Positions 1 through 64,000 of a stretch of 64,000 nucleotides of DNA are shown in pieces. The translations under genes were made by a program, and so were the position numbers. Location: positions 124,001 through 188,000 of the forward strand of contig NZ_JAUDCO010000002.1 in the NCBI RefSeq assembly GCF_030373545.1. Reading direction: 5' to 3'. The notes below the pieces were generated by a model. It ran no database searches. It had not been told where the DNA came from and was given only the letters and a program-made list of their open reading frames with translations. This stretch comes from Collinsella tanakaei (lineage in GTDB: Bacteria; Actinomycetota; Coriobacteriia; Coriobacteriales; Coriobacteriaceae). Within the stretch, counting starts at the first letter, position 1. Every line of letters starts with the position of its first letter.

Positions 1-152
1 GGGCCGGGCGCTGCGGCGGCGGAGATGTCGGTCGACAGGGCGAACACGCCCGAGCCGATCGACGAGCTGACCACAAGGGAGATCAGGCCGAATAGCCCGA
101 TGCCCTTCTTGGCGTTCGTGGCGGATGGGGCGGTGCTCGTGTCCTGCGACAT
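1..152 (-). CDS. APC-family amino acid antiporter, N-terminal fragment (arginine/ornithine type likely)
   Basis: Only the first 50 residues are in the window; the gene runs off the left edge. They show a short polar N-terminus followed by a first membrane helix with the pattern GLFGLISLVVSSSIGSGVFA. This is the unwound substrate-binding helix of APC basic amino acid/ornithine antiporters (ArcD/YdgI group), followed by ALSTDISAAAAPGP. A good ribosome site (AAGGAG) lies 6 bases before the ATG. Arginine deiminase and ornithine carbamoyltransferase genes lie 7-10 kb away, which fits arginine/ornithine exchange. The exact substrate cannot be settled from 50 residues. Confidence 0.72.
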   Translation of the reverse strand, partial: MSQDTSTAPSATNAKKGIGLFGLISLVVSSSIGSGVFALSTDISAAAAPG

Positions 153-294
153 GGGTAGCTCCTTGAGCTCTTGTGAATAAAAGCAAACACGTCATGCATG
201 CAGGCAGGTTCTTATGCGCTGCATGTTTACGCGCCCTGTGCCACATTGTGCATATTTTTGTACAGAGAACACCCGAGAATTCCCTTTACGGCAG

Positions 295-349
295 GGCGGG
301 CGACGCCAGCGGGCAGTCGCACGAAGGATGCTCGCCGGCGTCGCCCGCC
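295..349. repeat. 13-bp perfect inverted repeat between permease and P1 peptidase
   Basis: GGCGGGCGACGCC at 295-307 is matched exactly by its complement at 337-349, with a 29-base loop. It lies just after the stop codon of the P1 peptidase gene (minus strand) and could end that transcript, but no T-run follows. Confidence 0.45.
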
Positions 350-372
350 GGTATGCGCCGACCGCCGCGCAA

Positions 373-1374
373 TCAGCTCAAGTCGCGGTGAGCGGGCAGG
401 CCGTGCAGTCCTTCGGCTTCCGTGCAGCCGGCGACAAGTGCGGCCTCGAGGGCGCGCGTCGCGACGAGGGCGATCAGGTCGAGGGGGTAGTCGGGGGCGT
501 CGTCGCCGATCGTCCCGGAGGCGAGCACGTAGATCGTGTCCCCGTCGTTCGTGGTGTGCGTCGGACGGATGACGTGGGCGTATGCGTCGGCGGCGATCTG
601 AGCGACCTTGGTCGCCTGGGCCTTCGTGAGCCGCGCGTTGGTGACGATGCACGAGATGGTGGTGTTCGTGCGGTCGAGCGGCATGGCCAGCCCGGCACCG
701 GACGCAAGCATGCCCTCCTCGATGTCCACGATAGTCGAGCCGTCCGCCGCGTCGCGCGCCCCGGCGATCGGCGCGAGGGTGCGCGGGTCGACCACGTTGC
801 CGCAGGCGTTGACGGCGGCGACGGCGCCGACGCGCAGGGCACCGAGTTCGTACGCGCGCGCACCGAGGCCGCCCTTCATGGCGCGCTCGGCGCCCAGCAG
901 CTTGCCGACGGTGGCACCCGTCCCCGCGCCGACGCTGCCCTCCTCGAGCGGGTATCCGTCGCCATCGAGTGCGGCGCGCACCGCCGCGATGCCCGCATCC
1001 AGCCCCGGGCGCGTGTGCGCGTCGCCGAACGCGAGGTCGAACAGGCAACTGGAGCAGACGATCGGAACGCGGGTGGGGCCGACGTCGAGCCCGATGCCGC
1101 GCGCCTCAAGCTCCCGCGCAACGCCTGATGCCGCTTCCAGTCCGAACGCCGAGCCGCCGGACAGGCACACGGCGTGGACCTGCTCGACGGTGTTCTCCGG
1201 CCGCAGCAGGTCGGTCTCGCGCGACGCCGGCGCGCCGCCGCGGACGTCCACGCCGCCGGTTGCCCCCTCCGCCGCGACGATGACGGTACAGCCCGTCGCC
1301 GCCTCGCGATCGGTCGTGTGGCCGAAGGAGAAGCCTGCGATATCGGTGATAAAGATCGGATTGAGCGAACCCAT
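373..1374 (-). CDS. P1 family (S58/DmpA-NylC-like) self-processing peptidase
   Basis: 333 residues, a normal length for P1/S58 N-terminal-nucleophile hydrolases (L-aminopeptidase D-Ala-esterase, NylC and relatives). Family landmarks are the N-terminal ITDIAGFSFGH region, the glycine-rich SGGSAFGLEAA segment near residue 75, EEGSVGAGTGATVGK near 147, and AVNACGNVVDP near 190. The segment DRTNTTISCIVTNARL carries an Asn-Thr pair at about 237-238. In NylC-like members this is where the chain cuts itself and frees the catalytic Thr. It ends the minus-strand run pfpI-maf-P1, starting 30 bases after maf. Natural substrate unknown; family assignment strong. Confidence 0.85.
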   Translation of the reverse strand: MGSLNPIFITDIAGFSFGHTTDREAATGCTVIVAAEGATGGVDVRGGAPASRETDLLRPENTVEQVHAVCLSGGSAFGLEAASGVARELEARGIGLDVGPTRVPIVCSSCLFDLAFGDAHTRPGLDAGIAAVRAALDGDGYPLEEGSVGAGTGATVGKLLGAERAMKGGLGARAYELGALRVGAVAAVNACGNVVDPRTLAPIAGARDAADGSTIVDIEEGMLASGAGLAMPLDRTNTTISCIVTNARLTKAQATKVAQIAADAYAHVIRPTHTTNDGDTIYVLASGTIGDDAPDYPLDLIALVATRALEAALVAGCTEAEGLHGLPAHRDLS

Positions 1375-1404
1375 GGTAGGTCGTCCTTTCGCTTCGTGGA
1401 GCCG

Positions 1405-2001
1405 TCAGCGCGCCCGCGCGTCTTCGCGGTGCCCAAACGCATCGAGCTCGCGTGCCACGCGGGCTATGGGAAGGCCGACGACGTTGTAGAAGTCGCCGTC
1501 GATGCGGCGCACGAGCATGCGCCCGCCGACGCCTTGGATGCCGTAGGCACCCGCCTTGTCGAACGGCTCGCCGGTGGCGATATAGGCATCGATCTGGTCG
1601 TCGGAGAGGGGGTAGAACTCCACGTCGGTCACCGTGACGAAGGCGCGCGCATCGTCTGATGCCTCCGCGCCGCCGCGGGCGATGCAGACGCCGGTGGCAA
1701 CCTGGTGGGTGCGCCCGGACAGATGCTCGAGCATCGCGCGGGCCTCAGCGGCGTCGGTGGGTTTACCGAGCAGCTGGCCGTCGATCGCGACGATGGTGTC
1801 CGCGGCGACGACGAGCTCCCCGTCGCGTGCCGAGGCGTGCGCGACGGCGGATGCCTTGGATGCGGCGAGCCGCTCGACGAGCTCGAAGGGCGTCTCGTGG
1901 GCGCGCGGGGTCTCGTCGATGTCCGCGGGCTCGATGCGGAAGTCATAGCCCGCCTCGCGCATGAGCTCGATGCGGCGAGGCGACTGGGAGGCGAGAATCA
2001 T
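1405..2001 (-). CDS. maf: Maf family nucleotide pyrophosphatase
   Basis: 198 residues. It opens with the Maf signature ASQSPRRIELMREAGY. VAADTIVAIDGQLLGKPTD near residue 70 holds the catalytic Asp, and the conserved ATGEPFDKAGAYGIQG segment lies near 145. Maf proteins hydrolyse non-canonical or modified nucleoside triphosphates (dTTP/UTP or m7GTP type) to monophosphates and have been linked to septum inhibition. It sits between the DJ-1 gene (18-base gap) and the P1 peptidase gene (30-base gap) on the same strand, so probably one transcript. Nucleotide preference cannot be read from sequence with confidence. Confidence 0.93.
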   Translation of the reverse strand: MILASQSPRRIELMREAGYDFRIEPADIDETPRAHETPFELVERLAASKASAVAHASARDGELVVAADTIVAIDGQLLGKPTDAAEARAMLEHLSGRTHQVATGVCIARGGAEASDDARAFVTVTDVEFYPLSDDQIDAYIATGEPFDKAGAYGIQGVGGRMLVRRIDGDFYNVVGLPIARVARELDAFGHREDARAR

Positions 2002-2019
2002 GCGGTGATTCGGTCCTTT

Positions 2020-2565
2020 CTACAGCTGGATGCCCTCGCGGACCTTCTCGACGGCGACGTCGCCGGCGATATCGCCGAGCACGGCGAGGGCGAAGGGGAG
2101 CGCTTGCCCCATGGCGGAGGCGGTGATGATGTTTCCATCGACGACGACGGTCTTCTCGCCGGCGAAGGTGCCCTCCGGGAAGCTCCCCTCGAAGCCGGGG
2201 AAGCAGGTGGCGCGACGCCCCACGAGCAGTCCGAGTTCGCCGAGGATCGACGGGGCGGCGCAGATGGCGGCCACATGCTTGGTCGCGGCGAACTCGCTGA
2301 CGAGCTCGCAGACCCGCTCGTCGGCGCGCAGGTTCTTGGTGCCGGGCATCCCGCCGGGCAGCACGAGGTAGTCGTATTCGGAGAAGTCGACCTCATCGAA
2401 CGTGCAGTCGCAGGTAATGGAGACCTGCTGGGCGGTGACGACGTCTCGCGTGGGCATGATCGACACGAGCGTCGCGCGCACGCCGCCCCTCCTCAGGACA
2501 TCGATCGTAGTCAGGCACTCGATGGTCTCGAATCCATCGGCGGCGAGCACGGCAACGGCTGACAT
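2020..2565 (-). CDS. DJ-1/PfpI family protein
   Basis: 181 residues from the ATG at 2565, chosen because AAAGGA lies 7 bases upstream; an upstream in-frame start would add 16 residues with no ribosome site. It begins SAVAVLAADGFETIE, has the LVLPGGMPG loop near residue 68 and the nucleophile elbow AAICAAPSIL near 102, with Cys as the expected reactive residue. DJ-1/YajL/YhbO proteins act as glyoxalase/deglycase-like or redox-responsive enzymes; which activity applies here is unknown. It is first in a three-gene minus-strand operon with maf and a P1 peptidase. Confidence 0.88.
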   Translation of the reverse strand: MSAVAVLAADGFETIECLTTIDVLRRGGVRATLVSIMPTRDVVTAQQVSITCDCTFDEVDFSEYDYLVLPGGMPGTKNLRADERVCELVSEFAATKHVAAICAAPSILGELGLLVGRRATCFPGFEGSFPEGTFAGEKTVVVDGNIITASAMGQALPFALAVLGDIAGDVAVEKVREGIQL

Positions 2566-2701
2566 GGGGGTTCCTTTCGACAAGAGGGGGTGCATCACAA
2601 GCCTTATACCCACGCGCGGCTTCCTGACGAAGGGGGTGTGCCACTTTGTCGGGTAGCTCCCGCGATGCGTGGTCCTCTTTCACGTGCCTGAGCGGTGTTT
2701 C

Positions 2702-4015
2702 CTACACGCGGGTGAGGTGGACGACGGTCTCGCAGTGGTAGCTTTGCGGGAACAGGTCGACGGGGGTCGCCGAGACGGTCGTAAACGTCCCCTCGTCCTC
2801 AAAACGGCGCAGGTCGCGCGCAAGGGTCGCCGGGTCGCACGACACATATGCCACATCGCGTGCGCTGGTCGATGCGATGAGGTCGATCGCTGCGGGTTCG
2901 AGTCCGGCACGCGGCGGATCGACGACGAGAACGTCGGCATCTTCGTCGGGAAACTCGCGCACCGCATCGCCCCCGATGACGTCGATGTTGTCGAGCTGGG
3001 CGATCTCGGCGTTGCGCCTCAGGTCGCGGACGGCCGGTCCGTAGGCCTCGACTGCCGCCACGTAGGCGCAGCGGCGCGCCAGCGGCAGGGTAAAGGTGCC
3101 GGCGCCGCTGTACAGGTCGATGGCGACGTCGTCTTCGCGCGGGTCGAGCGCCTCGAGCACCAGCTCGAGCAAAATCTCGGCGCCCGCGGTGTTGACCTGG
3201 AAAAACGAGGGCGCCGACAGGCGCATCTGCTCGCTGCCGAGCTTCTCGGTCCACGAGCCCTCACCAAAGAGGGCCTCGACGCCTGCGACCCGACGGGCGC
3301 GGCGATCGCCCTTCGACATGACGCGCACGACGCTTGTCGGCTTCACGGCGTCCTGGAGGACACGCGCCACCTGCGAGCGAGGAAATCCGCCGGTGGGGGT
3401 CCACAGAGCGACCTCGAGCGCCCGGGTCCGGCGACTCGCACGGATCCCGACGCGCTCGATACCCAGGTCGCGGGAGTTGCCCAGATAGGAGAGGGCCCCG
3501 CAGAGCGCCTTGACGACCTTGGGGAATTTCTTCTCGAACAGGGGGCATGCGTCGACCTTGACGATGCGCTCGGGGTCGACGCCGTGCATGCCGAGGGCGA
3601 ACCGTCCGTTTTGGTGGACGGGAGCGAGCTCGATCTTGTTGCGGTAGCCCCAGGCGTCCTTCGCGTGGCGGATGGGGCGGACCATCTCGGCGATTCGCTC
3701 ATCGGAGATGCGTCCGATGCGCCTGAGCACCGAGCGGAGGTTCTCCTCCTTTGCCGCCCGCTGGGCATCCATCGACAGCGATGCCCAGGGGCACCCGCCG
3801 CACACCGCGGAAAAGGGGCAGGGGGGCTGGATGCGGGAGGGGGAGGGCTCGAGTATTTCGGTGACGCGCGCGCGGTCGAACGACGCGCCCGTCGAGACCG
3901 TTTCCGCCTCGACGACATCGCCGACGACGGCGCCCGCGACGAACACCGCCTTGCCCTGCTCGGTGCGGGCGATTCCATCCGTGCCGTAGGTCATGCTTTC
4001 GATGGTCAGCTTCAT
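2702..4015 (-). CDS. 23S rRNA (uracil-5-)-methyltransferase, RlmD/RumA-TrmA family
   Basis: 437 residues. An N-terminal TRAM-like beta domain (first about 55 residues) is followed by the iron-sulfur cysteine cluster CPFSAVCGGCPW near residue 66. Then come the methyltransferase parts: DLYSGAGTFTLPLARR near 300 (SAM loop), VVDPPRAGLEP near 366, and SCDPATLARDLRRF near 393 with the catalytic Cys. These enzymes methylate C5 of a uridine in 23S rRNA (U1939 or U747 in E. coli) with SAM. The precise target site is not decidable. It stands alone on the minus strand with its own 136-base upstream gap before the DJ-1 gene. Confidence 0.9.
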   Translation of the reverse strand: MKLTIESMTYGTDGIARTEQGKAVFVAGAVVGDVVEAETVSTGASFDRARVTEILEPSPSRIQPPCPFSAVCGGCPWASLSMDAQRAAKEENLRSVLRRIGRISDERIAEMVRPIRHAKDAWGYRNKIELAPVHQNGRFALGMHGVDPERIVKVDACPLFEKKFPKVVKALCGALSYLGNSRDLGIERVGIRASRRTRALEVALWTPTGGFPRSQVARVLQDAVKPTSVVRVMSKGDRRARRVAGVEALFGEGSWTEKLGSEQMRLSAPSFFQVNTAGAEILLELVLEALDPREDDVAIDLYSGAGTFTLPLARRCAYVAAVEAYGPAVRDLRRNAEIAQLDNIDVIGGDAVREFPDEDADVLVVDPPRAGLEPAAIDLIASTSARDVAYVSCDPATLARDLRRFEDEGTFTTVSATPVDLFPQSYHCETVVHLTRV

Positions 4016-4099
4016 CCGGTGCTCTCCTCGTCGGGGTTTCGTACCGCATCAGTGTAGCGTCTTGCGGACCGTGGGAGCGCTCCGGGTGCCGTGCGCACG

Positions 4100-4132
4100 A
4101 AAAACGCCGCCCTGGGTCTGATCCAGGGCGGC
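4100..4132 (-). terminator. Intrinsic terminator of ppk
   Basis: A 10-bp perfect stem GCCGCCCTGG (4106-4115) / CCAGGGCGGC (4123-4132), followed on the minus strand by a run of T (plus-strand AAAAA at 4100-4104). It is 27 bases past the ppk stop codon. Confidence 0.88.
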
Positions 4133-4158
4133 GTGCCGATTGCATCTTGTGATACGCG

Positions 4159-6738
4159 CTAGCGCTTCTTCTTCGTGCCGAACAGAAGCGTCTTGATGCC
4201 CAGGCCCACGAGCGCAAGGCCCGTGCCGACGCGTCCGCGCCGGCGGACGACGATGGCGTCCGTGCGCTTTGCGCCCTCGGGAGCGCCCGCCGCGTGCGCG
4301 TCATGCGCCGGTTCGGGCTCGATGATCGTCGCGGTGACGGGCGTGGCGTGCGGCGCGGCGTCATCTGGCTTGACGGCGACGGGCTCCGGTGTCGGGCTCT
4401 TTGCCGCCTCCGCCCGATCGGCAGCGGCGGTTGCGGAAAGGTCCGCCTCCGCTGTCGTCTGCTGCTCGGCGGGAAGCTCGTGCTCGAGCACCGCCTCGTC
4501 ATCGGGCTCGACGGCCGACGTCGGGGGCGTGCCCTGCGGCACGGCGGGACGCGCGACGGCGCGCTTCGATGCCGCCTTCTCGGCTGAGGACGCGCGGTCG
4601 ATGGCGAGGGCCATGAGGTGCTCCTGCGCGCAGAACGGCGCTTCGCCCTCCGCGCGCTCGATGGTCGCCCACGTGCCCTCGCTGGTGAGGCGGCGCGCCT
4701 TCACGTTGTCGGCGAGCTGGATGTGCATGTAGTCGATGACCTGCGCGCGGGCGTCGGCATCGAGGACGGGGAAGGCGATCTCGACGCGGTGCTCGGTGTT
4801 GCGCGTCATCATGTCGGCGGACGACAGGTAGACGGTATCGGCGTCCTCGCCGAACGCATAGACGCGCGCATGCTCGAGGAAGCGCCCGACGATAGAGCGG
4901 ATATGCACGTTATCGGTCTTGCCCGGGACGCCCGGCAGCAGGCAGGAGATGCCGCGGATGATCATCTCGACCTGAACGCCGGCGCGGCTCGCCTCGGCGA
5001 TCTTGTCGATGACCTCGCGGTCGGTCAGCGAGTTGAGCTTGAAGAACACGCGTGCCGGCAGGCCGGCCTGCGCGCGGTCGATCTCGCGGTTCAGGCCGGT
5101 CATGATGAGCGGCTTCAGGCCCGCCGGCGCTACGCCCAGGTAGCGATAGCTGCCGCGCAGGTTCCCCAGGGTGAGGTTCTGGAAGAACGCGTTGGCGTCC
5201 TCGCCGATGCCGGGGTGCGCGGTCATGAGCATGAAGTCCGAGTAGAGCTTGGCGGTCTTCTCGTTGAAGTTGCCCGTGCCGAGCAGCGTGATGCGCGTGA
5301 GCGCCATGCCGTCGCGATAGGTGATCTGGCAGATCTTGGAATGGCACTTGAAGCCCTCGGACCCGTAGATGACCGTGCAGCCGGCCTCCTCGAGGCGCTC
5401 CGCCCACTCGATGTTGTTCTCCTCGTCGAAGCGCGCACGCAGCTCCATGAGGACGGTGACCTCCTTGCCGTTTTCGGCTGCAGAGATGAGCGACTCGCAC
5501 AGGCGCGACTGCTTGGCCACGCGGTAGAGCGTGATGCGGATCGAGAAGCACTGCTCGTCGAAGGCCGCCTCGTGCACCAGGTCCAAAAACGGACTCATGG
5601 ACTCGTAGGGGTAGAACAGGAGCTTGTCGCCCTCGATGACCTGCTCGCGCATGCTGCGGCCAGAGGTGAACGCGGGGTTCGCCTGCGGGGTGAACGGGTC
5701 GAACAGCAGCTCGCGGCGGGCGCCTTCGGGGATATGGGACTCGAGCGCGTAGACGAAGCCGAGGTCGAGGGGAATGTCCACGACCGCGGTCGCGCGGCCG
5801 GAGAGCTCGAGGGCGCGGCGGATGGGCTTGACGGTTCCGCGCGCGAGGTCGCCGCGCACGTAGAGGTAGACGGGCTGCAGACGCAGGCGCTTCTTGAGGA
5901 TGCGCTTCATGTGCTGGCGGTAGTCCTCGTCCTCTTCGACGCCCTCGCCATCCGGGTCGATGTCGGCGTTGCGGATGACGCGGATGACGGCGCGGTCCTG
6001 GGGCACATAGGATCCGAAGCAGCCGTCGACGCATGCCATGATCACGTCTTCGAGCAGGATGTAGCGGTAGCCGTCGCCGTCGCTGGGTATCTCGATGACG
6101 CGCGGGAGCATAGCGGGCACCTCGATCAGCCCGAGCAGGCCCGCCTCGTCGCTGCCGTGCGTCCCCTCCAGGCCGCACACCACGTAAAGGCCTCCGTTGC
6201 GCAGGTTGGGGAAGGGGTGGCGCGGATCGATGACGAGCGGCGAGATGATGGGGGAGATGAAGGACTTGAAGTAGCCCTCGACGAACGTGCGCTCGTCGCC
6301 CACGAGTGTATCGGGCTCGAGACGCGCAAGGCCGCGTTTCGCAAGCTCGCCCTCCAGGTTGTGGAACGCCTGCTGGGCGCGGTCGTAGAGCGGGGGAAGC
6401 GCGTCGAAGACGCGGTCGATCTGCTCGGCGGGGGTCAGGTTGCTCTTGTTGTCGCGCGGCTGGTGCTTCAGGGTGGCAAGATCGGACAGGCCCCCGATGC
6501 GGACCATGAAGAACTCGTCGAGGTTGCTCTCGAAGATCGCGACGAACTTCAGGCGCTCGAACAGCGGGACCGTCTCGTCGTACGCCTCGGCGAGCACACG
6601 GTCGTCGAAGCGCAGCCATGACAGCTCGCGGTTTTGCGTGTAGGAGAAGTCGTGGCGATCGGCCTGTCCGAGTGCGGCAGGCGTCCCTGCGGCCCTCTTC
6701 TTGTCGCCCTTCTTGCGTTCCTTGTCCTTGGCAGCCAT
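4159..6738 (-). CDS. ppk1: Polyphosphate kinase (PPK1) with long C-terminal tail
   Basis: Makes polyphosphate from ATP. 859 residues from the ATG at 6738, against about 690 for the usual enzyme. The N-terminus is a Lys-rich stretch (residues 3-16). The core begins FSYTQNRELSWLRFDDRVL. It carries the phospholipase-D-like part with FKCHSKICQITY, whose His is the expected autophosphorylated residue, and FFKLNSLTDREVIDKI. The core ends near residue 717. About 142 extra residues follow: an Ala/Pro/Glu-rich linker, then VRRRGRVGTG, a hydrophobic stretch and a terminal TKKKR, like a membrane-associating tail. The start was chosen over an upstream ATG that would add 29 Arg/Cys-rich residues. Confidence 0.92.
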   Translation of the reverse strand: MAAKDKERKKGDKKRAAGTPAALGQADRHDFSYTQNRELSWLRFDDRVLAEAYDETVPLFERLKFVAIFESNLDEFFMVRIGGLSDLATLKHQPRDNKSNLTPAEQIDRVFDALPPLYDRAQQAFHNLEGELAKRGLARLEPDTLVGDERTFVEGYFKSFISPIISPLVIDPRHPFPNLRNGGLYVVCGLEGTHGSDEAGLLGLIEVPAMLPRVIEIPSDGDGYRYILLEDVIMACVDGCFGSYVPQDRAVIRVIRNADIDPDGEGVEEDEDYRQHMKRILKKRLRLQPVYLYVRGDLARGTVKPIRRALELSGRATAVVDIPLDLGFVYALESHIPEGARRELLFDPFTPQANPAFTSGRSMREQVIEGDKLLFYPYESMSPFLDLVHEAAFDEQCFSIRITLYRVAKQSRLCESLISAAENGKEVTVLMELRARFDEENNIEWAERLEEAGCTVIYGSEGFKCHSKICQITYRDGMALTRITLLGTGNFNEKTAKLYSDFMLMTAHPGIGEDANAFFQNLTLGNLRGSYRYLGVAPAGLKPLIMTGLNREIDRAQAGLPARVFFKLNSLTDREVIDKIAEASRAGVQVEMIIRGISCLLPGVPGKTDNVHIRSIVGRFLEHARVYAFGEDADTVYLSSADMMTRNTEHRVEIAFPVLDADARAQVIDYMHIQLADNVKARRLTSEGTWATIERAEGEAPFCAQEHLMALAIDRASSAEKAASKRAVARPAVPQGTPPTSAVEPDDEAVLEHELPAEQQTTAEADLSATAAADRAEAAKSPTPEPVAVKPDDAAPHATPVTATIIEPEPAHDAHAAGAPEGAKRTDAIVVRRRGRVGTGLALVGLGIKTLLFGTKKKR

Positions 6739-7434
6739 GGCTATCCGCTCTCCATCCGTGCGTGGTCGGGGTCGTGCGTAACGCCGGTTGCGCAGGTGCG
6801 TGCGCACGCACGGCGATACCACCAATATAGGGGTTTGGAGTGCCGACGATGCGCGGATTCGGAAAAGCTTGCCACGATGCTTACATTGCGCGGGCCAATG
6901 ACTTCGCGCCGCATGGGGCGGACCGTATGGGGCGGCCCCTGTTATTCCCGCGCGGAATGCCGAGACGAATCGTGCGCATGAGCTACGGCGCAGCCCGGTG
7001 TGTCGTCGCGGCCGGACCTGTTCGGCTTCGAGCGGTCCCTTTTTGACGGTGAGCGGTCATCAAGGGGGTCATTGCGCATATTTCTTTGGCCAAAATGAAT
7101 CTTTTTTTGCCCTGTGAGAGGCGTGCCGAAAAACAAGCAAATATACAAAGCAGCCATAAAAATATTCAGTATACGGAGTAAGTTCGAGATGAGTTATCCG
7201 AATATCAACCCATAAACGCGCTCATTTCTGCACGTAATCATGCTTTACTGGATAAAAGTACATCATGCACATACCGTACAAATATACCGTCTACGCCCCC
7301 TTTGATACCGCTCGGCGGTGTCGCGCAACAAGAAGGTGATATTGGATAAATCTATGAGTGTCCGAAAGCGACGGCCCAGCACGAGGGCCGCCAGGGAGGC
7401 CGCGAGCGCGGCCTGGATAGAAAGGTAGGAGGCT
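6739..7434. other. 696-base intergenic region between divergent ppk and arcA
   Basis: No convincing gene. A possible ppk -10 (TATATT, minus strand, 6824-6829) is at the ppk end. From about 7080 to 7340 the sequence turns distinctly AT-rich compared with its surroundings. It holds two copies of CAAATATAC (7138-7146 and 7279-7287), so the arcA promoter and binding sites for its regulators are expected there. The region from 7340 to the arcA ribosome site is GC-rich leader. Confidence 0.6.
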
Positions 7435-8676
7435 ATGACGAAGGGACTGCATGTCACGAGCGAGATTGGGCAACTGAAGAAGGTTTGCCTGCATCGCCCG
7501 GGCGAAGAGCTCCTGAACCTGCCCCCCGATGAGCTCGAGCGTCTTCTGTTCGATGACGTCCCGTTCCTCGAGGTGGCCCAGCAGGAGCATGATCGCTTCG
7601 CCGAGATCCTGCGTGAGCAGGGCGTCGAGGTTCTGTACCTCGAGAAGCTCGTCGCCGAGGCGTTCGACGCCGTTCCGGAGGCGCGCGAGGAGTTCCTCGA
7701 TCAGTGGCTCGACGAGGCTGGCATCAAGGGCAGGATCGCCCCGCCCGCCATCCGCGAGAAGCTCGAGTCCATCACCGACAACCTCGAGTTCGTCAAGAAG
7801 ACGATGGCCGGCATCACCAAGGCCGAGGTCGACCTGCCGCTCGTGAGCTCCGTCACCCTCGACTCCCTGGTGAACACCGAGTCCGAGAGCGACCTGCTCG
7901 TCGACCCGATGCCCAACCTGTACTTCACCCGCGACCCGTTCGCGGTCGTCGGCACGGGCGTCAACCTGAACCGCATGTACTCCGTCACGCGTAACCGCGA
8001 GACCATCTACGGCAAGTACATCTTCAAGTATCACCCCGACTACAAGGATGTGTCGCTGTACTACCGCCGCGACTCCTCCTTCCACACCGAGGGCGGCGAC
8101 GTGCTCAACATCAACGAGCACACCATCGCCGTGGGCATCTCGCAGCGCACCCAGGCTGCCGCCATCGACGTGATGGCCCAGAACATGTTCTGGAACTCCG
8201 ATTCCAAGATCGACACCATCTTGGCGTTCGACATCCCCGTGTCCCGTGCCTTCATGCACCTCGACACCGTGTTCACCCAGATCGATCGCGACAAGTTCAC
8301 GATCCATCCCGCCATCATGGGCACGCTCAAGGTCTACAAGCTCACCCCGGGCAAGAACTCCGGTGAGGTCAACATCACCGAGACGACCGATACGCTCGAG
8401 CACGTGCTCGCCTCTGCGCTCGGCATCGATGCCGTCAAGCTCATCCCCTGCGGTGGCGGCGACCCGATCGCGGCTGCGCGCGAGCAGTGGAACGACGGCT
8501 CCAACACCCTCGCCGTCGCCCCCGGCAAGATCTGCGTGTATCAGCGCAACAACGTCACCAACGATGTCCTCTACAAGGAGGGCATGGAGCTGCTCGTCGT
8601 GCCGTCGGCCGAGCTCTCCCGTGGTCGTGGCGGCCCGCGCTGCATGAGCATGCCGTTCTGGCGCGATGACCTCTAG
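7435..8676 (+). CDS. arcA: Arginine deiminase
   Basis: 413 residues, full family length. Hydrolyses L-arginine to citrulline and ammonia, the first step of the arginine deiminase pathway. Guanidinium-binding landmarks are MPNLYFTRDPFAVVG near residue 160, FHTEGGDVLNI near 220, HLDTVFTQID near 277, and the C-terminal GGPRCMSMPFWR with catalytic Cys403. A strong ribosome site (GGTAGGAG) precedes the ATG. The catabolic carbamoyltransferase and a YfcC carrier follow on the same strand. The 341-base gap after arcA suggests separately controlled transcripts or processing. Confidence 0.97.
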   Translation: MTKGLHVTSEIGQLKKVCLHRPGEELLNLPPDELERLLFDDVPFLEVAQQEHDRFAEILREQGVEVLYLEKLVAEAFDAVPEAREEFLDQWLDEAGIKGRIAPPAIREKLESITDNLEFVKKTMAGITKAEVDLPLVSSVTLDSLVNTESESDLLVDPMPNLYFTRDPFAVVGTGVNLNRMYSVTRNRETIYGKYIFKYHPDYKDVSLYYRRDSSFHTEGGDVLNINEHTIAVGISQRTQAAAIDVMAQNMFWNSDSKIDTILAFDIPVSRAFMHLDTVFTQIDRDKFTIHPAIMGTLKVYKLTPGKNSGEVNITETTDTLEHVLASALGIDAVKLIPCGGGDPIAAAREQWNDGSNTLAVAPGKICVYQRNNVTNDVLYKEGMELLVVPSAELSRGRGGPRCMSMPFWRDDL

Positions 8677-8680
8677 GTTC

Positions 8681-8882
8681 GTTTCCCCAGGCACCGCGCC
8701 TCGGCGCTCACTCGTCGGGCGCCGCACGCTAGGCGTGCGCCCTCCTCGTTCGCACCGATCCGCGGCACCTGGGAAACCGACCTCGCTTCCCCGAGCACCT
8801 CGCCTCGCCCCTCAAGCGTTCGGGCATTGCCCTGAAGGCCTATGCTCTCCGTTTTCGGGACGATTCGGGGCGCTCGGGAAAC
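8681..8882. repeat. Two tandem about 104-bp imperfect repeats, each a long hairpin
   Basis: Unit 1 starts TTCCCCAGGCACC at 8683 and unit 2 starts TTCCCCGAGCACC at 8787. Over the first 28 bases 23 match, and both units end with GGGAAACCGA (8771 and 8876). Within unit 1, GTTTCCCCAGG (8681) pairs with CCTGGGAAAC (8768-8777). In unit 2, TTCCCCGAGC (8787) pairs with GCTCGGGAA (8872-8880). The middles have diverged. Confidence 0.7.
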
Positions 8883-8927
8883 CGATCCCTTTGCTGACGA
8901 GATGATGAGCGGTTAAGGGTTCGGTTC

Positions 8928-8966
8928 GGGGTTCATCGTATCGGGGGTTCCGGTACGATGAACCCC
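8928..8966. promoter_or_regulatory. 13-bp perfect stem-loop upstream of argF
   Basis: GGGGTTCATCGTA (8928-8940) pairs exactly with TACGATGAACCCC (8954-8966) around a 13-base GC-rich loop. Only two T follow, so it is a weak terminator at best. Its place 51 bases before the argF ATG allows an attenuator or an arcA-argF processing hairpin. Confidence 0.55.
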
Positions 8967-8967
8967 T

Positions 8968-8983
8968 TGCACCGTACGGTGCA
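8968..8983. promoter_or_regulatory. 16-bp perfect palindrome, possible operator
   Basis: TGCACCGTACGGTGCA is its own reverse complement. It lies 34 bases before the argF ATG, directly after the larger stem-loop. It could be an operator or the base of a leader RNA fold. Confidence 0.5.
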
Positions 8984-9017
8984 GCTATGCACGGATTTCT
9001 ACCGAAAGGAACCTTCA

Positions 9018-10013
9018 ATGGGTGTCAACCTCTCCGGCCGCAGCTTCCTGCGTCTTCTCGACTTCACGACCGAGGAGATCGAGTACATGCTCGCTCTCGC
9101 CAAGAACTTCAAGGACCTCAAGCGCACGGGCACCCCGCATCGCTACCTCGAGGGCAAGAACATCGTCCTGCTCTTCCAGAAGACCTCCACGCGCACCCGC
9201 TGCGCCTTCGAGGTCGGCGCCATGGATCTGGGCATGGGCGTGACCTACCTCGATCCGGGCAGCTCCCAGATGGGCAAGAAGGAGTCCATCGAGGACACTG
9301 CCCGCGTGCTCGGCCGCATGTATGACGGCATCGAGTTCCGCGGCTTCGCCCAGTCCGACGTCGAGGAACTCGCCGCCAAGTCCGGCGTGCCCGTGTGGAA
9401 CGGCCTCACCGACATGTGGCATCCCACCCAGATGCTCGCGGACATCCTGACCGTCCAGGAGAACTTCAACTACGACATCAAGGGCAAGACCCTCGTCTTC
9501 ATGGGCGACGCCAAGAACAACGTGGCCCGCTCCCTCATGGTCGTGTGCGCCAAGCTCGGCATGAACTTCGTCGCCTGCGGTCCCAAGGAGTGCATGCCCA
9601 CCGATGACGTCATCGAGGCCTGCAAGCCCATCGCCGCCGCCAACGGCTGCACGATCACCCTCACCGAGGATCCCGAGGCCGCCTGCACCGGCGCCCACGT
9701 CATCTACACCGACGTGTGGGTCTCCATGGGCGAGCCCGACGAGGTCTGGACCGAGCGCATCAAGCAGCTCGAGCCCTATCGCGTCACCACCGAGCTCATG
9801 GCCAAGGCCGATCCTTCCGCGATCTTCCTGCACTGCCTGCCCAGCTTCCATGACACCAACACCACCACCGGCGCCGAGATCGCCGAGAAGTTCGGTGTCA
9901 CCGAGATGGAGGTCGAGGACGAGGTCTTCGAGAGCCCGCAGTCCAAGGTGTTCGACGAGGCCGAGAACCGCATGCACACCATCAAGGCTGTCATGTACGC
10001 GACCCTCAAGTAA
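9018..10013 (+). CDS. argF: Ornithine carbamoyltransferase, probably catabolic
   Basis: 331 residues from the ATG at 9018 (ribosome site GAAAGGA, 8 bases spacing); an in-frame ATG 20 codons earlier has none. Carbamoyl-phosphate binding motif STRTRC at 57-62, HPTQ at 135-138, and ornithine-side LHCLPSFHD near residue 272. In the deiminase pathway it works towards carbamoyl phosphate and ornithine from citrulline. Its position after arcA and the LPSFHD form typical of ArcB-type enzymes support the catabolic role; an anabolic role cannot be excluded by sequence. No carbamate kinase gene follows. Confidence 0.94.
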
Positions 10014-10029
10014 CACGCTCTCCTTTCAG

Positions 10030-10059
10030 CCCTGCCGGGATGCGTTCCCGGCAGGGTTT
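10030..10059 (+). terminator. Probable terminator after argF
   Basis: An 11-bp perfect stem CCCTGCCGGGA (10030-10040) / TCCCGGCAGGG (10046-10056), then only TTT. The hairpin is strong but the T-run short, so read-through into the carrier gene is likely. Confidence 0.65.
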
Positions 10060-10143
10060 AAGTCTGTTGCCCGCGCTTTGTCCGAGATTCGCACGGCACG
10101 GCGGGCGCTGCGCGGACGTATGTTTACGTAGAAAGAAAGGGGG

Positions 10144-11730
10144 ATGAGCAAAATGGCTGAGACCACCAAGAAAAAGCGTGGCATGCTCTCGTCATTTACC
10201 ATTCTTCTGCTGCTGTTGGCCATCGTCGCCATCATCACGGTCATCGTCGGCACCATGGCTCCTGACCAGGTTACCCCGGCGAACGCGAGTGACTTCTTCA
10301 CCGCCCCGGTGAAGGGCTTCGCCGACGCGCTCCCCGTGTGCCTGTTCGTCATGATCCTGGGTGGCTTCCTCGGCATGATGACCGAGACCGGCGCCCTCGA
10401 TAACGGCATCGCCGCCCTCGTGCAGAAGCTCAAGGGCAACGAGCTCATGATCATCCCCGTCCTGATGATCATCTTCTCGCTCGGTGGTACCACCTACGGC
10501 ATGTGCGAGGAGACCGTTCCGTTCTACGCGCTGCTCGCCGCCACCATGATGGCTGCCGGCTTCGACCCGATGGTCGGCGCTGCCACCGTCCTGCTGGGCG
10601 CTGGCTGCGGCTGCCTGGGCTCCACGGTCAACCCGTTTGCCGTCGGCGCCGCCGTCGACTCCCTGCGCGGCGTGGGCATCGAGGTCAACCAGACCATCAT
10701 CATCGGCCTGGGCGCGGTCCTGTGGATTGCGACCACTGCCATCTCCATCGTCTTCGTGATGAACTATGCCAAGAAGGTCAAGGCCGACAAGGGCTCGACC
10801 ATCCTGTCGATGCAGGAGCTCAAGAACGCCGAGGAGGCCCACGGCGCCGCTGCCGCCGAGGCCGCCAAGGAGGTCACGCTCACCGGTCGCCAGAAGGCGT
10901 GCCTGGGCATCTTCGCCTTCACCTTCGTCGTCATGATCGCCGGCTTCATCCCCATCGCCGACCTCAACGAGGGCGTCGCGAACTTCTTCGACGCCGGCGC
11001 TCAGTATGAGACCGTCGAGACCCCGGTCGTCACCGATGACCTCGTCGCTGCGTACGACGACGCCAACGGGACCGCGACCACCGTCGAGGGCTCCGTCGAG
11101 GGTGTCGCCGTGGGCGACGTCCAGACCGCTCAGGGCTGGTCCGCGTTCATCACCGGCCTGCCGATCGGCCAGTGGTACTTCGATGAGGCCTCCACGTGGT
11201 TCTTCGTTATGGCCATCATCATCGGCATCGTGGGCGGCCTGTCCGAGAAGCAGATCGTCAACACGTTCATCGCCGGCGCCGCCGACATGATGAGCGTCGT
11301 GCTGATCATCGCGCTGTCGCGCGGCATCTCGGTCCTCATGGCCTCCACTGGCCTCGACCAGTACGTGCTCAACGCTGCGGCCAACGCGCTTGCCGGCGTG
11401 TCCGGCATCCTGTTCGCCCCGCTCGCGTGGCTGCTGTACTTCGGTCTGTCCTTCCTCATCCCCTCGACCTCCGGTATGGCCACCGTGTCCATGCCCATCA
11501 TGGGCCCGCTGGCCGCCCAGCTCGGCTTCTCGCCTGAGGTCATGGTCATGATCTTCTCGAGCGCCATCGGTGTCGTGAACCTGTTCACCCCGACCTCCGG
11601 CGCCATCATGGGCGGCCTGGCGCTCGCCCGCATCGAGTGGACCACCTGGCTTAAGTTCGCTCTGAAGCTCATCGTGGTGCTCTCGGTCGTGTCCGCGGTT
11701 ATCGTGACCATCGCACTGGTCGTAATCTAG
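10144..11730 (+). CDS. YfcC family membrane carrier (putative arginine/ornithine exchanger)
   Basis: 528 residues with about a dozen hydrophobic segments. A Lys-rich N-terminus precedes the first helix (residues 16-38), then LPVCLFVMILGGFLGMMTETGALDNG near 70 and IFSLGGTTYGMCEETVPFYALL near 115. The latter is the SLGG-E motif region of YfcC/DcuC-like anaerobic carriers. The loop near residues 290-330 is acidic and probably outside the core. Ribosome site AAAGGGGG. YfcC proteins occur next to arginine deiminase genes in many anaerobes, where they are believed to exchange arginine and ornithine. Placement after arcA-argF supports this; substrate is inference. Confidence 0.88.
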   Translation: MSKMAETTKKKRGMLSSFTILLLLLAIVAIITVIVGTMAPDQVTPANASDFFTAPVKGFADALPVCLFVMILGGFLGMMTETGALDNGIAALVQKLKGNELMIIPVLMIIFSLGGTTYGMCEETVPFYALLAATMMAAGFDPMVGAATVLLGAGCGCLGSTVNPFAVGAAVDSLRGVGIEVNQTIIIGLGAVLWIATTAISIVFVMNYAKKVKADKGSTILSMQELKNAEEAHGAAAAEAAKEVTLTGRQKACLGIFAFTFVVMIAGFIPIADLNEGVANFFDAGAQYETVETPVVTDDLVAAYDDANGTATTVEGSVEGVAVGDVQTAQGWSAFITGLPIGQWYFDEASTWFFVMAIIIGIVGGLSEKQIVNTFIAGAADMMSVVLIIALSRGISVLMASTGLDQYVLNAAANALAGVSGILFAPLAWLLYFGLSFLIPSTSGMATVSMPIMGPLAAQLGFSPEVMVMIFSSAIGVVNLFTPTSGAIMGGLALARIEWTTWLKFALKLIVVLSVVSAVIVTIALVVI

Positions 11731-11802
11731 CGCTCGAGCGCTCGAACCGCGCCCAAGGCAACGTCTAGCCGGCTCGTGAGCCGGTGAGGACCCTACCTTT
11801 CA

Positions 11803-11839
11803 GCCCCCTTCCGTTCCGTGCGCGGGAGGGGGCGCTTTT
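11803..11839 (+). terminator. Terminator after the YfcC carrier gene
   Basis: GCCCCCT near 11803 pairs with AGGGGGC ending at 11833; CTTTTG follows. It lies about 75 bases past the stop codon. Confidence 0.75.
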
Positions 11840-11881
11840 GTGGTCGCAGCCGTAGCGCTTGCGCGTTCTCGGCCGACGCTG

Positions 11882-11921
11882 TCCCCGCCGCTGGCGCCGT
11901 GCACGGCGCCAGCGGCGGGGA
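11882..11921. repeat. Perfect 40-bp palindrome
   Basis: Each base from 11882 pairs with its mirror up to 11921. The left arm TCCCCGCCGCTGGCGCCGTG is followed immediately by its exact complement, with no loop. The sequence is almost entirely G+C, and no T-run follows on either strand. It comes after the true terminator of the carrier gene, so it is not needed to end that transcript. Confidence 0.9.
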
Positions 11922-12038
11922 GCGGGTCGCTCGTGAATCGCCTCGTGGTCGCGAGAGGCCGTTTACTGCAGCGAAGGCGTTCGATATGCCCGATTCCGGG
12001 GCGTGCATCGGTCATAACGGGCGCACCGGACGGTTCCG

Positions 12039-12081
12039 TGCTCGCTCATGGCGAGCATACGCAATATAACGTATTGCGTAT
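12039..12081. promoter_or_regulatory. Operator-like pair of adjacent dyads
   Basis: TGCTCGC (12039-12045) pairs with GCGAGCA (12051-12057). Overlapping its end, ATACGCAATA (12057-12066) pairs exactly with TATTGCGTAT (12072-12081) across TAACG. The second dyad is AT-rich against a GC-rich background, as expected of a repressor site in a promoter. It lies about 180 bases before the aminotransferase start. Confidence 0.5.
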
Positions 12082-12260
12082 CAGGGCGTTGTCCGCGTGT
12101 CAGGGCGATCGATATGACAGCAATCGACGCCGCGTGACCACAATCCGATTCACGAGCGCACGTGCGCTTGCCGTGTGCGACGATATGCCCTGGGTGCACG
12201 CCTGAAAGCGCGGCCGGGGGCTCGCCTGTATGCATGGCATGAGGAAGGAAGGAAAGCACC

Positions 12261-13385
12261 ATGGATATCAAAGTCATCGGTGTCGAGGATTGGCTGAACG
12301 TCCATGAGCGCGATGCGGTCTGGGACATCGCGCAATCGACGATAGCCGCGCTGACGATAGACGAGCTCCGCGCACTCGATGGGGCAGGGGGCGCCACGCT
12401 CGCCGAGCGCATCGAGCGCGAGAAGCTCGGCTATGGCTGGATCGAAGGGTCGCCCGCCTTCAAAGACGAGGTGCGCAAGCTGTACGATCGCGATATCGAT
12501 CCGCGTCGCATCCTGCAGACCAACGGCTGCACCGGCGCGAACCTCAACGCCATCATGGCCATCGTGCGCCCCGGCGACCATGTGATCGCTGAATGGCCGA
12601 CCTATGCGCCCCTCTATGAGATCCCGCGCACGCTTGGAGCCGTCGTCGACCACTGGACCGTCCGCGAGGACCTTGGCTGGCTGCCCGACATCGCCGACCT
12701 CGAGCGCATGGTCCGCCCGGACACGCGGCTCATCTGCATCAACAACGCGGCCAACCCCACCGGTGCCGTGATGGACGCGGAGATGCTCGCGCGCATCGCG
12801 GAGATCGCCGCATCCGTCGGCGCCTACGTGCTGAGCGACGAGGTGTATCTTCCGCTCGATGGGTCGGTTGCCTATCGGTCGATGGTCGACGTCTACGACC
12901 GGGCGGTTGTGACCAACTCGGTCTCCAAGACGTATTCGTTGCCCGCAGCGCGCATCGGATGGGTCATCGCCGACGACGAGGTCTCCGATGCGATTCGAAC
13001 CTATCGCGACTACACGATGATCTCGGGAGGCGTGTTCGGAGACGTTCTCGCCACCTACGTGCTTGAGCACCGCGATGCCGTTCTGGAGCGCAACCGCCGC
13101 ATCGTCTCGGGAAACCTCGCGACGGTGCAGGCGTGGATCGACAGGACGCCCCGCGTGCGCTGGACCGCCCCGCACGGCGTGTCGACCTCCTATATCCAAC
13201 TCGACATCCCGATGGACGACGAGACGTTTAGCTTGCAGCTGCTCGAGGAGCGCGGGGTCCTGCTCGTGCCGGGAAGTCGATTCGGCCTTCCGCGCGGTGC
13301 GCGCCTGGGCTACTGCGCCCCGGACGACGTACTTCGCGAGGGCCTCGCGCGCCTGGGAGCCGCCCTGGAGGAGATCGACGGCTGA
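12261..13385 (+). CDS. PLP-dependent class I/II aminotransferase
   Basis: 374 residues, fold-type I. GYGWIEGSPAFKDEVRKLY near residue 56, cofactor-binding TNGCTGANLNAIMAI near 89, NNAANPTGAVM near 160, SDEVYLPLDG near 193, and SKTYSLPAARIGW with the PLP-binding Lys at 223. This resembles the aspartate-aminotransferase-like group that includes capreomycidine-synthase-type enzymes. Substrate is not recognisable; an amino acid transaminase or beta-lyase are both possible. It stands alone between a long leader with a candidate operator and the DUF1846 gene. Confidence 0.85.
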   Translation: MDIKVIGVEDWLNVHERDAVWDIAQSTIAALTIDELRALDGAGGATLAERIEREKLGYGWIEGSPAFKDEVRKLYDRDIDPRRILQTNGCTGANLNAIMAIVRPGDHVIAEWPTYAPLYEIPRTLGAVVDHWTVREDLGWLPDIADLERMVRPDTRLICINNAANPTGAVMDAEMLARIAEIAASVGAYVLSDEVYLPLDGSVAYRSMVDVYDRAVVTNSVSKTYSLPAARIGWVIADDEVSDAIRTYRDYTMISGGVFGDVLATYVLEHRDAVLERNRRIVSGNLATVQAWIDRTPRVRWTAPHGVSTSYIQLDIPMDDETFSLQLLEERGVLLVPGSRFGLPRGARLGYCAPDDVLREGLARLGAALEEIDG

Positions 13386-13544
13386 GCCGTCTGGCGCCCC
13401 GGCGATGGATGCCGGTCAAGATGCCGCTTGTCTGAAATGGATGGGGGAGAGACGCTTTTTGTATCCTGTCGGCCGTGCACGCCTTATACTAAGTCGGTCG
13501 ATAGGGTATATCGACCCGACCGCCATCTGAGAGGAGCTCGTCCC

Positions 13545-15026
13545 ATGCGCCAGGGATTCGACAACGACAAGTACATCAGTCTGCAGGCAGAGCACATCAA
13601 AGAGCGCATCGCTCAGTTCGGCGGCAAGCTGTACCTGGAGTTCGGCGGCAAGCTGTTCGACGACTACCACGCGAGCCGCGTGCTGCCCGGCTTCGAGCCC
13701 GATAGCAAGTTTCGCATGCTCAAAAGTCTTTCCGATGACGTCGAGATCGTCATCGCCATCAACGCGGGCGACATCGAGAAGAACCGCGCGCGCAGCGATC
13801 TGGGCATCACCTACGACGAGGACGTCCTGCGCCTGACCGACATCTTCCGCAGCTACGGCTTCCTCGTGAGCTCCGTGGTGCTCACCCAGTATGCCGGTCA
13901 GGGCGCCGCCGACGCGTTCCGCCGCCGCCTGGAGGCCCTCGGCATCACCTGCTATCTGCACTATCCCATCGAGGGTTATCCCCATGACATCGACCTGGTC
14001 GTATCCGACGAGGGCTATGGCAAAAACGACTACATCGAGACCTCGCGCCCGCTCGTGGTCGTGACCGCCCCCGGCCCCGGCTCGGGCAAGCTCGCCACCT
14101 GCCTGTCGCAGCTCTATCACGAGCATAAGCGCGGCATCGCTGCCGGATACGCCAAGTTCGAGACGTTCCCCATCTGGAACCTCCCGCTGTCGCATCCGGT
14201 GAACATCGCCTACGAGGCGGCTACGGTCGATCTGGACGACTCCAACATCATCGACCCGTTCCATCTTGAGGCGTACGGGAAGACGACGGTGAACTACAAC
14301 CGTGACGTCGAGGCTTTCCCGGTGGTCAAGTCGCTCATGGAAAAGATCATGGGGGAGAGCCCGTACCAGAGCCCCACGGACATGGGCGTCAACATGGCTG
14401 GCTATGCCATCGTGGACGACGAGGCGTGCCGCGAGGCCGCCAAGATGGAGATCGTGCGTCGCTACTTCACCGCTGCCGAGCAGGTCAAGCGCACGGGCGG
14501 CGGCTCCGAGCAGGTCGACCGCCTGCGCAGCATCATGAAGAAGGCGGGGGTCACGAAGGATTACTCGCCGGCGCGCTCCGCGGCCCTGCTCAAGGAGGAG
14601 ACGACCGGTGCGCCCGCAGGCGCCATGGTCCTGCCCGACGGCTCGGTTGTGACCGGCAAGACCTCCACGCGCCTGGGCGCCGCGAGCTCGCTGCTCATGA
14701 ACGCGCTCAAGGCCGTGACGGGCGTGGACATGGAGCTCGAGGTCATCAGCGACGACGCCATCGAGCCCATCCAGCGCCTCAAGACGCATCGTCTGGGCAG
14801 CGTGAACCCGCGTCTGCATCCCGATGAGACGCTCATCGCCCTGTCCATCACGTCCGCGACGAGCGAGGTCGCGGCGCGCGTGCTCGAGGGCCTGAAGAAG
14901 CTGCGCGGCTGCGATGCGTTCTTCTCGGTCATCATCTCGTCGAGCGACGAGGACCTGCTGCGGCGTCTGGGCCTGAACGTGTGCTGCGAGCCCAAGTACG
15001 AGCGCAGCGGCATGTACCACAAGTAG
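13545..15026 (+). CDS. DUF1846 family protein
   Basis: 493 residues from the ATG at 13545 (GAGGAG 7 bases upstream), matching the about 500-residue length of DUF1846 proteins. The N-terminus RQGFDNDKYISLQAEHIKER is typical. A glycine-rich APGPGSGKLATCLSQLYHE near residue 180 looks like a nucleotide-binding loop, and a conserved PTDMGVNMAGYAI lies near 278. Structures are known for the family but no agreed enzymatic function; it is common in Firmicutes and Coriobacteria. A TATACT element at 13485 may be its -10 box. Confidence 0.9.
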   Translation: MRQGFDNDKYISLQAEHIKERIAQFGGKLYLEFGGKLFDDYHASRVLPGFEPDSKFRMLKSLSDDVEIVIAINAGDIEKNRARSDLGITYDEDVLRLTDIFRSYGFLVSSVVLTQYAGQGAADAFRRRLEALGITCYLHYPIEGYPHDIDLVVSDEGYGKNDYIETSRPLVVVTAPGPGSGKLATCLSQLYHEHKRGIAAGYAKFETFPIWNLPLSHPVNIAYEAATVDLDDSNIIDPFHLEAYGKTTVNYNRDVEAFPVVKSLMEKIMGESPYQSPTDMGVNMAGYAIVDDEACREAAKMEIVRRYFTAAEQVKRTGGGSEQVDRLRSIMKKAGVTKDYSPARSAALLKEETTGAPAGAMVLPDGSVVTGKTSTRLGAASSLLMNALKAVTGVDMELEVISDDAIEPIQRLKTHRLGSVNPRLHPDETLIALSITSATSEVAARVLEGLKKLRGCDAFFSVIISSSDEDLLRRLGLNVCCEPKYERSGMYHK

Positions 15027-15060
15027 GGTTAACCGACAGACCTTGGGCGTATGCCTCGGC

Positions 15061-15098
15061 GACGGCGGGCTCGGCTGCATGGCCGGGCCCGCCGTCTT
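15061..15098 (+). terminator. Hairpin terminator after the DUF1846 gene
   Basis: A 15-bp stem (15061-15075 with 15082-15096, one G-T pair) with a 6-base loop, followed by TTGG only. Very stable but with a poor T-run. Confidence 0.6.
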
Positions 15099-15170
15099 GG
15101 TGACAGGCGTCAGATGTTGTTCGCCTGTCGAATATGTTTCCGCATGACCCCCTCAATGTTACGAACGTGA

Positions 15171-16919
<1,749 letters not shown>

Positions 16920-16925
16920 GCGACC

Positions 16926-17870
16926 GTGCCAGCTCGCGACCGTCATAGCGCATCGGCGGACTTTCCGCCGTCGGCCTTTGGGCGCTGCTGCGAGGAATAC
17001 CTCGAATATCTGTCCGTCGAACGCGGCTACGCGGGCAACACGCTGTCCGCGTACCGTCGCGACCTCGGCGCATACGTCTGCTTTTTGCAAGAGCGCGGCA
17101 TCGATGACCCTGACGCCGTCACGCGTCGCGACATCGAGGACTTCGTCGTCGCGCGGCATGACGCGGGGTATGCGGCGAGCTCGGTCAACCGGTGCCTGTC
17201 GAGTGTGAAGGGCCTGCATCGCTTCTTGGCCCGCGAGGGTCTGGCGCAGGCCACGCCGGCATCGGGGGTGAACTTCTCGCGCGTCGACGAGCGCCTGCCG
17301 GACTGTCTGTCAATCGAAGCCGTCGGCGCCCTGCTCGACCAGCCCTTCCCGCCGACGGATGCCGGCGCGCGCGATCGGGCGATCCTCGAGGTGCTCTATG
17401 GGTGCGGTGTCCGTGCGAGCGAGCTGGTGGGACTCGATATGGATGACGTCTATCTCGACGATGAGTTCCTGCGCGTGGTGGGCAAGGGGTCCAAGGAGCG
17501 CGTCGTTCCCATCGCGGGCGCCGCTGCCCGCGCCCTGGGGTCCTATCTGGAAGGTGCCCGCACGTCGTTTGCTCGACACAGCCGCTCCGGCGTGCCCTCG
17601 GCGGTGTTTCTGAATGCGCGCGGCGGCCGCATCTCGCGTCAGTCGGTGCACGCGCTCGTCGAGCGCTACGGCCGTCTCGTGGGAATCGTGGGACTGCATC
17701 CCCACACCCTGCGCCATTCGTTTGCGACCCATATGCTTGCCGGCGGTGCGGACCTGCGCGTGCTGCAGGAGATCTTGGGGCACGCGAGCATCTCGACCAC
17801 GCAGATCTACACCCATATCGACCGAACGCACCTGCGCGAGGTGTATCTGTCGGCCCATCCGCGCGCCTGA
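16926..17870 (+). CDS. xerD: Tyrosine recombinase, XerD/XerC type
   Basis: 314 residues, GTG start 6 bases after pyrG. The N-terminal SAM-like domain (residues 18-110) contains EYLEYLSVERGYAGNTLSAYRRDL. The catalytic domain carries Arg in GCGVRASELVGLD (near 162), Lys in GKGSKERVVPI (near 187), the HTLRHSFATH box (near 260), His in LGHAS (near 284), and nucleophile Tyr295 in TQIYTH. All catalytic residues are present, so it should be active in resolving chromosome dimers at dif. It is chromosomal and not next to phage genes. XerC versus XerD cannot be decided without the genome's other copy. Confidence 0.92.
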   Translation: MPARDRHSASADFPPSAFGRCCEEYLEYLSVERGYAGNTLSAYRRDLGAYVCFLQERGIDDPDAVTRRDIEDFVVARHDAGYAASSVNRCLSSVKGLHRFLAREGLAQATPASGVNFSRVDERLPDCLSIEAVGALLDQPFPPTDAGARDRAILEVLYGCGVRASELVGLDMDDVYLDDEFLRVVGKGSKERVVPIAGAAARALGSYLEGARTSFARHSRSGVPSAVFLNARGGRISRQSVHALVERYGRLVGIVGLHPHTLRHSFATHMLAGGADLRVLQEILGHASISTTQIYTHIDRTHLREVYLSAHPRA

Positions 17871-17976
17871 TCGCGGTCGCGCGGGCGCCGCGGTTGCGGT
17901 CGCCCAGCGGGCCTCACTACATTTTCGCCATACACCTGAAGCGTGCTTCAAGTGGAACTTGAAGACTTGTCTCACA

Positions 17977-18010
17977 GGGCCCCCATCGACCGGTGGGGGC
18001 CCATTTGTTT
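17977..18010 (+). terminator. Terminator between xerD and mraZ
   Basis: A 9-bp perfect stem GGGCCCCCA (17977-17985) / TGGGGGCCC (17994-18002), followed by ATTTGTTT. It separates the pyrG-xerD transcript from the dcw cluster. Confidence 0.87.
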
Positions 18011-18077
18011 CCATACCCCTACATCTTGTGTTCCGTTCTGTCCCGCCAGGGGAGCCCTGCAACCCGTTGAGGGGGCA

Positions 18078-18104
18078 TGGGTGCCGTTGGGGGAGACTGT
18101 GGGA
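18078..18104 (+). promoter_or_regulatory. Candidate MraZ binding repeats
   Basis: TGGGT (18078), TGGGG (18088) and TGGGA (18100) recur at 10- and 12-base spacing upstream of mraZ. In E. coli MraZ binds three TGGG-type pentamers at 10-base spacing to repress its own cluster. The 12-base second interval is off the ideal, and G-rich DNA raises the chance of coincidence. Confidence 0.45.
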
Positions 18105-18203
18105 GAAAATGTTGCAAAAGGGGGAGCCAACCCATATTATTTAAAGCGTCGACGGCGGGGTGGCTCCCGCATCTGCCCACGAGTAAGCCAAGGGGGTGCA
18201 GCG

Positions 18204-18638
18204 GTGTATCTGACAGGGACCTACGATCGAAATCTCGATGCAAAGGGTCGTCTGTCTCTGCCGCCTGCCTTCCGTAAGCAGCTTGGGGACCAGGTGCGCG
18301 TCCTCGCCGCTCCTGAAAAGGAGATCGACGCCGTGTATGTGTTCACCGAGGACACGTTCAAGGACTGGCTCATGTCGGTGTTTGCGGCAAAGGGGGGTTT
18401 CGACCCCACCAATGAGCAGCATCGACTGGTCAAGGAGGCTCTTAACGGTGCGGCAACCACACTTGAAATAGACTCCGCCGCCCGTATCAGCCTTCCCGAG
18501 ACGGTCCGTGGGGAGGCCCATCTCGACCGCGAGGTGACCGTCGTGGGTAACGACGACCGCCTGGTGGTATGGGATCGCGCGACGCACGAGGCACGCAAGG
18601 CCTCCGTGAGAAGCGCGCTTGCGGACTTCTTCAACTAG
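18204..18638 (+). CDS. mraZ: Transcriptional regulator MraZ
   Basis: 144 residues from a GTG at 18204 (GGGGGTG ribosome site upstream); no ATG is available in frame nearby. It opens with the family signature YLTGTYDRNLDAKGRLSLPPAFR, the first AbrB-like half. The second half contains IDSAARISLPETVRGEAHLDREVTVVGNDDRLVVWD. MraZ is a ring-forming DNA-binding repressor of the dcw operon and is expected to bind the TGGG repeats about 100 bases upstream. First gene of the cluster, 21 bases before rsmH. Confidence 0.95.
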   Translation: MYLTGTYDRNLDAKGRLSLPPAFRKQLGDQVRVLAAPEKEIDAVYVFTEDTFKDWLMSVFAAKGGFDPTNEQHRLVKEALNGAATTLEIDSAARISLPETVRGEAHLDREVTVVGNDDRLVVWDRATHEARKASVRSALADFFN

Positions 18639-18659
18639 CGTTTTTCGGAGGACACGAGC

Positions 18660-19625
18660 ATGGAGACGGGAACGTTGACACCTGAATACCGGCATGAACC
18701 TGTCATGCTCGCGGAAGTGCTCGAGCAGCTCGACCTTTCGGAGGGCAGCATCGCGTGCGACTGCACGCTCGGTGGCGCCGGCCACTCCGTCAAGCTGGCG
18801 GGGGCGGTGGGCACCTCCGGCCTTCTGATCGGAATCGACCAGGATGACATGGCTCTCGACGCGGCGCGCAAGCGCCTTGCCGTCGAGGCGCCCGGGACGC
18901 CGTGCAAGCTCCTGAAAGGAAACTTCGGCGATCTGGACGAGCTTTTGTGCTCGGCCCAGGTCCCCGGCGTGGACGGATTCCTGTTCGACTTGGGCGTCTC
19001 GAGCCCGCAGCTCGATATCCCTGGAAGGGGCTTCTCGTATCACGAGGACGCCCCGCTTGATATGCGGATGGATCCGGGTAACAACACCTTAAACGCAGCT
19101 GAGGTCGTAAACACCTATAACGAAGCAGACCTCGCCCGGATTCTTCGCGTGTACGGCGAGGAGAAGTTCGCAAGCCAGATCGCGCGTCAGATCGTGCGCC
19201 GGCGCGCGGACGCTCCGCTCGTCACCACGGGGGACCTCGTGGAGGCCGTCAAGGCGGGCATTCCCGCCGCCGCGCGCCGCCATGGGGGACATCCTGCGCG
19301 CAAGAGCTTCCAGGCCATTCGCATCGAGGTCAACCATGAGCTCGATGTCTTGGAACGGGGGCTCGAGGCGGCGGTCCGCTGGACCAATCCGGGAGGGCGC
19401 ATCTGCGTCATCTCGTACCACTCCTTGGAGGACCGCATCGTCAAGCACATCTTCCAGGAGCATGCGCAGGGGTGCACGTGTCCGCCGGATATTCCGGTGT
19501 GCGTGTGCGGCCATGTGCCGGCACTCAGGATTCTCACACGAAAACCGCTGGTCGCGCGTGCCGACGAGGTGGCGCGCAACCCACGGGCCCGTTCGGCGAA
19601 GATCCGCGTGGCGATGCGGCTGTAA
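18660..19625 (+). CDS. rsmH: 16S rRNA (cytosine-1402-N4)-methyltransferase RsmH
   Basis: 321 residues, standard length. YRHEPVMLAEVLEQL starts the domain; CTLGGAGHSVKL near residue 37 and IGIDQDDMAL near 56 form the SAM site. DGFLFDLGVSSPQLD near 108, FSYHEDAPLDMRM near 124, and the C-terminal CVISYHSLEDRIVKHIF near 250 are diagnostic. It modifies C1402 of 16S rRNA with SAM. Ribosome site GGAGGA; standard second position in the dcw cluster. Confidence 0.97.
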   Translation: METGTLTPEYRHEPVMLAEVLEQLDLSEGSIACDCTLGGAGHSVKLAGAVGTSGLLIGIDQDDMALDAARKRLAVEAPGTPCKLLKGNFGDLDELLCSAQVPGVDGFLFDLGVSSPQLDIPGRGFSYHEDAPLDMRMDPGNNTLNAAEVVNTYNEADLARILRVYGEEKFASQIARQIVRRRADAPLVTTGDLVEAVKAGIPAAARRHGGHPARKSFQAIRIEVNHELDVLERGLEAAVRWTNPGGRICVISYHSLEDRIVKHIFQEHAQGCTCPPDIPVCVCGHVPALRILTRKPLVARADEVARNPRARSAKIRVAMRL

Positions 19626-19715
19626 GGCCGCACACCCGCGCCTCGGACCCGCGCCCGAACACGGCTACACGTACTTCAAACGCACCACTCAAGCTTAGGG
19701 ACGAGGTTGCATAGC

Positions 19716-20195
19716 ATGGGTTATCGTCAATCAAACGCAGCATACGCCTATGATATGCAGCCCGTCTCCACATCTGCCGAGCAGCTCGCGCCCCGGTATC
19801 AGGAGCGCCCGGAGCTCCATGTCGTCTCGGGCGAGGGACTCCAGGCGAACCAGGCGGTGAGCCCGGCGTTCTTCCATGTGCTCAAGGTATTCTGCGTGCT
19901 CGCGATGCTCTTCGTCACCGTGGGCGTCGCGCGCATCGCGATCGCGGGCGCGACCGCCTCGGCGCTCAACGCGAACGCGGAGCTTACGCAGACGCTCGAG
20001 GCCGGACGCGACGAGAGCACGAACCTCGAGGTCATGCGCTCGGTATTCAGCTCTCCCACCAGGATTCGCGATATCGCCACCGCCACGTTCGGCATGGTCG
20101 ATTCCGATAAGAGCGTCACGGTCGACCTCGCCGGTTCCGCCGAGGCCGAGCCGGAGGCGTCCGTCGATGCGGATGCCGACGCCGCCGTCCGTTAG
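19716..20195 (+). CDS. ftsL: FtsL-like divisome protein
   Basis: 159 residues from the ATG at 19716 (AGGGACGAGG upstream); a TTG three codons earlier is possible. The cytoplasmic N-terminus (about 65 residues) is followed by one membrane helix, VFCVLAMLFVTVGVARIAIAG. A short coiled-coil-like stretch with TLEAGRDESTNLEVMRSVFSSPTRIRDIA and an acidic C-terminal tail complete it. Sequence conservation is low, as for all FtsL. The call rests on size, single-pass topology and position between rsmH and ftsI. FtsL links FtsQ/FtsB to FtsW-FtsI. Confidence 0.8.
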   Translation: MGYRQSNAAYAYDMQPVSTSAEQLAPRYQERPELHVVSGEGLQANQAVSPAFFHVLKVFCVLAMLFVTVGVARIAIAGATASALNANAELTQTLEAGRDESTNLEVMRSVFSSPTRIRDIATATFGMVDSDKSVTVDLAGSAEAEPEASVDADADAAVR

Positions 20196-20204
20196 CGACT
20201 CGCC

Positions 20205-21983
20205 ATGCCCGATAACCGCTATGATCGAGGCGGCCGCCCGCGCCGCGGAAATGCGAACGGCAGGCCGCAGGGCGGCTACCGCAGTTCGCGGGGTAGGCGC
20301 ACCTCCGTGCCGCCCAGCGGCGAGACGCCGCAGCTCGTGACAAGGCGCAAGGTCATCAAAGGTCTCATCGGCGCCGTGTTCGGAGTCGGCACCCTTCAGC
20401 TCGCCCGCCATCAGATCTTCTACCACGACATCAACATGCAGCGTCTGAGCGACCGCCGCGAGGTCAACTCGCCGCTGTACGCCAAGCGCGGGACGCTCTA
20501 CGACCGCAACGGCAACGTTTTGGCCTCGAGCGAGGAGTGCTACAACATCGCGCTCAACACGCAGAAGATCACCGATCGTGACGACGTGGTCGATGCCCTC
20601 GTCGAGCATCTTGGTGTGAAGCGCTCGCGTGCCCGCGAGCTGACCGGCAAGGATACGACCTGGATATACGTCAAGCTCCAGGCCGATATCGACGAGGCCG
20701 AGGCACTTATGGCGACGGGCCTGTCGGGCATTGAATACGAGTCGACCGTCAAGCGCGTCTACCCCTATGGCAGCACCGCCTCGCAGGTGCTCGGCGTCGT
20801 CGGTACGGACAACACCGGCATCACGGGCCTGGAGCTGCAATACGAGGAGGAGCTCCGGGGCACGGACGGCTGGATCGTGCGCGAGCGCGCGGCCGATGGA
20901 TCCTATATCGCCGGCGGCGCCTACAGCAAGCAGGACGCGGTCGACGGCAACGACTTGGTGCTGACCATCGACGTCAACATCCAGCAGACGGCAGAGGAAG
21001 TGATCGCCGAGGCGGTTGAGAGCTTCGGTGCGCAGACCGGTACCGTTTTGGTGACCATCCCGTCTACCGGCGAGATCCTCGCCGCGTGCTCCTATCCCAC
21101 GTATAATCCCACCGATCTTTCGAGCGCGCGCACGGAGGATATGAACCTGCGCGCCGTGACCGATGCCTACGAGCCGGGAAGCGTCTTCAAGGCGCTCGTC
21201 TGCGGTGCGGCGATCGATATGGGGGTCGTCGACACCGACACCACCTTCACCGTCCCGCCCGTCGTCATGGCAGGTGACGACGAGGTGACCGACACCGACG
21301 ACCGCGACTACACCATGGACATGTCCGTGCGCGAGATCATGCGCCGGTCGTCCAATACCGGCATGATCCTTGTGGGGGAGCAGATCGGCGCCGACAAGTT
21401 CGCCGAGTACATCGACGCCTACGGCATCGGCCAGCGCTCGGGAATCGATTTTCCCGGCGAGAACACCGGTATCGTGAAGGACCGTGCCGACTACGACGGC
21501 GCCAGCGTGGCGGCGATGTCGTTCGGCCAGTCGTTGTCGGTTGCCCCCGTGGAGCTCGTGCGCGCCGTCTCGGCGATCGCGAACGCCGGCGTGATGACGA
21601 CCCCGCACTTCGTCCGCGCGCGCCGCGGCGAGGAGGTCGACTGGACGGATACGGAGAAGCGGGCGATCTCGGAGGAGGCCGCCGTCAAGGTCGCCGACAT
21701 GATGCGCACCGTCGTCGACGAGGGCACGGGCACGACCGGCCAGGTTCTGGGCTACGACGTCTCGGCCAAGACCGGAACCGCGCAGCGCGCGAGCGAGAGC
21801 GGGGGATACATCAAGAACAGCTACACCGCTTCGTTCATGGGCTTCGCGCCCACCGACGATCCGGCCGTCCAGGTGTACGTGATGATCGACGGCACCGCGA
21901 ACCTGTCGACGGTGGTCGGCGAGTCCTTCGCGACGATCCTTCAAACGTCGCTTGAAGCGTTCGGCGTCCGTCCCACAAGCTAG
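20205..21983 (+). CDS. ftsI: Septal penicillin-binding protein (FtsI/PBP3 class B transpeptidase)
   Basis: 592 residues. A short basic cytoplasmic tail (first about 48 residues) precedes a hydrophobic anchor near 50-65. The PBP dimer domain follows, with RGTLYDRNGNVLASSEECYNI near 97. The transpeptidase motifs are complete: SVFK at 326-329 (acyl-enzyme Ser326), SSN at 382-384, and KTG at 522-524. No PASTA repeats follow, unlike many Gram-positive paralogues. It crosslinks septal peptidoglycan with FtsW. Normally murE would come next; here murF follows after 114 bases. Confidence 0.95.
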   Translation: MPDNRYDRGGRPRRGNANGRPQGGYRSSRGRRTSVPPSGETPQLVTRRKVIKGLIGAVFGVGTLQLARHQIFYHDINMQRLSDRREVNSPLYAKRGTLYDRNGNVLASSEECYNIALNTQKITDRDDVVDALVEHLGVKRSRARELTGKDTTWIYVKLQADIDEAEALMATGLSGIEYESTVKRVYPYGSTASQVLGVVGTDNTGITGLELQYEEELRGTDGWIVRERAADGSYIAGGAYSKQDAVDGNDLVLTIDVNIQQTAEEVIAEAVESFGAQTGTVLVTIPSTGEILAACSYPTYNPTDLSSARTEDMNLRAVTDAYEPGSVFKALVCGAAIDMGVVDTDTTFTVPPVVMAGDDEVTDTDDRDYTMDMSVREIMRRSSNTGMILVGEQIGADKFAEYIDAYGIGQRSGIDFPGENTGIVKDRADYDGASVAAMSFGQSLSVAPVELVRAVSAIANAGVMTTPHFVRARRGEEVDWTDTEKRAISEEAAVKVADMMRTVVDEGTGTTGQVLGYDVSAKTGTAQRASESGGYIKNSYTASFMGFAPTDDPAVQVYVMIDGTANLSTVVGESFATILQTSLEAFGVRPTS

Positions 21984-22053
21984 GGCGGTGTCTTTTTTAT
22001 CGAGCGTTCGCGTACGCACACACGGCCTGCACCAACGCCCACAGGGGCCGCGC

Positions 22054-22059
22054 TACAAT
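22054..22059 (+). promoter_or_regulatory. Possible internal -10 box before murF
   Basis: TACAAT within GCGCTACAATAATCGG, 38 bases before the murF ATG, in one of the few sizeable gaps inside the cluster. No good -35 element is seen 17 bases upstream. Confidence 0.3.
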
Positions 22060-22097
22060 AATCGGCTGGCATATCGGGCTCGGTAAGGAGCATTCAT

Positions 22098-23534
22098 ATG
22101 ATCGAGATAGCAGTCAAGCGCATCGAGGAGGTCTGCTCCGTACGCGTGCTCGCCGCGGACCCCGAGCGCATCTGTCGCGGGTGCGTGATCGACTCCCGCC
22201 TCGTCGAGCGGGATTCGATCTTCGTCGCATTTCCGGGTGAGCGCGTGGACGGCAACGATTTCGCCCTGAGCGCCATCGAGGCGCAGGCGGGCTGCGTCGT
22301 GCTGACGCGCGAACCCTCGGCCGACGTGCTCGAGGCCGCCGCGCGCACCGGGTGCGCCGTGCTGCTGAGCGACGACCCCACCGAGTTCCTGCTCGATTTG
22401 GCCCATGAGTTCCGCATGTCGCTGCCGTGCACGGTCATCGGCGTGACCGGGTCCATCGGCAAGACCACGACGAAGGACTCCCTTGCGGCCCTGCTGTCGG
22501 CGCGCTATCGCGTGCACGTCACGGCGGGCAACTACAACAACCTGATCGGTATGCCGCTCACCATCCTTGCCGCCCCGCGCGACACCGAGGTCATGGTGCT
22601 CGAGATGGGCATGGACGGTTTCGGCCAGATCGAGCGCCTGTCGCAGTGCGCCCGTCCCGACTACGCCGTCATCACCAAGATCGGCACCTCCCATATCGGT
22701 TTTTTGGGAAGTCGCGAGAACATCGCCCGTGCCAAGGCCGAGATCCTGGCAGGCATGGACGCGTCGGGCACCTGCGAGCGCGGCGGTGCGCCTGCGCTCG
22801 TGCTGAACGGCGAGGACGACTTCACTCCCTTCATCATCGAGCAGTTCGCGCGCCCCGCGGGCATCGAGGTCATCCTGTGCGGTACGTCTGAGGGCGACGA
22901 CGTGCACTGCGGCGCGATCGAGCTCGACGACCACGGCTGCCCGCTGTTCACCCTGACGTTTGCCGACGGCTCGCATATCGACACCAAGCTCGCCATCCCG
23001 GGCGCGCAGTCGGTGACCAACGCCCTGTTCGCGGCCGCTCTCGCTCATCGCCTGGGTATCGACGCCGCGACCATCGACGAGCGCTTCGGCGCCCTGCAGA
23101 TCACCGGTCGCCGCACGCAGGTGCGCGACGCCGCATGCGGCGCGCGCATCATCGACGACTCCTACAACGCCGCTCCCGAGTCCATGGCGGCCGCACTCGA
23201 TCTTCTGTGCTCGCTGCCGGCGACCGGCCGTCGCATGGCCCTGCTCGGCGAAATGGGCGAGCTGGGAGGCGAAGGCGAGCGCCTGCATGCGCTGACCGGC
23301 GCGTACGCTGCCGCCAAGAAGCTCGATGAGCTCGTGTGCGTAGGCGGCGACAACGCCCGCTGCATGGCGGAGGCCGCCCGGCTTTTGGGCATGCCCGAGG
23401 AGCGGGTGCACACGGTTTCGGATACCGAGGCGGCCATCGGGCTCGTCGCGGGCGATCTTCGCCCTGATGACCTCGTGCTCGTCAAGGGGTCGCGCTTCGT
23501 CGGCCTCGATCGCTTTGTGGAAGAGGTGTGCTAG
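22098..23534 (+). CDS. murF: UDP-MurNAc-tripeptide:D-Ala-D-Ala ligase
   Basis: 478 residues with all three Mur-ligase domains. The N-terminal UDP-binding part includes GCVIDSRLVERDSIFVAFPGERVDGNDF. The ATP loop GVTGSIGKTTTKDSLAALL is near residue 115, MVLEMGMDGFGQIERL near 166, the carbamylated-Lys/central domain region follows, and DDSYNAAPESMAAALDLL near 353 is typical of MurF. It adds D-Ala-D-Ala to the UDP-linked tripeptide in the cytoplasm. Ribosome site TAAGGAG. Stop and next start (mraY) are 3 bases apart. Confidence 0.96.
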   Translation: MIEIAVKRIEEVCSVRVLAADPERICRGCVIDSRLVERDSIFVAFPGERVDGNDFALSAIEAQAGCVVLTREPSADVLEAAARTGCAVLLSDDPTEFLLDLAHEFRMSLPCTVIGVTGSIGKTTTKDSLAALLSARYRVHVTAGNYNNLIGMPLTILAAPRDTEVMVLEMGMDGFGQIERLSQCARPDYAVITKIGTSHIGFLGSRENIARAKAEILAGMDASGTCERGGAPALVLNGEDDFTPFIIEQFARPAGIEVILCGTSEGDDVHCGAIELDDHGCPLFTLTFADGSHIDTKLAIPGAQSVTNALFAAALAHRLGIDAATIDERFGALQITGRRTQVRDAACGARIIDDSYNAAPESMAAALDLLCSLPATGRRMALLGEMGELGGEGERLHALTGAYAAAKKLDELVCVGGDNARCMAEAARLLGMPEERVHTVSDTEAAIGLVAGDLRPDDLVLVKGSRFVGLDRFVEEVC

Positions 23535-23537
23535 CAG

Positions 23538-24569
23538 ATGTTCGGCAACCCCCTGTACCCGACGTACCAGACGTTTCTCGCCATCGGCATCGGTGCGATC
23601 ATCGCCGCGGTCCTCATGCCGTTTTGGATCAAGATCCTGAAGTTCGAGGGGATCGGCCAGCAGGTCCGCGCCGACGGTCCTCAGCGCCATCTCGTCAAGC
23701 AGGGCACGCCCACCATGGGCGGGGTCGTCATCCTCGTATCGGTCGTTTTGACCTGCCTGCTTATGGCCGAGATCACCTTGGAGCTCGTGCTCGTGCTCGC
23801 CGCCACCGTCGCCACCGGTCTTCTCGGCCTTGTCGACGACATGACGAGCGTCACGCACGGCCGCTCGCTCGGCCTCACGCCGCACGCCAAGATGATCGGC
23901 CTCACGGCGATCTGCGTTTTGTTCTGCCTGTTTGCCGTCAACCTGTGCGGCGTCATCCCGTCGATCACGTTCCCCGGCGGGTTCACCATCGACCTGTCCG
24001 TCCTCATGACGGTCTTTCAGATCGGCGACCGCGTCTACTACATCCCCTGGCTGTACATGATCTTCACCTGGCTTTTGATCGTCGGCCTGTCCAACGCCGT
24101 CAACCTGACCGACGGCCTTGACGGCCTGGCGGGCGGCACCTCGATGATCGCCATGCTCATCATGGCGGCCATCGCCTTTGTGTGCGGCGACTCCAACCTC
24201 GCCATCTTCGGCGCGGCGTGCGCCGGCGCCTGCATCGGCTTTTTGTGGTTCAACTGCTATCCTGCGAGCATCTTCATGGGCGACACCGGTTCGCTGGCGC
24301 TCGGCGCGGGCTTCGCCTGCATGGCGGTCATCACCAACACCGAGATCGTCTCGCTCATCATCGGCGCCCTGTTCATCATCGAGACCCTGTCCGTCATGAT
24401 CCAGGTGGTGAGCTTCAAGCTCACCGGCAAGCGCGTCTTCCTCATGGCGCCCATCCATCATCATTTCGAGAAGATGGGCTGGGCCGAGACGAAGGTCGTC
24501 ATCCGCTTCTGGATCATCTCCGCCGCGTTCGGCGCGCTGGGCCTCGCCTTGTTCTTCCAGTTGGGATAG
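23538..24569 (+). CDS. mraY: Phospho-MurNAc-pentapeptide transferase MraY
   Basis: 343 residues with about ten membrane segments. It transfers phospho-MurNAc-pentapeptide from UDP to undecaprenyl phosphate, giving lipid I. Conserved loops are KQGTPTMGGVVIL near residue 55, the Asp pair LLGLVDDMTS near 97, NAVNLTDGLDGLAGGTSM near 184, SIFMGDTGSLALG near 245, and the final MAPIHHHFEKMGWAE near 305. Length and motifs are standard. It overlaps neither neighbour and is translated directly after murF. Confidence 0.97.
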   Translation: MFGNPLYPTYQTFLAIGIGAIIAAVLMPFWIKILKFEGIGQQVRADGPQRHLVKQGTPTMGGVVILVSVVLTCLLMAEITLELVLVLAATVATGLLGLVDDMTSVTHGRSLGLTPHAKMIGLTAICVLFCLFAVNLCGVIPSITFPGGFTIDLSVLMTVFQIGDRVYYIPWLYMIFTWLLIVGLSNAVNLTDGLDGLAGGTSMIAMLIMAAIAFVCGDSNLAIFGAACAGACIGFLWFNCYPASIFMGDTGSLALGAGFACMAVITNTEIVSLIIGALFIIETLSVMIQVVSFKLTGKRVFLMAPIHHHFEKMGWAETKVVIRFWIISAAFGALGLALFFQLG

Positions 24570-24578
24570 TGATTGATC

Positions 24579-25985
24579 ATGCCGTTGCCTCAAACGTTCT
24601 CCCTACTCGTACTCGGATGCGGCTCAACCGGCCTTGATGTCGTCGCGTGGGGGCTGCGTCACACGCCCGATCGCGTGAGCTCGATCACCGTGTATGCGGG
24701 CGCTTCCGCCACGCCCTCCGAGGCCACCGCGGCGCTCGAGGAGCGCGGCGTGCGCTTCGTGTTCGGCACCGAGGAGGTCATGGGGGAGTACGACGTGTGC
24801 GTGGCGAGCCCGGGCATCTCGGAGTTCTCCGACTTCTTCGCCTCCGCGCGCGGCCACGCGCGCGACATCATGGGGGAGCCCGAGTTTGCCTGGCGCCTCT
24901 CGCGTTCCCCGTGGTGCGCGGTGACCGGCACCAACGGCAAGACGACCACCACCTCGCTCATCGACCATCTGCTGCGCGCGTCGGGTATGCAGAGCGTGGC
25001 GGTGGGCAACATCGGACGTCCCACGATCGACGAGGTCGACGGGCGCGGCGAGGATGCCTGGCTTGTGGCGGAGCTCTCGAGCTACCAGATCGCCACCGCC
25101 AGCGAGCTGCACCCGCGCGTCGCGGTCCTGCTCAACATCACGCCCGACCATCTGGCGTGGCATCGCACGCACGAGAACTACGCCTTGGCGAAGATCGGGC
25201 TGTTCTCGCGCATGGATGCCAACGATCTGGCCATCGTGGACGTCGAGGACGCGGGCATCATGGAGTACGCCGACCGCATCTTCGTCCCGGATCGCCGCGT
25301 CCTGTCGCTCGGCCTTGCCGACGCCGGCACGCCCGACGCCGCGTTCGTGCGCGACGGTCGCCTCGTGGTGCGTCTGGGCGGCGAGGAGACCGAGCTCATC
25401 GATGCGCGCGAGCTCGCGCTGCCGGGAAACCACAACGTCTTGAACGCCCTTGCCGCCTCGTCCGCCGCCCTGTTTTGTGGCGCGGACGCCCAGGCGGTGC
25501 GCGAGGGTCTCAAGGGCTTCAAGCCGCTGGAGCACCGCGTGGAGCCCTGCGGCGAGATCGACGGGGTGCGCTACTACAACGATTCGAAGGCGACCAACAC
25601 CGATGCGGTCGAGAAGGCCCTGACGGCGTTTTCCGATGACGACGTGATCTTGCTTCTGGGCGGTCACGACAAGGGGACCCCGCTCGATGAGTTCGCCTCG
25701 TACGTGTGCGCTCGCGTGCGCGCCGTCGTCTGCTACGGCGAGGCGAAATCCCGTCTCCGCCATGCCGTCGAGGCGGCAAGCAACGGATATGATGTCGATA
25801 TCGCCGAGGCGAGCGACCTGCGTGATGCCGTCGACGTCGCCCGCTCGCTCGCGCACCGCGGCGACGTGATCCTGCTTTCGCCCGCGTGCTCGTCGTTCGA
25901 CGAGTTCTCGAGCTTCGAGGAGCGCGGCCGCTGCTTCAAGTCCTATCTCGACGAGCTGCGCGCCGGCGCGGACGCGCTGGCGTAA
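24579..25985 (+). CDS. murD: UDP-MurNAc-L-Ala:D-Glu ligase
   Basis: 468 residues. LLVLGCGSTGLDVVAWGLR opens the N-terminal dinucleotide-like fold. AVTGTNGKTTTTSLIDHLL near residue 114 is the ATP loop, AELSSYQIAT near 164, LNITPDHLAWH near 187, and HRVEPCGEIDGVRYYNDSKATNTDAVEKAL near 330 is the MurD-specific stretch. It adds D-glutamate to UDP-MurNAc-L-Ala. The ATG at 24579 is used; a TTG two codons earlier would also fit the weak ribosome site. Confidence 0.95.
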   Translation: MPLPQTFSLLVLGCGSTGLDVVAWGLRHTPDRVSSITVYAGASATPSEATAALEERGVRFVFGTEEVMGEYDVCVASPGISEFSDFFASARGHARDIMGEPEFAWRLSRSPWCAVTGTNGKTTTTSLIDHLLRASGMQSVAVGNIGRPTIDEVDGRGEDAWLVAELSSYQIATASELHPRVAVLLNITPDHLAWHRTHENYALAKIGLFSRMDANDLAIVDVEDAGIMEYADRIFVPDRRVLSLGLADAGTPDAAFVRDGRLVVRLGGEETELIDARELALPGNHNVLNALAASSAALFCGADAQAVREGLKGFKPLEHRVEPCGEIDGVRYYNDSKATNTDAVEKALTAFSDDDVILLLGGHDKGTPLDEFASYVCARVRAVVCYGEAKSRLRHAVEAASNGYDVDIAEASDLRDAVDVARSLAHRGDVILLSPACSSFDEFSSFEERGRCFKSYLDELRAGADALA

Positions 25986-25997
25986 GGGGAGTGCAGC

Positions 25998-27569
25998 GTG
26001 TCGTCCTACGGTGCGGAAACTACCGATAGAGGCCGTCGTGTCCGGGCTGACGGGCGCGCGAGCGGCCGCCGCGACAGCGGCGGGGCCTATGGCGCCGGCG
26101 AGCGGCTCATAGCGGGCGTCCCGGCGCGCATCATGAAACCCCGTCTGGTGTTCTTGGCCTGCTTGGTCGCCATCGTGGCCTTCGGCCTGCTCATGGTGTA
26201 CTCCGCCTCCGCGGTCGAAGCCCAATCCGACGGCCTCGCGCCAACGCATTACCTCGAGCGCCAGGCGCTCTTCGCGATTGCGGGCGCGGCGATCATCGCC
26301 GTCCTCGCGCTCGCGCCGGGTCTGTGGTCGTGGATGGCGGGCAGGGGATCGTGGATCCTGTGGTGCATCGCGTTTGCGCTGCTGGTGTTCGTGAGCGCGG
26401 TCGGCATCGCCGGCGGCGGCGCGCGCCGTTGGATCAACCTCGGCTTTTTCACGCTGCAGCCCTCCGAGTTCCTTAAGCCGGCGATCATTCTGATCGCCGC
26501 GAAGCTCATCTCCGCCTACTATGCCGAGCGCACGATTGACGGCAACTACTTCACGACCAGATTCGCTGCGGTCGTGCTGCTTTCGCTGGTTCTCGTGTTC
26601 TTGCAGCCCGATATGGGCACGACGATGATCATCGCCGCGACGCTGCTCATCATGCTCATCTTGGGCGGTATCTCGATGCGGGTCGTCGGCTTGTTCATCT
26701 TGGCGGTCGTTTTGGCCGGCGTTGCCATGATCGCCTTCGCGCCGTATCGTCTCGCGCGCTTTACGGTGCTGCTCGACCCGTGGGCGGATCCGTTTGGCGA
26801 CGGCTACCAGGCGACGCTCGCCATCATGGCGTTCGCGTCGGGCGGGCTGTTCGGACGCGGCATCGGCAACTCGACGATGAAGTACATGTATCTCCCCGAG
26901 GCGCACAACGACTACATCCTCGCCATCATCGGCGAGGAGCTCGGCTTCATCGGGACGCTCATCTTCTTCGCCGTCTTCTTGCTCATGATCGCCAGCGCCT
27001 TTAGAATCGCCGAGCAGGCGCCGTCGCCGTTTGCGCGCCTGGTCGCCCAGGGGTGCGCGACCATTCTGGCCGTGCAGTTCCTGGTCAACGCGCTCGGCAT
27101 CCTGAGCGTGATTCCCATGACGGGCAAGACCATGCCCTTCATCTCGTACGGCGGATCATCGCTCATCGCCAGCATGATCTTGGCCGGCCTCATCCTGCGC
27201 GTCTCTATGGAGAGCAACCCCCATACCGTCTACGATGCGCGGCGCCAGGAGTTCGCCGTCATGTCGGCCGAGGACGAATCGTCCAGCCACACGGGCCGCT
27301 CGACCGCAGGCGACGTGCACGTCCGCCGTTCGTCCGCGGGTGCGCAGCCTGCTTCGAGGCGGGAGGGCTTTTCCGTGTACGATGGTGCGCAGGAGCGCCG
27401 CCGCGCCGCAGATAGGCCGACGCGCCGCGAGGACCGCCCGCGCCGCGCGTCGTCCTACGACCGCGTCGACCTTCACGCCGATGCCAGCGAGCGACTGAGG
27501 CCGCGGCGCTCGCCGCGTACCGATCGTTCGGGATCGAACCGTTCGAGGAGGGATCGGAATGACCGATAA
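25998..27569 (+). CDS. ftsW: Lipid II glycosyltransferase FtsW (SEDS family)
   Basis: 523 residues, GTG start behind GGGGAGTG. A basic N-terminal tail (about 45 residues) leads into about ten membrane segments. SEDS landmarks are FGLLMVYSASAVEA near 60, the FTLQPSEFLKPAIIL box near 150, LQPDMGTTMII near 200, and IPMTGKTMPFISYGGSSLIASM near 375. The last about 120 residues are a cytoplasmic Arg/Ser-rich tail whose end overlaps the murG start by 11 bases. It polymerises septal glycan strands with FtsI. The long basic tail is variable among relatives. Confidence 0.95.
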   Translation: MSSYGAETTDRGRRVRADGRASGRRDSGGAYGAGERLIAGVPARIMKPRLVFLACLVAIVAFGLLMVYSASAVEAQSDGLAPTHYLERQALFAIAGAAIIAVLALAPGLWSWMAGRGSWILWCIAFALLVFVSAVGIAGGGARRWINLGFFTLQPSEFLKPAIILIAAKLISAYYAERTIDGNYFTTRFAAVVLLSLVLVFLQPDMGTTMIIAATLLIMLILGGISMRVVGLFILAVVLAGVAMIAFAPYRLARFTVLLDPWADPFGDGYQATLAIMAFASGGLFGRGIGNSTMKYMYLPEAHNDYILAIIGEELGFIGTLIFFAVFLLMIASAFRIAEQAPSPFARLVAQGCATILAVQFLVNALGILSVIPMTGKTMPFISYGGSSLIASMILAGLILRVSMESNPHTVYDARRQEFAVMSAEDESSSHTGRSTAGDVHVRRSSAGAQPASRREGFSVYDGAQERRRAADRPTRREDRPRRASSYDRVDLHADASERLRPRRSPRTDRSGSNRSRRDRNDR

Positions 27570-28695
27570 ACTTTCCGTTGCCATCGCCGCCGGCGGCACC
27601 GCCGGCCACGTGAACCCCGCGCTCGCGCTCGCCGAGGAGCTCGCCGCGCGCGGCCATACCGTCAGGTTCTTCGGCGAGACGCGCAGGCTCGAGGGCAAGC
27701 TCGTGCCGCAGGCGGGCTTCGATTTCTTCCCGGTTCACGTGACGGGGTTCGACCGCGCGCGTCCCTGGACGCTCGCGACGGCGCTTGCGCACCTCGCGCA
27801 TGAGGAACGCCGCCTGGCCGCCGCGTTTCGCGCGGACCCCGCGCTCGCGCCCGATATCGCCGTCGGGTTCGGCGCCTACGTCGAGCTGCCGCTCATGCGC
27901 GCCGCCGCGCGGCTCAAGATCCCCGTCGTGCTCCATGAGCAGAACTCGGTTCCCGGTCTTGCGAACAAGCAGTCGGCCAAGAGCGCCTCGCTCATCGCCA
28001 TCGCCCAGCCCGACGTCCGTTCCGTCTTCGAGCGCCATGCCGGCGCCCGCACGCGTATCGAGTTCACGGGCAATCCCGTACGCCGTTCCGTGCTGGCGGG
28101 AGATCGCGCGCGGGGTCGCGCCGCACTCGGCATCCCGCAGGATGCCACCGTGCTGCTCGTCTTCGGCGGCTCTCTGGGCGCCCACCATATCAATCAGCGC
28201 ATGTGCGAGCTGAAAGATGCGCTTTTGGGTATCGACGGTCTCCATGTCGTCCACTCCACGGGTGCCGAGGACTTCGAGGCGACGCGCGATGCGCTTGCCC
28301 TCTCGGAGGTAGAGGCGTCGTGCTATCATGTTCAACCGTACATTGAGGACATGGGCGACATGCTCGCGGCTGCAGACCTCGTGCTGTCGCGCTCGGGCGC
28401 CTCGTCGGTCGCCGAGATCGCGGCGCTCGCCGTGCCCGCCGTCCTCGTGCCGTATCCGCTCGCGACCGCCGACCATCAGACCACGAACGCGCGGTTTTTG
28501 GTCGATGCGGGCGCTGCCACCATGTTCCCTGATGCTCAGATCGACGACGAGGCGTTCTCGCACAGCTTGCTCGAGCTTTTGCGCGACGGCGCCCGGCGCG
28601 AGCAGATGCGCGAGGCGGCGCGCGGGCTTGCGCAGGACAAGGCGGCCGTGCGGCTCGCGGACGCCATAGAGGGTTTGCGCGCCTCGCTGACGTGA
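27559..28695 (+). CDS. murG: UDP-GlcNAc:lipid I N-acetylglucosaminyltransferase MurG
   Basis: 378 residues. The N-terminal loop AAGGTAGHVNPALALAEEL, HEQNSVPGLANKQSA near 130, FTGNPVRRSV near 170, LVFGGSLGAHHIN near 197, and the donor site LVLSRSGASSVAEIAALAVPAVLVPYP near 275 are all present. It makes lipid II at the inner face of the membrane. It begins inside the end of ftsW (11-base overlap), implying translational coupling. A 71-base gap separates it from murC. Confidence 0.96.
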   Translation: MTDKLSVAIAAGGTAGHVNPALALAEELAARGHTVRFFGETRRLEGKLVPQAGFDFFPVHVTGFDRARPWTLATALAHLAHEERRLAAAFRADPALAPDIAVGFGAYVELPLMRAAARLKIPVVLHEQNSVPGLANKQSAKSASLIAIAQPDVRSVFERHAGARTRIEFTGNPVRRSVLAGDRARGRAALGIPQDATVLLVFGGSLGAHHINQRMCELKDALLGIDGLHVVHSTGAEDFEATRDALALSEVEASCYHVQPYIEDMGDMLAAADLVLSRSGASSVAEIAALAVPAVLVPYPLATADHQTTNARFLVDAGAATMFPDAQIDDEAFSHSLLELLRDGARREQMREAARGLAQDKAAVRLADAIEGLRASLT

Positions 28696-28766
28696 GCTGC
28701 GCCCGCGCGCGGTTTGCGCTAGAGTTAAAGACTGGCTCAACATAGGTCACGTCTCAAGGGGAGACC

Positions 28767-30200
28767 ATGGAACAGGCACTGGATTCAATCGATCGCGGCA
28801 CGCCGTCGTTTCGGCGCGCGCATTTCATAGGCATCGGCGGCGCCGGCATGAGCGGCATCGCGCTCGTTCTGCACGAGCGCGGCTATGACGTGTCCGGCTC
28901 CGACCTCAAGACCTCCCGCTACATCCGCCAGCTCACGCGGGCCGGCGTCGATGTTCATGTGGGCCATGAGGCGCATACGATCGACGAGGTCGCGCCCGAT
29001 GTCGTGGTCGTCTCCACCGCCATCCCCGACACGAACCCTGAGGTCGTTCGCGCGCGCGAACTGGGCATTCCCATCTGGCCGCGCGCCAAGATGCTCTCCG
29101 CGCTGGGACACGGCTACACCACCGTCGCCGTCGCCGGCACGCACGGCAAGACGACGACGTCGTCCATGTGCGCGACCATGCTCGACCGCATGGGCCTCGA
29201 TCCGAGCTTCTTGATCGGCGGCATCGTCGAGGGGTACGACACGAACGGCCGCAACGGCAGCGGCCGGTTCTTCGTCGCCGAGGCCGACGAGTCCGACAGC
29301 TCGTTTCTTTACCTTGAGCCGAAGGTCGCCGTCGTCACCAATGTGGAGGCCGACCATCTCGATCACTACTCGGGTATCGAGGAGATCGAGCAGACCTTCG
29401 TCAAGTTTATGAGCCTGGTGGGGGAGGACGGGTCCATCATCGTCTGCGGCGAGAGTCCCCGTCTGGTCGAGCTTGCGCGCTCTACCGGTCTTTCGGTCGT
29501 GACCTACGGCTTTGCCGAGGACTGCGACATCGTCTGCACGCCGGTCAAGACGAGCCGGAGCGTCGCCTCGGTCTTCGATGTCAAGCTCCCGAACGGCGAT
29601 GTCCGCCGTGTCTCCATCAAGAGCAATCCCGGTCGCCACAACATGCTCAACGCGTCCGCCTCGCTTGCGGTCGCGTGGGTCGAGGGGCTCGACACGGCCG
29701 CGGCGGCCGAGGCGCTCTCGACCTTCGAGGGCGTCCGTCGCCGCTTCACGCACATCGGCGACGTGGACGGCGTGACGATCGTCGACGATTACGGCCACCA
29801 TCCCACCGAGATCTCCGCGACGCTCTCGGCGGCGCGCACCCTCGATTTCGAGAAGATCGTCGTCGTGTTCCAGCCGCATCGCTATTCGCGTCTCCAGGCG
29901 CTCGCCGACGACTTCGCCGACGCGCTTGCCGCGGCCGACGTGCTCGTGTTCATCGACGTGTTCCCTGCGGGCGAGATGCCCATCCCGGGTGTGACGAGCA
30001 AGATGCTCGCCGATCTCGTGGCGAGCCGCCATCCGGGCAAGCGGGTGTTCTACGCCGCCGACCGCGCCGAGCTCATGGAGCGCCTGGATGCCGAGACGGC
30101 GTCGGGCGACCTGCTCATCACGATGGGCGCCGGCGACATCACGCAGGTCGGTCCCGAGTACCTCGAGCACGTCGCTGAGGCCAAGAAGGGTGCTCAGTAG
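28767..30200 (+). CDS. murC: UDP-MurNAc:L-alanine ligase
   Basis: 477 residues. HFIGIGGAGMSGIALVLHERG near residue 14 is the N-terminal nucleotide-sugar fold. VAVAGTHGKTTTSSM near 125 is the ATP loop, FFVAEADESDSSFLYL near 168, TNVEADHLDHY near 190, and VDDYGHHPTEISATL near 336. It adds the first amino acid to UDP-MurNAc. Ribosome site AAGGGGAG. Three bases separate its stop from the murB start. Confidence 0.97.
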   Translation: MEQALDSIDRGTPSFRRAHFIGIGGAGMSGIALVLHERGYDVSGSDLKTSRYIRQLTRAGVDVHVGHEAHTIDEVAPDVVVVSTAIPDTNPEVVRARELGIPIWPRAKMLSALGHGYTTVAVAGTHGKTTTSSMCATMLDRMGLDPSFLIGGIVEGYDTNGRNGSGRFFVAEADESDSSFLYLEPKVAVVTNVEADHLDHYSGIEEIEQTFVKFMSLVGEDGSIIVCGESPRLVELARSTGLSVVTYGFAEDCDIVCTPVKTSRSVASVFDVKLPNGDVRRVSIKSNPGRHNMLNASASLAVAWVEGLDTAAAAEALSTFEGVRRRFTHIGDVDGVTIVDDYGHHPTEISATLSAARTLDFEKIVVVFQPHRYSRLQALADDFADALAAADVLVFIDVFPAGEMPIPGVTSKMLADLVASRHPGKRVFYAADRAELMERLDAETASGDLLITMGAGDITQVGPEYLEHVAEAKKGAQ

Positions 30201-30203
30201 CCG

Positions 30204-31115
30204 ATGGGCCTGTTCAACGCGGTGATGTCCCTCTCGGGATCCATCGATACCGACCTTATCGAGGACGAGCGCCTGGCGCGCCATACGAGCTATCGCATCG
30301 GCGGCCGCGCCTCGCTGTTCCTCATCTGCCATAGCTACCATTCCCTGCGGCGCACCATCGACGTGCTGACGCGCGAGGAGGTGCCCTGGGTCATCTTGGG
30401 CAAGGGCTCCAACCTGCTCGTCTCCGATGACGGGTACCGCGGTGCCGTCATCACGCTCGGTCGCGAGTTCCAGCGCTCCGTGCTGTCCGAAGACGGTCAG
30501 ACCATGACCGTCGGCGCGGGGGTCATCCTCGCGCGGCTGGTCAACGACGCCTTCAGCCGCGGTCTGTCGGGACTCGAGTTCGCCGTGGGCATCCCGGGCA
30601 CCGTGGGCGGGGCGGTTTCCATGAACGCGGGTACGCGCGATGAGTGGATTGGATCGCTTATCGAGGACATCGTGACCTACAAGCCGGGTGCGGGGATGCG
30701 CCACTATCGCCACGATGACGTGTTTTGGGCGTACCGCGAAAACGGCCTTCCCAAAGACGAGATCATCCTCGAGACGACGCTGCGCCTGACGCCTGCCAAC
30801 AAGGCCGACATACGCGCCAAGATGGAGCGCTATCTGGTGCGCCGCCGCCGCACGCAGCCGGTCGGCTCGGCGTGCTGCGGGTCGGTCTTCCGCAACCCCG
30901 CGGGCAGAAGTGTGGGAGCTATGGTCGAGGAATGCGGATTGAAGGGTTTTTCGGTCGGAGGGGCCGAGGTCTCGCCGGTACACGCTAACTTTATTGTGAA
31001 CAGCGGCACCGCATCTGCGAGCGACGTGGTCGCGGTCATCCAGCACGTATACGAGAAGGTTAAGGAAACGTATGGCGTCGAGCTCCAGCCGGAAGTCAAA
31101 TTCCTCGGCTTCTAA
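30204..31115 (+). CDS. murB: UDP-N-acetylenolpyruvoylglucosamine reductase
   Basis: 303 residues, type II MurB. FAD-binding landmarks are HTSYRIGGRASLFL near 28, LGKGSNLLVSDDGYRG near 65, GIPGTVGGAVSMNAGTRD near 130, and catalytic GSVFRNPAG near 230. It reduces UDP-GlcNAc-enolpyruvate to UDP-MurNAc with NADPH. The final 44 bases overlap the start of ftsQ in another frame, an unusually long overlap that should couple translation of the two. Confidence 0.96.
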   Translation: MGLFNAVMSLSGSIDTDLIEDERLARHTSYRIGGRASLFLICHSYHSLRRTIDVLTREEVPWVILGKGSNLLVSDDGYRGAVITLGREFQRSVLSEDGQTMTVGAGVILARLVNDAFSRGLSGLEFAVGIPGTVGGAVSMNAGTRDEWIGSLIEDIVTYKPGAGMRHYRHDDVFWAYRENGLPKDEIILETTLRLTPANKADIRAKMERYLVRRRRTQPVGSACCGSVFRNPAGRSVGAMVEECGLKGFSVGGAEVSPVHANFIVNSGTASASDVVAVIQHVYEKVKETYGVELQPEVKFLGF

Positions 31116-32616
31116 GCAGAAGCCCACCTTCCGCCGCTCCACCGGCGCCGCATCGTCACACCGCTCGTCGACGGCAAAGGCCGCACCGTCTACACCGGCT
31201 GCGGCTCCGTCCCGTGCCACCCCGAAGCGCGCCCGCACCTACACTGCGCCGACGAAGAAGTCCGCCTCTTTGCGCGTATCGTCCGCGCGCACCGCCAAAT
31301 CCTCATCTGCCAAGCCCACCGCTGCCGCGGCGATGCCCGGCGCGCGCAAGGCGACGCCTGTGACGCGCAAGGCGACACCGCGCGCCGCCGCCGCGACGTC
31401 AATCGCCCGCAAGGGGTCCGCTGCGAGAGGCGCGTCGACGCGCGTGAAGGCGACGTCCGCGACATCTCGCCCGAATGCCCCTTCCGCGCCGAAGGCGAAG
31501 CCCGCGCGTCCGCAGGCGGCAAAGACCCCGCGCAAGAAGAAGCTGACGCTACCCGCAAGCAGCTCTGATCGCGCACGTACGACAACCGGGACGAAGGGCC
31601 CCTCGCTGGGCGATCGTTTGCACGCCGTCATGCCCTCGCGCGGCGGTGCATCGCCGGCTCCGGTTGCCCCTGCGCGTCGCGATGCGTTGCAGCGCCCGCT
31701 TGCGGGTCTGGGCTCCATCGGCGTCGCGCGCCTGGCGATCGTCATCGTGCTGCTCGTCGCCGTGATGGGCGGACTCGGTGCGGCGGTCGTCTACAACTCG
31801 GGCCTTTTCGCCGCCACGAACGTGATCGTCAACGGGAGCGCCCATATCCCGCAGCAGACCGCCGAGCAGCTCGTCGACGTTCCCGAGGGCGCGACGCTGC
31901 TCAACGTCAACGAGAAGGAGCTGTCCGAGCGGTTGGTGGAAAACCCCTGGGTCGAGAGTGTGAACGTCGAACGGGAGTTTCCCCATACGCTCGTCATCAC
32001 GCCGGTGGAGTGTGACGTCTCCGCCATCGCCTACATCGTCGCCGACGATGTCGCCTGGGCGATCAGCGACGACGACGTCTGGATCGCGCCGCTGTCCGTG
32101 GCGGTGCCGCAGGACGATGCCGCCTCGACAGACGATGACGCCGACGGTGAGGCGACAGGTGAGGATGACGGCACGGACGTGGATGCCGATGCGGATGCGG
32201 AGGCGTCGGACGCTGACGGCGAGGACGCCGACGACAGCGCCGAGGCGACCGCTTCGGGTGTCGCGGCGGCGCTCAAGGTCGCGCAGGACAACGATGCGGT
32301 CCTTTTGACCGACGTAGGGGCGGACGTATCCCCCTCGTCGGGCAAGGCGGTCGACTCCGACGTCATCCTGGCCGGCTTGCAATACCTGCACGGGTTCTCG
32401 CCCGAGTTCCTGGCGCAGGTCAAGGATATTTCGGTCCCGTCGATCGAGGCGATCTCGCTTAACCTCGATTCAGGCGTCGAGGTGTCCTTGGGTGCCCCTG
32501 AGGATATACAGCAGAAGGAGCAGGTTATTCGCAGCCTGCTCGAGCAGCAGGAGGGCGTCACCTATATCAACGTGCGCGTTCCCGATGCGTACTCCTTCCG
32601 CAGCGCCGACGTTTAA
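31072..32616 (+). CDS. ftsQ: FtsQ/DivIB-like divisome protein with charge-polarised extensions
   Basis: 514 residues, about twice typical FtsQ. Residues 1-215 are almost only Ala, Ser, Thr, Pro, Lys and Arg, with repeated ARKATP-like units like a histone H1 tail. A single membrane helix (about 218-241, LAIVIVLLVAVMGG) is followed by the POTRA-type domain, ATNVIVNGSAHIPQQTAEQL. The beta domain, starting at ECDVSAIAYIVADDVAWAIS, is interrupted near residues 340-400 by an Asp/Glu/Ala-rich run. It resumes at LLTDVGADVSP. The start lies 44 bases inside murB, with AAGGA upstream. It recruits the FtsL/FtsB/FtsW/FtsI complex; the basic tail would be cytoplasmic and the acidic loop outside. Confidence 0.88.
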   Translation: MASSSSRKSNSSASKQKPTFRRSTGAASSHRSSTAKAAPSTPAAAPSRATPKRARTYTAPTKKSASLRVSSARTAKSSSAKPTAAAAMPGARKATPVTRKATPRAAAATSIARKGSAARGASTRVKATSATSRPNAPSAPKAKPARPQAAKTPRKKKLTLPASSSDRARTTTGTKGPSLGDRLHAVMPSRGGASPAPVAPARRDALQRPLAGLGSIGVARLAIVIVLLVAVMGGLGAAVVYNSGLFAATNVIVNGSAHIPQQTAEQLVDVPEGATLLNVNEKELSERLVENPWVESVNVEREFPHTLVITPVECDVSAIAYIVADDVAWAISDDDVWIAPLSVAVPQDDAASTDDDADGEATGEDDGTDVDADADAEASDADGEDADDSAEATASGVAAALKVAQDNDAVLLTDVGADVSPSSGKAVDSDVILAGLQYLHGFSPEFLAQVKDISVPSIEAISLNLDSGVEVSLGAPEDIQQKEQVIRSLLEQQEGVTYINVRVPDAYSFRSADV

Positions 32617-32736
32617 TACGGACGCCCCGATTCGAGTCGTGGGGACGCAGCGCCCCGTCTGCCGTGCCCGCCCGCCCGACGGCGGTGAACGGTTTGGTGC
32701 TCTACCTGCGAATTCCACATTTAGTAGATGCCAAAG

Positions 32737-32766
32737 TTGACTTCTACCTCGGATTTGTGCAAATAT
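32737..32766 (+). promoter_or_regulatory. Candidate ftsZ promoter
   Basis: TTGACT (32737-32742), 18-base spacer, AAATAT (32761-32766), within the 241-base AT-richer gap before ftsZ. A TATAAC at 32764 is an alternative -10. An 11-base dyad CTCAACTTGAG follows near 32794. Confidence 0.5.
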
Positions 32767-32857
32767 AACGCGGTTTACCTCGACATTTAATCTCAACTTG
32801 AGGGTTATGGTCGAAAAACCGTCAAGCGACTTCATCTGATGTTCGGAGGACCGAGAG

Positions 32858-33985
32858 ATGCACGAGAACGAGATCAACAACTACCTTGCCGTCATCAAGG
32901 TGGTAGGTGTCGGCGGTGGCGGCACCAACGCTGTCAACCGCATGATCGAGGAGGGCATCCGCGGCGTCGAGTTCGTCGCCATCAACACCGATGCGCAGGC
33001 GCTCGCGATCTCCGACGCTGATATCAAGGTGCATATCGGCACCGACCTCACGCGCGGTCTTGGCGCCGGCGCCAACCCCGAGGTCGGCCGCAAGGCTGCC
33101 GATGAGTCCCGCGACGACATCGCCGAGGCGCTCGCTGGCGCCGATATGGTCTTCATCACCGCAGGCGAGGGCGGCGGTACCGGCACCGGCGCCGCTCCGA
33201 TCGTCGCCGACATCGCCATGAATGACGTGGGCGCCCTTACGGTCGCCGTCGTCACCAAGCCCTTCACCTTCGAGGGCCGCAAGCGCAAGGCTTCCGCTGA
33301 GGAGGGCATCCACACCCTGTCCGAGTGCGTCGACACCATGATCGTCATCCCCAACGACAAGCTGCTCGACATCGCCGAGAAGAAGACGACCATGCTCGAG
33401 GCCTTCGCCATGGCCGACGCCGTCCTGTCCCAGGGCACCCAGGGCATCACGGACCTCATCACCGTGCCGGGCATCATCAACCTCGACTTCGCTGACGTCA
33501 AGACCATCATGAAGCAGGCCGGCACCGCCATGATGGGCATCGGCACCGCCTCCGGCGACAACCGCGCGGTCGACGCCGCCCAGCAGGCCATCTCGAGCCC
33601 GCTGCTCGAGAGCTCCATCGATGGCGCCACGCGCGTCCTGCTCTCCATCGCCGGCTCCAAGGACCTCGGCATCCAGGAGATCAACGACGCCGCCGACCTC
33701 GTCGCCAACGCCGTCGACCCCGAGGCCAACATCATCTTCGGTACCGTCGTCGACGAGTCCCTGGGCGATCAGGTTCGCATCACCGTTATCGCCACCGGCT
33801 TCTCCGACGCCAACGTCAACCGCCAGGACCAGCTCTTCGGCCAGTCCGCGCCCAAGAGCGATCCGCAGCACGCCGCTCCGGCCGCCTCTTCCGCGCCCAC
33901 CCGCACCATCGGCGGGACCGAGGTGCCCAACTTCGGCAACGACCAGTTCGAGCTGCCCGACTTCCTCAAGCGCGGCAACTTCTAA
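32858..33985 (+). CDS. ftsZ: Cell division protein FtsZ
   Basis: 375 residues. The tubulin-like GTPase core has [19 protein letters not shown] near residue 14, the signature [13 protein letters not shown] near 104, and [11 protein letters not shown] (T7 loop) near 208 with the Asp that completes the partner's GTPase site. The C-terminal peptide [12 protein letters not shown] is the docking site for SepF, present downstream in this window. It forms the division ring. Ribosome site GGAGGA. Its own gap with a candidate promoter and a terminator right after suggest partly independent expression. Confidence 0.98.
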
Positions 33986-34010
33986 GGGTCTTGCGCCATA
34001 TCCGGCCGTC

Positions 34011-34042
34011 GAGCGCCCCGGTCATGCCGGGGCGCTTTTTTT
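34011..34042 (+). terminator. Strong terminator after ftsZ
   Basis: A 9-bp perfect stem GCGCCCCGG (34013-34021) / CCGGGGCGC (34027-34035), followed by seven T. It ends the dcw transcript 26 bases after ftsZ. Confidence 0.95.
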
Positions 34043-34059
34043 ACGAAAGGGGAGCTTGC

Positions 34060-34860
34060 ATGCTCAAACGTCAGGTCCACGACGAGGTCGCGCTTGTATG
34101 CGATTCCATCGGGTCGGTCTCGATCGCGTTCACCGAGCGCACGGGCGGCGTCTCCCGCCCGCCGTACGCCTCGCTGAACCTCGGCACGCATGTGGGGGAT
34201 GACCCCGGTGCCGTAGCCGAGAACCGCCGCCGCGTGCTTGCGGCGTTCGGGGCGGCCGATGCGCTCGATCGCCTGCTCGTTCCCAACCAGGTCCATGGGG
34301 ACCGCGTGGTCACCGTGACGTCCGCCTTACCCGAGGCGCTCGACGATGCGCGCGCCCAGATCGCTGAAGGTGCCGACGCCATCGTCTGCACCGCACCCGG
34401 CGTTCCGGTCATGCTGTGCTATGCCGATTGCGTGCCGGTCGTGCTCGCCTGTCCGGTGGGGTTCGCCGTCATTCATTCGGGCTGGAAGGGAACGTATGCA
34501 CGGATCGCGGCAAAGGCCGCAGACGCCCTGGTCGCGGCGACCGGCGTCGCCCCGTCCGACATCCGCGCCTATATCGGGCCCCACATCAGGGGAGACGAAT
34601 ACGAGGTCTCGCACGATCTGATGGAGCGGTTCGCCCAGCGGTTTTCGGGTATCGACCCCGCGGGGTCGCTTCTCGATCTTGCCCGCTGTATCCGGCAGGC
34701 GCTCGTCGAGGCCGGCGTCGCCCCCGACGCGATCGAGGATGCGGGGCTGTCCACGGTGCGCATGAACGATCGCTTCTTCTCCTATCGCGCTGAAGGCGGC
34801 GTCTGCGGTCGCCATGCCGCCGTCGCCTTCATGAGCGGTGTGGACGCGTGCGCCATGTAA
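34060..34860 (+). CDS. pgeF: Peptidoglycan editing factor PgeF (YfiH/YlmD, laccase-domain)
   Basis: 266 residues from the ATG at 34060 (AAAGGGGAG upstream). TERTGGVSRPPYASLNLGTHVGDD, LVPNQVHGDRVVTV, the metal-site region MLCYADCVPVVLA, and IHSGWKGTYARI are diagnostic. The family has a Cys/His zinc site and acts on muropeptide precursors or as a purine nucleoside phosphorylase. It commonly sits just after ftsZ, as here. Exact in vivo activity remains debated for the family. Confidence 0.92.
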   Translation: MLKRQVHDEVALVCDSIGSVSIAFTERTGGVSRPPYASLNLGTHVGDDPGAVAENRRRVLAAFGAADALDRLLVPNQVHGDRVVTVTSALPEALDDARAQIAEGADAIVCTAPGVPVMLCYADCVPVVLACPVGFAVIHSGWKGTYARIAAKAADALVAATGVAPSDIRAYIGPHIRGDEYEVSHDLMERFAQRFSGIDPAGSLLDLARCIRQALVEAGVAPDAIEDAGLSTVRMNDRFFSYRAEGGVCGRHAAVAFMSGVDACAM

Positions 34861-34877
34861 TCATATTCCTGCGCATC

Positions 34878-34899
34878 CTTTACAAGCGCTTGACATCGC
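34878..34899 (+). promoter_or_regulatory. Candidate Pho box upstream of the PhoU-like gene
   Basis: Two 11-base units, CTTTACAAGCG (34878) and CTTGACATCGC (34889), give TTTACA-N5-TTGACA with 11-base period, as in Gram-positive PhoP sites. A closer repeat of the same kind precedes the PiT gene at 39209. It is 131 bases before the PhoU-like start. Confidence 0.45.
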
Positions 34900-35029
34900 G
34901 CGGCTACACTAGGTGAGGCTACCGGTAAAACCGCTGCTTTATGGCCATGCGCTCCGTCGACTGCGCGCTCGTGGCCGTAAAGCCCGCTGCGCACGGGCAT
35001 CTCGCCCGCACCGATCGATTGGAGAACAC

Positions 35030-35884
35030 ATGCGCAAGATGTTCACCCGCCAGCTCATCGAGGCCCGCCATGAGATGCTTTCCATCTTCGCGGCCGTCGA
35101 CACGACCCTGCATGAGGCCGTGCAGGCGTTTGTGACCGACGATAAGAAGCTTGCCAGCAAGGCGCAGAAGAAGACGCTGCAGATCGATGCGCGCTGCGCC
35201 AACCTCGAGGCGGTCTGCTACAACCTGATCGCGACCCAGGGGCCGGTCGCTTCCGACTTCCGCCTGCTCCAGACGATCATCAACATCGAGTTCAACCTCC
35301 AGCGCATGTGCGACAAGGTGCGTCGCGTCGCCCGCGCGGCCAAGCATAAGGTGAGCTCCGATATCGAGCTGCCCGCCGAGCTGGTCGAGATCATCGAGCA
35401 GGAGGCCTCCTACGTCTATCGGATCTTGGGCACCTGCATCTCGGTTCTGGTGAGCAACGACCTGGGCGTCATGCGCAACCTGCTCGTTCAGGACGACACG
35501 GTGCACGAGCTGTACGAGGAGTTCTTCCGCGCCTACAACCGCATGTCCTCCGTCGAGCTTGCCGACGACAGCTCCTATGACGACCTGCGCCGCGCCATCA
35601 TGGTCTCGCGCTATCTTGACCGCATCGCCTCCATCGCCATCGATGCCACCAGCACGCTGACCTTCCTGCTGACCGGTCAGCGCATGAGCATCGCCGATAT
35701 CGCCGAGATCGATGAGGACGAGCTCGAGGCCCTGCGCATCCCGTCCGGCGAAGGGGTCATCCTGCAGCCGCTCTCCGACGCGCGCTGCGTGGCGGACCTG
35801 CCCGCCGAAGAGATCAGCGACGATCTGCGCTCCCTGATCGCGCGCGCCCAGGCGGGCGACGATGACGAGGATAACGAGGAGTAG
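35030..35884 (+). CDS. PhoU-like phosphate-signalling regulator
   Basis: 284 residues from the ATG at 35030 (GGAGAA upstream). The first about 220 residues form two PhoU-like helical bundles: RQLIEARHEMLSIFAAVDTTLHEAV, then DFRLLQTIINIEFNLQRMCDKVRRVARA near 75, and SRYLDRIASIAIDATSTLTFLLTGQ near 190. A 60-residue acidic tail ends in DDDEDNEE. PhoU proteins couple phosphate transporters to PhoR/PhoP signalling. No pst genes are adjacent; a TTACA-type direct repeat lies upstream. The acidic tail is beyond usual PhoU length (about 220). Confidence 0.82.
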   Translation: MRKMFTRQLIEARHEMLSIFAAVDTTLHEAVQAFVTDDKKLASKAQKKTLQIDARCANLEAVCYNLIATQGPVASDFRLLQTIINIEFNLQRMCDKVRRVARAAKHKVSSDIELPAELVEIIEQEASYVYRILGTCISVLVSNDLGVMRNLLVQDDTVHELYEEFFRAYNRMSSVELADDSSYDDLRRAIMVSRYLDRIASIAIDATSTLTFLLTGQRMSIADIAEIDEDELEALRIPSGEGVILQPLSDARCVADLPAEEISDDLRSLIARAQAGDDDEDNEE

Positions 35885-35922
35885 CCCGCCACCCGATGCC
35901 CGTATCTCTTGCGACTCTCGTC

Positions 35923-35953
35923 CGACAAGATTGAACCCGGCACCAACTTGTCG
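35923..35953 (-). repeat. 31-bp dispersed palindromic element, copy 1
   Basis: Ends are CGACAAG / CTTGTCG inverted repeats. Its reverse complement matches the sequence at 52253-52283 at 29 of 31 positions. It lies 39 bases past the PhoU-like stop codon, in intergenic DNA. Confidence 0.85.
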
Positions 35954-35993
35954 CTACGGCTGGTCCTTCGCCCTCCGTCGTTTCGGATGTTGA

Positions 35994-36027
35994 AAAACGC
36001 GGTCCCGCATCTGCGGGGCCGCGTTTT
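35994..36027. terminator. Bidirectional-looking terminator before yggS
   Basis: AAAACGCGG...TGCGGGGCCGCGTTTT forms a stable stem (about 14 bp with one bulge) flanked by A-run and T-run, ending the PhoU-like transcript. Confidence 0.85.
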
Positions 36028-36068
36028 CGCGTTACCATGGTGCTGCGACATAGAAGGAGAAGACGCAG

Positions 36069-36803
36069 ATGGAAAGCTACACAGATCTGATTGCCCAGCG
36101 CCGCGCCGCCATCGACGAACGCCTGGAGCGCGCACTTGCGCGGGCGGGTCGCCGCATCGACGAGGTGACGGTGGTGGCGGTTTCCAAGACGGTCGGTACC
36201 GACGAGGTCATCGCGGCCATCCAAGCCGGCTACCGCGTGTTCGGCGAGAACCGGCCTCAGGAGCTCGTGCGCAAGATGACCGACCTGAGCCGGTACGACG
36301 ATCTTCCGGCGGTCCGCTTCGATATGATCGGCAATCTGCAGACCAACAAGATCAACGCCGTCCTCGGGCGCGCCGCGCTAATCCATTCCATCGGATCGCT
36401 CCATCTGGCGCAGGCGGTCTCCAGCCGGGCTCAACGGCGCATTGACGCCGGAGAGCTCGAGGGGCCGGTCAACGTGTTGCTGGAGGTAAACGTGAGCGGG
36501 GAGGAGTCGAAGTCGGGCTTCTCGCCCGATGAGGTGCGCCGCACCGCCGAGGAGCTCATGGAGCTTTCGGGAATTTCGGTCCATGGGCTTATGACGATGG
36601 CGCCGCGGGGGGACAAGGATGCTGCCCGTAAGACGTTTTCGGGTCTGCGCAAGCTGCGCGATGAGCTCGAGGTGTCGCTCGGAAAGCGCCTCCCTGAGCT
36701 CTCCTGCGGTATGAGCGAGGACTTCGAGGTCGCGTGCGAGGAGGGCTCGACGATCGTTCGTCTCGGCAGGGTGGTATTTGACCCATCCTTTGCACTACAA
36801 TAG
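36069..36803 (+). CDS. yggS: YggS/PLPBP family PLP homeostasis protein
   Basis: 244 residues. VVAVSKTVGTDEVIAAIQAGYRVFGENRPQEL near residue 37 contains the PLP-binding Lys. FDMIGNLQTNKINAVLGRAALIHSIGS near 84, LEVNVSGEESKSGF near 140, and the final RLGRVVFDP close the barrel. The family buffers pyridoxal phosphate and affects amino acid balance without known catalysis. It is often next to sepF in Gram-positive ylm clusters, as here (70 bases upstream). Confidence 0.95.
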   Translation: MESYTDLIAQRRAAIDERLERALARAGRRIDEVTVVAVSKTVGTDEVIAAIQAGYRVFGENRPQELVRKMTDLSRYDDLPAVRFDMIGNLQTNKINAVLGRAALIHSIGSLHLAQAVSSRAQRRIDAGELEGPVNVLLEVNVSGEESKSGFSPDEVRRTAEELMELSGISVHGLMTMAPRGDKDAARKTFSGLRKLRDELEVSLGKRLPELSCGMSEDFEVACEEGSTIVRLGRVVFDPSFALQ

Positions 36804-36872
36804 GCGTGTCGGGCCTGTCCCGACCTGCACCAACCACACGTCATTTGCACCACGGGCAGAGAGGTTAGGATC

Positions 36873-37583
36873 GTGAGCTTCCTAGACGAGATCAAAAACA
36901 GGTTCGCAGCGCGCCAGGCCGGATACGACCAGGATGCGTATGAGGGCGAAGAGGGCTATGCCGACGACTACTACGAGGACGACGCGGCGGGCTATGATGC
37001 GCGCTACGGCTCGTCCGACTCGTATGGCTACGACCAGCAAGAGAGCGGCCACGGCGTGCTCGGTCAGACCCATCGCGGCGAGGCGGAGTCCGTTGCGGTC
37101 TATACCCGCAGCGGCCAGCTTGTCGGCGACGCCGACCGCCATGCCACGACGTTCAACCCGCCGGCGCGCAGCGCGGACTCCGCGTACCGTCCCGGCGCCT
37201 ACGACACGCCTTCGAGCTACGCCGAGGCGCGTCGCCATGCTGCGGTCCAGCAGGCTCCCGCCGTCTCCGATACCGCCGCGCATATGAGCTCGGTCATGAA
37301 CGGGACCCCGCAGCTTCCCGCCTATGTGCTGCGTCCCGAGAGCTATGACGACGTCGAGACGGTGGTGCGCCGCGTGCGCACGCGCCAGCCGGTCGTCCTT
37401 ATCTTCGTCGGCGTGCGCACCGAGATCGCCAAGCGCGTCCTCGACTTCAGCTACGGCTTTGCCTGCGGCCTGGGCGCCACGGTCAAGGAGCTGGGCGACC
37501 GCGTCTTCATCGTGCTTCCGCAGGGCTGCGAGGTCAAGGATTCCGATGTGGCCAAGCTCCGCGCTGACGGCTATCTCAAGTAA
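36873..37583 (+). CDS. sepF: Cell division protein SepF
   Basis: 236 residues, GTG start with GAGAGGTTAGGA upstream. The N-terminus SFLDEIKNRFAARQAGYD is the amphipathic membrane anchor. A long Tyr/Asp/Glu-rich linker (about residues 18-145) follows, then the SepF core: YDDVETVVRRVRTRQPVVLIF, VLDFSYGFACGLGATVKELGDRVFIVLPQGCEV. SepF tethers FtsZ to the membrane, important in Actinomycetota that lack FtsA; no ftsA is present here. The linker is longer than in Bacillus SepF (about 150 residues). Confidence 0.95.
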   Translation: MSFLDEIKNRFAARQAGYDQDAYEGEEGYADDYYEDDAAGYDARYGSSDSYGYDQQESGHGVLGQTHRGEAESVAVYTRSGQLVGDADRHATTFNPPARSADSAYRPGAYDTPSSYAEARRHAAVQQAPAVSDTAAHMSSVMNGTPQLPAYVLRPESYDDVETVVRRVRTRQPVVLIFVGVRTEIAKRVLDFSYGFACGLGATVKELGDRVFIVLPQGCEVKDSDVAKLRADGYLK

Positions 37584-37595
37584 CCGAGGAGTTCG

Positions 37596-37865
37596 ATTCC
37601 CATACTTACCATCTATCAAGTCATCTCGACGCTCGTCGATTTCTACCAAATCCTGATCGTCGTCTACTGTTTGTTTACATGGTTTCCGATTCGTCAGGGC
37701 GGATTCGTGTACGATCTCGCCATGGTGCTCGATAGCATCTGCGGCCCGTACCTCAATTTGTTCCGTCGAATCATCCCCCCGATGGGCGGTATAGACTTCT
37801 CGCCGGTTATTGCGCTTATTGCGTTAAATCTGGCGGAGCGCTTGCTGTTCAATATAATTCTGTAA
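37596..37865 (+). CDS. yggT: YggT family membrane protein (YlmG), start codon uncertain
   Basis: About 89 residues. Two hydrophobic segments flank the YggT signature FTWFPIRQG (near residue 27) and CGPYLNLFRRIIPPMGGIDFSPVIALIALNL (near 48). There is no in-frame ATG, GTG or TTG before the first membrane segment. The frame is open from the sepF stop, with GAGGAG at 37586-37591. ATT (37596) or ATA (37602) would have to start translation, or a base error hides a normal start. A TTG at 37671 would remove the first helix. YlmG proteins affect division and nucleoid shape. Gene order sepF-yggT-divIVA is standard. Confidence 0.8.
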   Translation: MPILTIYQVISTLVDFYQILIVVYCLFTWFPIRQGGFVYDLAMVLDSICGPYLNLFRRIIPPMGGIDFSPVIALIALNLAERLLFNIIL

Positions 37866-37924
37866 GGAAGGCTCAGACAGGGCCGATCGCCAACACGGCC
37901 AACGTGATGAAAAGGAGAACAAAC

Positions 37925-38584
37925 ATGGCTATCACACCCGCCGACATCCAGGCGCAGACCTTCTCTGAGGCCAAGCGCGGCTACGATCCCGGTGAGGTCG
38001 ATGTCTTTCTCGAGCAGGTTTCCGCCGAGGTCGACGCGATGCTCAACAAGATCGTTGATCTGAAGAACCGCCTGACCGCGACCGAGCAGCAGCTCGCCGA
38101 CGCCCAGGCTCAGCTGGCCGCCGCGCCCGCCGCGGCTCCCGCTCCGGTCGCCGCACCCGTCAACGAGTACGGTGCAAGCGAGCGCCAGATCTCCGCTGCC
38201 CTTATCGCTGCTCAGCAGACTGCTGACAATATCATCGCCGAGGCTCGCGAGAACGCCGAGCGCATCCGCAACGAGGCCGACGCGAAGGCCCGCGAGGTTA
38301 TCCGCAAGGCGCTCGCCGAGAAGCAGACCGAGATCGAGGAGATCGACCGTCTCAAGGCTTCCCGTGAGGAGTTCAAGAGCGAGTACCTCAAGCTCATCCA
38401 GCACTTCATGGACGATGCGCAGAACTCGTTCCCCAACGACCTGCTGAGCTCCGCGCCCAGCGGCTCCGCTCCTGCCCCCGTCGCCGCCGACCCCGCTCCG
38501 GTCGCTGCGCCCGCTCCGGCTCCCGCCCCGGTCGCCGATCCGTTCGCGCCGCTCGATAGCTTCGGCATGGACGATCTCGACTAA
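37925..38584 (+). CDS. divIVA: DivIVA-domain protein
   Basis: 219 residues from the ATG at 37925 (AAAAGGAG upstream). The N-terminal membrane-curvature domain is AITPADIQAQTFSEAKRGYDPGEVDVFLEQV. Coiled coils span about residues 35-65 and 85-165 (ENAERIRNEADAKAREVIRKALAEKQTEIEEIDRL). The last 45 residues are Ala/Pro-rich, ending FAPLDSFGMDDLD. DivIVA/Wag31 proteins mark poles and septa and direct wall growth. It ends the division gene group; a hairpin follows at 38611. Confidence 0.95.
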   Translation: MAITPADIQAQTFSEAKRGYDPGEVDVFLEQVSAEVDAMLNKIVDLKNRLTATEQQLADAQAQLAAAPAAAPAPVAAPVNEYGASERQISAALIAAQQTADNIIAEARENAERIRNEADAKAREVIRKALAEKQTEIEEIDRLKASREEFKSEYLKLIQHFMDDAQNSFPNDLLSSAPSGSAPAPVAADPAPVAAPAPAPAPVADPFAPLDSFGMDDLD

Positions 38585-38610
38585 CCGTTCGGGAAATGAG
38601 TTGATTTTGA

Positions 38611-38641
38611 CGCGCCCCGGTCGCAAGACGACCGGGGCGCG
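38611..38641. terminator. Hairpin after divIVA
   Basis: A 13-bp perfect stem CGCGCCCCGGTCG (38611-38623) / CGACCGGGGCGCG (38629-38641) with a 5-base loop. No T-run on the plus strand, but placement 27 bases past divIVA and facing rnpB fits a convergent terminator. Confidence 0.7.
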
Positions 38642-38744
38642 TTGCCATGTCGGGCGCAAGCTGCCGCCCGAGACGCAAGGGCGTATCGTCGAGGGCCTCA
38701 GCTGCGGCTCGCTCGCGATCGGATGATGGGGGAAGGAAGAAAAA

Positions 38745-39106
<362 letters not shown>

Positions 39107-39111
39107 GCAAG

Positions 39112-39117
39112 ATTGTA
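39112..39117 (-). promoter_or_regulatory. rnpB -10 box
   Basis: On the minus strand, TACAAT ends 6 bases before the predicted 5' end of RNase P RNA, the normal distance. The -35 region is weak. Confidence 0.65.
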
Positions 39118-39208
39118 GCACGTTACGAGTGGGAGAGAGACGCGGATGCGCGTCGACCCCATCGCTCGCGCAGCGCGTTATCGGACACCCCGATATCGCC
39201 GCATCCAC

Positions 39209-39230
39209 CTTACAAAACCCTTACAAAACT
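39209..39230 (+). promoter_or_regulatory. Candidate Pho box upstream of the PiT gene
   Basis: CTTACAAAACC (39209-39219) is followed directly by CTTACAAAACT (39220-39230): two units differing in one base, 11-base period, giving TTACA repeats as in PhoP-type sites. It ends 16 bases before the -35 box, a normal activator position. Confidence 0.6.
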
Positions 39231-39246
39231 ACCCGTTTGTTACCTG

Positions 39247-39275
39247 TTGGCTAAGAATCGGTAAAGTGATACGAT
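39247..39275 (+). promoter_or_regulatory. Promoter of the PiT-DUF47 operon
   Basis: TTGGCT (39247-39252), exact 17-base spacer, TACGAT (39270-39275). Each box matches the sigma-A consensus at 4 of 6 positions. Confidence 0.6.
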
Positions 39276-39418
39276 TCGTTCGGCGCATACGCGCAGGAAT
39301 TCGGGCTGATCGCTCGTCGACGCCCGCCACACGTTGCGCCCTGGCACGATATACGTACCGCGTCGGCGGTCATGTGGGCCTGGGGTTCGCACACGTCACG
39401 ACGGAAGGATTGGGCGTT

Positions 39419-40471
39419 TTGGACGTTTCGCTAATTCAATTTGCCGGGCAGGTGGTCAGCAATCCCATCTTGGCCATTTCGGTCCTGCTCACCCTTGGTG
39501 TCATCTTCGTCAACGGCTGGACCGACGCGCCGAACGCGATCGCGACGTGCATCTCGACCCGCTGCATGAACGTCCGTCCGGCGATCATCATGAGCGCGGT
39601 GTTCAATTTCCTCGGCGTGCTCATCATGACGTCGATCAACAGCTCCGTCGCCTCGACGATCAGCAACATGGTCGATTTCGGCGGCGACACCCATGAGGCG
39701 CTCGTCGCCCTGTGCGCCGCAATGTTCTCCATCGTGGTCTACAGCGTGGGCGCGTCGATCTTCGGCATTCCCACGAGCGAGAGCCATAGCCTCATCGCCG
39801 GCCTCACCGGCGCCGCCATCGCCATCCAGGGTGGCACGAGCGGCGTCAACATGGATGAATGGATCAAGGTCATCTACGGCCTGGTGCTGAGCCTGGCGCT
39901 CGGCTTCGCCATCGGTTGGGGCATATGCAAGCTGCTCACCATCGTCTGCGCCGATATAGACCGACGAAAGGCGAACGGTGCCTTCAAGTACCTGCAGATC
40001 TTCGGTGCCGCTGCGATGAGCTTCATGCACGGCGCCCAGGACGGTCAGAAGTTCATCGGCGTGCTGCTGCTCGGCGTGGCGTTCTGCAACGGTCAGCCCG
40101 ATCTGACCGGCGCCGTGATCCCGGTGTGGCTCATGGTGCTGTGCAGCCTTGTCATGGGTATCGGCACGAGTGTGGGCGGCGAGAAGATCATCAAGTCCGT
40201 CGGCATGGACATGGTCAAGCTCGAGAAGTTCCAGGGCTTCTCGGCCGACCTCGCCGGCGCGTTCTGCATCCTGCTGTCGACCGTGTTCGGTATCCCCGTC
40301 TCGACGACGCATACCAAGACGAGCGCGATCATGGGCGTGGGTGCGGTCAAGCGCCTGTCCGCCATCAACTTCTCGGTCGTCAAGGATATGATGCTCACCT
40401 GGGTGTTCACGTTCCCGGGCTGCGGCCTCATCAGCTTCGTGATGGCCAAGCTCTTCATGATGCTCTTCTAA
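39419..40471 (+). CDS. pit: Inorganic phosphate transporter, PiT family
   Basis: 350 residues from a TTG at 39419 (GAAGGA 10 bases upstream). Both inverted PiT halves are visible: VNGWTDAPNAIATCISTRCM near residue 35 with IPTSESHSLIAGLTGAAIA near 115, then AMSFMHGAQDGQKFIGVLLL near 200 with GIPVSTTHTKTSAIMGVGA near 295. About ten membrane helices. PiT carriers take up metal-phosphate with protons at low affinity. The DUF47 partner gene follows 78 bases later, the usual pairing. A Pho-box-like repeat upstream suggests phosphate control. Confidence 0.94.
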   Translation: MDVSLIQFAGQVVSNPILAISVLLTLGVIFVNGWTDAPNAIATCISTRCMNVRPAIIMSAVFNFLGVLIMTSINSSVASTISNMVDFGGDTHEALVALCAAMFSIVVYSVGASIFGIPTSESHSLIAGLTGAAIAIQGGTSGVNMDEWIKVIYGLVLSLALGFAIGWGICKLLTIVCADIDRRKANGAFKYLQIFGAAAMSFMHGAQDGQKFIGVLLLGVAFCNGQPDLTGAVIPVWLMVLCSLVMGIGTSVGGEKIIKSVGMDMVKLEKFQGFSADLAGAFCILLSTVFGIPVSTTHTKTSAIMGVGAVKRLSAINFSVVKDMMLTWVFTFPGCGLISFVMAKLFMMLF

Positions 40472-40549
40472 TGACTGGATCTGTCCCGGCGCGGCACGGT
40501 GTTGCGCCGGTTTTCGTCTGTATCGTCTCCCTATAGGAAGGAAGATCTC

Positions 40550-41173
40550 GTGGCCAGGAAAAAGGATTCGTTCTATTTCGATTCATTCGTCGAGTGCGCC
40601 AAGCTCTCGAGCCAGGCTGCCCGCCTGCTCGCCGATATCATGCGCTCGTACGATCCGGATGCCATCAAACAGCACATCGATGAGATGCACGCCATCGAGC
40701 AGGCTGCCGACGAGCACAAGCACGAGGTGCTCGACGCGCTCGTCACCGCGTTCGTGACTCCGATCGAGCGCGAGGACATCGCCGCGCTGAGCGACTACCT
40801 CGATACGGTCGTCGATCGGATCGAGGGCGTGCTGCTTCGGCTGTACTTCGACAACATCCGCGCGATCCGTCCCGACGCCCTGCCGCTCGTCGAGAAGATC
40901 GAGCGAGCGTGCGACGAGATGGGCACGCTGTTGGCTGAGCTCTCCCAGTTCAAGCGTTCCAAGACCCTGCGCGAGCACGTGATCGCGATCAACTCCATCG
41001 AGGAGGAGGCCGATTCGCTCTACATCGAGGCCATGCGCGCGCTTCACACGAGCTGCGAGGACCCGATGGAGGTCTTCACCTGGCACGAGGTCTACACGTT
41101 CCTCGAGTACTGCGTTGACAGCGTCGAGCACGTCGCCGACACCGTCAGCAGCATCGTCATGAAGAACAGCTAA
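40550..41173 (+). CDS. DUF47 family PiT-associated regulator
   Basis: 207 residues, GTG start with AGGAAGGAAG upstream. All-helical, PhoU-like: YFDSFVECAKLSSQAARLLADIM near residue 10, MHAIEQAADEHKHEVLDALVTAFVTPIEREDIAALSDYLDTVVDRIEGV near 45 (the DUF47 core), and SIEEEADSLYIEAMRAL near 147. DUF47 proteins bind or modulate the adjacent PiT transporter. Same transcript as pit. Confidence 0.93.
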   Translation: MARKKDSFYFDSFVECAKLSSQAARLLADIMRSYDPDAIKQHIDEMHAIEQAADEHKHEVLDALVTAFVTPIEREDIAALSDYLDTVVDRIEGVLLRLYFDNIRAIRPDALPLVEKIERACDEMGTLLAELSQFKRSKTLREHVIAINSIEEEADSLYIEAMRALHTSCEDPMEVFTWHEVYTFLEYCVDSVEHVADTVSSIVMKNS

Positions 41174-41390
41174 TCCGACGATTTCACGTCTGGTCTGCTA
41201 TCGTTGCGTCCGCTCCTTGATTCTGCGCGCGCTGCCGCTGCCTATGTGCGGCGGGATGCGCGCTGGGGTTCGGGGTGCGGGCGTTTTCCATGGCGCCACA
41301 GCGATGGTCGATCGGTTTTGCCACGGGTGAGGCACAGGTAGAATGGATGACGCCGGCATGCGCTGGCGTCATGTCGTTTGAAGGGCTGAT

Positions 41391-42026
41391 ATGGAGAGCT
41401 ACATCACGTTGCGCGCAGGCGCGGAGGCCACCGGTGAGTTCGTCGACCGCAAGAGCCGCTTTATCGCACAGCTGGTCCATGTGGAGAGCGAGGAGGAGGC
41501 CTCGTCCCATATCGCGGCGGTTCGCGCGCGGCACTACGATGCCCGCCACAACGTCCCGGCGTGGATTTTATCGGACGGGCGCGAGCGCGCGAGCGACGAC
41601 GGGGAACCCCAGCGCACAAGCGGCATGCCGACGCTCGAGGTGCTTCGCGGAGCGGGGTTGCGTGACGTATGCTGCGTGACGACCCGCTATTTCGGCGGTA
41701 CGCTGCTGGGGCCGGGCGGCTTGGTGCGAGCCTACACGGCGGCGGCGCAGGCCGCGATCGAGACGGCGCGCGAGACGGGCGACCTGGTCGAGATGACGCA
41801 GGTGGTTCCCGTGGACGTGCAGATGGAGTACGCCCAGTACGAGCAGGTGCTCCATATGGCTCAGGGCGCGGGCGCACATGTCGCGGGCACCGACTACACC
41901 GATTCCGTCTGCATGCACCTCGTGTTTCGGGCAGGGGAGCAGCAGGCGTTTCTGGCGGCATTGACCGAGCGCATGGCGGGCAAAGAGCGCGCGACCGTGG
42001 GCTCCGTGCGCTTCGATGAGTTTTAG
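41391..42026 (+). CDS. YigZ/IMPACT family protein
   Basis: 211 residues. DRKSRFIAQLVHVESEEEASSHIAAVRARHYDARHNVPAWIL (residues 23-65) and DDGEPQRTSGMPTLEVLRG (near 69), then VTTRYFGGTLLGPGGLVRAYTAAAQAA (near 95), are the UPF0029 N-terminal signature. A smaller C-terminal ferredoxin-like domain follows. Bacterial members are linked to translation or protease regulation, with no settled biochemical role. It stands alone, convergent with the next gene. Confidence 0.93.
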   Translation: MESYITLRAGAEATGEFVDRKSRFIAQLVHVESEEEASSHIAAVRARHYDARHNVPAWILSDGRERASDDGEPQRTSGMPTLEVLRGAGLRDVCCVTTRYFGGTLLGPGGLVRAYTAAAQAAIETARETGDLVEMTQVVPVDVQMEYAQYEQVLHMAQGAGAHVAGTDYTDSVCMHLVFRAGEQQAFLAALTERMAGKERATVGSVRFDEF

Positions 42027-42068
42027 GAATATGCCGGACGTCTGCGAGGATGACATCTGAGGCTCGCG

Positions 42069-42524
42069 CTATGCGTCGCGCCGCTGGTCGATGATCGCGC
42101 AGGCGAGCTCGACCGCATCCTCGATGCAGCCCTCGCAGGTGCGAAGCATGCCGGTATCGGTCCCGATGCCCTTGAGCTCGCGGCAGACCGTCGAGCCGTT
42201 TTGCGCGCGGAACCGCTCGAGGAGATCGCGGACGAGCAGGTAGGTTTTGCCCTTCGTGGTGCCGGGTTCATCGATGCCGGCGCTCGCCTCTTGGCTGAGA
42301 ACCATGACGGCGCCCGAGAGCGCGCCGCAGGTCTCGGTATGGCCGCCCATGCCGCCGCCGAATCCCTCCGAAAGCGCATACATCGTCGCGGCGTCGATTC
42401 CGACTTCGTCGGCAAGGGCGCAGGCGACCGCTTGGGCGCAGTTGTACTTGAGCTCCGCGCGCAGGGCGACAGCGCGCTGCGCAAGCTCCGGAGCGCGTGC
42501 GGTGAGGGCGGTTGATTCGTTCAT
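42069..42524 (-). CDS. C_GCAxxG_C_C family redox-type protein
   Basis: 151 residues from the ATG at 42524 (GAAAGG upstream on the minus strand). Cys pattern of the family: KYNCAQAVACALADEVG near residue 27, GFGGGMGGHTETCGALSGAVMVLS near 54, and two C-terminal Cys in LRTCEGCIEDAVEL near 128. The family is common in anaerobes and often near metal or redox proteins; Cys may bind a metal or iron-sulfur cluster. The open frame continues far upstream, but that part is antisense to the neighbouring sulfhydrylase gene and is not used. It diverges from that gene. Confidence 0.88.
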   Translation of the reverse strand: MNESTALTARAPELAQRAVALRAELKYNCAQAVACALADEVGIDAATMYALSEGFGGGMGGHTETCGALSGAVMVLSQEASAGIDEPGTTKGKTYLLVRDLLERFRAQNGSTVCRELKGIGTDTGMLRTCEGCIEDAVELACAIIDQRRDA

Positions 42525-42722
42525 GGTCAGCCTTTCGGGATGCGATGTTGTGCCGGAGAATGTCATCGAGCATGATACACCGGCGGCATCCCGCGCGCGG
42601 TCGACGCGAATCCCTGACGTTGCCGCTTGCATAGCTTTTGTTACATCGGTGCCGCGGTGTGCGAACTTTTGCGTGGTGCAGTATCCTGTCATACGACATC
42701 GCTCGAAAGACAAGGAGACGAC

Positions 42723-44003
42723 ATGACCGAGCGCATTGGAACGACGTGCGTGCAGGGTGGCTATCGCCCCGGCGACGCCCAGCCCCGCCAGATTCCCATC
42801 TACCAGTCCACGACGTGGAAATACGACACGTCGGAGCATATGGGCAAGCTGTTCGATCTCGAGGAGAGCGGCTACTTCTACACCCGTCTGCAGAACCCCA
42901 CGAACGATTTCGTCGCTGCCAAGATCTGCGAGCTCGAGGGCGGCAGCGCCGCCATGCTTACGAGCTCGGGCCAGGCGGCAAACTTCTTCGCGGTCTTCAA
43001 CATCGCGGGCTGCGGCGACCATGTCGTCGCGAGCTCGGCGATCTACGGCGGCACGTACAACCTGTTCGTCCATACCATGGCGCGCATGGGTCTGGAGTGC
43101 ACGTTCGTGTCTCCGGACTGCACCGATGAGGAGCTCGAGGCGGCATTTCGCCCCAACACCAAGTGCGTCTTCGGCGAGACCATCGCCAACCCTGCGCTCG
43201 ACGTGCTCGATATCGAGCGCTTTGCAGCCGCCGCTCACGCCCATGGCGTGCCTCTGATCGTGGACAACACGTTCCCCACGCCCGTGATGTGCCGTCCCAT
43301 CGAGTGGGGCGCCGATATCGTGACGCATTCCACGACCAAGTACATGGATGGTCACGGTGCTGCGGTAGGCGGCGCCATCGTGGATTCCGGCAACTTCGAC
43401 TGGATGGCGCACGCCGACAAGTTCCCGGGTCTCACGACCCCCGACGTGAGCTATCACGGCGTCGTGTACGCCGAGAAGTTCGGCCTTGAGGGGGCGTTCA
43501 TCACCAAGGCGACCGCGCAGCTCATGCGCGACTTCGGGTCCATCCAGTCGCCCATGAACGCGTTCCTGCTCAACATGGGTCTCGAGAGCCTGCACGTGCG
43601 CATGCCCCAGCACTGCAAAAACGGCCAGGCCATGGCCGAGTTCCTGTCCGAGCATCCGAAGGTTCGCTTCGTGAAGTACCCCGGGCTTCCGACCGATCCG
43701 TACTACAAGCTCGCGCAGAAGTATCTGCCCAACGGTTCGTGCGGCGTGGTGAGCTTCGGCTTCACCGGCGGTCGTGCGGCAGCCGAGCAGTTCATGAAGA
43801 GCCTCAAGCTTGCCCAGATCGCCACGCATGTCGCCGATGCGCGCACCTGCGTGCTGCATCCGGCGAACGCCACGCATCGCCAGATGAACGATGCGGAGCT
43901 CGAGGCCGCCGGTATCGCGCCCGATATGGTCCGCCTGTCGTGCGGTATCGAGAGCACCGAGGACCTGATCGCCGACGTCGAGCAAGCGCTGGCGACGATC
44001 TAG
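42723..44003 (+). CDS. metY: O-acetylhomoserine sulfhydrylase-type PLP enzyme
   Basis: 426 residues from the ATG at 42723 (AAGGAG upstream). Cys/Met-metabolism PLP family: YTRLQNPTNDFVAAKICELEGG near 60, AMLTSSGQAANFFAVFNI near 82, VDNTFPTPVMCRPIEWGADIVTHSTTKYMDGHG near 180 with the PLP Lys in TTKY, and RTCVLHPANATHRQMNDAEL near 375. It is expected to make homocysteine from O-acetylhomoserine and sulfide. Length (about 425) and the HPANATHRQ box favour MetY over cystathionine gamma-synthase (about 380). Confidence 0.92.
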   Translation: MTERIGTTCVQGGYRPGDAQPRQIPIYQSTTWKYDTSEHMGKLFDLEESGYFYTRLQNPTNDFVAAKICELEGGSAAMLTSSGQAANFFAVFNIAGCGDHVVASSAIYGGTYNLFVHTMARMGLECTFVSPDCTDEELEAAFRPNTKCVFGETIANPALDVLDIERFAAAAHAHGVPLIVDNTFPTPVMCRPIEWGADIVTHSTTKYMDGHGAAVGGAIVDSGNFDWMAHADKFPGLTTPDVSYHGVVYAEKFGLEGAFITKATAQLMRDFGSIQSPMNAFLLNMGLESLHVRMPQHCKNGQAMAEFLSEHPKVRFVKYPGLPTDPYYKLAQKYLPNGSCGVVSFGFTGGRAAAEQFMKSLKLAQIATHVADARTCVLHPANATHRQMNDAELEAAGIAPDMVRLSCGIESTEDLIADVEQALATI

Positions 44004-44039
44004 GCGCACGTGTCGCAAAAGATCTGAAGCATAGGCAAA

Positions 44040-44067
44040 GGGCGCGTCTTCGGACGCGTCCTTTTTT
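44040..44067 (+). terminator. Terminator after metY
   Basis: A 9-bp stem GGGCGCGTC (44040-44048) / GACGCGTCC (44053-44061) with a TTCG tetraloop and one G-T pair, then six T. Confidence 0.93.
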
Positions 44068-44095
44068 GCGCAGGTGGGGGACTGGACCGTCGCAC

Positions 44096-44128
44096 AAAAA
44101 AGCCCCGCAGCTCGACACTGCGGGGCTT
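44096..44128 (-). terminator. Terminator after mscL
   Basis: Stem AGCCCCGCAG (44101-44110) / CTGCGGGGCT (44118-44127) with an A-run on the plus strand at 44096-44101, so a T-run on the minus strand, 25 bases past the mscL stop. Confidence 0.93.
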
Positions 44129-44152
44129 GAGAGGTCCAGCGATGTGGACGCG

Positions 44153-44626
44153 CTACTCGGCGGCGTTCTCGTAACCCTCGAGCTTGGAGGTGCAGTGCGG
44201 GCAACGGGTCGCGTCGTCGGCGATCTCCTGGAGGCAGTAGGGGCACTTGCGGGGCTCGGGAGCGGCCTCCTCCTCGGCCTTCTTGGCAAGACCGGCCTTC
44301 TCGATGGCCTTCTCCTTGAGGTCGTTAAAGCTGTTCATGCCCTTGATGATGATGAACACGGCGACAGCGGTGATCAGGAAGCTGATGACCGCGGAGATGA
44401 AGGCGCCGAAGTCGATGGTCTGGCCGTTGAGGGCGACGGAGAGGCCCTTGACCTCGGGGCTGCCGCCGATGGCGGAGATCAGCGGCTGGATGATGGTCGA
44501 GACGAGCGAGTTGATCACCGAGGTGAACGCGCCACCGATGATGACACCGACGGCGAGGTCGACGACGTTACCGCGGCTGATGAACTCGATAAACTCCTGA
44601 ACGATGCTCTTCTTGTCCTGGGACAT
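44153..44626 (-). CDS. mscL: Large-conductance mechanosensitive channel with C-terminal zinc ribbon
   Basis: 157 residues. The channel part is normal: N-terminal helix FIEFISRGNVVDLAVGVIIGGAF, TM1, a periplasmic loop with NGQTIDFGAFISAVISFLITAVAVF (TM2), and the charged cytoplasmic helix NDLKEKAIEKAG. After residue 125 a zinc ribbon is added: CPYC at 128-131 and CPHC at 142-145, spaced by 10 residues, then KLEGYENAAE. MscL opens under membrane tension to release solutes. TAAGGAG precedes the ATG. Confidence 0.95.
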   Translation of the reverse strand: MSQDKKSIVQEFIEFISRGNVVDLAVGVIIGGAFTSVINSLVSTIIQPLISAIGGSPEVKGLSVALNGQTIDFGAFISAVISFLITAVAVFIIIKGMNSFNDLKEKAIEKAGLAKKAEEEAAPEPRKCPYCLQEIADDATRCPHCTSKLEGYENAAE

Positions 44627-44726
44627 GGTGCTCCTTACAACGAGGGTGTCGAAATAACCAACCGCTCATCATGGCGGCATTTTAGCCCCGCTCCAATAGC
44701 TAAACTGAAAGATGAAGCAAAGCGAC

Positions 44727-44767
44727 AAAAACACCCCGGGCAGCGCGTACAGCGCGTGTCCGGGGTG
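44727..44767 (-). terminator. Terminator after the phosphofructokinase gene
   Basis: CACCCCGG (44732-44739) pairs with CCGGGGTG (44760-44767); the interior GCGCGTACAGCGCG-type sequence extends the fold. A T-run follows on the minus strand (plus AAAAA at 44727-44731). Confidence 0.88.
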
Positions 44768-44780
44768 CCGGGAGGCGTTC

Positions 44781-45860
44781 CTACTCGTCGCCGAAGCTGA
44801 TGCCGAGCGCCTTGGCCTCGCGGATGAGGTCGCACTCGGGATCGACGTACTTGAGCTTGCCGGCGACCTCGGTCAGGGGAGTGCGCGTCATCTTGCCGCC
44901 GATCTGAGAGATCATGTAGCCGAATTCACCGGCAAGGCAGCCCAGGGCAGCTTCCGCGCCGCACTGCGTGGCGAACACGCGGTCCTGGGCGTCCGGCTCG
45001 CCGCCGCGCTGCGTATGGCCGGGGATGGCGACGCGGGTCTCGCGGCCGGTCGTGGCCTCGATCTCCCGGGCGATGTCATAGACGATCGAGGGCGAGGTGC
45101 GCTCCGCGAGCTTCTTTTTGTACTCCTTCTTGGAGAGCTTGGCGTCTTCCTTGGAGATGGCGCCCTCGGCGACCGCTACGATGGTGAAGCGGCTGCCGCG
45201 CTCCATGCGGCGCTCGATGGTGCTGATGACGTTTTTCATCTCAAAGGGGATCTCGGGGATGAGGATGACGTCCGCGCCGCCCGCGACGCCGGCGTACAGC
45301 GGAATCCAGCCGACCTTGTGGCCCATGATCTCGATGACGAACACGCGGCCATGGCTGGACGCGGTGGTGTGGATGTTATCGATGCACTCCGTGGCCACCT
45401 CGACGGCGCTCGAGAAGCCGAAGGTGCGCTCGGTGCCCCAGGTGTCGTTGTCGATGGTCTTGGGCAGCGCGATGACGTTCAGGCCCTCCTGCGCCAAGCG
45501 GTTCGCGGTCTTGGTGGATCCGTTGCCGCCGAGCATGAACAGGCAGTCGAGGCGCAGCTTGTGATAGGTCTGCACCATGGCGGGGACCTTTTCCACGCCG
45601 TCGGCCTCGGGCGTGTCGAGCATCTTGAACGGCGTGCGGCTCGTTCCCAAGATGGTGCCGCCGCGCGTAAGGATGCCGCTGAAGTCGTGCGGCGTCATGA
45701 CGCGGAAGCGGCTGTAGATAAGCCCCTGGTAGCCATCCTCGAATCCGTAGATCTCGAGGCCGTCTTTGCAGTTGTTCTCAAGCGTCTTGACGATGCCGCG
45801 CATCGTGGCGTTGAGCGCCTGGCAGTCGCCGCCGCTCGTGAGCAGACCGATCCTGAGCAT
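44781..45860 (-). CDS. pfkA: 6-phosphofructokinase (group III-like, K-type)
   Basis: 359 residues from the ATG at 45860; the extra 29 upstream residues have no ribosome site. LTSGGDCQALNATMRG opens the first half. GGNGSTKTAN at 111-120 and LPKTIDNDTWGTE at 132-144 form the phosphoryl-donor and active site; MGHKVGWIP near 200 and PGHTQRGGEP near 300 follow. The pair Gly114 (ATP-type) with Lys134 (the residue shared with PPi enzymes, PKTIDND) is the mixed pattern of actinobacterial group III ATP-PFKs. It phosphorylates fructose 6-phosphate in glycolysis. ATP is the likely donor, with PPi not ruled out. Confidence 0.92.
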   Translation of the reverse strand: MLRIGLLTSGGDCQALNATMRGIVKTLENNCKDGLEIYGFEDGYQGLIYSRFRVMTPHDFSGILTRGGTILGTSRTPFKMLDTPEADGVEKVPAMVQTYHKLRLDCLFMLGGNGSTKTANRLAQEGLNVIALPKTIDNDTWGTERTFGFSSAVEVATECIDNIHTTASSHGRVFVIEIMGHKVGWIPLYAGVAGGADVILIPEIPFEMKNVISTIERRMERGSRFTIVAVAEGAISKEDAKLSKKEYKKKLAERTSPSIVYDIAREIEATTGRETRVAIPGHTQRGGEPDAQDRVFATQCGAEAALGCLAGEFGYMISQIGGKMTRTPLTEVAGKLKYVDPECDLIREAKALGISFGDE

Positions 45861-46075
45861 GTTGTCCCCCTTGTGCTCGCTGATTGTTGGCCAATGGAAG
45901 TGTAGCGCAACGTACGCCCCGCGATATGGCGCCATGCTGTGATTCATCGCTCTTTTCGCGGATGGTCACACGAGCGGGGTCGCTTTTTCGCGCGCATGAG
46001 CTGCGTCGTGGTATCCTGCAATGCAGAGGTTTCGCGCAAAAGGCGTCGCGTATGCGGCGGGGAGAGGGTTGCACC

Positions 46076-46654
46076 ATGAAGGAGCTCGAGGATCGTATCC
46101 GCCAGGACGGCATCGTGAAGGCCGGCAACGTACTCAAGGTGGATGCGTTTCTCAACCACCAATGCGACGTCGAGCTGTTTGACCGCATGGGTGCCGAGTG
46201 GGCCCGTCTGTTCGAGGGCGCGAACATCAACAAGATTCTGACCATCGAGGCGAGCGGCATCGGCATCGCCTGCATCGCCGCCCAGCACTTCGGTAACGTC
46301 CCGGTCGTGTTCGCCAAAAAGGCGCAGTCCATCAACCTGGATGGCGAGCAGTACGCCACGACCATCTATTCGTTTACCAAGAAGCGCGAGTACCCTGTGA
46401 TCGTCGGCAGGCGCTTCCTGTCGCCGGATGACCACGTGCTCATCATCGACGACTTCCTGGCGAACGGTTGCGCGCTCGAGGGGCTCATCACCATCGTCGA
46501 GAGCGCCGGCGCGACGGTCGAGGGCATCGGCATCGCCATCGAGAAGGGTTTCCAGGGCGGCGGCGACAAGCTGCGCGAGCGCGGCTACCACGTCGAGAGC
46601 CTGGCGCGTCTGGTGGGAATGGACTGCGAGACCGGCGAGCTGACGTTCGCCTAG
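46076..46654 (+). CDS. xpt: Xanthine phosphoribosyltransferase
   Basis: 192 residues from the ATG at 46076. [53 protein letters not shown] near 58, [18 protein letters not shown] near 78, and the PRPP loop [15 protein letters not shown] near 121 match Xpt from Firmicutes. It salvages xanthine to XMP using PRPP. No partner permease gene and no purine riboswitch are visible upstream. Confidence 0.95.
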
Positions 46655-46720
46655 GGGCATGCGCCCACCATCCATACGCAATCGAAACGCTCCGCGCGGG
46701 CGCGCTGTCGCGCGTGCCGC

Positions 46721-47692
46721 CTATCGTGTGGGCTTGAGCACGTCGAGTTCGGCGGGCAGGCAGGTCACCGTCGCGCGTGTCGCCTCGATGCGCTCGCCGT
46801 CCGCCTGGATGGGGTAGTCGGCGGCATCGAAGGCGAGGTCGATGCGCGCGGTCCGCTGGGAATGGATGAGCTTCGAGCCAACATGGTGCCCGTTTTTCGC
46901 CGAGAGGAACAGCGGCAGGGCGATGACGCGCGGCACCGGACCGTTCGCATAGCACACATCGAAAAGACCGTCGGTCGGGTCCGCATCGGGGCAGATTCGA
47001 TAACCCGATCCATAGGTGGGGCCGAGCTGTATGGCGAAGATCAGGGTGCGCAGGCGTCGCTCCTCCTTGCCGTCAAGGGATATCGTGGCGGGGTAGTCGC
47101 GGTACCGTATGCCAAAGGTCTGAAGGCCGCTCAGCGTATAGAGGGGTGCCCCTCGAAGGCCGGTGGAGGCGCGAAGCGTGTAGGTTCCCAAGCCGATCGC
47201 CGCGTCAAGGCCGAACGAGAACGTCTCGACGAAATACTCGACCCGTCGTGCGCTTGCGGGTCCCCGTGCGGGCGTGAATTCCACGCGCCCGACGTCAAAC
47301 GGCGTTTTCTCGCACGCGAGGATGCGGGCGAGATCGGTGTCGGAGGAAACCTCGGGAATGCCGAGGGTCTTGGCGAAATCGTTGCCCGAGCCCACGGGGA
47401 CGACGCCGAGGGCGGGACGATGTTCGCGGTCGATGCGCATCAGTCCACATGCCACCTCATGGATGATCCCGTCGCCTCCCACGGCAAGCACGCTATCGAA
47501 TCCCGCGGCGTCGGCGGCAAGCTCGATGGCGTGGCGCGGGCCCTCGGTGCACACGAGCTCGAAGCGGTCCTGCCCATGCAGGTACATGGCCAAAAACCGC
47601 CGGAGTCGCTCGCCGACTTCACCCGCCGCGCCCGATTGGGCGGCGGGGTTCACGATGATAAGCGTCCGCCCGAGTGCGTCGGTGCCCCTCAT
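46721..47692 (-). CDS. Diacylglycerol kinase family (YegS/DagK-like) lipid kinase
   Basis: 323 residues from the ATG at 47692 (AAGGAG upstream). TLIIVNPAAQSGAAGEVGERLRRFL, the catalytic AVGGDGIIHEVACGLM near residue 72, PVGSGNDFAKTLGIP near 98, and a C-terminal beta domain with YGSGYRICPDADPTDGLFDVCYANG near 225 place it in the DAGK catalytic family. Substrate may be diacylglycerol or another lipid. The ATG overlaps the ClC gene's stop (ATGA), so the two are translationally coupled. Confidence 0.9.
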   Translation of the reverse strand: MRGTDALGRTLIIVNPAAQSGAAGEVGERLRRFLAMYLHGQDRFELVCTEGPRHAIELAADAAGFDSVLAVGGDGIIHEVACGLMRIDREHRPALGVVPVGSGNDFAKTLGIPEVSSDTDLARILACEKTPFDVGRVEFTPARGPASARRVEYFVETFSFGLDAAIGLGTYTLRASTGLRGAPLYTLSGLQTFGIRYRDYPATISLDGKEERRLRTLIFAIQLGPTYGSGYRICPDADPTDGLFDVCYANGPVPRVIALPLFLSAKNGHHVGSKLIHSQRTARIDLAFDAADYPIQADGERIEATRATVTCLPAELDVLKPTR

Positions 47693-49095
47693 GCGCGTTC
47701 TCCTTCGGATTCGGTGACGGACGCTCGCTCGCCCGCGATGACCGCCTCGACCGTCTCGCCCTCGTCGGCTGCCAGCGAGCGCCGCTTGGGGGTGACGATG
47801 CGCTGTGCGGGGTAGACGCCGCGATGGCCGGCGACAAGATAGCTGATGAAGGCGACGATCACGAACCAGTTGGCCGCCTGCCCGCCGAACAGGTCGACGG
47901 CGAGCATGACGGTGGTGATGGGCACGTTGAGCGCGGCGCCGAAGACCCCGATCATGCCGAGGGCGGCCATGAAGCTCGGTTCGATGTCGGAGATCTGGCC
48001 GACCCAGCCGCCGAGCGAGGCTCCGATGCCGAACAGGGGCGTCACCTCGCCGCCCTGAAAGCCGGCGCCGAGCGTCAGCGCCGTCATGACGAGCTTGGCC
48101 AGCGCGTCGAGCGGGCCGGTGCGCCCGGAGAATCCGGCGCCCACGAGCCATTCCGACAGGCCGCCGTAACGGTACAGGCCAAAGACCGCATACGTGGCCA
48201 GCAGGACGAGCGAACCTGCGAGCGCCGCCGCGAGATAGCTGGTGAACCGCGCCGCGTAGAACTTCCGGACGGCCCTGATGGCGAGGGAGAACAGACGGGC
48301 GACAAGACCGAATACGATGCTCGAGACGACCACGATCGCCAAGGTGGCGGGCTCCATGGTCGGCACAGACGAGATGACGTTGACGCTGTGGTGCACCCCG
48401 CACAGGCGCGCGACGGCATCACCGGTAAACGAGCCGACGAGGCAATAGAGGCCCGCGCTGTAGTTGAGCTTGCCGATCGTGCACATCTCCATGCCGAAGA
48501 AGGCGCCGGCGAGCGGTGTGCCGAACACGCCGCCGAACGCCGCGGAGATTCCGGCGAGCATAAGGTCTTGCCGGTCGCGGCCGCCGAGGCGGAAGATGCC
48601 CGCCACGTTGCTCGCGATGGTTCCGCCGATCTGCACGGCGGTGCCCTCGCGCCCCGCCGACCCTCCGGCGAGATGTGTCGCGATGGAGCAGAAAAACGTA
48701 AGGACTGCCATGCGCGCGTGGATGGGGGTGCCGGTCACCGAGCTGTCGATGACGAGGTTGTTGCCGCGCGCCGCGCGCAGTCCGTGGTTTCGGTAGATCC
48801 AGGCTGTCGCCACGCTGACGACAGGCAGCAGCGCGAACAGCCACAGATGGCGCTCGCGCGCGGAGGTCGCGATGCCGAGGGCCGTCAGAAACGCCCAGGC
48901 GGCAGCGCCCATGAGAGCGGACACCAGCACGGTGAGCGCCAGGGTTCGCATGCTCGCGCGCATGTTGTCCCAGTCGCGAGCGGCGTCGTCGGCGAGCATC
49001 CGCTCGGTGTGCGCCAGCTCCAGCCCGAGGGCGCTCACGAAGCCGGTGCCGTGACGGCGCGCGCGGCGCAGCATATCGGTTGGCGGGACGGGCAT
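47689..49095 (-). CDS. ClC-type chloride channel/antiporter
   Basis: 468 residues from the ATG at 49095 (AAGGAG upstream). About ten or more membrane helices. Selectivity and gating regions are GGSAGREGTAVQIGGTIAS near residue 153 (external gating Glu) and GAGFQGGEVTPLFGIGASLGG near 345; AALNVPITTVMLAVDLFGG lies near 400. It moves chloride (or a related anion), usually against protons. The GGEVTP loop is typical of the voltage-gated-chloride-channel-like bacterial subgroup. Anion specificity uncertain. First of a two-gene unit with the lipid kinase. Confidence 0.9.
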   Translation of the reverse strand: MPVPPTDMLRRARRHGTGFVSALGLELAHTERMLADDAARDWDNMRASMRTLALTVLVSALMGAAAWAFLTALGIATSARERHLWLFALLPVVSVATAWIYRNHGLRAARGNNLVIDSSVTGTPIHARMAVLTFFCSIATHLAGGSAGREGTAVQIGGTIASNVAGIFRLGGRDRQDLMLAGISAAFGGVFGTPLAGAFFGMEMCTIGKLNYSAGLYCLVGSFTGDAVARLCGVHHSVNVISSVPTMEPATLAIVVVSSIVFGLVARLFSLAIRAVRKFYAARFTSYLAAALAGSLVLLATYAVFGLYRYGGLSEWLVGAGFSGRTGPLDALAKLVMTALTLGAGFQGGEVTPLFGIGASLGGWVGQISDIEPSFMAALGMIGVFGAALNVPITTVMLAVDLFGGQAANWFVIVAFISYLVAGHRGVYPAQRIVTPKRRSLAADEGETVEAVIAGERASVTESEGERA

Positions 49096-49271
49096 AACGA
49101 CTCCTTGTGCATCGTGACGGCAACGAAGCAATTATACGCCGGCCCTCCGCGGCGCAGGAGACGTCGGTGCTTCCTTTGCCAGTCCATTTCTCGGTCCCTG
49201 TGCCGGCGTTGCGCCCCTTCCGCCATCCGTTTGTCCGTCCGTTGGCAGAAGGGGTGCAGCCTGGATCGTAA

Positions 49272-49315
49272 TCTCGTGATAGATTGTTCTTGGATGAGAA
49301 TGATTTATCGCGAGA
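49272..49315. promoter_or_regulatory. Dyad upstream of moeA, possible operator
   Basis: TCTCGTGATA (49272-49281) and TATCGCGAGA (49306-49315) are inverted with one mismatch and enclose an AT-rich 24-base centre, directly before the moeA ribosome site. Candidate promoter/operator; no known ModE consensus is matched. Confidence 0.35.
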
Positions 49316-49330
49316 AGGGGAGGACCTTCC

Positions 49331-50593
49331 ATGTCCAAGGAGATGATCTCCCTTGAGACGGCGCAGGCGATCGTGCTGGATCACGTGCTTCCGACGCCGC
49401 CCGAGCGCATCGCTTCGTGGCAGGCGGCAGGGCGTCCGCTCGCCGAGGACGTCGTCACGGATATCGACTTGGCGCCGTATGCCAACAGCGCCATGGACGG
49501 CTATGCCGTCCGGGCTGCCGATCTGGCCGCTGCAGGGGAGAGCGCCCCCGTGGTTTTGGAAGTGATCGGACACGAGGCCGCCGGCGAGGTGTTCGAGGGC
49601 GCTGTCGGGGTCGGTCAGACGATTCGAATCATGACGGGGGCTCCGCTTCCCGACGGCGCCGACGCGGTGGTCAAGTATGAGATCGTCGAGGTGCTGGAAG
49701 GCGACGGCAACGAGGGGTCTCGGGTCGCCTTTCGCCATGCGGTCCCGGTCGGCAACGACGTGCGCCGTGCCGGCCTCGAGGCCCGCGCGGGCGATGTCGT
49801 GATGCGCGCCGGTGAGGTGCCGAGCGCGGCGGGTGTGGGCCTGCTCGCGTCCGCCGGCGCTGCCGAGGTCGCCGTCCACACCCGGCCTGTGGTCGGCATC
49901 ATCTCCATCGGGTCGGAGATCGTCGACCCCACGCGCGTTCCCCGACGCGGGCAGATCCGCGACGCCAACGCGTCGGTGCTGCTCGCCGCGGCACGTGAGG
50001 CGGGTGCCGAGCCGCGGTTCTTCGGCATCGTGGCCGACGACCCTGTCTCCATCCGCGAGCTTGTGATGCGCGCCGCCGCTGAATGCGACATGGTCATCAC
50101 GAGCGGCGGCGCTTCTTCGGGCGACTACGACTACGTGACGGCGCTCGTGGCGCAGGAGGGCGAGGTGCTGTTCGACTACATCTCGCTGCGACCTGGCAAG
50201 GCGATCACCTTTGGCATGGTGCGCGACGTGCCGTTCTTGGGCCTTTCGGGCAACCCCGCGGCCGCGGCTGTCGGCTTCGAGATGCTCGCGCGCCCGGCGA
50301 TCCGCCGCATGCTGGGCTTTTCCGCGGGTCCGCGTCCGGTCCAGCTGGCTCGCATCGGTCACGATGTGCCCAAAAAGCAAGAGCGGCGCTACTACAACCG
50401 CGCCCGGCTGGCGCGCGACGGCGAAACCGGCGAGCTGGTGGTCATGGAGGCGAAGAGCCAGGACTCCTCGCTGCTCGGCACGTTGCAGCATGCGAATTGC
50501 CTCGTCATGGTGCCCGAAGGCAGACGGGGGTACGCGGCAGGCGACGCGGTGCCCTGCGTGCGCATCGATATCGACGAGGGCACGGTCCTGTAG
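49331..50593 (+). CDS. moeA: Molybdopterin molybdenumtransferase MoeA
   Basis: 420 residues. PYANSAMDGYAVRAADL near 52, VRIMTGAPLPDGADAVVKYE-like segment IRIMTGAPLPDGADAVV near 98, the MogA-like domain with VGIISIGSEIVDP near 193, TSGGASSGDYDYVTALVAQ near 256, and FLGLSGNPAAAAVGFEML near 300. The C-terminal MoeA beta-barrel domain is present. It inserts molybdate into adenylylated molybdopterin. Genes for MogA and molybdate import follow on the same strand. Confidence 0.95.
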   Translation: MSKEMISLETAQAIVLDHVLPTPPERIASWQAAGRPLAEDVVTDIDLAPYANSAMDGYAVRAADLAAAGESAPVVLEVIGHEAAGEVFEGAVGVGQTIRIMTGAPLPDGADAVVKYEIVEVLEGDGNEGSRVAFRHAVPVGNDVRRAGLEARAGDVVMRAGEVPSAAGVGLLASAGAAEVAVHTRPVVGIISIGSEIVDPTRVPRRGQIRDANASVLLAAAREAGAEPRFFGIVADDPVSIRELVMRAAAECDMVITSGGASSGDYDYVTALVAQEGEVLFDYISLRPGKAITFGMVRDVPFLGLSGNPAAAAVGFEMLARPAIRRMLGFSAGPRPVQLARIGHDVPKKQERRYYNRARLARDGETGELVVMEAKSQDSSLLGTLQHANCLVMVPEGRRGYAAGDAVPCVRIDIDEGTVL

Positions 50594-50657
50594 CAAAGAG
50601 TCGACGGAGCGCGGCAGGCAAGCCGCTGCGCTCCAGAAATTGGACCTGGAGGTTGCC

Positions 50658-51131
50658 GTGAATCTATCCTTTGCCATCATTACCTGTTCGGATACGCGCG
50701 ATATCGCATCCGATGAGGCGGGCGGCGCGCTGGCCTCGCTTGCCGATGAGGCGGGCTGGACGGTTGTCGAGCATGTCGTCGTGCACGACGAGCGGGCGCG
50801 CATCGCTTCGGAGATCATGCATGCGGTCGATGAGCTCGCAGCAGATATCGTTATCACCTGTGGAGGGACGGGGCTGTCGCCGCGTGACGTCACGCCCGAG
50901 GCGACGCGCGACGCATGCGAGCGGGATGTGCCCGGTATCGCGGAGGCCCTGCGGGCGTACTCGATGACCAAGACGCGGCGGGCGATGTTGTCGCGAGGCG
51001 TGTGCATGCAGCGCGGGAAGTCGCTGGTCGTCAATTTTCCGGGTTCCACGAAGGCGGCGCGCGAGAACTGGGAAGCCATTGCGGACCAGTTTGAGCATGC
51101 GGTGCGGATGGCGACCGGCGAAGGACACTGA
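50658..51131 (+). CDS. mogA: MogA/MoaB family molybdopterin adenylyltransferase
   Basis: 157 residues, GTG start (CTGGAGG 6 bases upstream). LSFAIITCSDTRDIASDEAGGAL, IVITCGGTGLSPRDVTPEATRDAC near 74, and FPGSTKAARENWEAI near 132 are the family signatures. It adenylylates molybdopterin before MoeA adds molybdenum. An earlier opening of this frame runs inside moeA and is not used. Follows moeA by 64 bases. Confidence 0.93.
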   Translation: MNLSFAIITCSDTRDIASDEAGGALASLADEAGWTVVEHVVVHDERARIASEIMHAVDELAADIVITCGGTGLSPRDVTPEATRDACERDVPGIAEALRAYSMTKTRRAMLSRGVCMQRGKSLVVNFPGSTKAARENWEAIADQFEHAVRMATGEGH

Positions 51132-51132
51132 A

Positions 51133-51171
51133 CCATGGGTTATTTGGGGACGTGTTCCGTTCAACCCATGG
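51133..51171. repeat. REP-like palindromic element 1
   Basis: Arms CCATGGGTT (51133-51141) / AACCCATGG (51163-51171) flank a core with TTGGGGACGTGTTCC. Its inner 35 bases (51135-51169) match element 2 at about 31 of 35 positions. Confidence 0.88.
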
Positions 51172-51255
51172 CTTCCGCTTGCCGCCCAAGCCCGACCGTT
51201 CCTCTATCCGATGCCAAGCCTTCCTTGCGCACGTCTTCTATTATTCTCAACTGAG

Positions 51256-51261
51256 TATAAT
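51256..51261 (+). promoter_or_regulatory. Candidate modA -10 box
   Basis: A perfect TATAAT, inside the small dyad AGTATAATACT, between palindromic elements 1 and 2. No good -35 is seen at 16-18 bases. Confidence 0.4.
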
Positions 51262-51269
51262 ACTGGGCA

Positions 51270-51304
51270 ATGGGTTGGTTGGGGACGTGTTCCTTTCAAC
51301 CCAT
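51270..51304. repeat. REP-like palindromic element 2
   Basis: Arms ATGGGTT (51270-51276) / AACCCAT (51298-51304) around the core TTGGGGACGTGTTCCTTTC; same length and arm sequence as element 1. Confidence 0.88.
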
Positions 51305-51339
51305 GTGGATGGACGGGGACGTGCTCCTTTCATCCCCAC
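51305..51339. repeat. REP-like palindromic element 3 (diverged)
   Basis: Directly abuts element 2. Arms GTGGATG / CATCCCCAC (imperfect) surround CGGGGACGTGCTCCTTTC, a near copy of the element 1/2 core with a one-base change. Confidence 0.75.
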
Positions 51340-51390
51340 GCAGCTCTTCTGCGCGCTTTGGAATGAGATGAGGAGAGAGAGGATCAGGTC

Positions 51391-52251
51391 ATGTCCATCT
51401 CAATGTTACGCCGTTTCGCCTGCGCGCTCGGGTGTGCCGCAGCGTTTGCCTTTGCGCTCGCCGGGTGCTCCTCGGGTGCGATGGATCAAGGGTCGGCGCA
51501 AACCGCCGCGAACGGTGACGAACCCGCTGTCGAGTTGCAGGTCTTCGCCGCCAATTCCCTCGAGAAGGCGCTGCCCGAGGTCGAGGCCCTCTACACCGAG
51601 AAGACCGGTGTGACCTTTTCCGACACCCAGTACAAGGGGTCGGGCGACCTTGTCGAACAGATGCGCGGCGGGGCACCGGTCGACATCCTGATCACCGCTT
51701 CTGCCGGCACGATGGACGATGCCGCCATGGGCGATCTGATCGATGAATCGACCCGTCGGGACCTGTTCGTCAACGATTTGGTGATCGTGCGCGGGGAGGA
51801 TTCGGATATCCAGATCGCGTCCCTCGAGGACGTCGCTTCCGTCGACGGCAGGATTGCCATCGGCGAGCCCGGCGCGGTGCCTGCGGGCAAATACGCCAAT
51901 CAGGCCCTCGCGAGCGTGGGGCTTTACACGGAGGCTGCGGGCGAGACCGGCTCGTATGCATCGAGCATCGCCGACAAGGTGAGCCTGGCCGACAAGGTTG
52001 GTACCGCAGCGCAGTACGTGTCGACCGGCGATTGCGCCATCGGGTTCGTCTACAGCTCCGATGTGTACCGCTACGACGGCATCGAGGTCGCCTATACCTG
52101 TCCCGATGAATCGCACAAGGCGATCGTCTATCCGGGCGCCGTCTCCTCATCTTCGGGGCATGCCGAGGTCGCTGCCGACTTCCTCGAGTTCTGCATGACG
52201 GACGAGGACGCGTTGGCGGCCTGGGCCGAGTACGGCTTCGAGCTCGCCTAG
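51391..52251 (+). CDS. modA: Molybdate ABC transporter substrate-binding lipoprotein
   Basis: 286 residues. Signal peptide with lipobox ALAGC, lipidated Cys26 expected. The mature part has LQVFAANSLEKALPEVEALYTEKTGVTF, QYKGSGDLVEQMRGGAPVDILITAS near 78, and AIGEPGAVPAGKYANQAL near 155, all typical of ModA ligand lobes. It captures molybdate (or tungstate) outside the membrane for ModB/ModC. Ribosome site GGAGAGAGAGGA. Three REP-like palindromes precede it. Confidence 0.94.
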   Translation: MSISMLRRFACALGCAAAFAFALAGCSSGAMDQGSAQTAANGDEPAVELQVFAANSLEKALPEVEALYTEKTGVTFSDTQYKGSGDLVEQMRGGAPVDILITASAGTMDDAAMGDLIDESTRRDLFVNDLVIVRGEDSDIQIASLEDVASVDGRIAIGEPGAVPAGKYANQALASVGLYTEAAGETGSYASSIADKVSLADKVGTAAQYVSTGDCAIGFVYSSDVYRYDGIEVAYTCPDESHKAIVYPGAVSSSSGHAEVAADFLEFCMTDEDALAAWAEYGFELA

Positions 52252-52252
52252 G

Positions 52253-52283
52253 CGACAAGATGGTGCCGGGTACAATCTTGTCG
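52253..52283 (+). repeat. 31-bp dispersed palindromic element, copy 2
   Basis: CGACAAG / CTTGTCG ends; 29 of 31 bases match the reverse complement of 35923-35953. It starts one base after the modA stop codon and ends 26 bases before modB. Confidence 0.85.
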
Positions 52284-52309
52284 GTGGCGGAACGGCATGG
52301 CGAAAGGTG

Positions 52310-53851
52310 ATGGCGGTGGCCGAAAGAACGGGGTGGAGATGCGGGAGCGCGGGCTTGTTGGCCCTCGTGCTCGTTGTGACGTGCTTCATCTCGCTTGCGT
52401 GTACGCCGGCGCGCACCTGGGCCGACGATGTTGCCGCGAGTGAGAACCGGGAGGGTTCCGCTGTCGACGCGCAGGCGGGCTTCGGCCTCGAGGGGTTCAC
52501 GCGCTACAACGCCGGTGCGCAGCGTCTCGTCGACGATGTCGACTTGGGCTATCGCTTTCCGGTGGCAGACGGCAGCACGGTCGTGATCGTGAACGCGCCC
52601 GAGAGCATTTGGGTGCATGTCGATGAAGCCGCCGCCGAGACGGCAGGCTTCCGAGCCGATGACGTCGAGGACGTCGAGGCGCTCATCGCCCTGATCAAAC
52701 AGCTGGACGAAAGCCACGCGCATGGCGGTGCGCTGCTGGCCGACGAGCAGAAACCCTGGACGGTGACGACGCAAAACGAGGTGCTCGAGGGCGCCTACCG
52801 CTACGTGTTCCGTGCGAAGGTGGGCGAGGGCGTCTACACCTCGGTGCAGCCCGCTTATATCCCGCAGGATTCGACGCCGTCGCAGGAAGCGGCGGTTTCG
52901 GGGTTCGATTTGGGCGACGGCGCCCTATGGGTGGATAACGCCGCGCTCGTTGCCGCCGGTGACGTCGCCACGGTGGCTGCTCCTACCTGGCAAGATGAGC
53001 TCGCTGCGTTTTTCGCCGACCTCGATATGCAGCCGTTCTGGGTCTCGCTCAAGACGAGCGGTATGGCGCTTGCCGTGACCTTCGTGCTGGGACTTCTTGC
53101 TGCGTGGAGGACCGCAGGCACCTCGAGTCGGCTGAAGGGCCTGCTCGACTCGGTGTTCACGATCCCCATGGTGCTGCCGCCCACGGTCTGCGGCTTTTTG
53201 CTCCTGCTGCTGTTCGGCCAGTCCACCGCGGTGGGCCGCTGGCTCATCGACCACGGGATCGCGCTCGTGTTCACCTGGCCCGCTGCCGTGATCAGCGCCA
53301 TCGTCGTGTCCTTTCCGCTCATGTACCGCACCGCGCTCGGCGCCTTCGAGGCGCTTGACGAGCAGATGCTCGACGCGGCGCGCACGCTCGGGTGGTCGGA
53401 GCGGCGCATCTTCACCGGTATCATGCTGCCGCTCGCGTGGCCGAGCATCGCGGCCGGCACCGTGCTTGCGTTCGCGCGCGCCATGGGCGAGTTCGGCTGC
53501 ACGCTGTTTTTCGCCGGCAACTACGCGGGCGTGACGCAGACGATTCCCATCGCCATCTACTTCGAGTGGATGAGCGGCAATACCGACGTCGCCCTGTTCT
53601 GGGTCGTCGTTGTCATCTTGTTCAGCTTCCTCGTCATCCTCTTCATCAACCTCTATACCGCCCGCACCCTGCGCTATCGGGAGCGCGGTCTGCGCCGAGC
53701 GGGGCGCTCGCGGGGAGATGGCGCGCCGATGAAGGTGGACGGGCTTGAGGCCCATGGTGGCGATGCGGTCCGTATCGATCGCGATGCCCTGGCTGCGCTG
53801 CTGGTCGATCGCGATTCGGCACCTGTCGGCAATGAAGGGAGGTCGAGCTGA
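52310..53851 (+). CDS. modB: Molybdate ABC transporter permease with extra N-terminal domain
   Basis: 513 residues, about 290 more than typical ModB. A signal-like hydrophobic segment (residues 12-32) is followed by about 215 residues with no membrane segment and no family I recognise; it should lie outside. Then comes a complete permease: FWVSLKTSGMALAVTFVLGLLAAW near 245, a VLPPTVCGFLLLLLFG helix near 290, the ABC-coupling EAA loop EALDEQMLDAARTLGWSERRIF near 345, and GEFGCTLFFAGNYAG near 395. A 50-residue charged tail ends it. ATG 52310 is used; GTG 52316 has better spacing from GAAAGG. The stop overlaps modC. Confidence 0.88.
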   Translation: MAVAERTGWRCGSAGLLALVLVVTCFISLACTPARTWADDVAASENREGSAVDAQAGFGLEGFTRYNAGAQRLVDDVDLGYRFPVADGSTVVIVNAPESIWVHVDEAAAETAGFRADDVEDVEALIALIKQLDESHAHGGALLADEQKPWTVTTQNEVLEGAYRYVFRAKVGEGVYTSVQPAYIPQDSTPSQEAAVSGFDLGDGALWVDNAALVAAGDVATVAAPTWQDELAAFFADLDMQPFWVSLKTSGMALAVTFVLGLLAAWRTAGTSSRLKGLLDSVFTIPMVLPPTVCGFLLLLLFGQSTAVGRWLIDHGIALVFTWPAAVISAIVVSFPLMYRTALGAFEALDEQMLDAARTLGWSERRIFTGIMLPLAWPSIAAGTVLAFARAMGEFGCTLFFAGNYAGVTQTIPIAIYFEWMSGNTDVALFWVVVVILFSFLVILFINLYTARTLRYRERGLRRAGRSRGDGAPMKVDGLEAHGGDAVRIDRDALAALLVDRDSAPVGNEGRSS

Positions 53852-54930
53852 TGTCGCTGTCGCTGTCGATACGGAAACGTTATCCGGGCTTCTCGCTCGA
53901 CGTGGCCTTCGAGGCGGGGGAGGAGCGCATCGGCCTGCTCGGCGCCTCGGGATGCGGCAAGAGCTGCACGCTGCGCTGCATCGCCGGTGTCGATACGCCC
54001 GACGAGGGACGCATCGTCGTCGATGGCATCACCTTCTTCGACTCCGGGGCGGGTATCAATCTGACGCCTCAACAGCGAAAATGCGCGCTGCTGTTTCAAA
54101 ACTACCAGCTGTTCCCGCACCTGACGGCGCTCGATAACGTCCGTGCGGGCATGGACGTCTCGATCGGGCGGGATCGGCAACGTGCCGACGCCATGAGGTT
54201 CCTGGAGATCTTCGGCGTGTCCGAGCTCGCCGGCCGCTATCCGACGCGCCTGTCCGGCGGCCAGCAGCAGCGTGTGGCGCTGGCGCGCCTGCTCGCCGCG
54301 CGGCCGCGCATCCTCATGTTTGACGAGCCGTTTTCCGCGCTCGATTCCTATCTGAAAAGCGCGCTCGAGCAGAATCTGCTCGATGTGTTTTCCGTCGTGA
54401 ATCGCACCGTGCTCTACGTGAGCCACGATATCGACGAGGCCTGTCGTCTGTGCGAGCGCATCGTCGTGATGCACGACGGGCGGGTCGAGGAGATCGGCCG
54501 GCCCGACGAGCTCATGGCGCATCCGCAGTCGCTTGCGGCCCTGCGGCTGACCGGATGCAAGAACACGAGCCCTGCAATCAAGGTCGCACCCACCGTCGTG
54601 CGCGCGCTCGACTGGGGCATGACGTTCGACGTGGGTCGCGAGGTGCCCGACGACGTGGCGTACCTCGGGATCCGGGCGAGCTACTTCCATGAGGACAAGG
54701 AGCGGCCCGAAGGGGAGCGCGGCCGCAACAGCTACGATTTGCGCGTCGCGCGCGTGAGCGACTCGCGGTTCGAGCGGTTGGTGCTGCTCGATGTGCCGCG
54801 CGAGGACGCGCCGAGCCGCCTGCAGTGGCGCTTGCGCAAGATCGACGTGCCCATGGAGCGCTTGCCGCACGAGGGCGACGTGCTGCGGATGCATTTTGAC
54901 GCGCGGAGGATCCATCTCGTCAGCCGCTGA
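53851..54930 (+). CDS. modC: Molybdate ABC transporter ATP-binding protein
   Basis: 359 residues. Walker A GASGCGKS at 31-38, Q-loop QNYQLFPHL near 90, signature LSGGQQQRVALARLLAARP near 134, Walker B ILMFDEPFSALDSYLK near 155, and His in LYVSHDIDEA near 190. The region after 230 is a regulatory domain with weak TOBE-like character (TVVRALDWGMTFDVGREVPDDVAYLGIRA). It powers ModA/ModB uptake. Starts in the modB stop codon (TGATG), so translation is coupled. Confidence 0.94.
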   Translation: MSLSLSIRKRYPGFSLDVAFEAGEERIGLLGASGCGKSCTLRCIAGVDTPDEGRIVVDGITFFDSGAGINLTPQQRKCALLFQNYQLFPHLTALDNVRAGMDVSIGRDRQRADAMRFLEIFGVSELAGRYPTRLSGGQQQRVALARLLAARPRILMFDEPFSALDSYLKSALEQNLLDVFSVVNRTVLYVSHDIDEACRLCERIVVMHDGRVEEIGRPDELMAHPQSLAALRLTGCKNTSPAIKVAPTVVRALDWGMTFDVGREVPDDVAYLGIRASYFHEDKERPEGERGRNSYDLRVARVSDSRFERLVLLDVPREDAPSRLQWRLRKIDVPMERLPHEGDVLRMHFDARRIHLVSR

Positions 54931-55150
54931 CAGGTGAACTGGGGCAGACATTTTTCACGTAAACACGAAATAGGGCAGACGTAATTTCGCCCGTTGTGTG
55001 AAGGCGCAGTGTCGGTGGTTTCGTTCAGATCCAGGTGCATATACCGTTCACCGAATGCCAGCTCACGATTATAGTCTGCAAAGAATGAAGTTCTGTGAGG
55101 ATAATTTATCATCGTATCGCTCGTGACCGCATGACGTGAAAGGACCAGCC

Positions 55151-56326
55151 ATGGGCGATACCGAGACGAAAGCCGACCGCTATCCGCTGCCGCGCACCTT
55201 CGAGGAGTTTAACGAGCAGCGTCGTGCCAGTTTCATCCGGGTAAAGGATTTCAAGCAGGCCGGTGGCCGCCTGGTCGGATACCTCTGCAGCTACACCCCG
55301 CTCGAGATCATCGATGCCGCCGGTGCGTCGGGCGTGGCGCTCTGCGGCACCTCCGACGAGGTCATCCCTGCCGCGGAGGCGACGCTTCCGGCGAATCTCT
55401 GCCCTCTGATCAAGTCGACCTATGGGTTCGCGTCTTCGGAAAAGTGCCCGTTCACCTTCTTCTCCGACATCATCGTCGGTGAGACGACCTGCGACGGCAA
55501 GAAGAAGATGTACGAGCTGCTCGATGAGCTCAAGCCGACGCACATCTTGCATCTGCCGCAGGGTCGCGGTCGCGCGTACGAGCGCGACGCCTGGTACGAG
55601 GAGTGCCGTCTGCTCAAGGAGCGGCTCGAGGAGCTCTACGGCATCACCATCACCGATGGCGACCTGCGCTCAGCCGTCCGCCGCCGCAACCGCATGCGTC
55701 GGGCGATGACAGCGCTCTACAACCTGCAGGCCGCCGAGCCGCCCGCGATGAGCGGCGTGGAGCTCATGAGCACGATGTTCGCCGCGACGTTCAGCTTCGA
55801 TGTCGAGGAGTTCACCGTCAAGCTCGAAGCGCTTGCCGCCGAGCGCCGCGCGCAATATGAGGCAGGGGAGCGCCCCGTGCCCGCCGACGCCAAGCGCCTG
55901 CTCGTGACGGGATGTCCCATCGGCGGCGTAATCAACAAGATCGGTCGGACCATCGAGTGCAATGGCGGCGTCGTCGTGTGCGCCGACGATTGCTCGGGCG
56001 AGCGTACGCAGGCGAGCCTGATCGACGAGGAGGCGCCGGATATCCTGCGTGCCATCTCCGATCGCTATCTCGATATCAACTGCTCCGTCTTGACGCCGAA
56101 TGCGGGTCGCATGGACAACACGCTCAAGATGATCGAGAAGTATCACGTCGACGGCGTCATCGAAAGCGTTCTGACCGCCTGCCACACGTTCAATGTCGAG
56201 GCGGCGCTCATGGAGCGCGCCGTCGAGGGCGCAGGGGTTCCGTATATGAAGATCGAGACCGACTACAGCGCAGGCGACCAGGGACAGATCGACACGCGTA
56301 TCGGCGCGTTCATCGAGACGCTGTAG
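55151..56326 (+). CDS. Double-cubane-cluster anaerobic reductase (2-hydroxyacyl-CoA dehydratase D-component family)
   Basis: 391 residues from the ATG at 55151 (GAAAGGA upstream). One subunit of the HgdB/FldB/YjiM fold. Cluster Cys candidates are [10 protein letters not shown] near 46, [11 protein letters not shown] near 86, [27 protein letters not shown] near 101, and [19 protein letters not shown] near 342. The Cys-rich pattern with a single catalytic subunit and its own activase next door fits the double-cubane [8Fe-9S] proteins that use ATP-driven electrons to reduce small substrates. The substrate is unknown. The alternative, a two-subunit dehydratase, lacks a second subunit here. Confidence 0.85.
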
Positions 56327-56395
56327 GGGTTGTTGCCGCGTGGCGCCCGGAATCGCTTTCGGGTGCCGCACGGGAAAGGCTGTAAGGACGGACTG

Positions 56396-57166
56396 ATGGG
56401 AAGCAGGTACGGAATCGGTGTCGACATCGGGTCGACGGCGACGAAAGTCGCGGTGCTCGATAGAGATGGCGCGCTGGTGCACAGCGAGCTCATGCCAACG
56501 GGCTATTCGAGTGTCGACGCTGCCGACCGCGTCGCACATGCATTGGCTGCCGCTGGGCACGACGTAGAATCGGATGCCGTTCGGATCGTGGCGACCGGAT
56601 ACGGACGCATCGCCGTGCCATATGCCGATAAGGTCGTGACCGAGATCACCTGTCATGGCATCGGCGCGGCGTGCCTGTTCGGGCCGCAGGGAACCGTCGT
56701 GGATGTCGGCGGCCAGGACACCAAGGTCATCCAGTTGAAAGGCGGGCGTGTCGTCAAGTTCGCCATGAACGACAAGTGCGCCGCCGGAACGGGCAGGTTC
56801 CTCGAGATCATGGCGGACCGTCTCGGCGTGTCGCAGGAGGAGATGGCCCGCTTGGCCCGTGGGGGCGCCGAGACCAAGATCTCGAGCATGTGCACGGTGT
56901 TTGCCGAGTCCGAGGTGATCTCGCTGGTCGGTCGCGGCGTGCCGCGCGCCGATATCGCGCGCGGGGTTGTCGATTCCGTGGTCGCCCGCGTCGCAGCGCT
57001 TGCCGGGCAGTCGCCCACGGGTCCGTTTTTCCTGACCGGTGGGCTGTGCGACAACGCGTTCGTGGTCGAGCGGCTTTCGGACGCGCTCGGTGCCCCCGTG
57101 ACGACGTGTCCTGAGGCGCGCTACGCCGGCGCCCTCGGCGCCGCCGAGCGGGCGCTTGCCCTGTGA
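56396..57166 (+). CDS. BadF/HgdC-type ATP-dependent activase
   Basis: 256 residues from the ATG at 56396 (AAGGAC upstream). ASKHA ATPase fold: GIGVDIGSTATKVAVLDRDG, VVDVGGQDTKVIQLKGG near 100, NDKCAAGTGRFLEIMADRLG near 120, MCTVFAESEVISLVGRG near 160, and LTGGLCDNAFVVERLSDAL near 208. The two Cys (in KCAAGTG and MCTVF) bind the [4Fe-4S] cluster between two monomers. It drives low-potential electrons into the neighbouring double-cubane protein, 70 bases upstream. Confidence 0.93.
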   Translation: MGSRYGIGVDIGSTATKVAVLDRDGALVHSELMPTGYSSVDAADRVAHALAAAGHDVESDAVRIVATGYGRIAVPYADKVVTEITCHGIGAACLFGPQGTVVDVGGQDTKVIQLKGGRVVKFAMNDKCAAGTGRFLEIMADRLGVSQEEMARLARGGAETKISSMCTVFAESEVISLVGRGVPRADIARGVVDSVVARVAALAGQSPTGPFFLTGGLCDNAFVVERLSDALGAPVTTCPEARYAGALGAAERALAL

Positions 57167-57249
57167 AATCGCGTCAGACGTATTTTCACCTGCCCCGTTA
57201 TGCTACGATGCCGTGATGTTGTTCAAACAAGTCGCGGTTCGGAGGCGTC

Positions 57250-58419
57250 GTGCCAGTGGGTCTTCTTCCCATCATCTATCTTGCGTTCATAGCCCTCGGG
57301 CTTCCCGATTCGGCGATCGGGTCGGCGTGGCCGACGATGGCGCCTGCGCTGGGAGCCGGTCTCTCATGGGTCGGTGCCGTCAGCATGATCATCTCGGCGG
57401 GAACGATCGCGTCGAGCTTGATGTCGGTGCGCGTGGTCGATCGGTTCGGCACGGGCCGCGTGACGGCGGCGAGTGTGCTGCTGACCGCCGCCGCCCTGAT
57501 GGGCTTTTCGCTCTCCGGCGAGTTCTGGCAGCTGTGCCTCTGGGCGATTCCCTACGGTCTGGGGGCCGGTGCGGTCGACGCGGCGCTCAACGCATATGTG
57601 GCGGTGCACTATAAGTCGCAGCACATGAGCTGGCTTCATTGCATGTGGGGTGTCGGCGCGAGCGGCGGTCCGGTCATCATGTCGATGTGCCTTGGAATCG
57701 GTTCGTGGAACGACGGCTTCCGTGCGCTCGGTATCGCGCAACTCGTGATCGTCGCGGTGCTGACGCTGTCGCTGCCGCTGTGGAAGGATCGCAAACTCCC
57801 GCATGCGGCGGGTACCGATGGGCAGCGGGGGAAGGTACGGCGTACGCGTCGCGAGCTGCTCGGTGTGCGCGGGGTCGTGCCGGTACTCATCTGCTTTTTC
57901 TGCTACTGCTCCGTCGAGGGGACGTGCGGCAACTGGGCGGCGACCTATTGCGCGCTCGCAGGCGGCATCTCGGCGAGTACGGCCGCGAGCTGGGCGTCTT
58001 TGTTCTACATCGGCATCACGGTCGGGCGCGGGGTGAGCGGCTTTCTGACCATGCGCCTGAAAGACGAGCAGATGATCCGCCTCGGTCAGGTTCTGATCGC
58101 CGCGGGCGTCGTGGTGATGCTCGTGCCCGGCTTGCGCCATCTGCTGCCCGCGGCGCTCGTACTGATCGGTTCGGGCTGCGCGCCCATCTACCCGTCGATC
58201 ATCCATGCGACGCCCAAGCGCTTCGGCGAGGATGTCGCGTTGGAGCTGACCGGCATGCAGATGGCGATCGCCTATATCGGCTACCTGGTGGCGTCGCCCG
58301 CGTTCGGCGTGCTCGCCCAGGTGGTCTCGGTAAAGCTTTACCCGATCTACCTCGGCGTGTTTCTGCTCGCCATGATCGTCGCCGCCGAATGGACGAACCG
58401 TGTGACCCGACGCGCATAA
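57250..58419 (+). CDS. Major facilitator superfamily transporter
   Basis: 389 residues with about twelve membrane segments; GTG start behind GGAGGC. GLPDSAIGSAWPTMAPALGAGLSWVGAVSMI opens it. The loop VRVVDRFGTGRVTAASVLL near 58 is the MFS motif A region, and ALNAYVAVHYKSQHMSWLHCMWGVGASGGPVIM lies near 112. This resembles sugar/FucP-like or uncharacterised MFS exporters; substrate unknown. It follows the double-cubane pair by 83 bases, so it may carry the reductase's substrate or product, but that is inference. Confidence 0.85.
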   Translation: MPVGLLPIIYLAFIALGLPDSAIGSAWPTMAPALGAGLSWVGAVSMIISAGTIASSLMSVRVVDRFGTGRVTAASVLLTAAALMGFSLSGEFWQLCLWAIPYGLGAGAVDAALNAYVAVHYKSQHMSWLHCMWGVGASGGPVIMSMCLGIGSWNDGFRALGIAQLVIVAVLTLSLPLWKDRKLPHAAGTDGQRGKVRRTRRELLGVRGVVPVLICFFCYCSVEGTCGNWAATYCALAGGISASTAASWASLFYIGITVGRGVSGFLTMRLKDEQMIRLGQVLIAAGVVVMLVPGLRHLLPAALVLIGSGCAPIYPSIIHATPKRFGEDVALELTGMQMAIAYIGYLVASPAFGVLAQVVSVKLYPIYLGVFLLAMIVAAEWTNRVTRRA

Positions 58420-58438
58420 CCAATATCTCGATAAGCAA

Positions 58439-58470
58439 GCAGGCCAGATGCTTTACGCGTCTGGCCTGCG
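58439..58470. terminator. Convergent terminator between the MFS gene and the tRNAs
   Basis: A 10-bp perfect stem GCAGGCCAGA (58439-58448) / TCTGGCCTGC (58460-58469) with T-bearing sequence on both sides. It can serve the MFS gene (plus) and the tRNA pair (minus). Confidence 0.8.
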
Positions 58471-58477
58471 TTTCGTG

Positions 58478-58551
58478 TGGAGCGGGCGACGGGAATCGAA
58501 CCCGCGTCATCAGCTTGGAAGGCTGGGGTTCTACCATTGAACTACGCCCGC
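58478..58551 (-). tRNA. tRNA-Gly (anticodon TCC), CCA encoded
   Basis: The minus strand reads GCGGGCGTAGTTCAATGG, anticodon loop CTTCCAA (TCC), T-arm GGTTCGATTCC, acceptor CGCCCGC then TCCA. All arms pair. It is 5 bases downstream of tRNA-Pro and probably co-transcribed. Confidence 0.97.
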
Positions 58552-58556
58552 AGATA

Positions 58557-58633
58557 TGGTCGGGACGACAGGATTCGAACCTGCGACATCCTGCTCCCAA
58601 AGCAGGCGCGCTACCAAACTGCGCCACGTCCCG
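58557..58633 (-). tRNA. tRNA-Pro (anticodon TGG), CCA encoded
   Basis: The minus strand reads CGGGACGTGGCGCAGTTTGG, anticodon loop TTTGGGA (TGG), T-arm GGTTCGAATCC, acceptor CGTCCCG then ACCA. All arms pair. Confidence 0.97.
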
Positions 58634-58686
58634 AAGGTGTTGAGCAGCCAGCGGTCTTCGACCTGTGCTAGTCCCAAGGCTTCCAA

Positions 58687-58715
58687 AGTATAGGGCAGGT
58701 CCCGAATCGCGGCAA
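58687..58715 (-). promoter_or_regulatory. Promoter of the tRNA-Pro/tRNA-Gly operon
   Basis: On the minus strand: TTGCCG (58710-58715), exact 17-base spacer, TATACT (58687-58692), 54 bases before tRNA-Pro. Confidence 0.7.
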
Positions 58716-58861
58716 CCGCTATACACGAGGATGACAAAAGTTCCGTGTGTGAGCTTCCGAACGGTTGGGTCTGCGCGCTACACCCCGTTGTTCAGAATGC
58801 GTATAGTAGGAGCATCGCGCGGCCGGGCACGCCGGCCGGCGTACGGGAGAGAGGCGATGGT

Positions 58862-59698
58862 ATGACTACGGATAAGACGACGGCGCATCCGACGACCGAG
58901 TGCTTGGCACCCGCCGATATCGAGGCCAAGGCGGAGGCGGCGGCAATCGGTAAGGCGGGCCTTCCTGTCGCGAAAACCTTCGTGCTCGCGATGTTCGCCG
59001 GCGCCTTCATCGCCTTCGGCGGCCTGTTCTTCACGGTGTTCCTCTCCGATGCCTCCCTGTCGTGGGGACCGCAGCGCGTCGTGGGCGGTCTGTGCTTCTG
59101 TCTGGGGCTCGTGCTCGTGCTCCTGTGCGGGGCGGAGCTGTTCACCGGCAACTCGCTTATGGTCTGCGCCCTCGCCTCGAAGCGCATCGGCGTGCGCGGC
59201 CTGCTTCGCAACTGGGCCATCGTGTGGCTCGGTAACTTCGCGGGGTCGCTGCTCGTCGTGGCGCTCGTGTATGCGGCGAAGATCTATCAGCTGAACGGCG
59301 AGGCCGTCGCGACGACGATGGTGTCGCTCGCGGCGGGCAAGGTCACGCCCGACTGGCTGACGCTGTTCTCGCGCGGCGTGCTGTGCAACGTCTTCGTGTG
59401 CCTCGCGGTCTGGATCGGCTTTGCGGGCAAGACCGTGGTCGACAAGGTGGTCGGCATCCTGCTGCCCATCTCGGCGTTCGTGGCGTGCGGCTTCGAGCAC
59501 TGCGTCGCCAACATGTTCTTCCTGCCGATGGGGGCGTGCATGGTCGCGAACGGCTACGGCGAGGCCATTCCGGGGGCGGCGTCGCTCGACATCGCGGGCA
59601 TCGCGGGCAACCTCATCCCGGTGACGCTTGGCAACGTCGTGGGCGGCGCCGTGCTCGTGGCGCTCGGCTATTGGTTCGCCTACGGCCGCCGGGCGTAA
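58862..59698 (+). CDS. Formate/nitrite transporter (FNT/FocA-NirC) family protein
   Basis: 278 residues, six membrane segments expected. AMFAGAFIAFGGLFFTVFLSD near residue 45, LCGAELFTGNSLMVCALASKR near 92 (the helix-breaking omega loop region), NWAIVWLGNFAGSLLVV near 118, VLCNVFVCLAVWIGFAGKTVVDKVVGI near 178, and AFVACGFEHCVANMFFLP near 208 with the central His. FNT pentamers pass formate, nitrite, hydrosulfide or related small anions. It sits directly upstream of selenium genes. ATG 58862 follows GAGAGAGGCG; a TATAGT at 58802 may be its -10. Confidence 0.92.
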   Translation: MTTDKTTAHPTTECLAPADIEAKAEAAAIGKAGLPVAKTFVLAMFAGAFIAFGGLFFTVFLSDASLSWGPQRVVGGLCFCLGLVLVLLCGAELFTGNSLMVCALASKRIGVRGLLRNWAIVWLGNFAGSLLVVALVYAAKIYQLNGEAVATTMVSLAAGKVTPDWLTLFSRGVLCNVFVCLAVWIGFAGKTVVDKVVGILLPISAFVACGFEHCVANMFFLPMGACMVANGYGEAIPGAASLDIAGIAGNLIPVTLGNVVGGAVLVALGYWFAYGRRA

Positions 59699-59816
59699 CG
59701 CCGACATCCCGCCGGTGTCCGATCGCCGATTCGCACGCTATTATCCTTGCAAAGGAATAAATAGATAATAAAATCTCATCAGGACTGCCGCATTCACGTT
59801 CGAAAGGATGCTGTCG

Positions 59817-60458
59817 ATGATTGAGATCAATTCGTTTGGCGAAACCTGTCCCAAGCCCGTCATTCGCGCCATGAAGGCGCTGCAGGACCCCGCGGCGAAG
59901 GGGTGCGTGCGGGTGCTGGTGGACAACACCGTTGCGGTCGAGAACCTCAAGCGCCTCGCCGCCAGCAAGCAGGGCAGCGCGTCCGTCGATGCGATCGAGG
60001 GCGGATGGGCGGTCACGATCGCCGGCGTTTCGGCGGAGGCGGCCGAGAACCCCGAGGGCGATGACGCCGCGCTCGCGCAGGCGGGAATCGCCTGCCCGGT
60101 GCCCGATGCGCCCTCGGCACAGCGGCCCGTCACCGTGTTCGTCGGATCGAAGGCGCTCGGACAGGGTGCACCCGAGCTCGGCAACATCCTCATCAAGGGC
60201 CTGGTCTACGCCATGTCGCAGGCCGAGGTTCCCCCGCACCGCATCGTGTTTTTCAACGACGGTGCCGCGCTCACCTGCGAGGGCTCCGAGCTCGTCGAAG
60301 ACGTTCGCGAGCTCGAGCGCCGTGGCTGCGAGGTGCTCACCTGCGGCACCTGCCTGGATTTCCATGGCCTGCGCGACAAGCTCGCCGTGGGCGGCGTGAC
60401 CAACCTGTACGCGATTTCGGAGTTCGTGCTCGGCCCCGACAAGATCGTGACGCTCTAG
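59817..60458 (+). CDS. yedF: Sulfurtransferase-like selenium metabolism protein YedF
   Basis: 213 residues from the ATG at 59817; ATG 59808 is too close to GAAAGG. The N-terminal TusA-like domain carries FGETCPKPVIRAMKAL with Cys11-Pro12. The C-terminal DsrE-like domain (from about residue 102) contains VFVGSKALGQGAPELGNILIKG, FFNDGAALTCEGSELVEDV, and a CxxC pair in VLTCGTCLDFHGL near 176. YedF proteins co-occur with SelD and are thought to carry reactive sulfur or selenium. First of the four-gene selenium cluster. Confidence 0.93.
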   Translation: MIEINSFGETCPKPVIRAMKALQDPAAKGCVRVLVDNTVAVENLKRLAASKQGSASVDAIEGGWAVTIAGVSAEAAENPEGDDAALAQAGIACPVPDAPSAQRPVTVFVGSKALGQGAPELGNILIKGLVYAMSQAEVPPHRIVFFNDGAALTCEGSELVEDVRELERRGCEVLTCGTCLDFHGLRDKLAVGGVTNLYAISEFVLGPDKIVTL

Positions 60459-60502
60459 AACCGTCGCCCACACGACATGCGAGCCTTCGGCAGGGAGCTT
60501 CC

Positions 60503-61657
60503 ATGATCTATCTCAACAACGCCGCAACGACGATTCGAAAGCCCCCGGCGGTCGCCGAAGCCGTGCTTGCCGCCATGGCGGGGGCGGGCAGCTGCTCGCG
60601 CGGGGCATCGTCCGACGACCTCGCGGCCGCCCGCTCGGTCGCAGGTGCCCGCGTGCGGCTCGCGCGGCTGATCGGCTTCGACCATCCGGAGCGCGTCATC
60701 TTCACCCAGAACGCGACGATGGCCTTAAACACCGCGATCTTCGGCCTGCTGCGCCCCGGCGACCACGTCATCACGACCGACTTCGAGCATAACTCGGTGC
60801 TGCGCCCGCTTCACGAGCTCGAGCGACGCGGGGCCATCGAGGTGAGCTATCTGCCCGCCGGCCGCGACGGGCGGCTTCATATGGAGGCGCTTGAAGGCCT
60901 GTTCAGGCCGACGACCCGTGCGGTCGTCGCCACGCACGCCTCCAACCTGACCGGCGCGGTCACGGATGCTCCGGCGCTCGCCGCCGCGGCGCACGGACAC
61001 GGGGCGCTGCTCGTGCTCGACGCCTCCCAGACGCTCGGTGCGTATCCGCTCGACATGGCCGGTATCGGGGCTGACATCGTCTGCTTCACCGGGCATAAGG
61101 CCCTCATGGGTCCGCAGGGCACCGGTGGGCTCGCCGTGTCGCCGGAAGTCGAGCTCACGCCGCTTGTCCACGGGGGGACGGGCGTCAAGAGCGCCGACCC
61201 CTTCCAGCCGGAAAGCTATCCGGAGCACCTGGAGGCGGGCACGATGAACGCGCACGGCCTCGCGGGGCTTGACGCCGCCATGGCGTTTCTGCTGGACGTG
61301 GGCATCGAGCGCGTCGAGGAGCATGAGCGCACCCTGCGCGAGCGTTTCGTCGCGGGCGTGCGCGACCTGTCCGGCGTCACCGTGTACGGTCTTTCGGACG
61401 GGCATGCGCACACCGGTGCGGTCGCGCTCAATCTTGTGGGTATCGACTCGTCGAGCCTGGCGGACCGGCTCGCCCAGGAGTACGACATCGCGACCCGCGC
61501 GGGCCTTCACTGCGCCCCGCGCATGCACGCCGCCCTGGGCACGCTCGAGCGCGGCGCGGTCCGCGTCTCGTTCGGCTGGTACACGACGGTCGACGAGGTG
61601 GATGCGGCAGCCTCGGCGGTATCCGAGATCGCCGGCGAGCTCTCGTCGCGCGGATAG
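60503..61657 (+). CDS. Cysteine desulfurase family protein (class V aminotransferase fold, EF2568-like)
   Basis: 384 residues. YLNNAATTIRKPPAVAEAVLAAM opens it. FTQNATMALNTAIFGLL near 66, VLDASQTLGAYPLDMAGIGADIVCFTGHKALMGPQG near 171 with PLP-binding Lys199, and catalytic-loop RAGLHCAP with Cys337. This is the family linked to selenium genes in Enterococcus (EF2568 type). It probably releases selenium or sulfur from (seleno)cysteine for YedF/SelD. Exact donor not shown. Confidence 0.92.
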   Translation: MIYLNNAATTIRKPPAVAEAVLAAMAGAGSCSRGASSDDLAAARSVAGARVRLARLIGFDHPERVIFTQNATMALNTAIFGLLRPGDHVITTDFEHNSVLRPLHELERRGAIEVSYLPAGRDGRLHMEALEGLFRPTTRAVVATHASNLTGAVTDAPALAAAAHGHGALLVLDASQTLGAYPLDMAGIGADIVCFTGHKALMGPQGTGGLAVSPEVELTPLVHGGTGVKSADPFQPESYPEHLEAGTMNAHGLAGLDAAMAFLLDVGIERVEEHERTLRERFVAGVRDLSGVTVYGLSDGHAHTGAVALNLVGIDSSSLADRLAQEYDIATRAGLHCAPRMHAALGTLERGAVRVSFGWYTTVDEVDAAASAVSEIAGELSSRG

Positions 61658-61670
61658 GGGGCGCATCGTC

Positions 61671-61913
61671 ATGGTTCGCGAGAAGAGCGAGCGCTTCGTC
61701 GTCTCGTTTGCAAGCACGTTCGATGCGATGGAGGCCGAGCGCTTGTGCGGCGAGGCGCGTCTGGAAGGGCGCATCATACCCCTGCCCGTCGAGATCGATT
61801 CGGAATGCGGGCTGGCGTGGTCCATGCCCGCATCCGACGAGGCGCTGCAGGCGTTTCACGCCGCGGTCGAGGGGCATCTCGTTCCCGAAGGCGTCTATCG
61901 CCTGATGCTGTAG
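61671..61913 (+). CDS. DUF3343 putative Se/S carrier protein
   Basis: 80 residues, ATG 13 bases after the desulfurase stop. FVVSFASTFDAMEAERLCGEARLEGRIIPLPVEIDSECGLAWSM is the DUF3343 pattern, with Cys in CGLAW that matches the proposed carrier residue. Members cluster with SelD, YedF and desulfurases. A role in passing persulfide or selenide is proposed for the family, not demonstrated here. Confidence 0.9.
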   Translation: MVREKSERFVVSFASTFDAMEAERLCGEARLEGRIIPLPVEIDSECGLAWSMPASDEALQAFHAAVEGHLVPEGVYRLML

Positions 61914-61961
61914 GGTACACGGGCGCGTTGCGCGCCACGCGATCGAAGGAGGTCCAGTTCC

Positions 61962-63020
61962 ATGGAGACGAAGGTGAAGCTCACCAAGCTCGCCGAATGC
62001 GCGGGATGCGGGGCGAAGGTCGGCGCCGGCGAGCTTGCCCAGCTGTTCGAGGGGTTTCCCCAGGTGCGCGATCCCAACCTGCTCGTCGGCTTCGACCATG
62101 CCGACGATGCCGCCGTCTACCGCCTGCGCGACGACCTCGCGATCGTCCAGACGCTCGACTTCTTCCCGCCGATTGCCGACGATCCGTTCACCTTCGGTCA
62201 GATCGCGGCCGCCAACGCCCTGTCGGATATCTACGCGATGGGCGCGACGCCCATCACCGCCCTGAACATCATGGCCGTGCCCGAGGACATGCCCAAAGAC
62301 GCCGTCCGCGAGATTCTGCGTGGCGGCGCCACGAAGGTTGCCGAGGCGGGCGCCATCGTGGCGGGCGGCCACAGCATCTACGACCCCGAGCCCAAGTACG
62401 GGCTGTCGGTGACGGGCGTGATCGACCCCGAGCGCCTGCTTCGCAACGACACGGCGCACCCCGGTGACGTGCTCATCTACACCAAGCCCGTGGGCATCGG
62501 CGTTCTGACCACGGCGCTCAAGGGAGGCCTGGCGGGGGAGGACGAGCGCGCGCTCGTCGAGGGCATCATGGCGACGCTCAACCGCACCGCCGCCGAGGCG
62601 GCCCGTCCATATCGCGTGCACGCCTGCACCGATATCACCGGGTTTGCGGTGCTCGGCCACGCGCTTGAGTTCGCGCAGGGGTCCGATACCAGGATTGAGC
62701 TGCATGCCGATGCCTTCGAGTTTCTGCCCGGCGTGCTGGACTATGCCGCCATGGGCATCCTGCCCGCGGGCGTCTACCGCAACCGGCGTTTCGCCGAGGC
62801 CGAGGTGGACATCGACGTAGCCGTCCCCCTCGCCGTCGCTGATGTGCTGTTCGATCCCCAGACGTCGGGCGGCCTGCTGTTCGCCGTCGACCCCGATGAT
62901 GTCGACGCGCTCGAGCGCGCGCTCGTCGCGGCGGGTCCCGCCGTGCCGTCCGTACAGCGTATCGGGGAGGTTCATCCCTATGAGGGCGGAGCGCGCGTTC
63001 GGGTGCGGCGCGGCCGCTAG
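61962..63020 (+). CDS. selD: Selenide, water dikinase (selenophosphate synthase)
   Basis: 352 residues, GAAGGAGG upstream. The catalytic loop AECAGCGAK carries Cys16 and Lys19 (Cys, not selenocysteine). LLVGFDHADDAAVYRLRDDLAIVQTLDFFPPIADDPFTFGQIAAANALSDIYAMG gives the metal-binding Asp residues. Then GGHSIYDPEPKYGLSVTG near 145, ACTDITGFAVLGHALEF near 225, and DPQTSGGLLFAVD near 302. It makes selenophosphate from selenide and ATP. No selA or selB lies nearby. Confidence 0.96.
   Translation: METKVKLTKLAECAGCGAKVGAGELAQLFEGFPQVRDPNLLVGFDHADDAAVYRLRDDLAIVQTLDFFPPIADDPFTFGQIAAANALSDIYAMGATPITALNIMAVPEDMPKDAVREILRGGATKVAEAGAIVAGGHSIYDPEPKYGLSVTGVIDPERLLRNDTAHPGDVLIYTKPVGIGVLTTALKGGLAGEDERALVEGIMATLNRTAAEAARPYRVHACTDITGFAVLGHALEFAQGSDTRIELHADAFEFLPGVLDYAAMGILPAGVYRNRRFAEAEVDIDVAVPLAVADVLFDPQTSGGLLFAVDPDDVDALERALVAAGPAVPSVQRIGEVHPYEGGARVRVRRGR

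Positions 63021-64000
<980 letters not shown>

Follow-up and report, generated by a model that had tools for sequence, protein, structure and literature searches.

A long polybasic cytoplasmic tail on FtsQ of Collinsella and its relatives in the order Coriobacteriales, with a variable acidic loop in the beta domain

In the window, the whole 64,000-nucleotide stretch of DNA analysed here, the ftsQ gene (31072..32616, + strand; 514 aa, ATG start) encodes FtsQ with a basic disordered cytoplasmic tail at residues 1‒215 (31072..31716, +; composition and AlphaFold2 model). Comparison of orthologues showed that a long polybasic tail of this kind, disordered by prediction, is standard in the order Coriobacteriales. 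We propose that the tail may act as a low-specificity electrostatic tether, with anionic lipids and/or acidic division proteins as candidate partners, a reading to which we give an even chance of being correct. It was ranked ahead of a partner-less topology signal or spacer, nucleic-acid binding and a phospho-regulated switch, in that order.

The product is FtsQ by all testable criteria, namely, the POTRA domain, the beta domain, the single membrane helix and the gene position. Pfam matches were obtained to POTRA_1 at residues 248‒310 (31813..32001, +; E = 3.1e-13; model pLDDT >90) and to FtsQ_DivIB_C at residues 435‒502 (32374..32577, +; E = 2e-4), the latter scoring 22.6 bits against a cut-off of 21. 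In the AlphaFold2 model, built from 65 class sequences, the POTRA and beta domains were well defined, with pLDDT mostly above 90, and one membrane helix was detected at residues 216‒242 (31717..31797, +). The top Foldseek matches were the FtsQ structures 2vh2, 5z2w, 6h9o and 8hhf, with E values of about 1e-7. The POTRA and beta-domain fold is held in common with FtsQ of E. coli and Yersinia (PDB 2vh1, 2vh2, 6h9o, 5z2w, 8hhf), while the Collinsella model differs from these in the large disordered acidic loop within the beta domain. The gene is located in a division and cell wall gene cluster, with murB upstream, ftsZ after it, and sepF and divIVA downstream; the named relatives are Collinsella, including C. 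tanakaei and C. ihumii. The Pfam domains, Foldseek matches and gene position all bear out the identification as FtsQ made in the original prediction. From the orientation of the FtsQ/DivIB family, we infer that the N-terminus lies inside the cell.

The tail consists of A (22.8%), S (16.3%), R (11.6%), P (10.7%), T (10.7%), K (9.3%) and D (1.4%), and carries a net charge of approximately +42, with three Asp and zero Glu. It showed no secondary structure in the AlphaFold2 model, in which ten-residue blocks had pLDDT values of 43‒56, and the basic cytoplasmic tail that had been predicted was thus confirmed. Among 43 proteins with a segment preceding a first membrane helix in a genome sample of 526 kb (window included, approximately 24% of the genome), this segment was the most basic. 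Tails of 69‒322 aa, with net charges of +6 to +56, were present in all 67 loci analysed, 66 from Coriobacteriales and one class relative from another order, and were weakly basic in some members of families f3 and f7. Orthologues without the tail were looked for in the order, and none was found among those analysed. In other classes of the phylum, the median tail length was 32 aa by heuristic start choice, with exceptions, and the few very long outgroup tails picked in this way are probably read-through of the upstream open frame. Two loci from these other classes, L105 and L108, had long, strongly acidic FtsQ cytoplasmic tails, with net charges of ‒37 and ‒17 (heuristic start).

The original prediction had named a later translation start as an alternative, which was rejected on the grounds that the ATG, the purine-rich site preceding it and the open frame are all retained throughout the order. 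A Shine‒Dalgarno sequence, AAGGA (31062..31066, +), lies 5 nt before the ATG, within murB, and a purine-rich site upstream of the ftsQ start is present in most relatives; the in-frame later starts, mostly without a ribosome site, were discarded as the true ftsQ start. In ten Collinsella pairs, dN/dS was 0.21‒0.64 for the stretch between residue 16 and the membrane helix, compared with 0.04‒0.28 for the rest of the protein, and the first 15 codons showed almost no change. The MurB codon giving the AT of the ftsQ ATG was T-ending in 48 of 49 overlap lineages, against 38% for T-ending Tyr/His codons across the window; as these lineages are related and the overlap was scored with rule-called starts, this count is strong but not independent. 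The conservation of the start across the order and the purifying selection on the codons show, at the level of sequence comparison, that the tail is translated. Two loci that seemed to be start-less, L021 and L075, do have an ftsQ start. In L021 (Collinsella ihumii), the conserved start and tail are out of frame with the membrane/POTRA part, as a result of either a mutation (frameshift) or an assembly error; the ftsQ locus of L075 contains a run of N.

Shuffling of the tail bases already yielded a net charge of +11 per 100 aa, compared with +18.5 in frame (66 orthologues, p = 2e-12), and therefore base composition by itself would account for about half of the tail charge. In addition, the +1 frame of the tail was as basic as the real frame. 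The K+R fraction of the tails was, however, 0.224 ± 0.032 without correlation with GC, and only three Asp/Glu changes were observed, against approximately 12.6 expected (summed over three independent pairs). This steady, GC-independent K+R fraction and the shortage of Asp/Glu changes support selection on tail charge, and the orthologue comparison showed a tail whose sequence drifts while its charge stays.

According to the nearest competitor of the tether, the tail is an oversized positive-inside signal or an entropic spacer, formed by relaxed GC-rich low-complexity sequence without any partner, and stays basic since acidic residues would upset membrane insertion. The basic peptide obtained from shuffled bases and the low sequence constraint on the tail are consistent with this explanation, as is a general polarity of charge, with basic tails at the N-terminus of FtsI and the C-terminus of FtsW and acidic C-terminal tails on FtsL and MreC; a general topology effect could suffice for such basic-inside/acidic-outside tails on other membrane proteins here. 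In contrast, a length of 69‒322 aa is far beyond topology needs (the 32 aa median of other classes resting on heuristic starts), and both the excess of in-frame charge over the shuffles and the under-representation of D/E substitutions are against it. We regard this explanation as somewhat unlikely. The ORFs showing the charge polarity are located at 19707‒20195, 20205‒21983 and 25998‒27569 of the window and at 367‒1392 of L149.

The electrostatic tether is favoured on the basis of precedents from mycobacterial FtsQ and FtsK tails, the acidic linker of SepF and the lack of detected FtsA. The tail would bind anionic septal membrane lipids, the FtsZ surface and/or the acidic Tyr-rich SepF linker, and this binding would hold the FtsQ/FtsB/FtsL complex at the septum, in a cell with SepF and without detected FtsA. 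Residues 1‒99 of M. tuberculosis FtsQ bind acidic membranes and FtsZ; this cytoplasmic region, approximately four times as long as the tail of E. coli or Yersinia FtsQ, is disordered, and its Arg/Ala helix binds acidic lipids and FtsZ (PMC10036325). It resembles the Collinsella tail in being long and largely disordered, with a strongly basic stretch, and M. tuberculosis lacks FtsA and uses SepF (PMC10036325), which parallels the presence of SepF and the lack of detected FtsA in the Collinsella genome examined here. It differs in having an acidic N-terminal half (‒14) and a 29-residue Arg/Ala helix (PMC10036325), neither of which is found in the Collinsella tail, which is twice as long, has three acidic residues and is rich in Pro, Ser and Thr. 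No Arg/Ala helix of approximately 29 residues was modelled before residue 216, a region of low confidence, and the acidic N-terminal half is absent, the 215 residues including three Asp and lacking Glu. The lack of such a helix in the model counts against the tether, as do the weak constraint on the tail sequence, the net charge of about +11 per 100 aa given by base composition, the equally basic +1 frame, the similar charge polarity of other membrane proteins and the weakly basic tails of some f3 and f7 members.

The second precedent, the N-terminal extension of mycobacterial FtsK, is likewise lineage-specific, long, positive and disordered, and belongs to a division membrane protein; its lipid ligands are cardiolipin and phosphatidic acid, and no DNA binding was detected in gel shifts (PMC13277299). 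FtsK is, however, a different protein, and its lipid binding and DNA non-binding were measured in mycobacteria (PMC13277299). By analogy, the Collinsella tail may work like that of M. tuberculosis FtsQ, although without the features tested there, and acidic membrane lipids, which were also on the original list of partners, appear better supported than DNA or RNA (PMC10036325).

Coriobacteriales have SepF, and no FtsA was detected in this genome: the only FtsA-family match lies in an MreB-like ORF, which adjoins an MreC-like ORF and was rejected as FtsA. The acidic Tyr-rich linker of SepF (36921..37052, +; SepF Pfam match), our proposed candidate partner for the FtsQ tail, was net-negative and Tyr/Asp-rich in all 30 loci read (L157‒L186; phmmer), its charge being opposite to that of the tail. 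The specific proposal that the Arg/Lys tail and the Asp/Tyr linker bind by charge and cation-pi contacts is decidedly doubtful. If true, the contact would connect the Z-ring anchor directly, through disordered segments, to the complex that synthesises the septal wall, a task that FtsA and its partners carry out elsewhere. So far, mycobacteria have provided most of the characterised basic disordered tails of division proteins. The FtsQ tail spans a whole order, mostly of gut bacteria, whose genomes also encode acidic SepF linkers, and it is now directly testable whether tethering by charge takes the place of FtsA in these actinobacteria.

Binding of the tail to DNA or RNA, as a link between division and the nucleoid, was next in the ranking, and we consider it improbable. 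The net charge of approximately +42 with almost no acidic residues is in agreement with such a candidate role, and no MinC match was found in the genome, which leaves room for other site-selection links. The tail shares with the tails of linker histone H1 and with bacterial H1-like proteins a low-complexity, basic, Ala- and Pro-containing composition. H1-type tails are Lys-rich, whereas the FtsQ tail contains 9.3% K, and R exceeded K in 56 of 66 orthologue tails; the FtsQ tail also differs in being on a membrane protein. The repeated ARKATP-like units of the original prediction turned out to be two RKATP words, no more than in shuffles (P = 0.38), which coincide with a 2.3-copy, 21-bp DNA duplication at 31329‒31376. 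No histone or H1-like family match for FtsQ was obtained in Pfam or PDB sequences, composition-bias corrections limiting this search. The description of the tail as histone-like was not supported, in view of its R/S/A/P-rich rather than K-rich composition, the insignificant repeats and the lack of a histone match, and the proposed link to the nucleoid found no support either, since the closest tested analogue, the basic tail of mycobacterial FtsK, gave no DNA shift (PMC13277299). Least probable of all is a putative electrostatic switch, in which Ser/Thr kinases would phosphorylate the tail and thereby detach it from the membrane or partner, in spite of the Ser+Thr content of 27% amid basic residues and the eight Ser/Thr protein-kinase-like matches, several of them strong, in the 2.2 Mb genome.

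On the outer side of the membrane, the acidic disordered loop at about residues 346‒393 (32107..32250, +; AlphaFold2 model) runs between a beta strand (336‒341) and a helix (394‒406), with low model confidence, i.e. disordered, in agreement with the predicted acidic insert in the beta domain outside the membrane. It was the second most acidic 60-residue window in the 526 kb genome sample. The stretch enclosing the loop ranged over 14‒147 aa in the relatives, being 28‒29 aa throughout f2 and f5, 14 aa in f7 and 43‒49 aa in many Collinsella, and acidic expansions were observed in f1, f4, f6, f8 and f9. Since the loop is short in many relatives and acidic expansions occur in other families, it is a separate, optional insert of variable length that several lineages expanded separately. 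In contrast to the tail, the insert did not withstand the comparison of orthologues by which the original prediction could be refuted, since Collinsella relatives have only 43‒49 residues there in an otherwise complete protein. In the window, the loop DNA holds short repeats (6 bp × 4.2 and 9 bp × 4.0), consistent with slippage, and expansion of short repeats is probably how the loop grows; its presence can be explained without assigning it a specific function. Tail length and loop length were correlated in the family of the window (rho 0.65), whereas f6 showed no such correlation; this coupling was left uninterpreted, the two segments being on opposite sides of the membrane.

The start of ftsQ is overlapped by murB from upstream (30204..31115, +; MurB_C and FAD_binding_4 matches). 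This 44-nt overlap (31072..31115, +) encodes the end of MurB, YGVELQPEVKFLGF followed by the stop, and, in a frame shifted by one, FtsQ MASSSSRKSNSSAS; FtsQ residues 1‒15, MASSSSRKSNSSASK, are the shifted-frame reading of that MurB end. An overlap of 40‒60 nt was detected in 52 of 70 class loci; elsewhere in the phylum, 4 nt was the value observed most often. Across relatives, the FtsQ N-terminus has the conserved motif MASSSxRKxNSSAS. In f5 members, in which murB ends upstream, the SSAS motif is gone and the basic tail is retained. Three ftsQ loci, L008, L057 and L070, were without detected murB. In L008 (around 1110‒1180) and L057, a fossil-like MurB C-terminus (HGIRLSPEVELLGF and YGVELQPKARFAGF, respectively) remains in the shifted frame as the FtsQ N-terminus, while in L070 the motif is lost. 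The conserved first 15 residues are therefore best read, from these comparisons, as overprinted on the murB end and not as a binding motif. A functional signal was rejected as the main cause of the conservation, which tracks the murB overlap. No description of the overlap was found in a non-exhaustive literature search; it illustrates that a neighbouring gene can impose a conserved-looking N-terminal motif, mistakable for a functional signal.

A different motif, SVRVGDL-like, was kept approximately 20‒30 residues before the membrane helix in otherwise divergent FtsQ tails of f2 (L002, L042, L045, L051, L058‒L060, L062, L069 and L070), and is possibly a candidate linear binding motif. The related words TVREYR and RVGDIR were observed in f6 and f7 tails.
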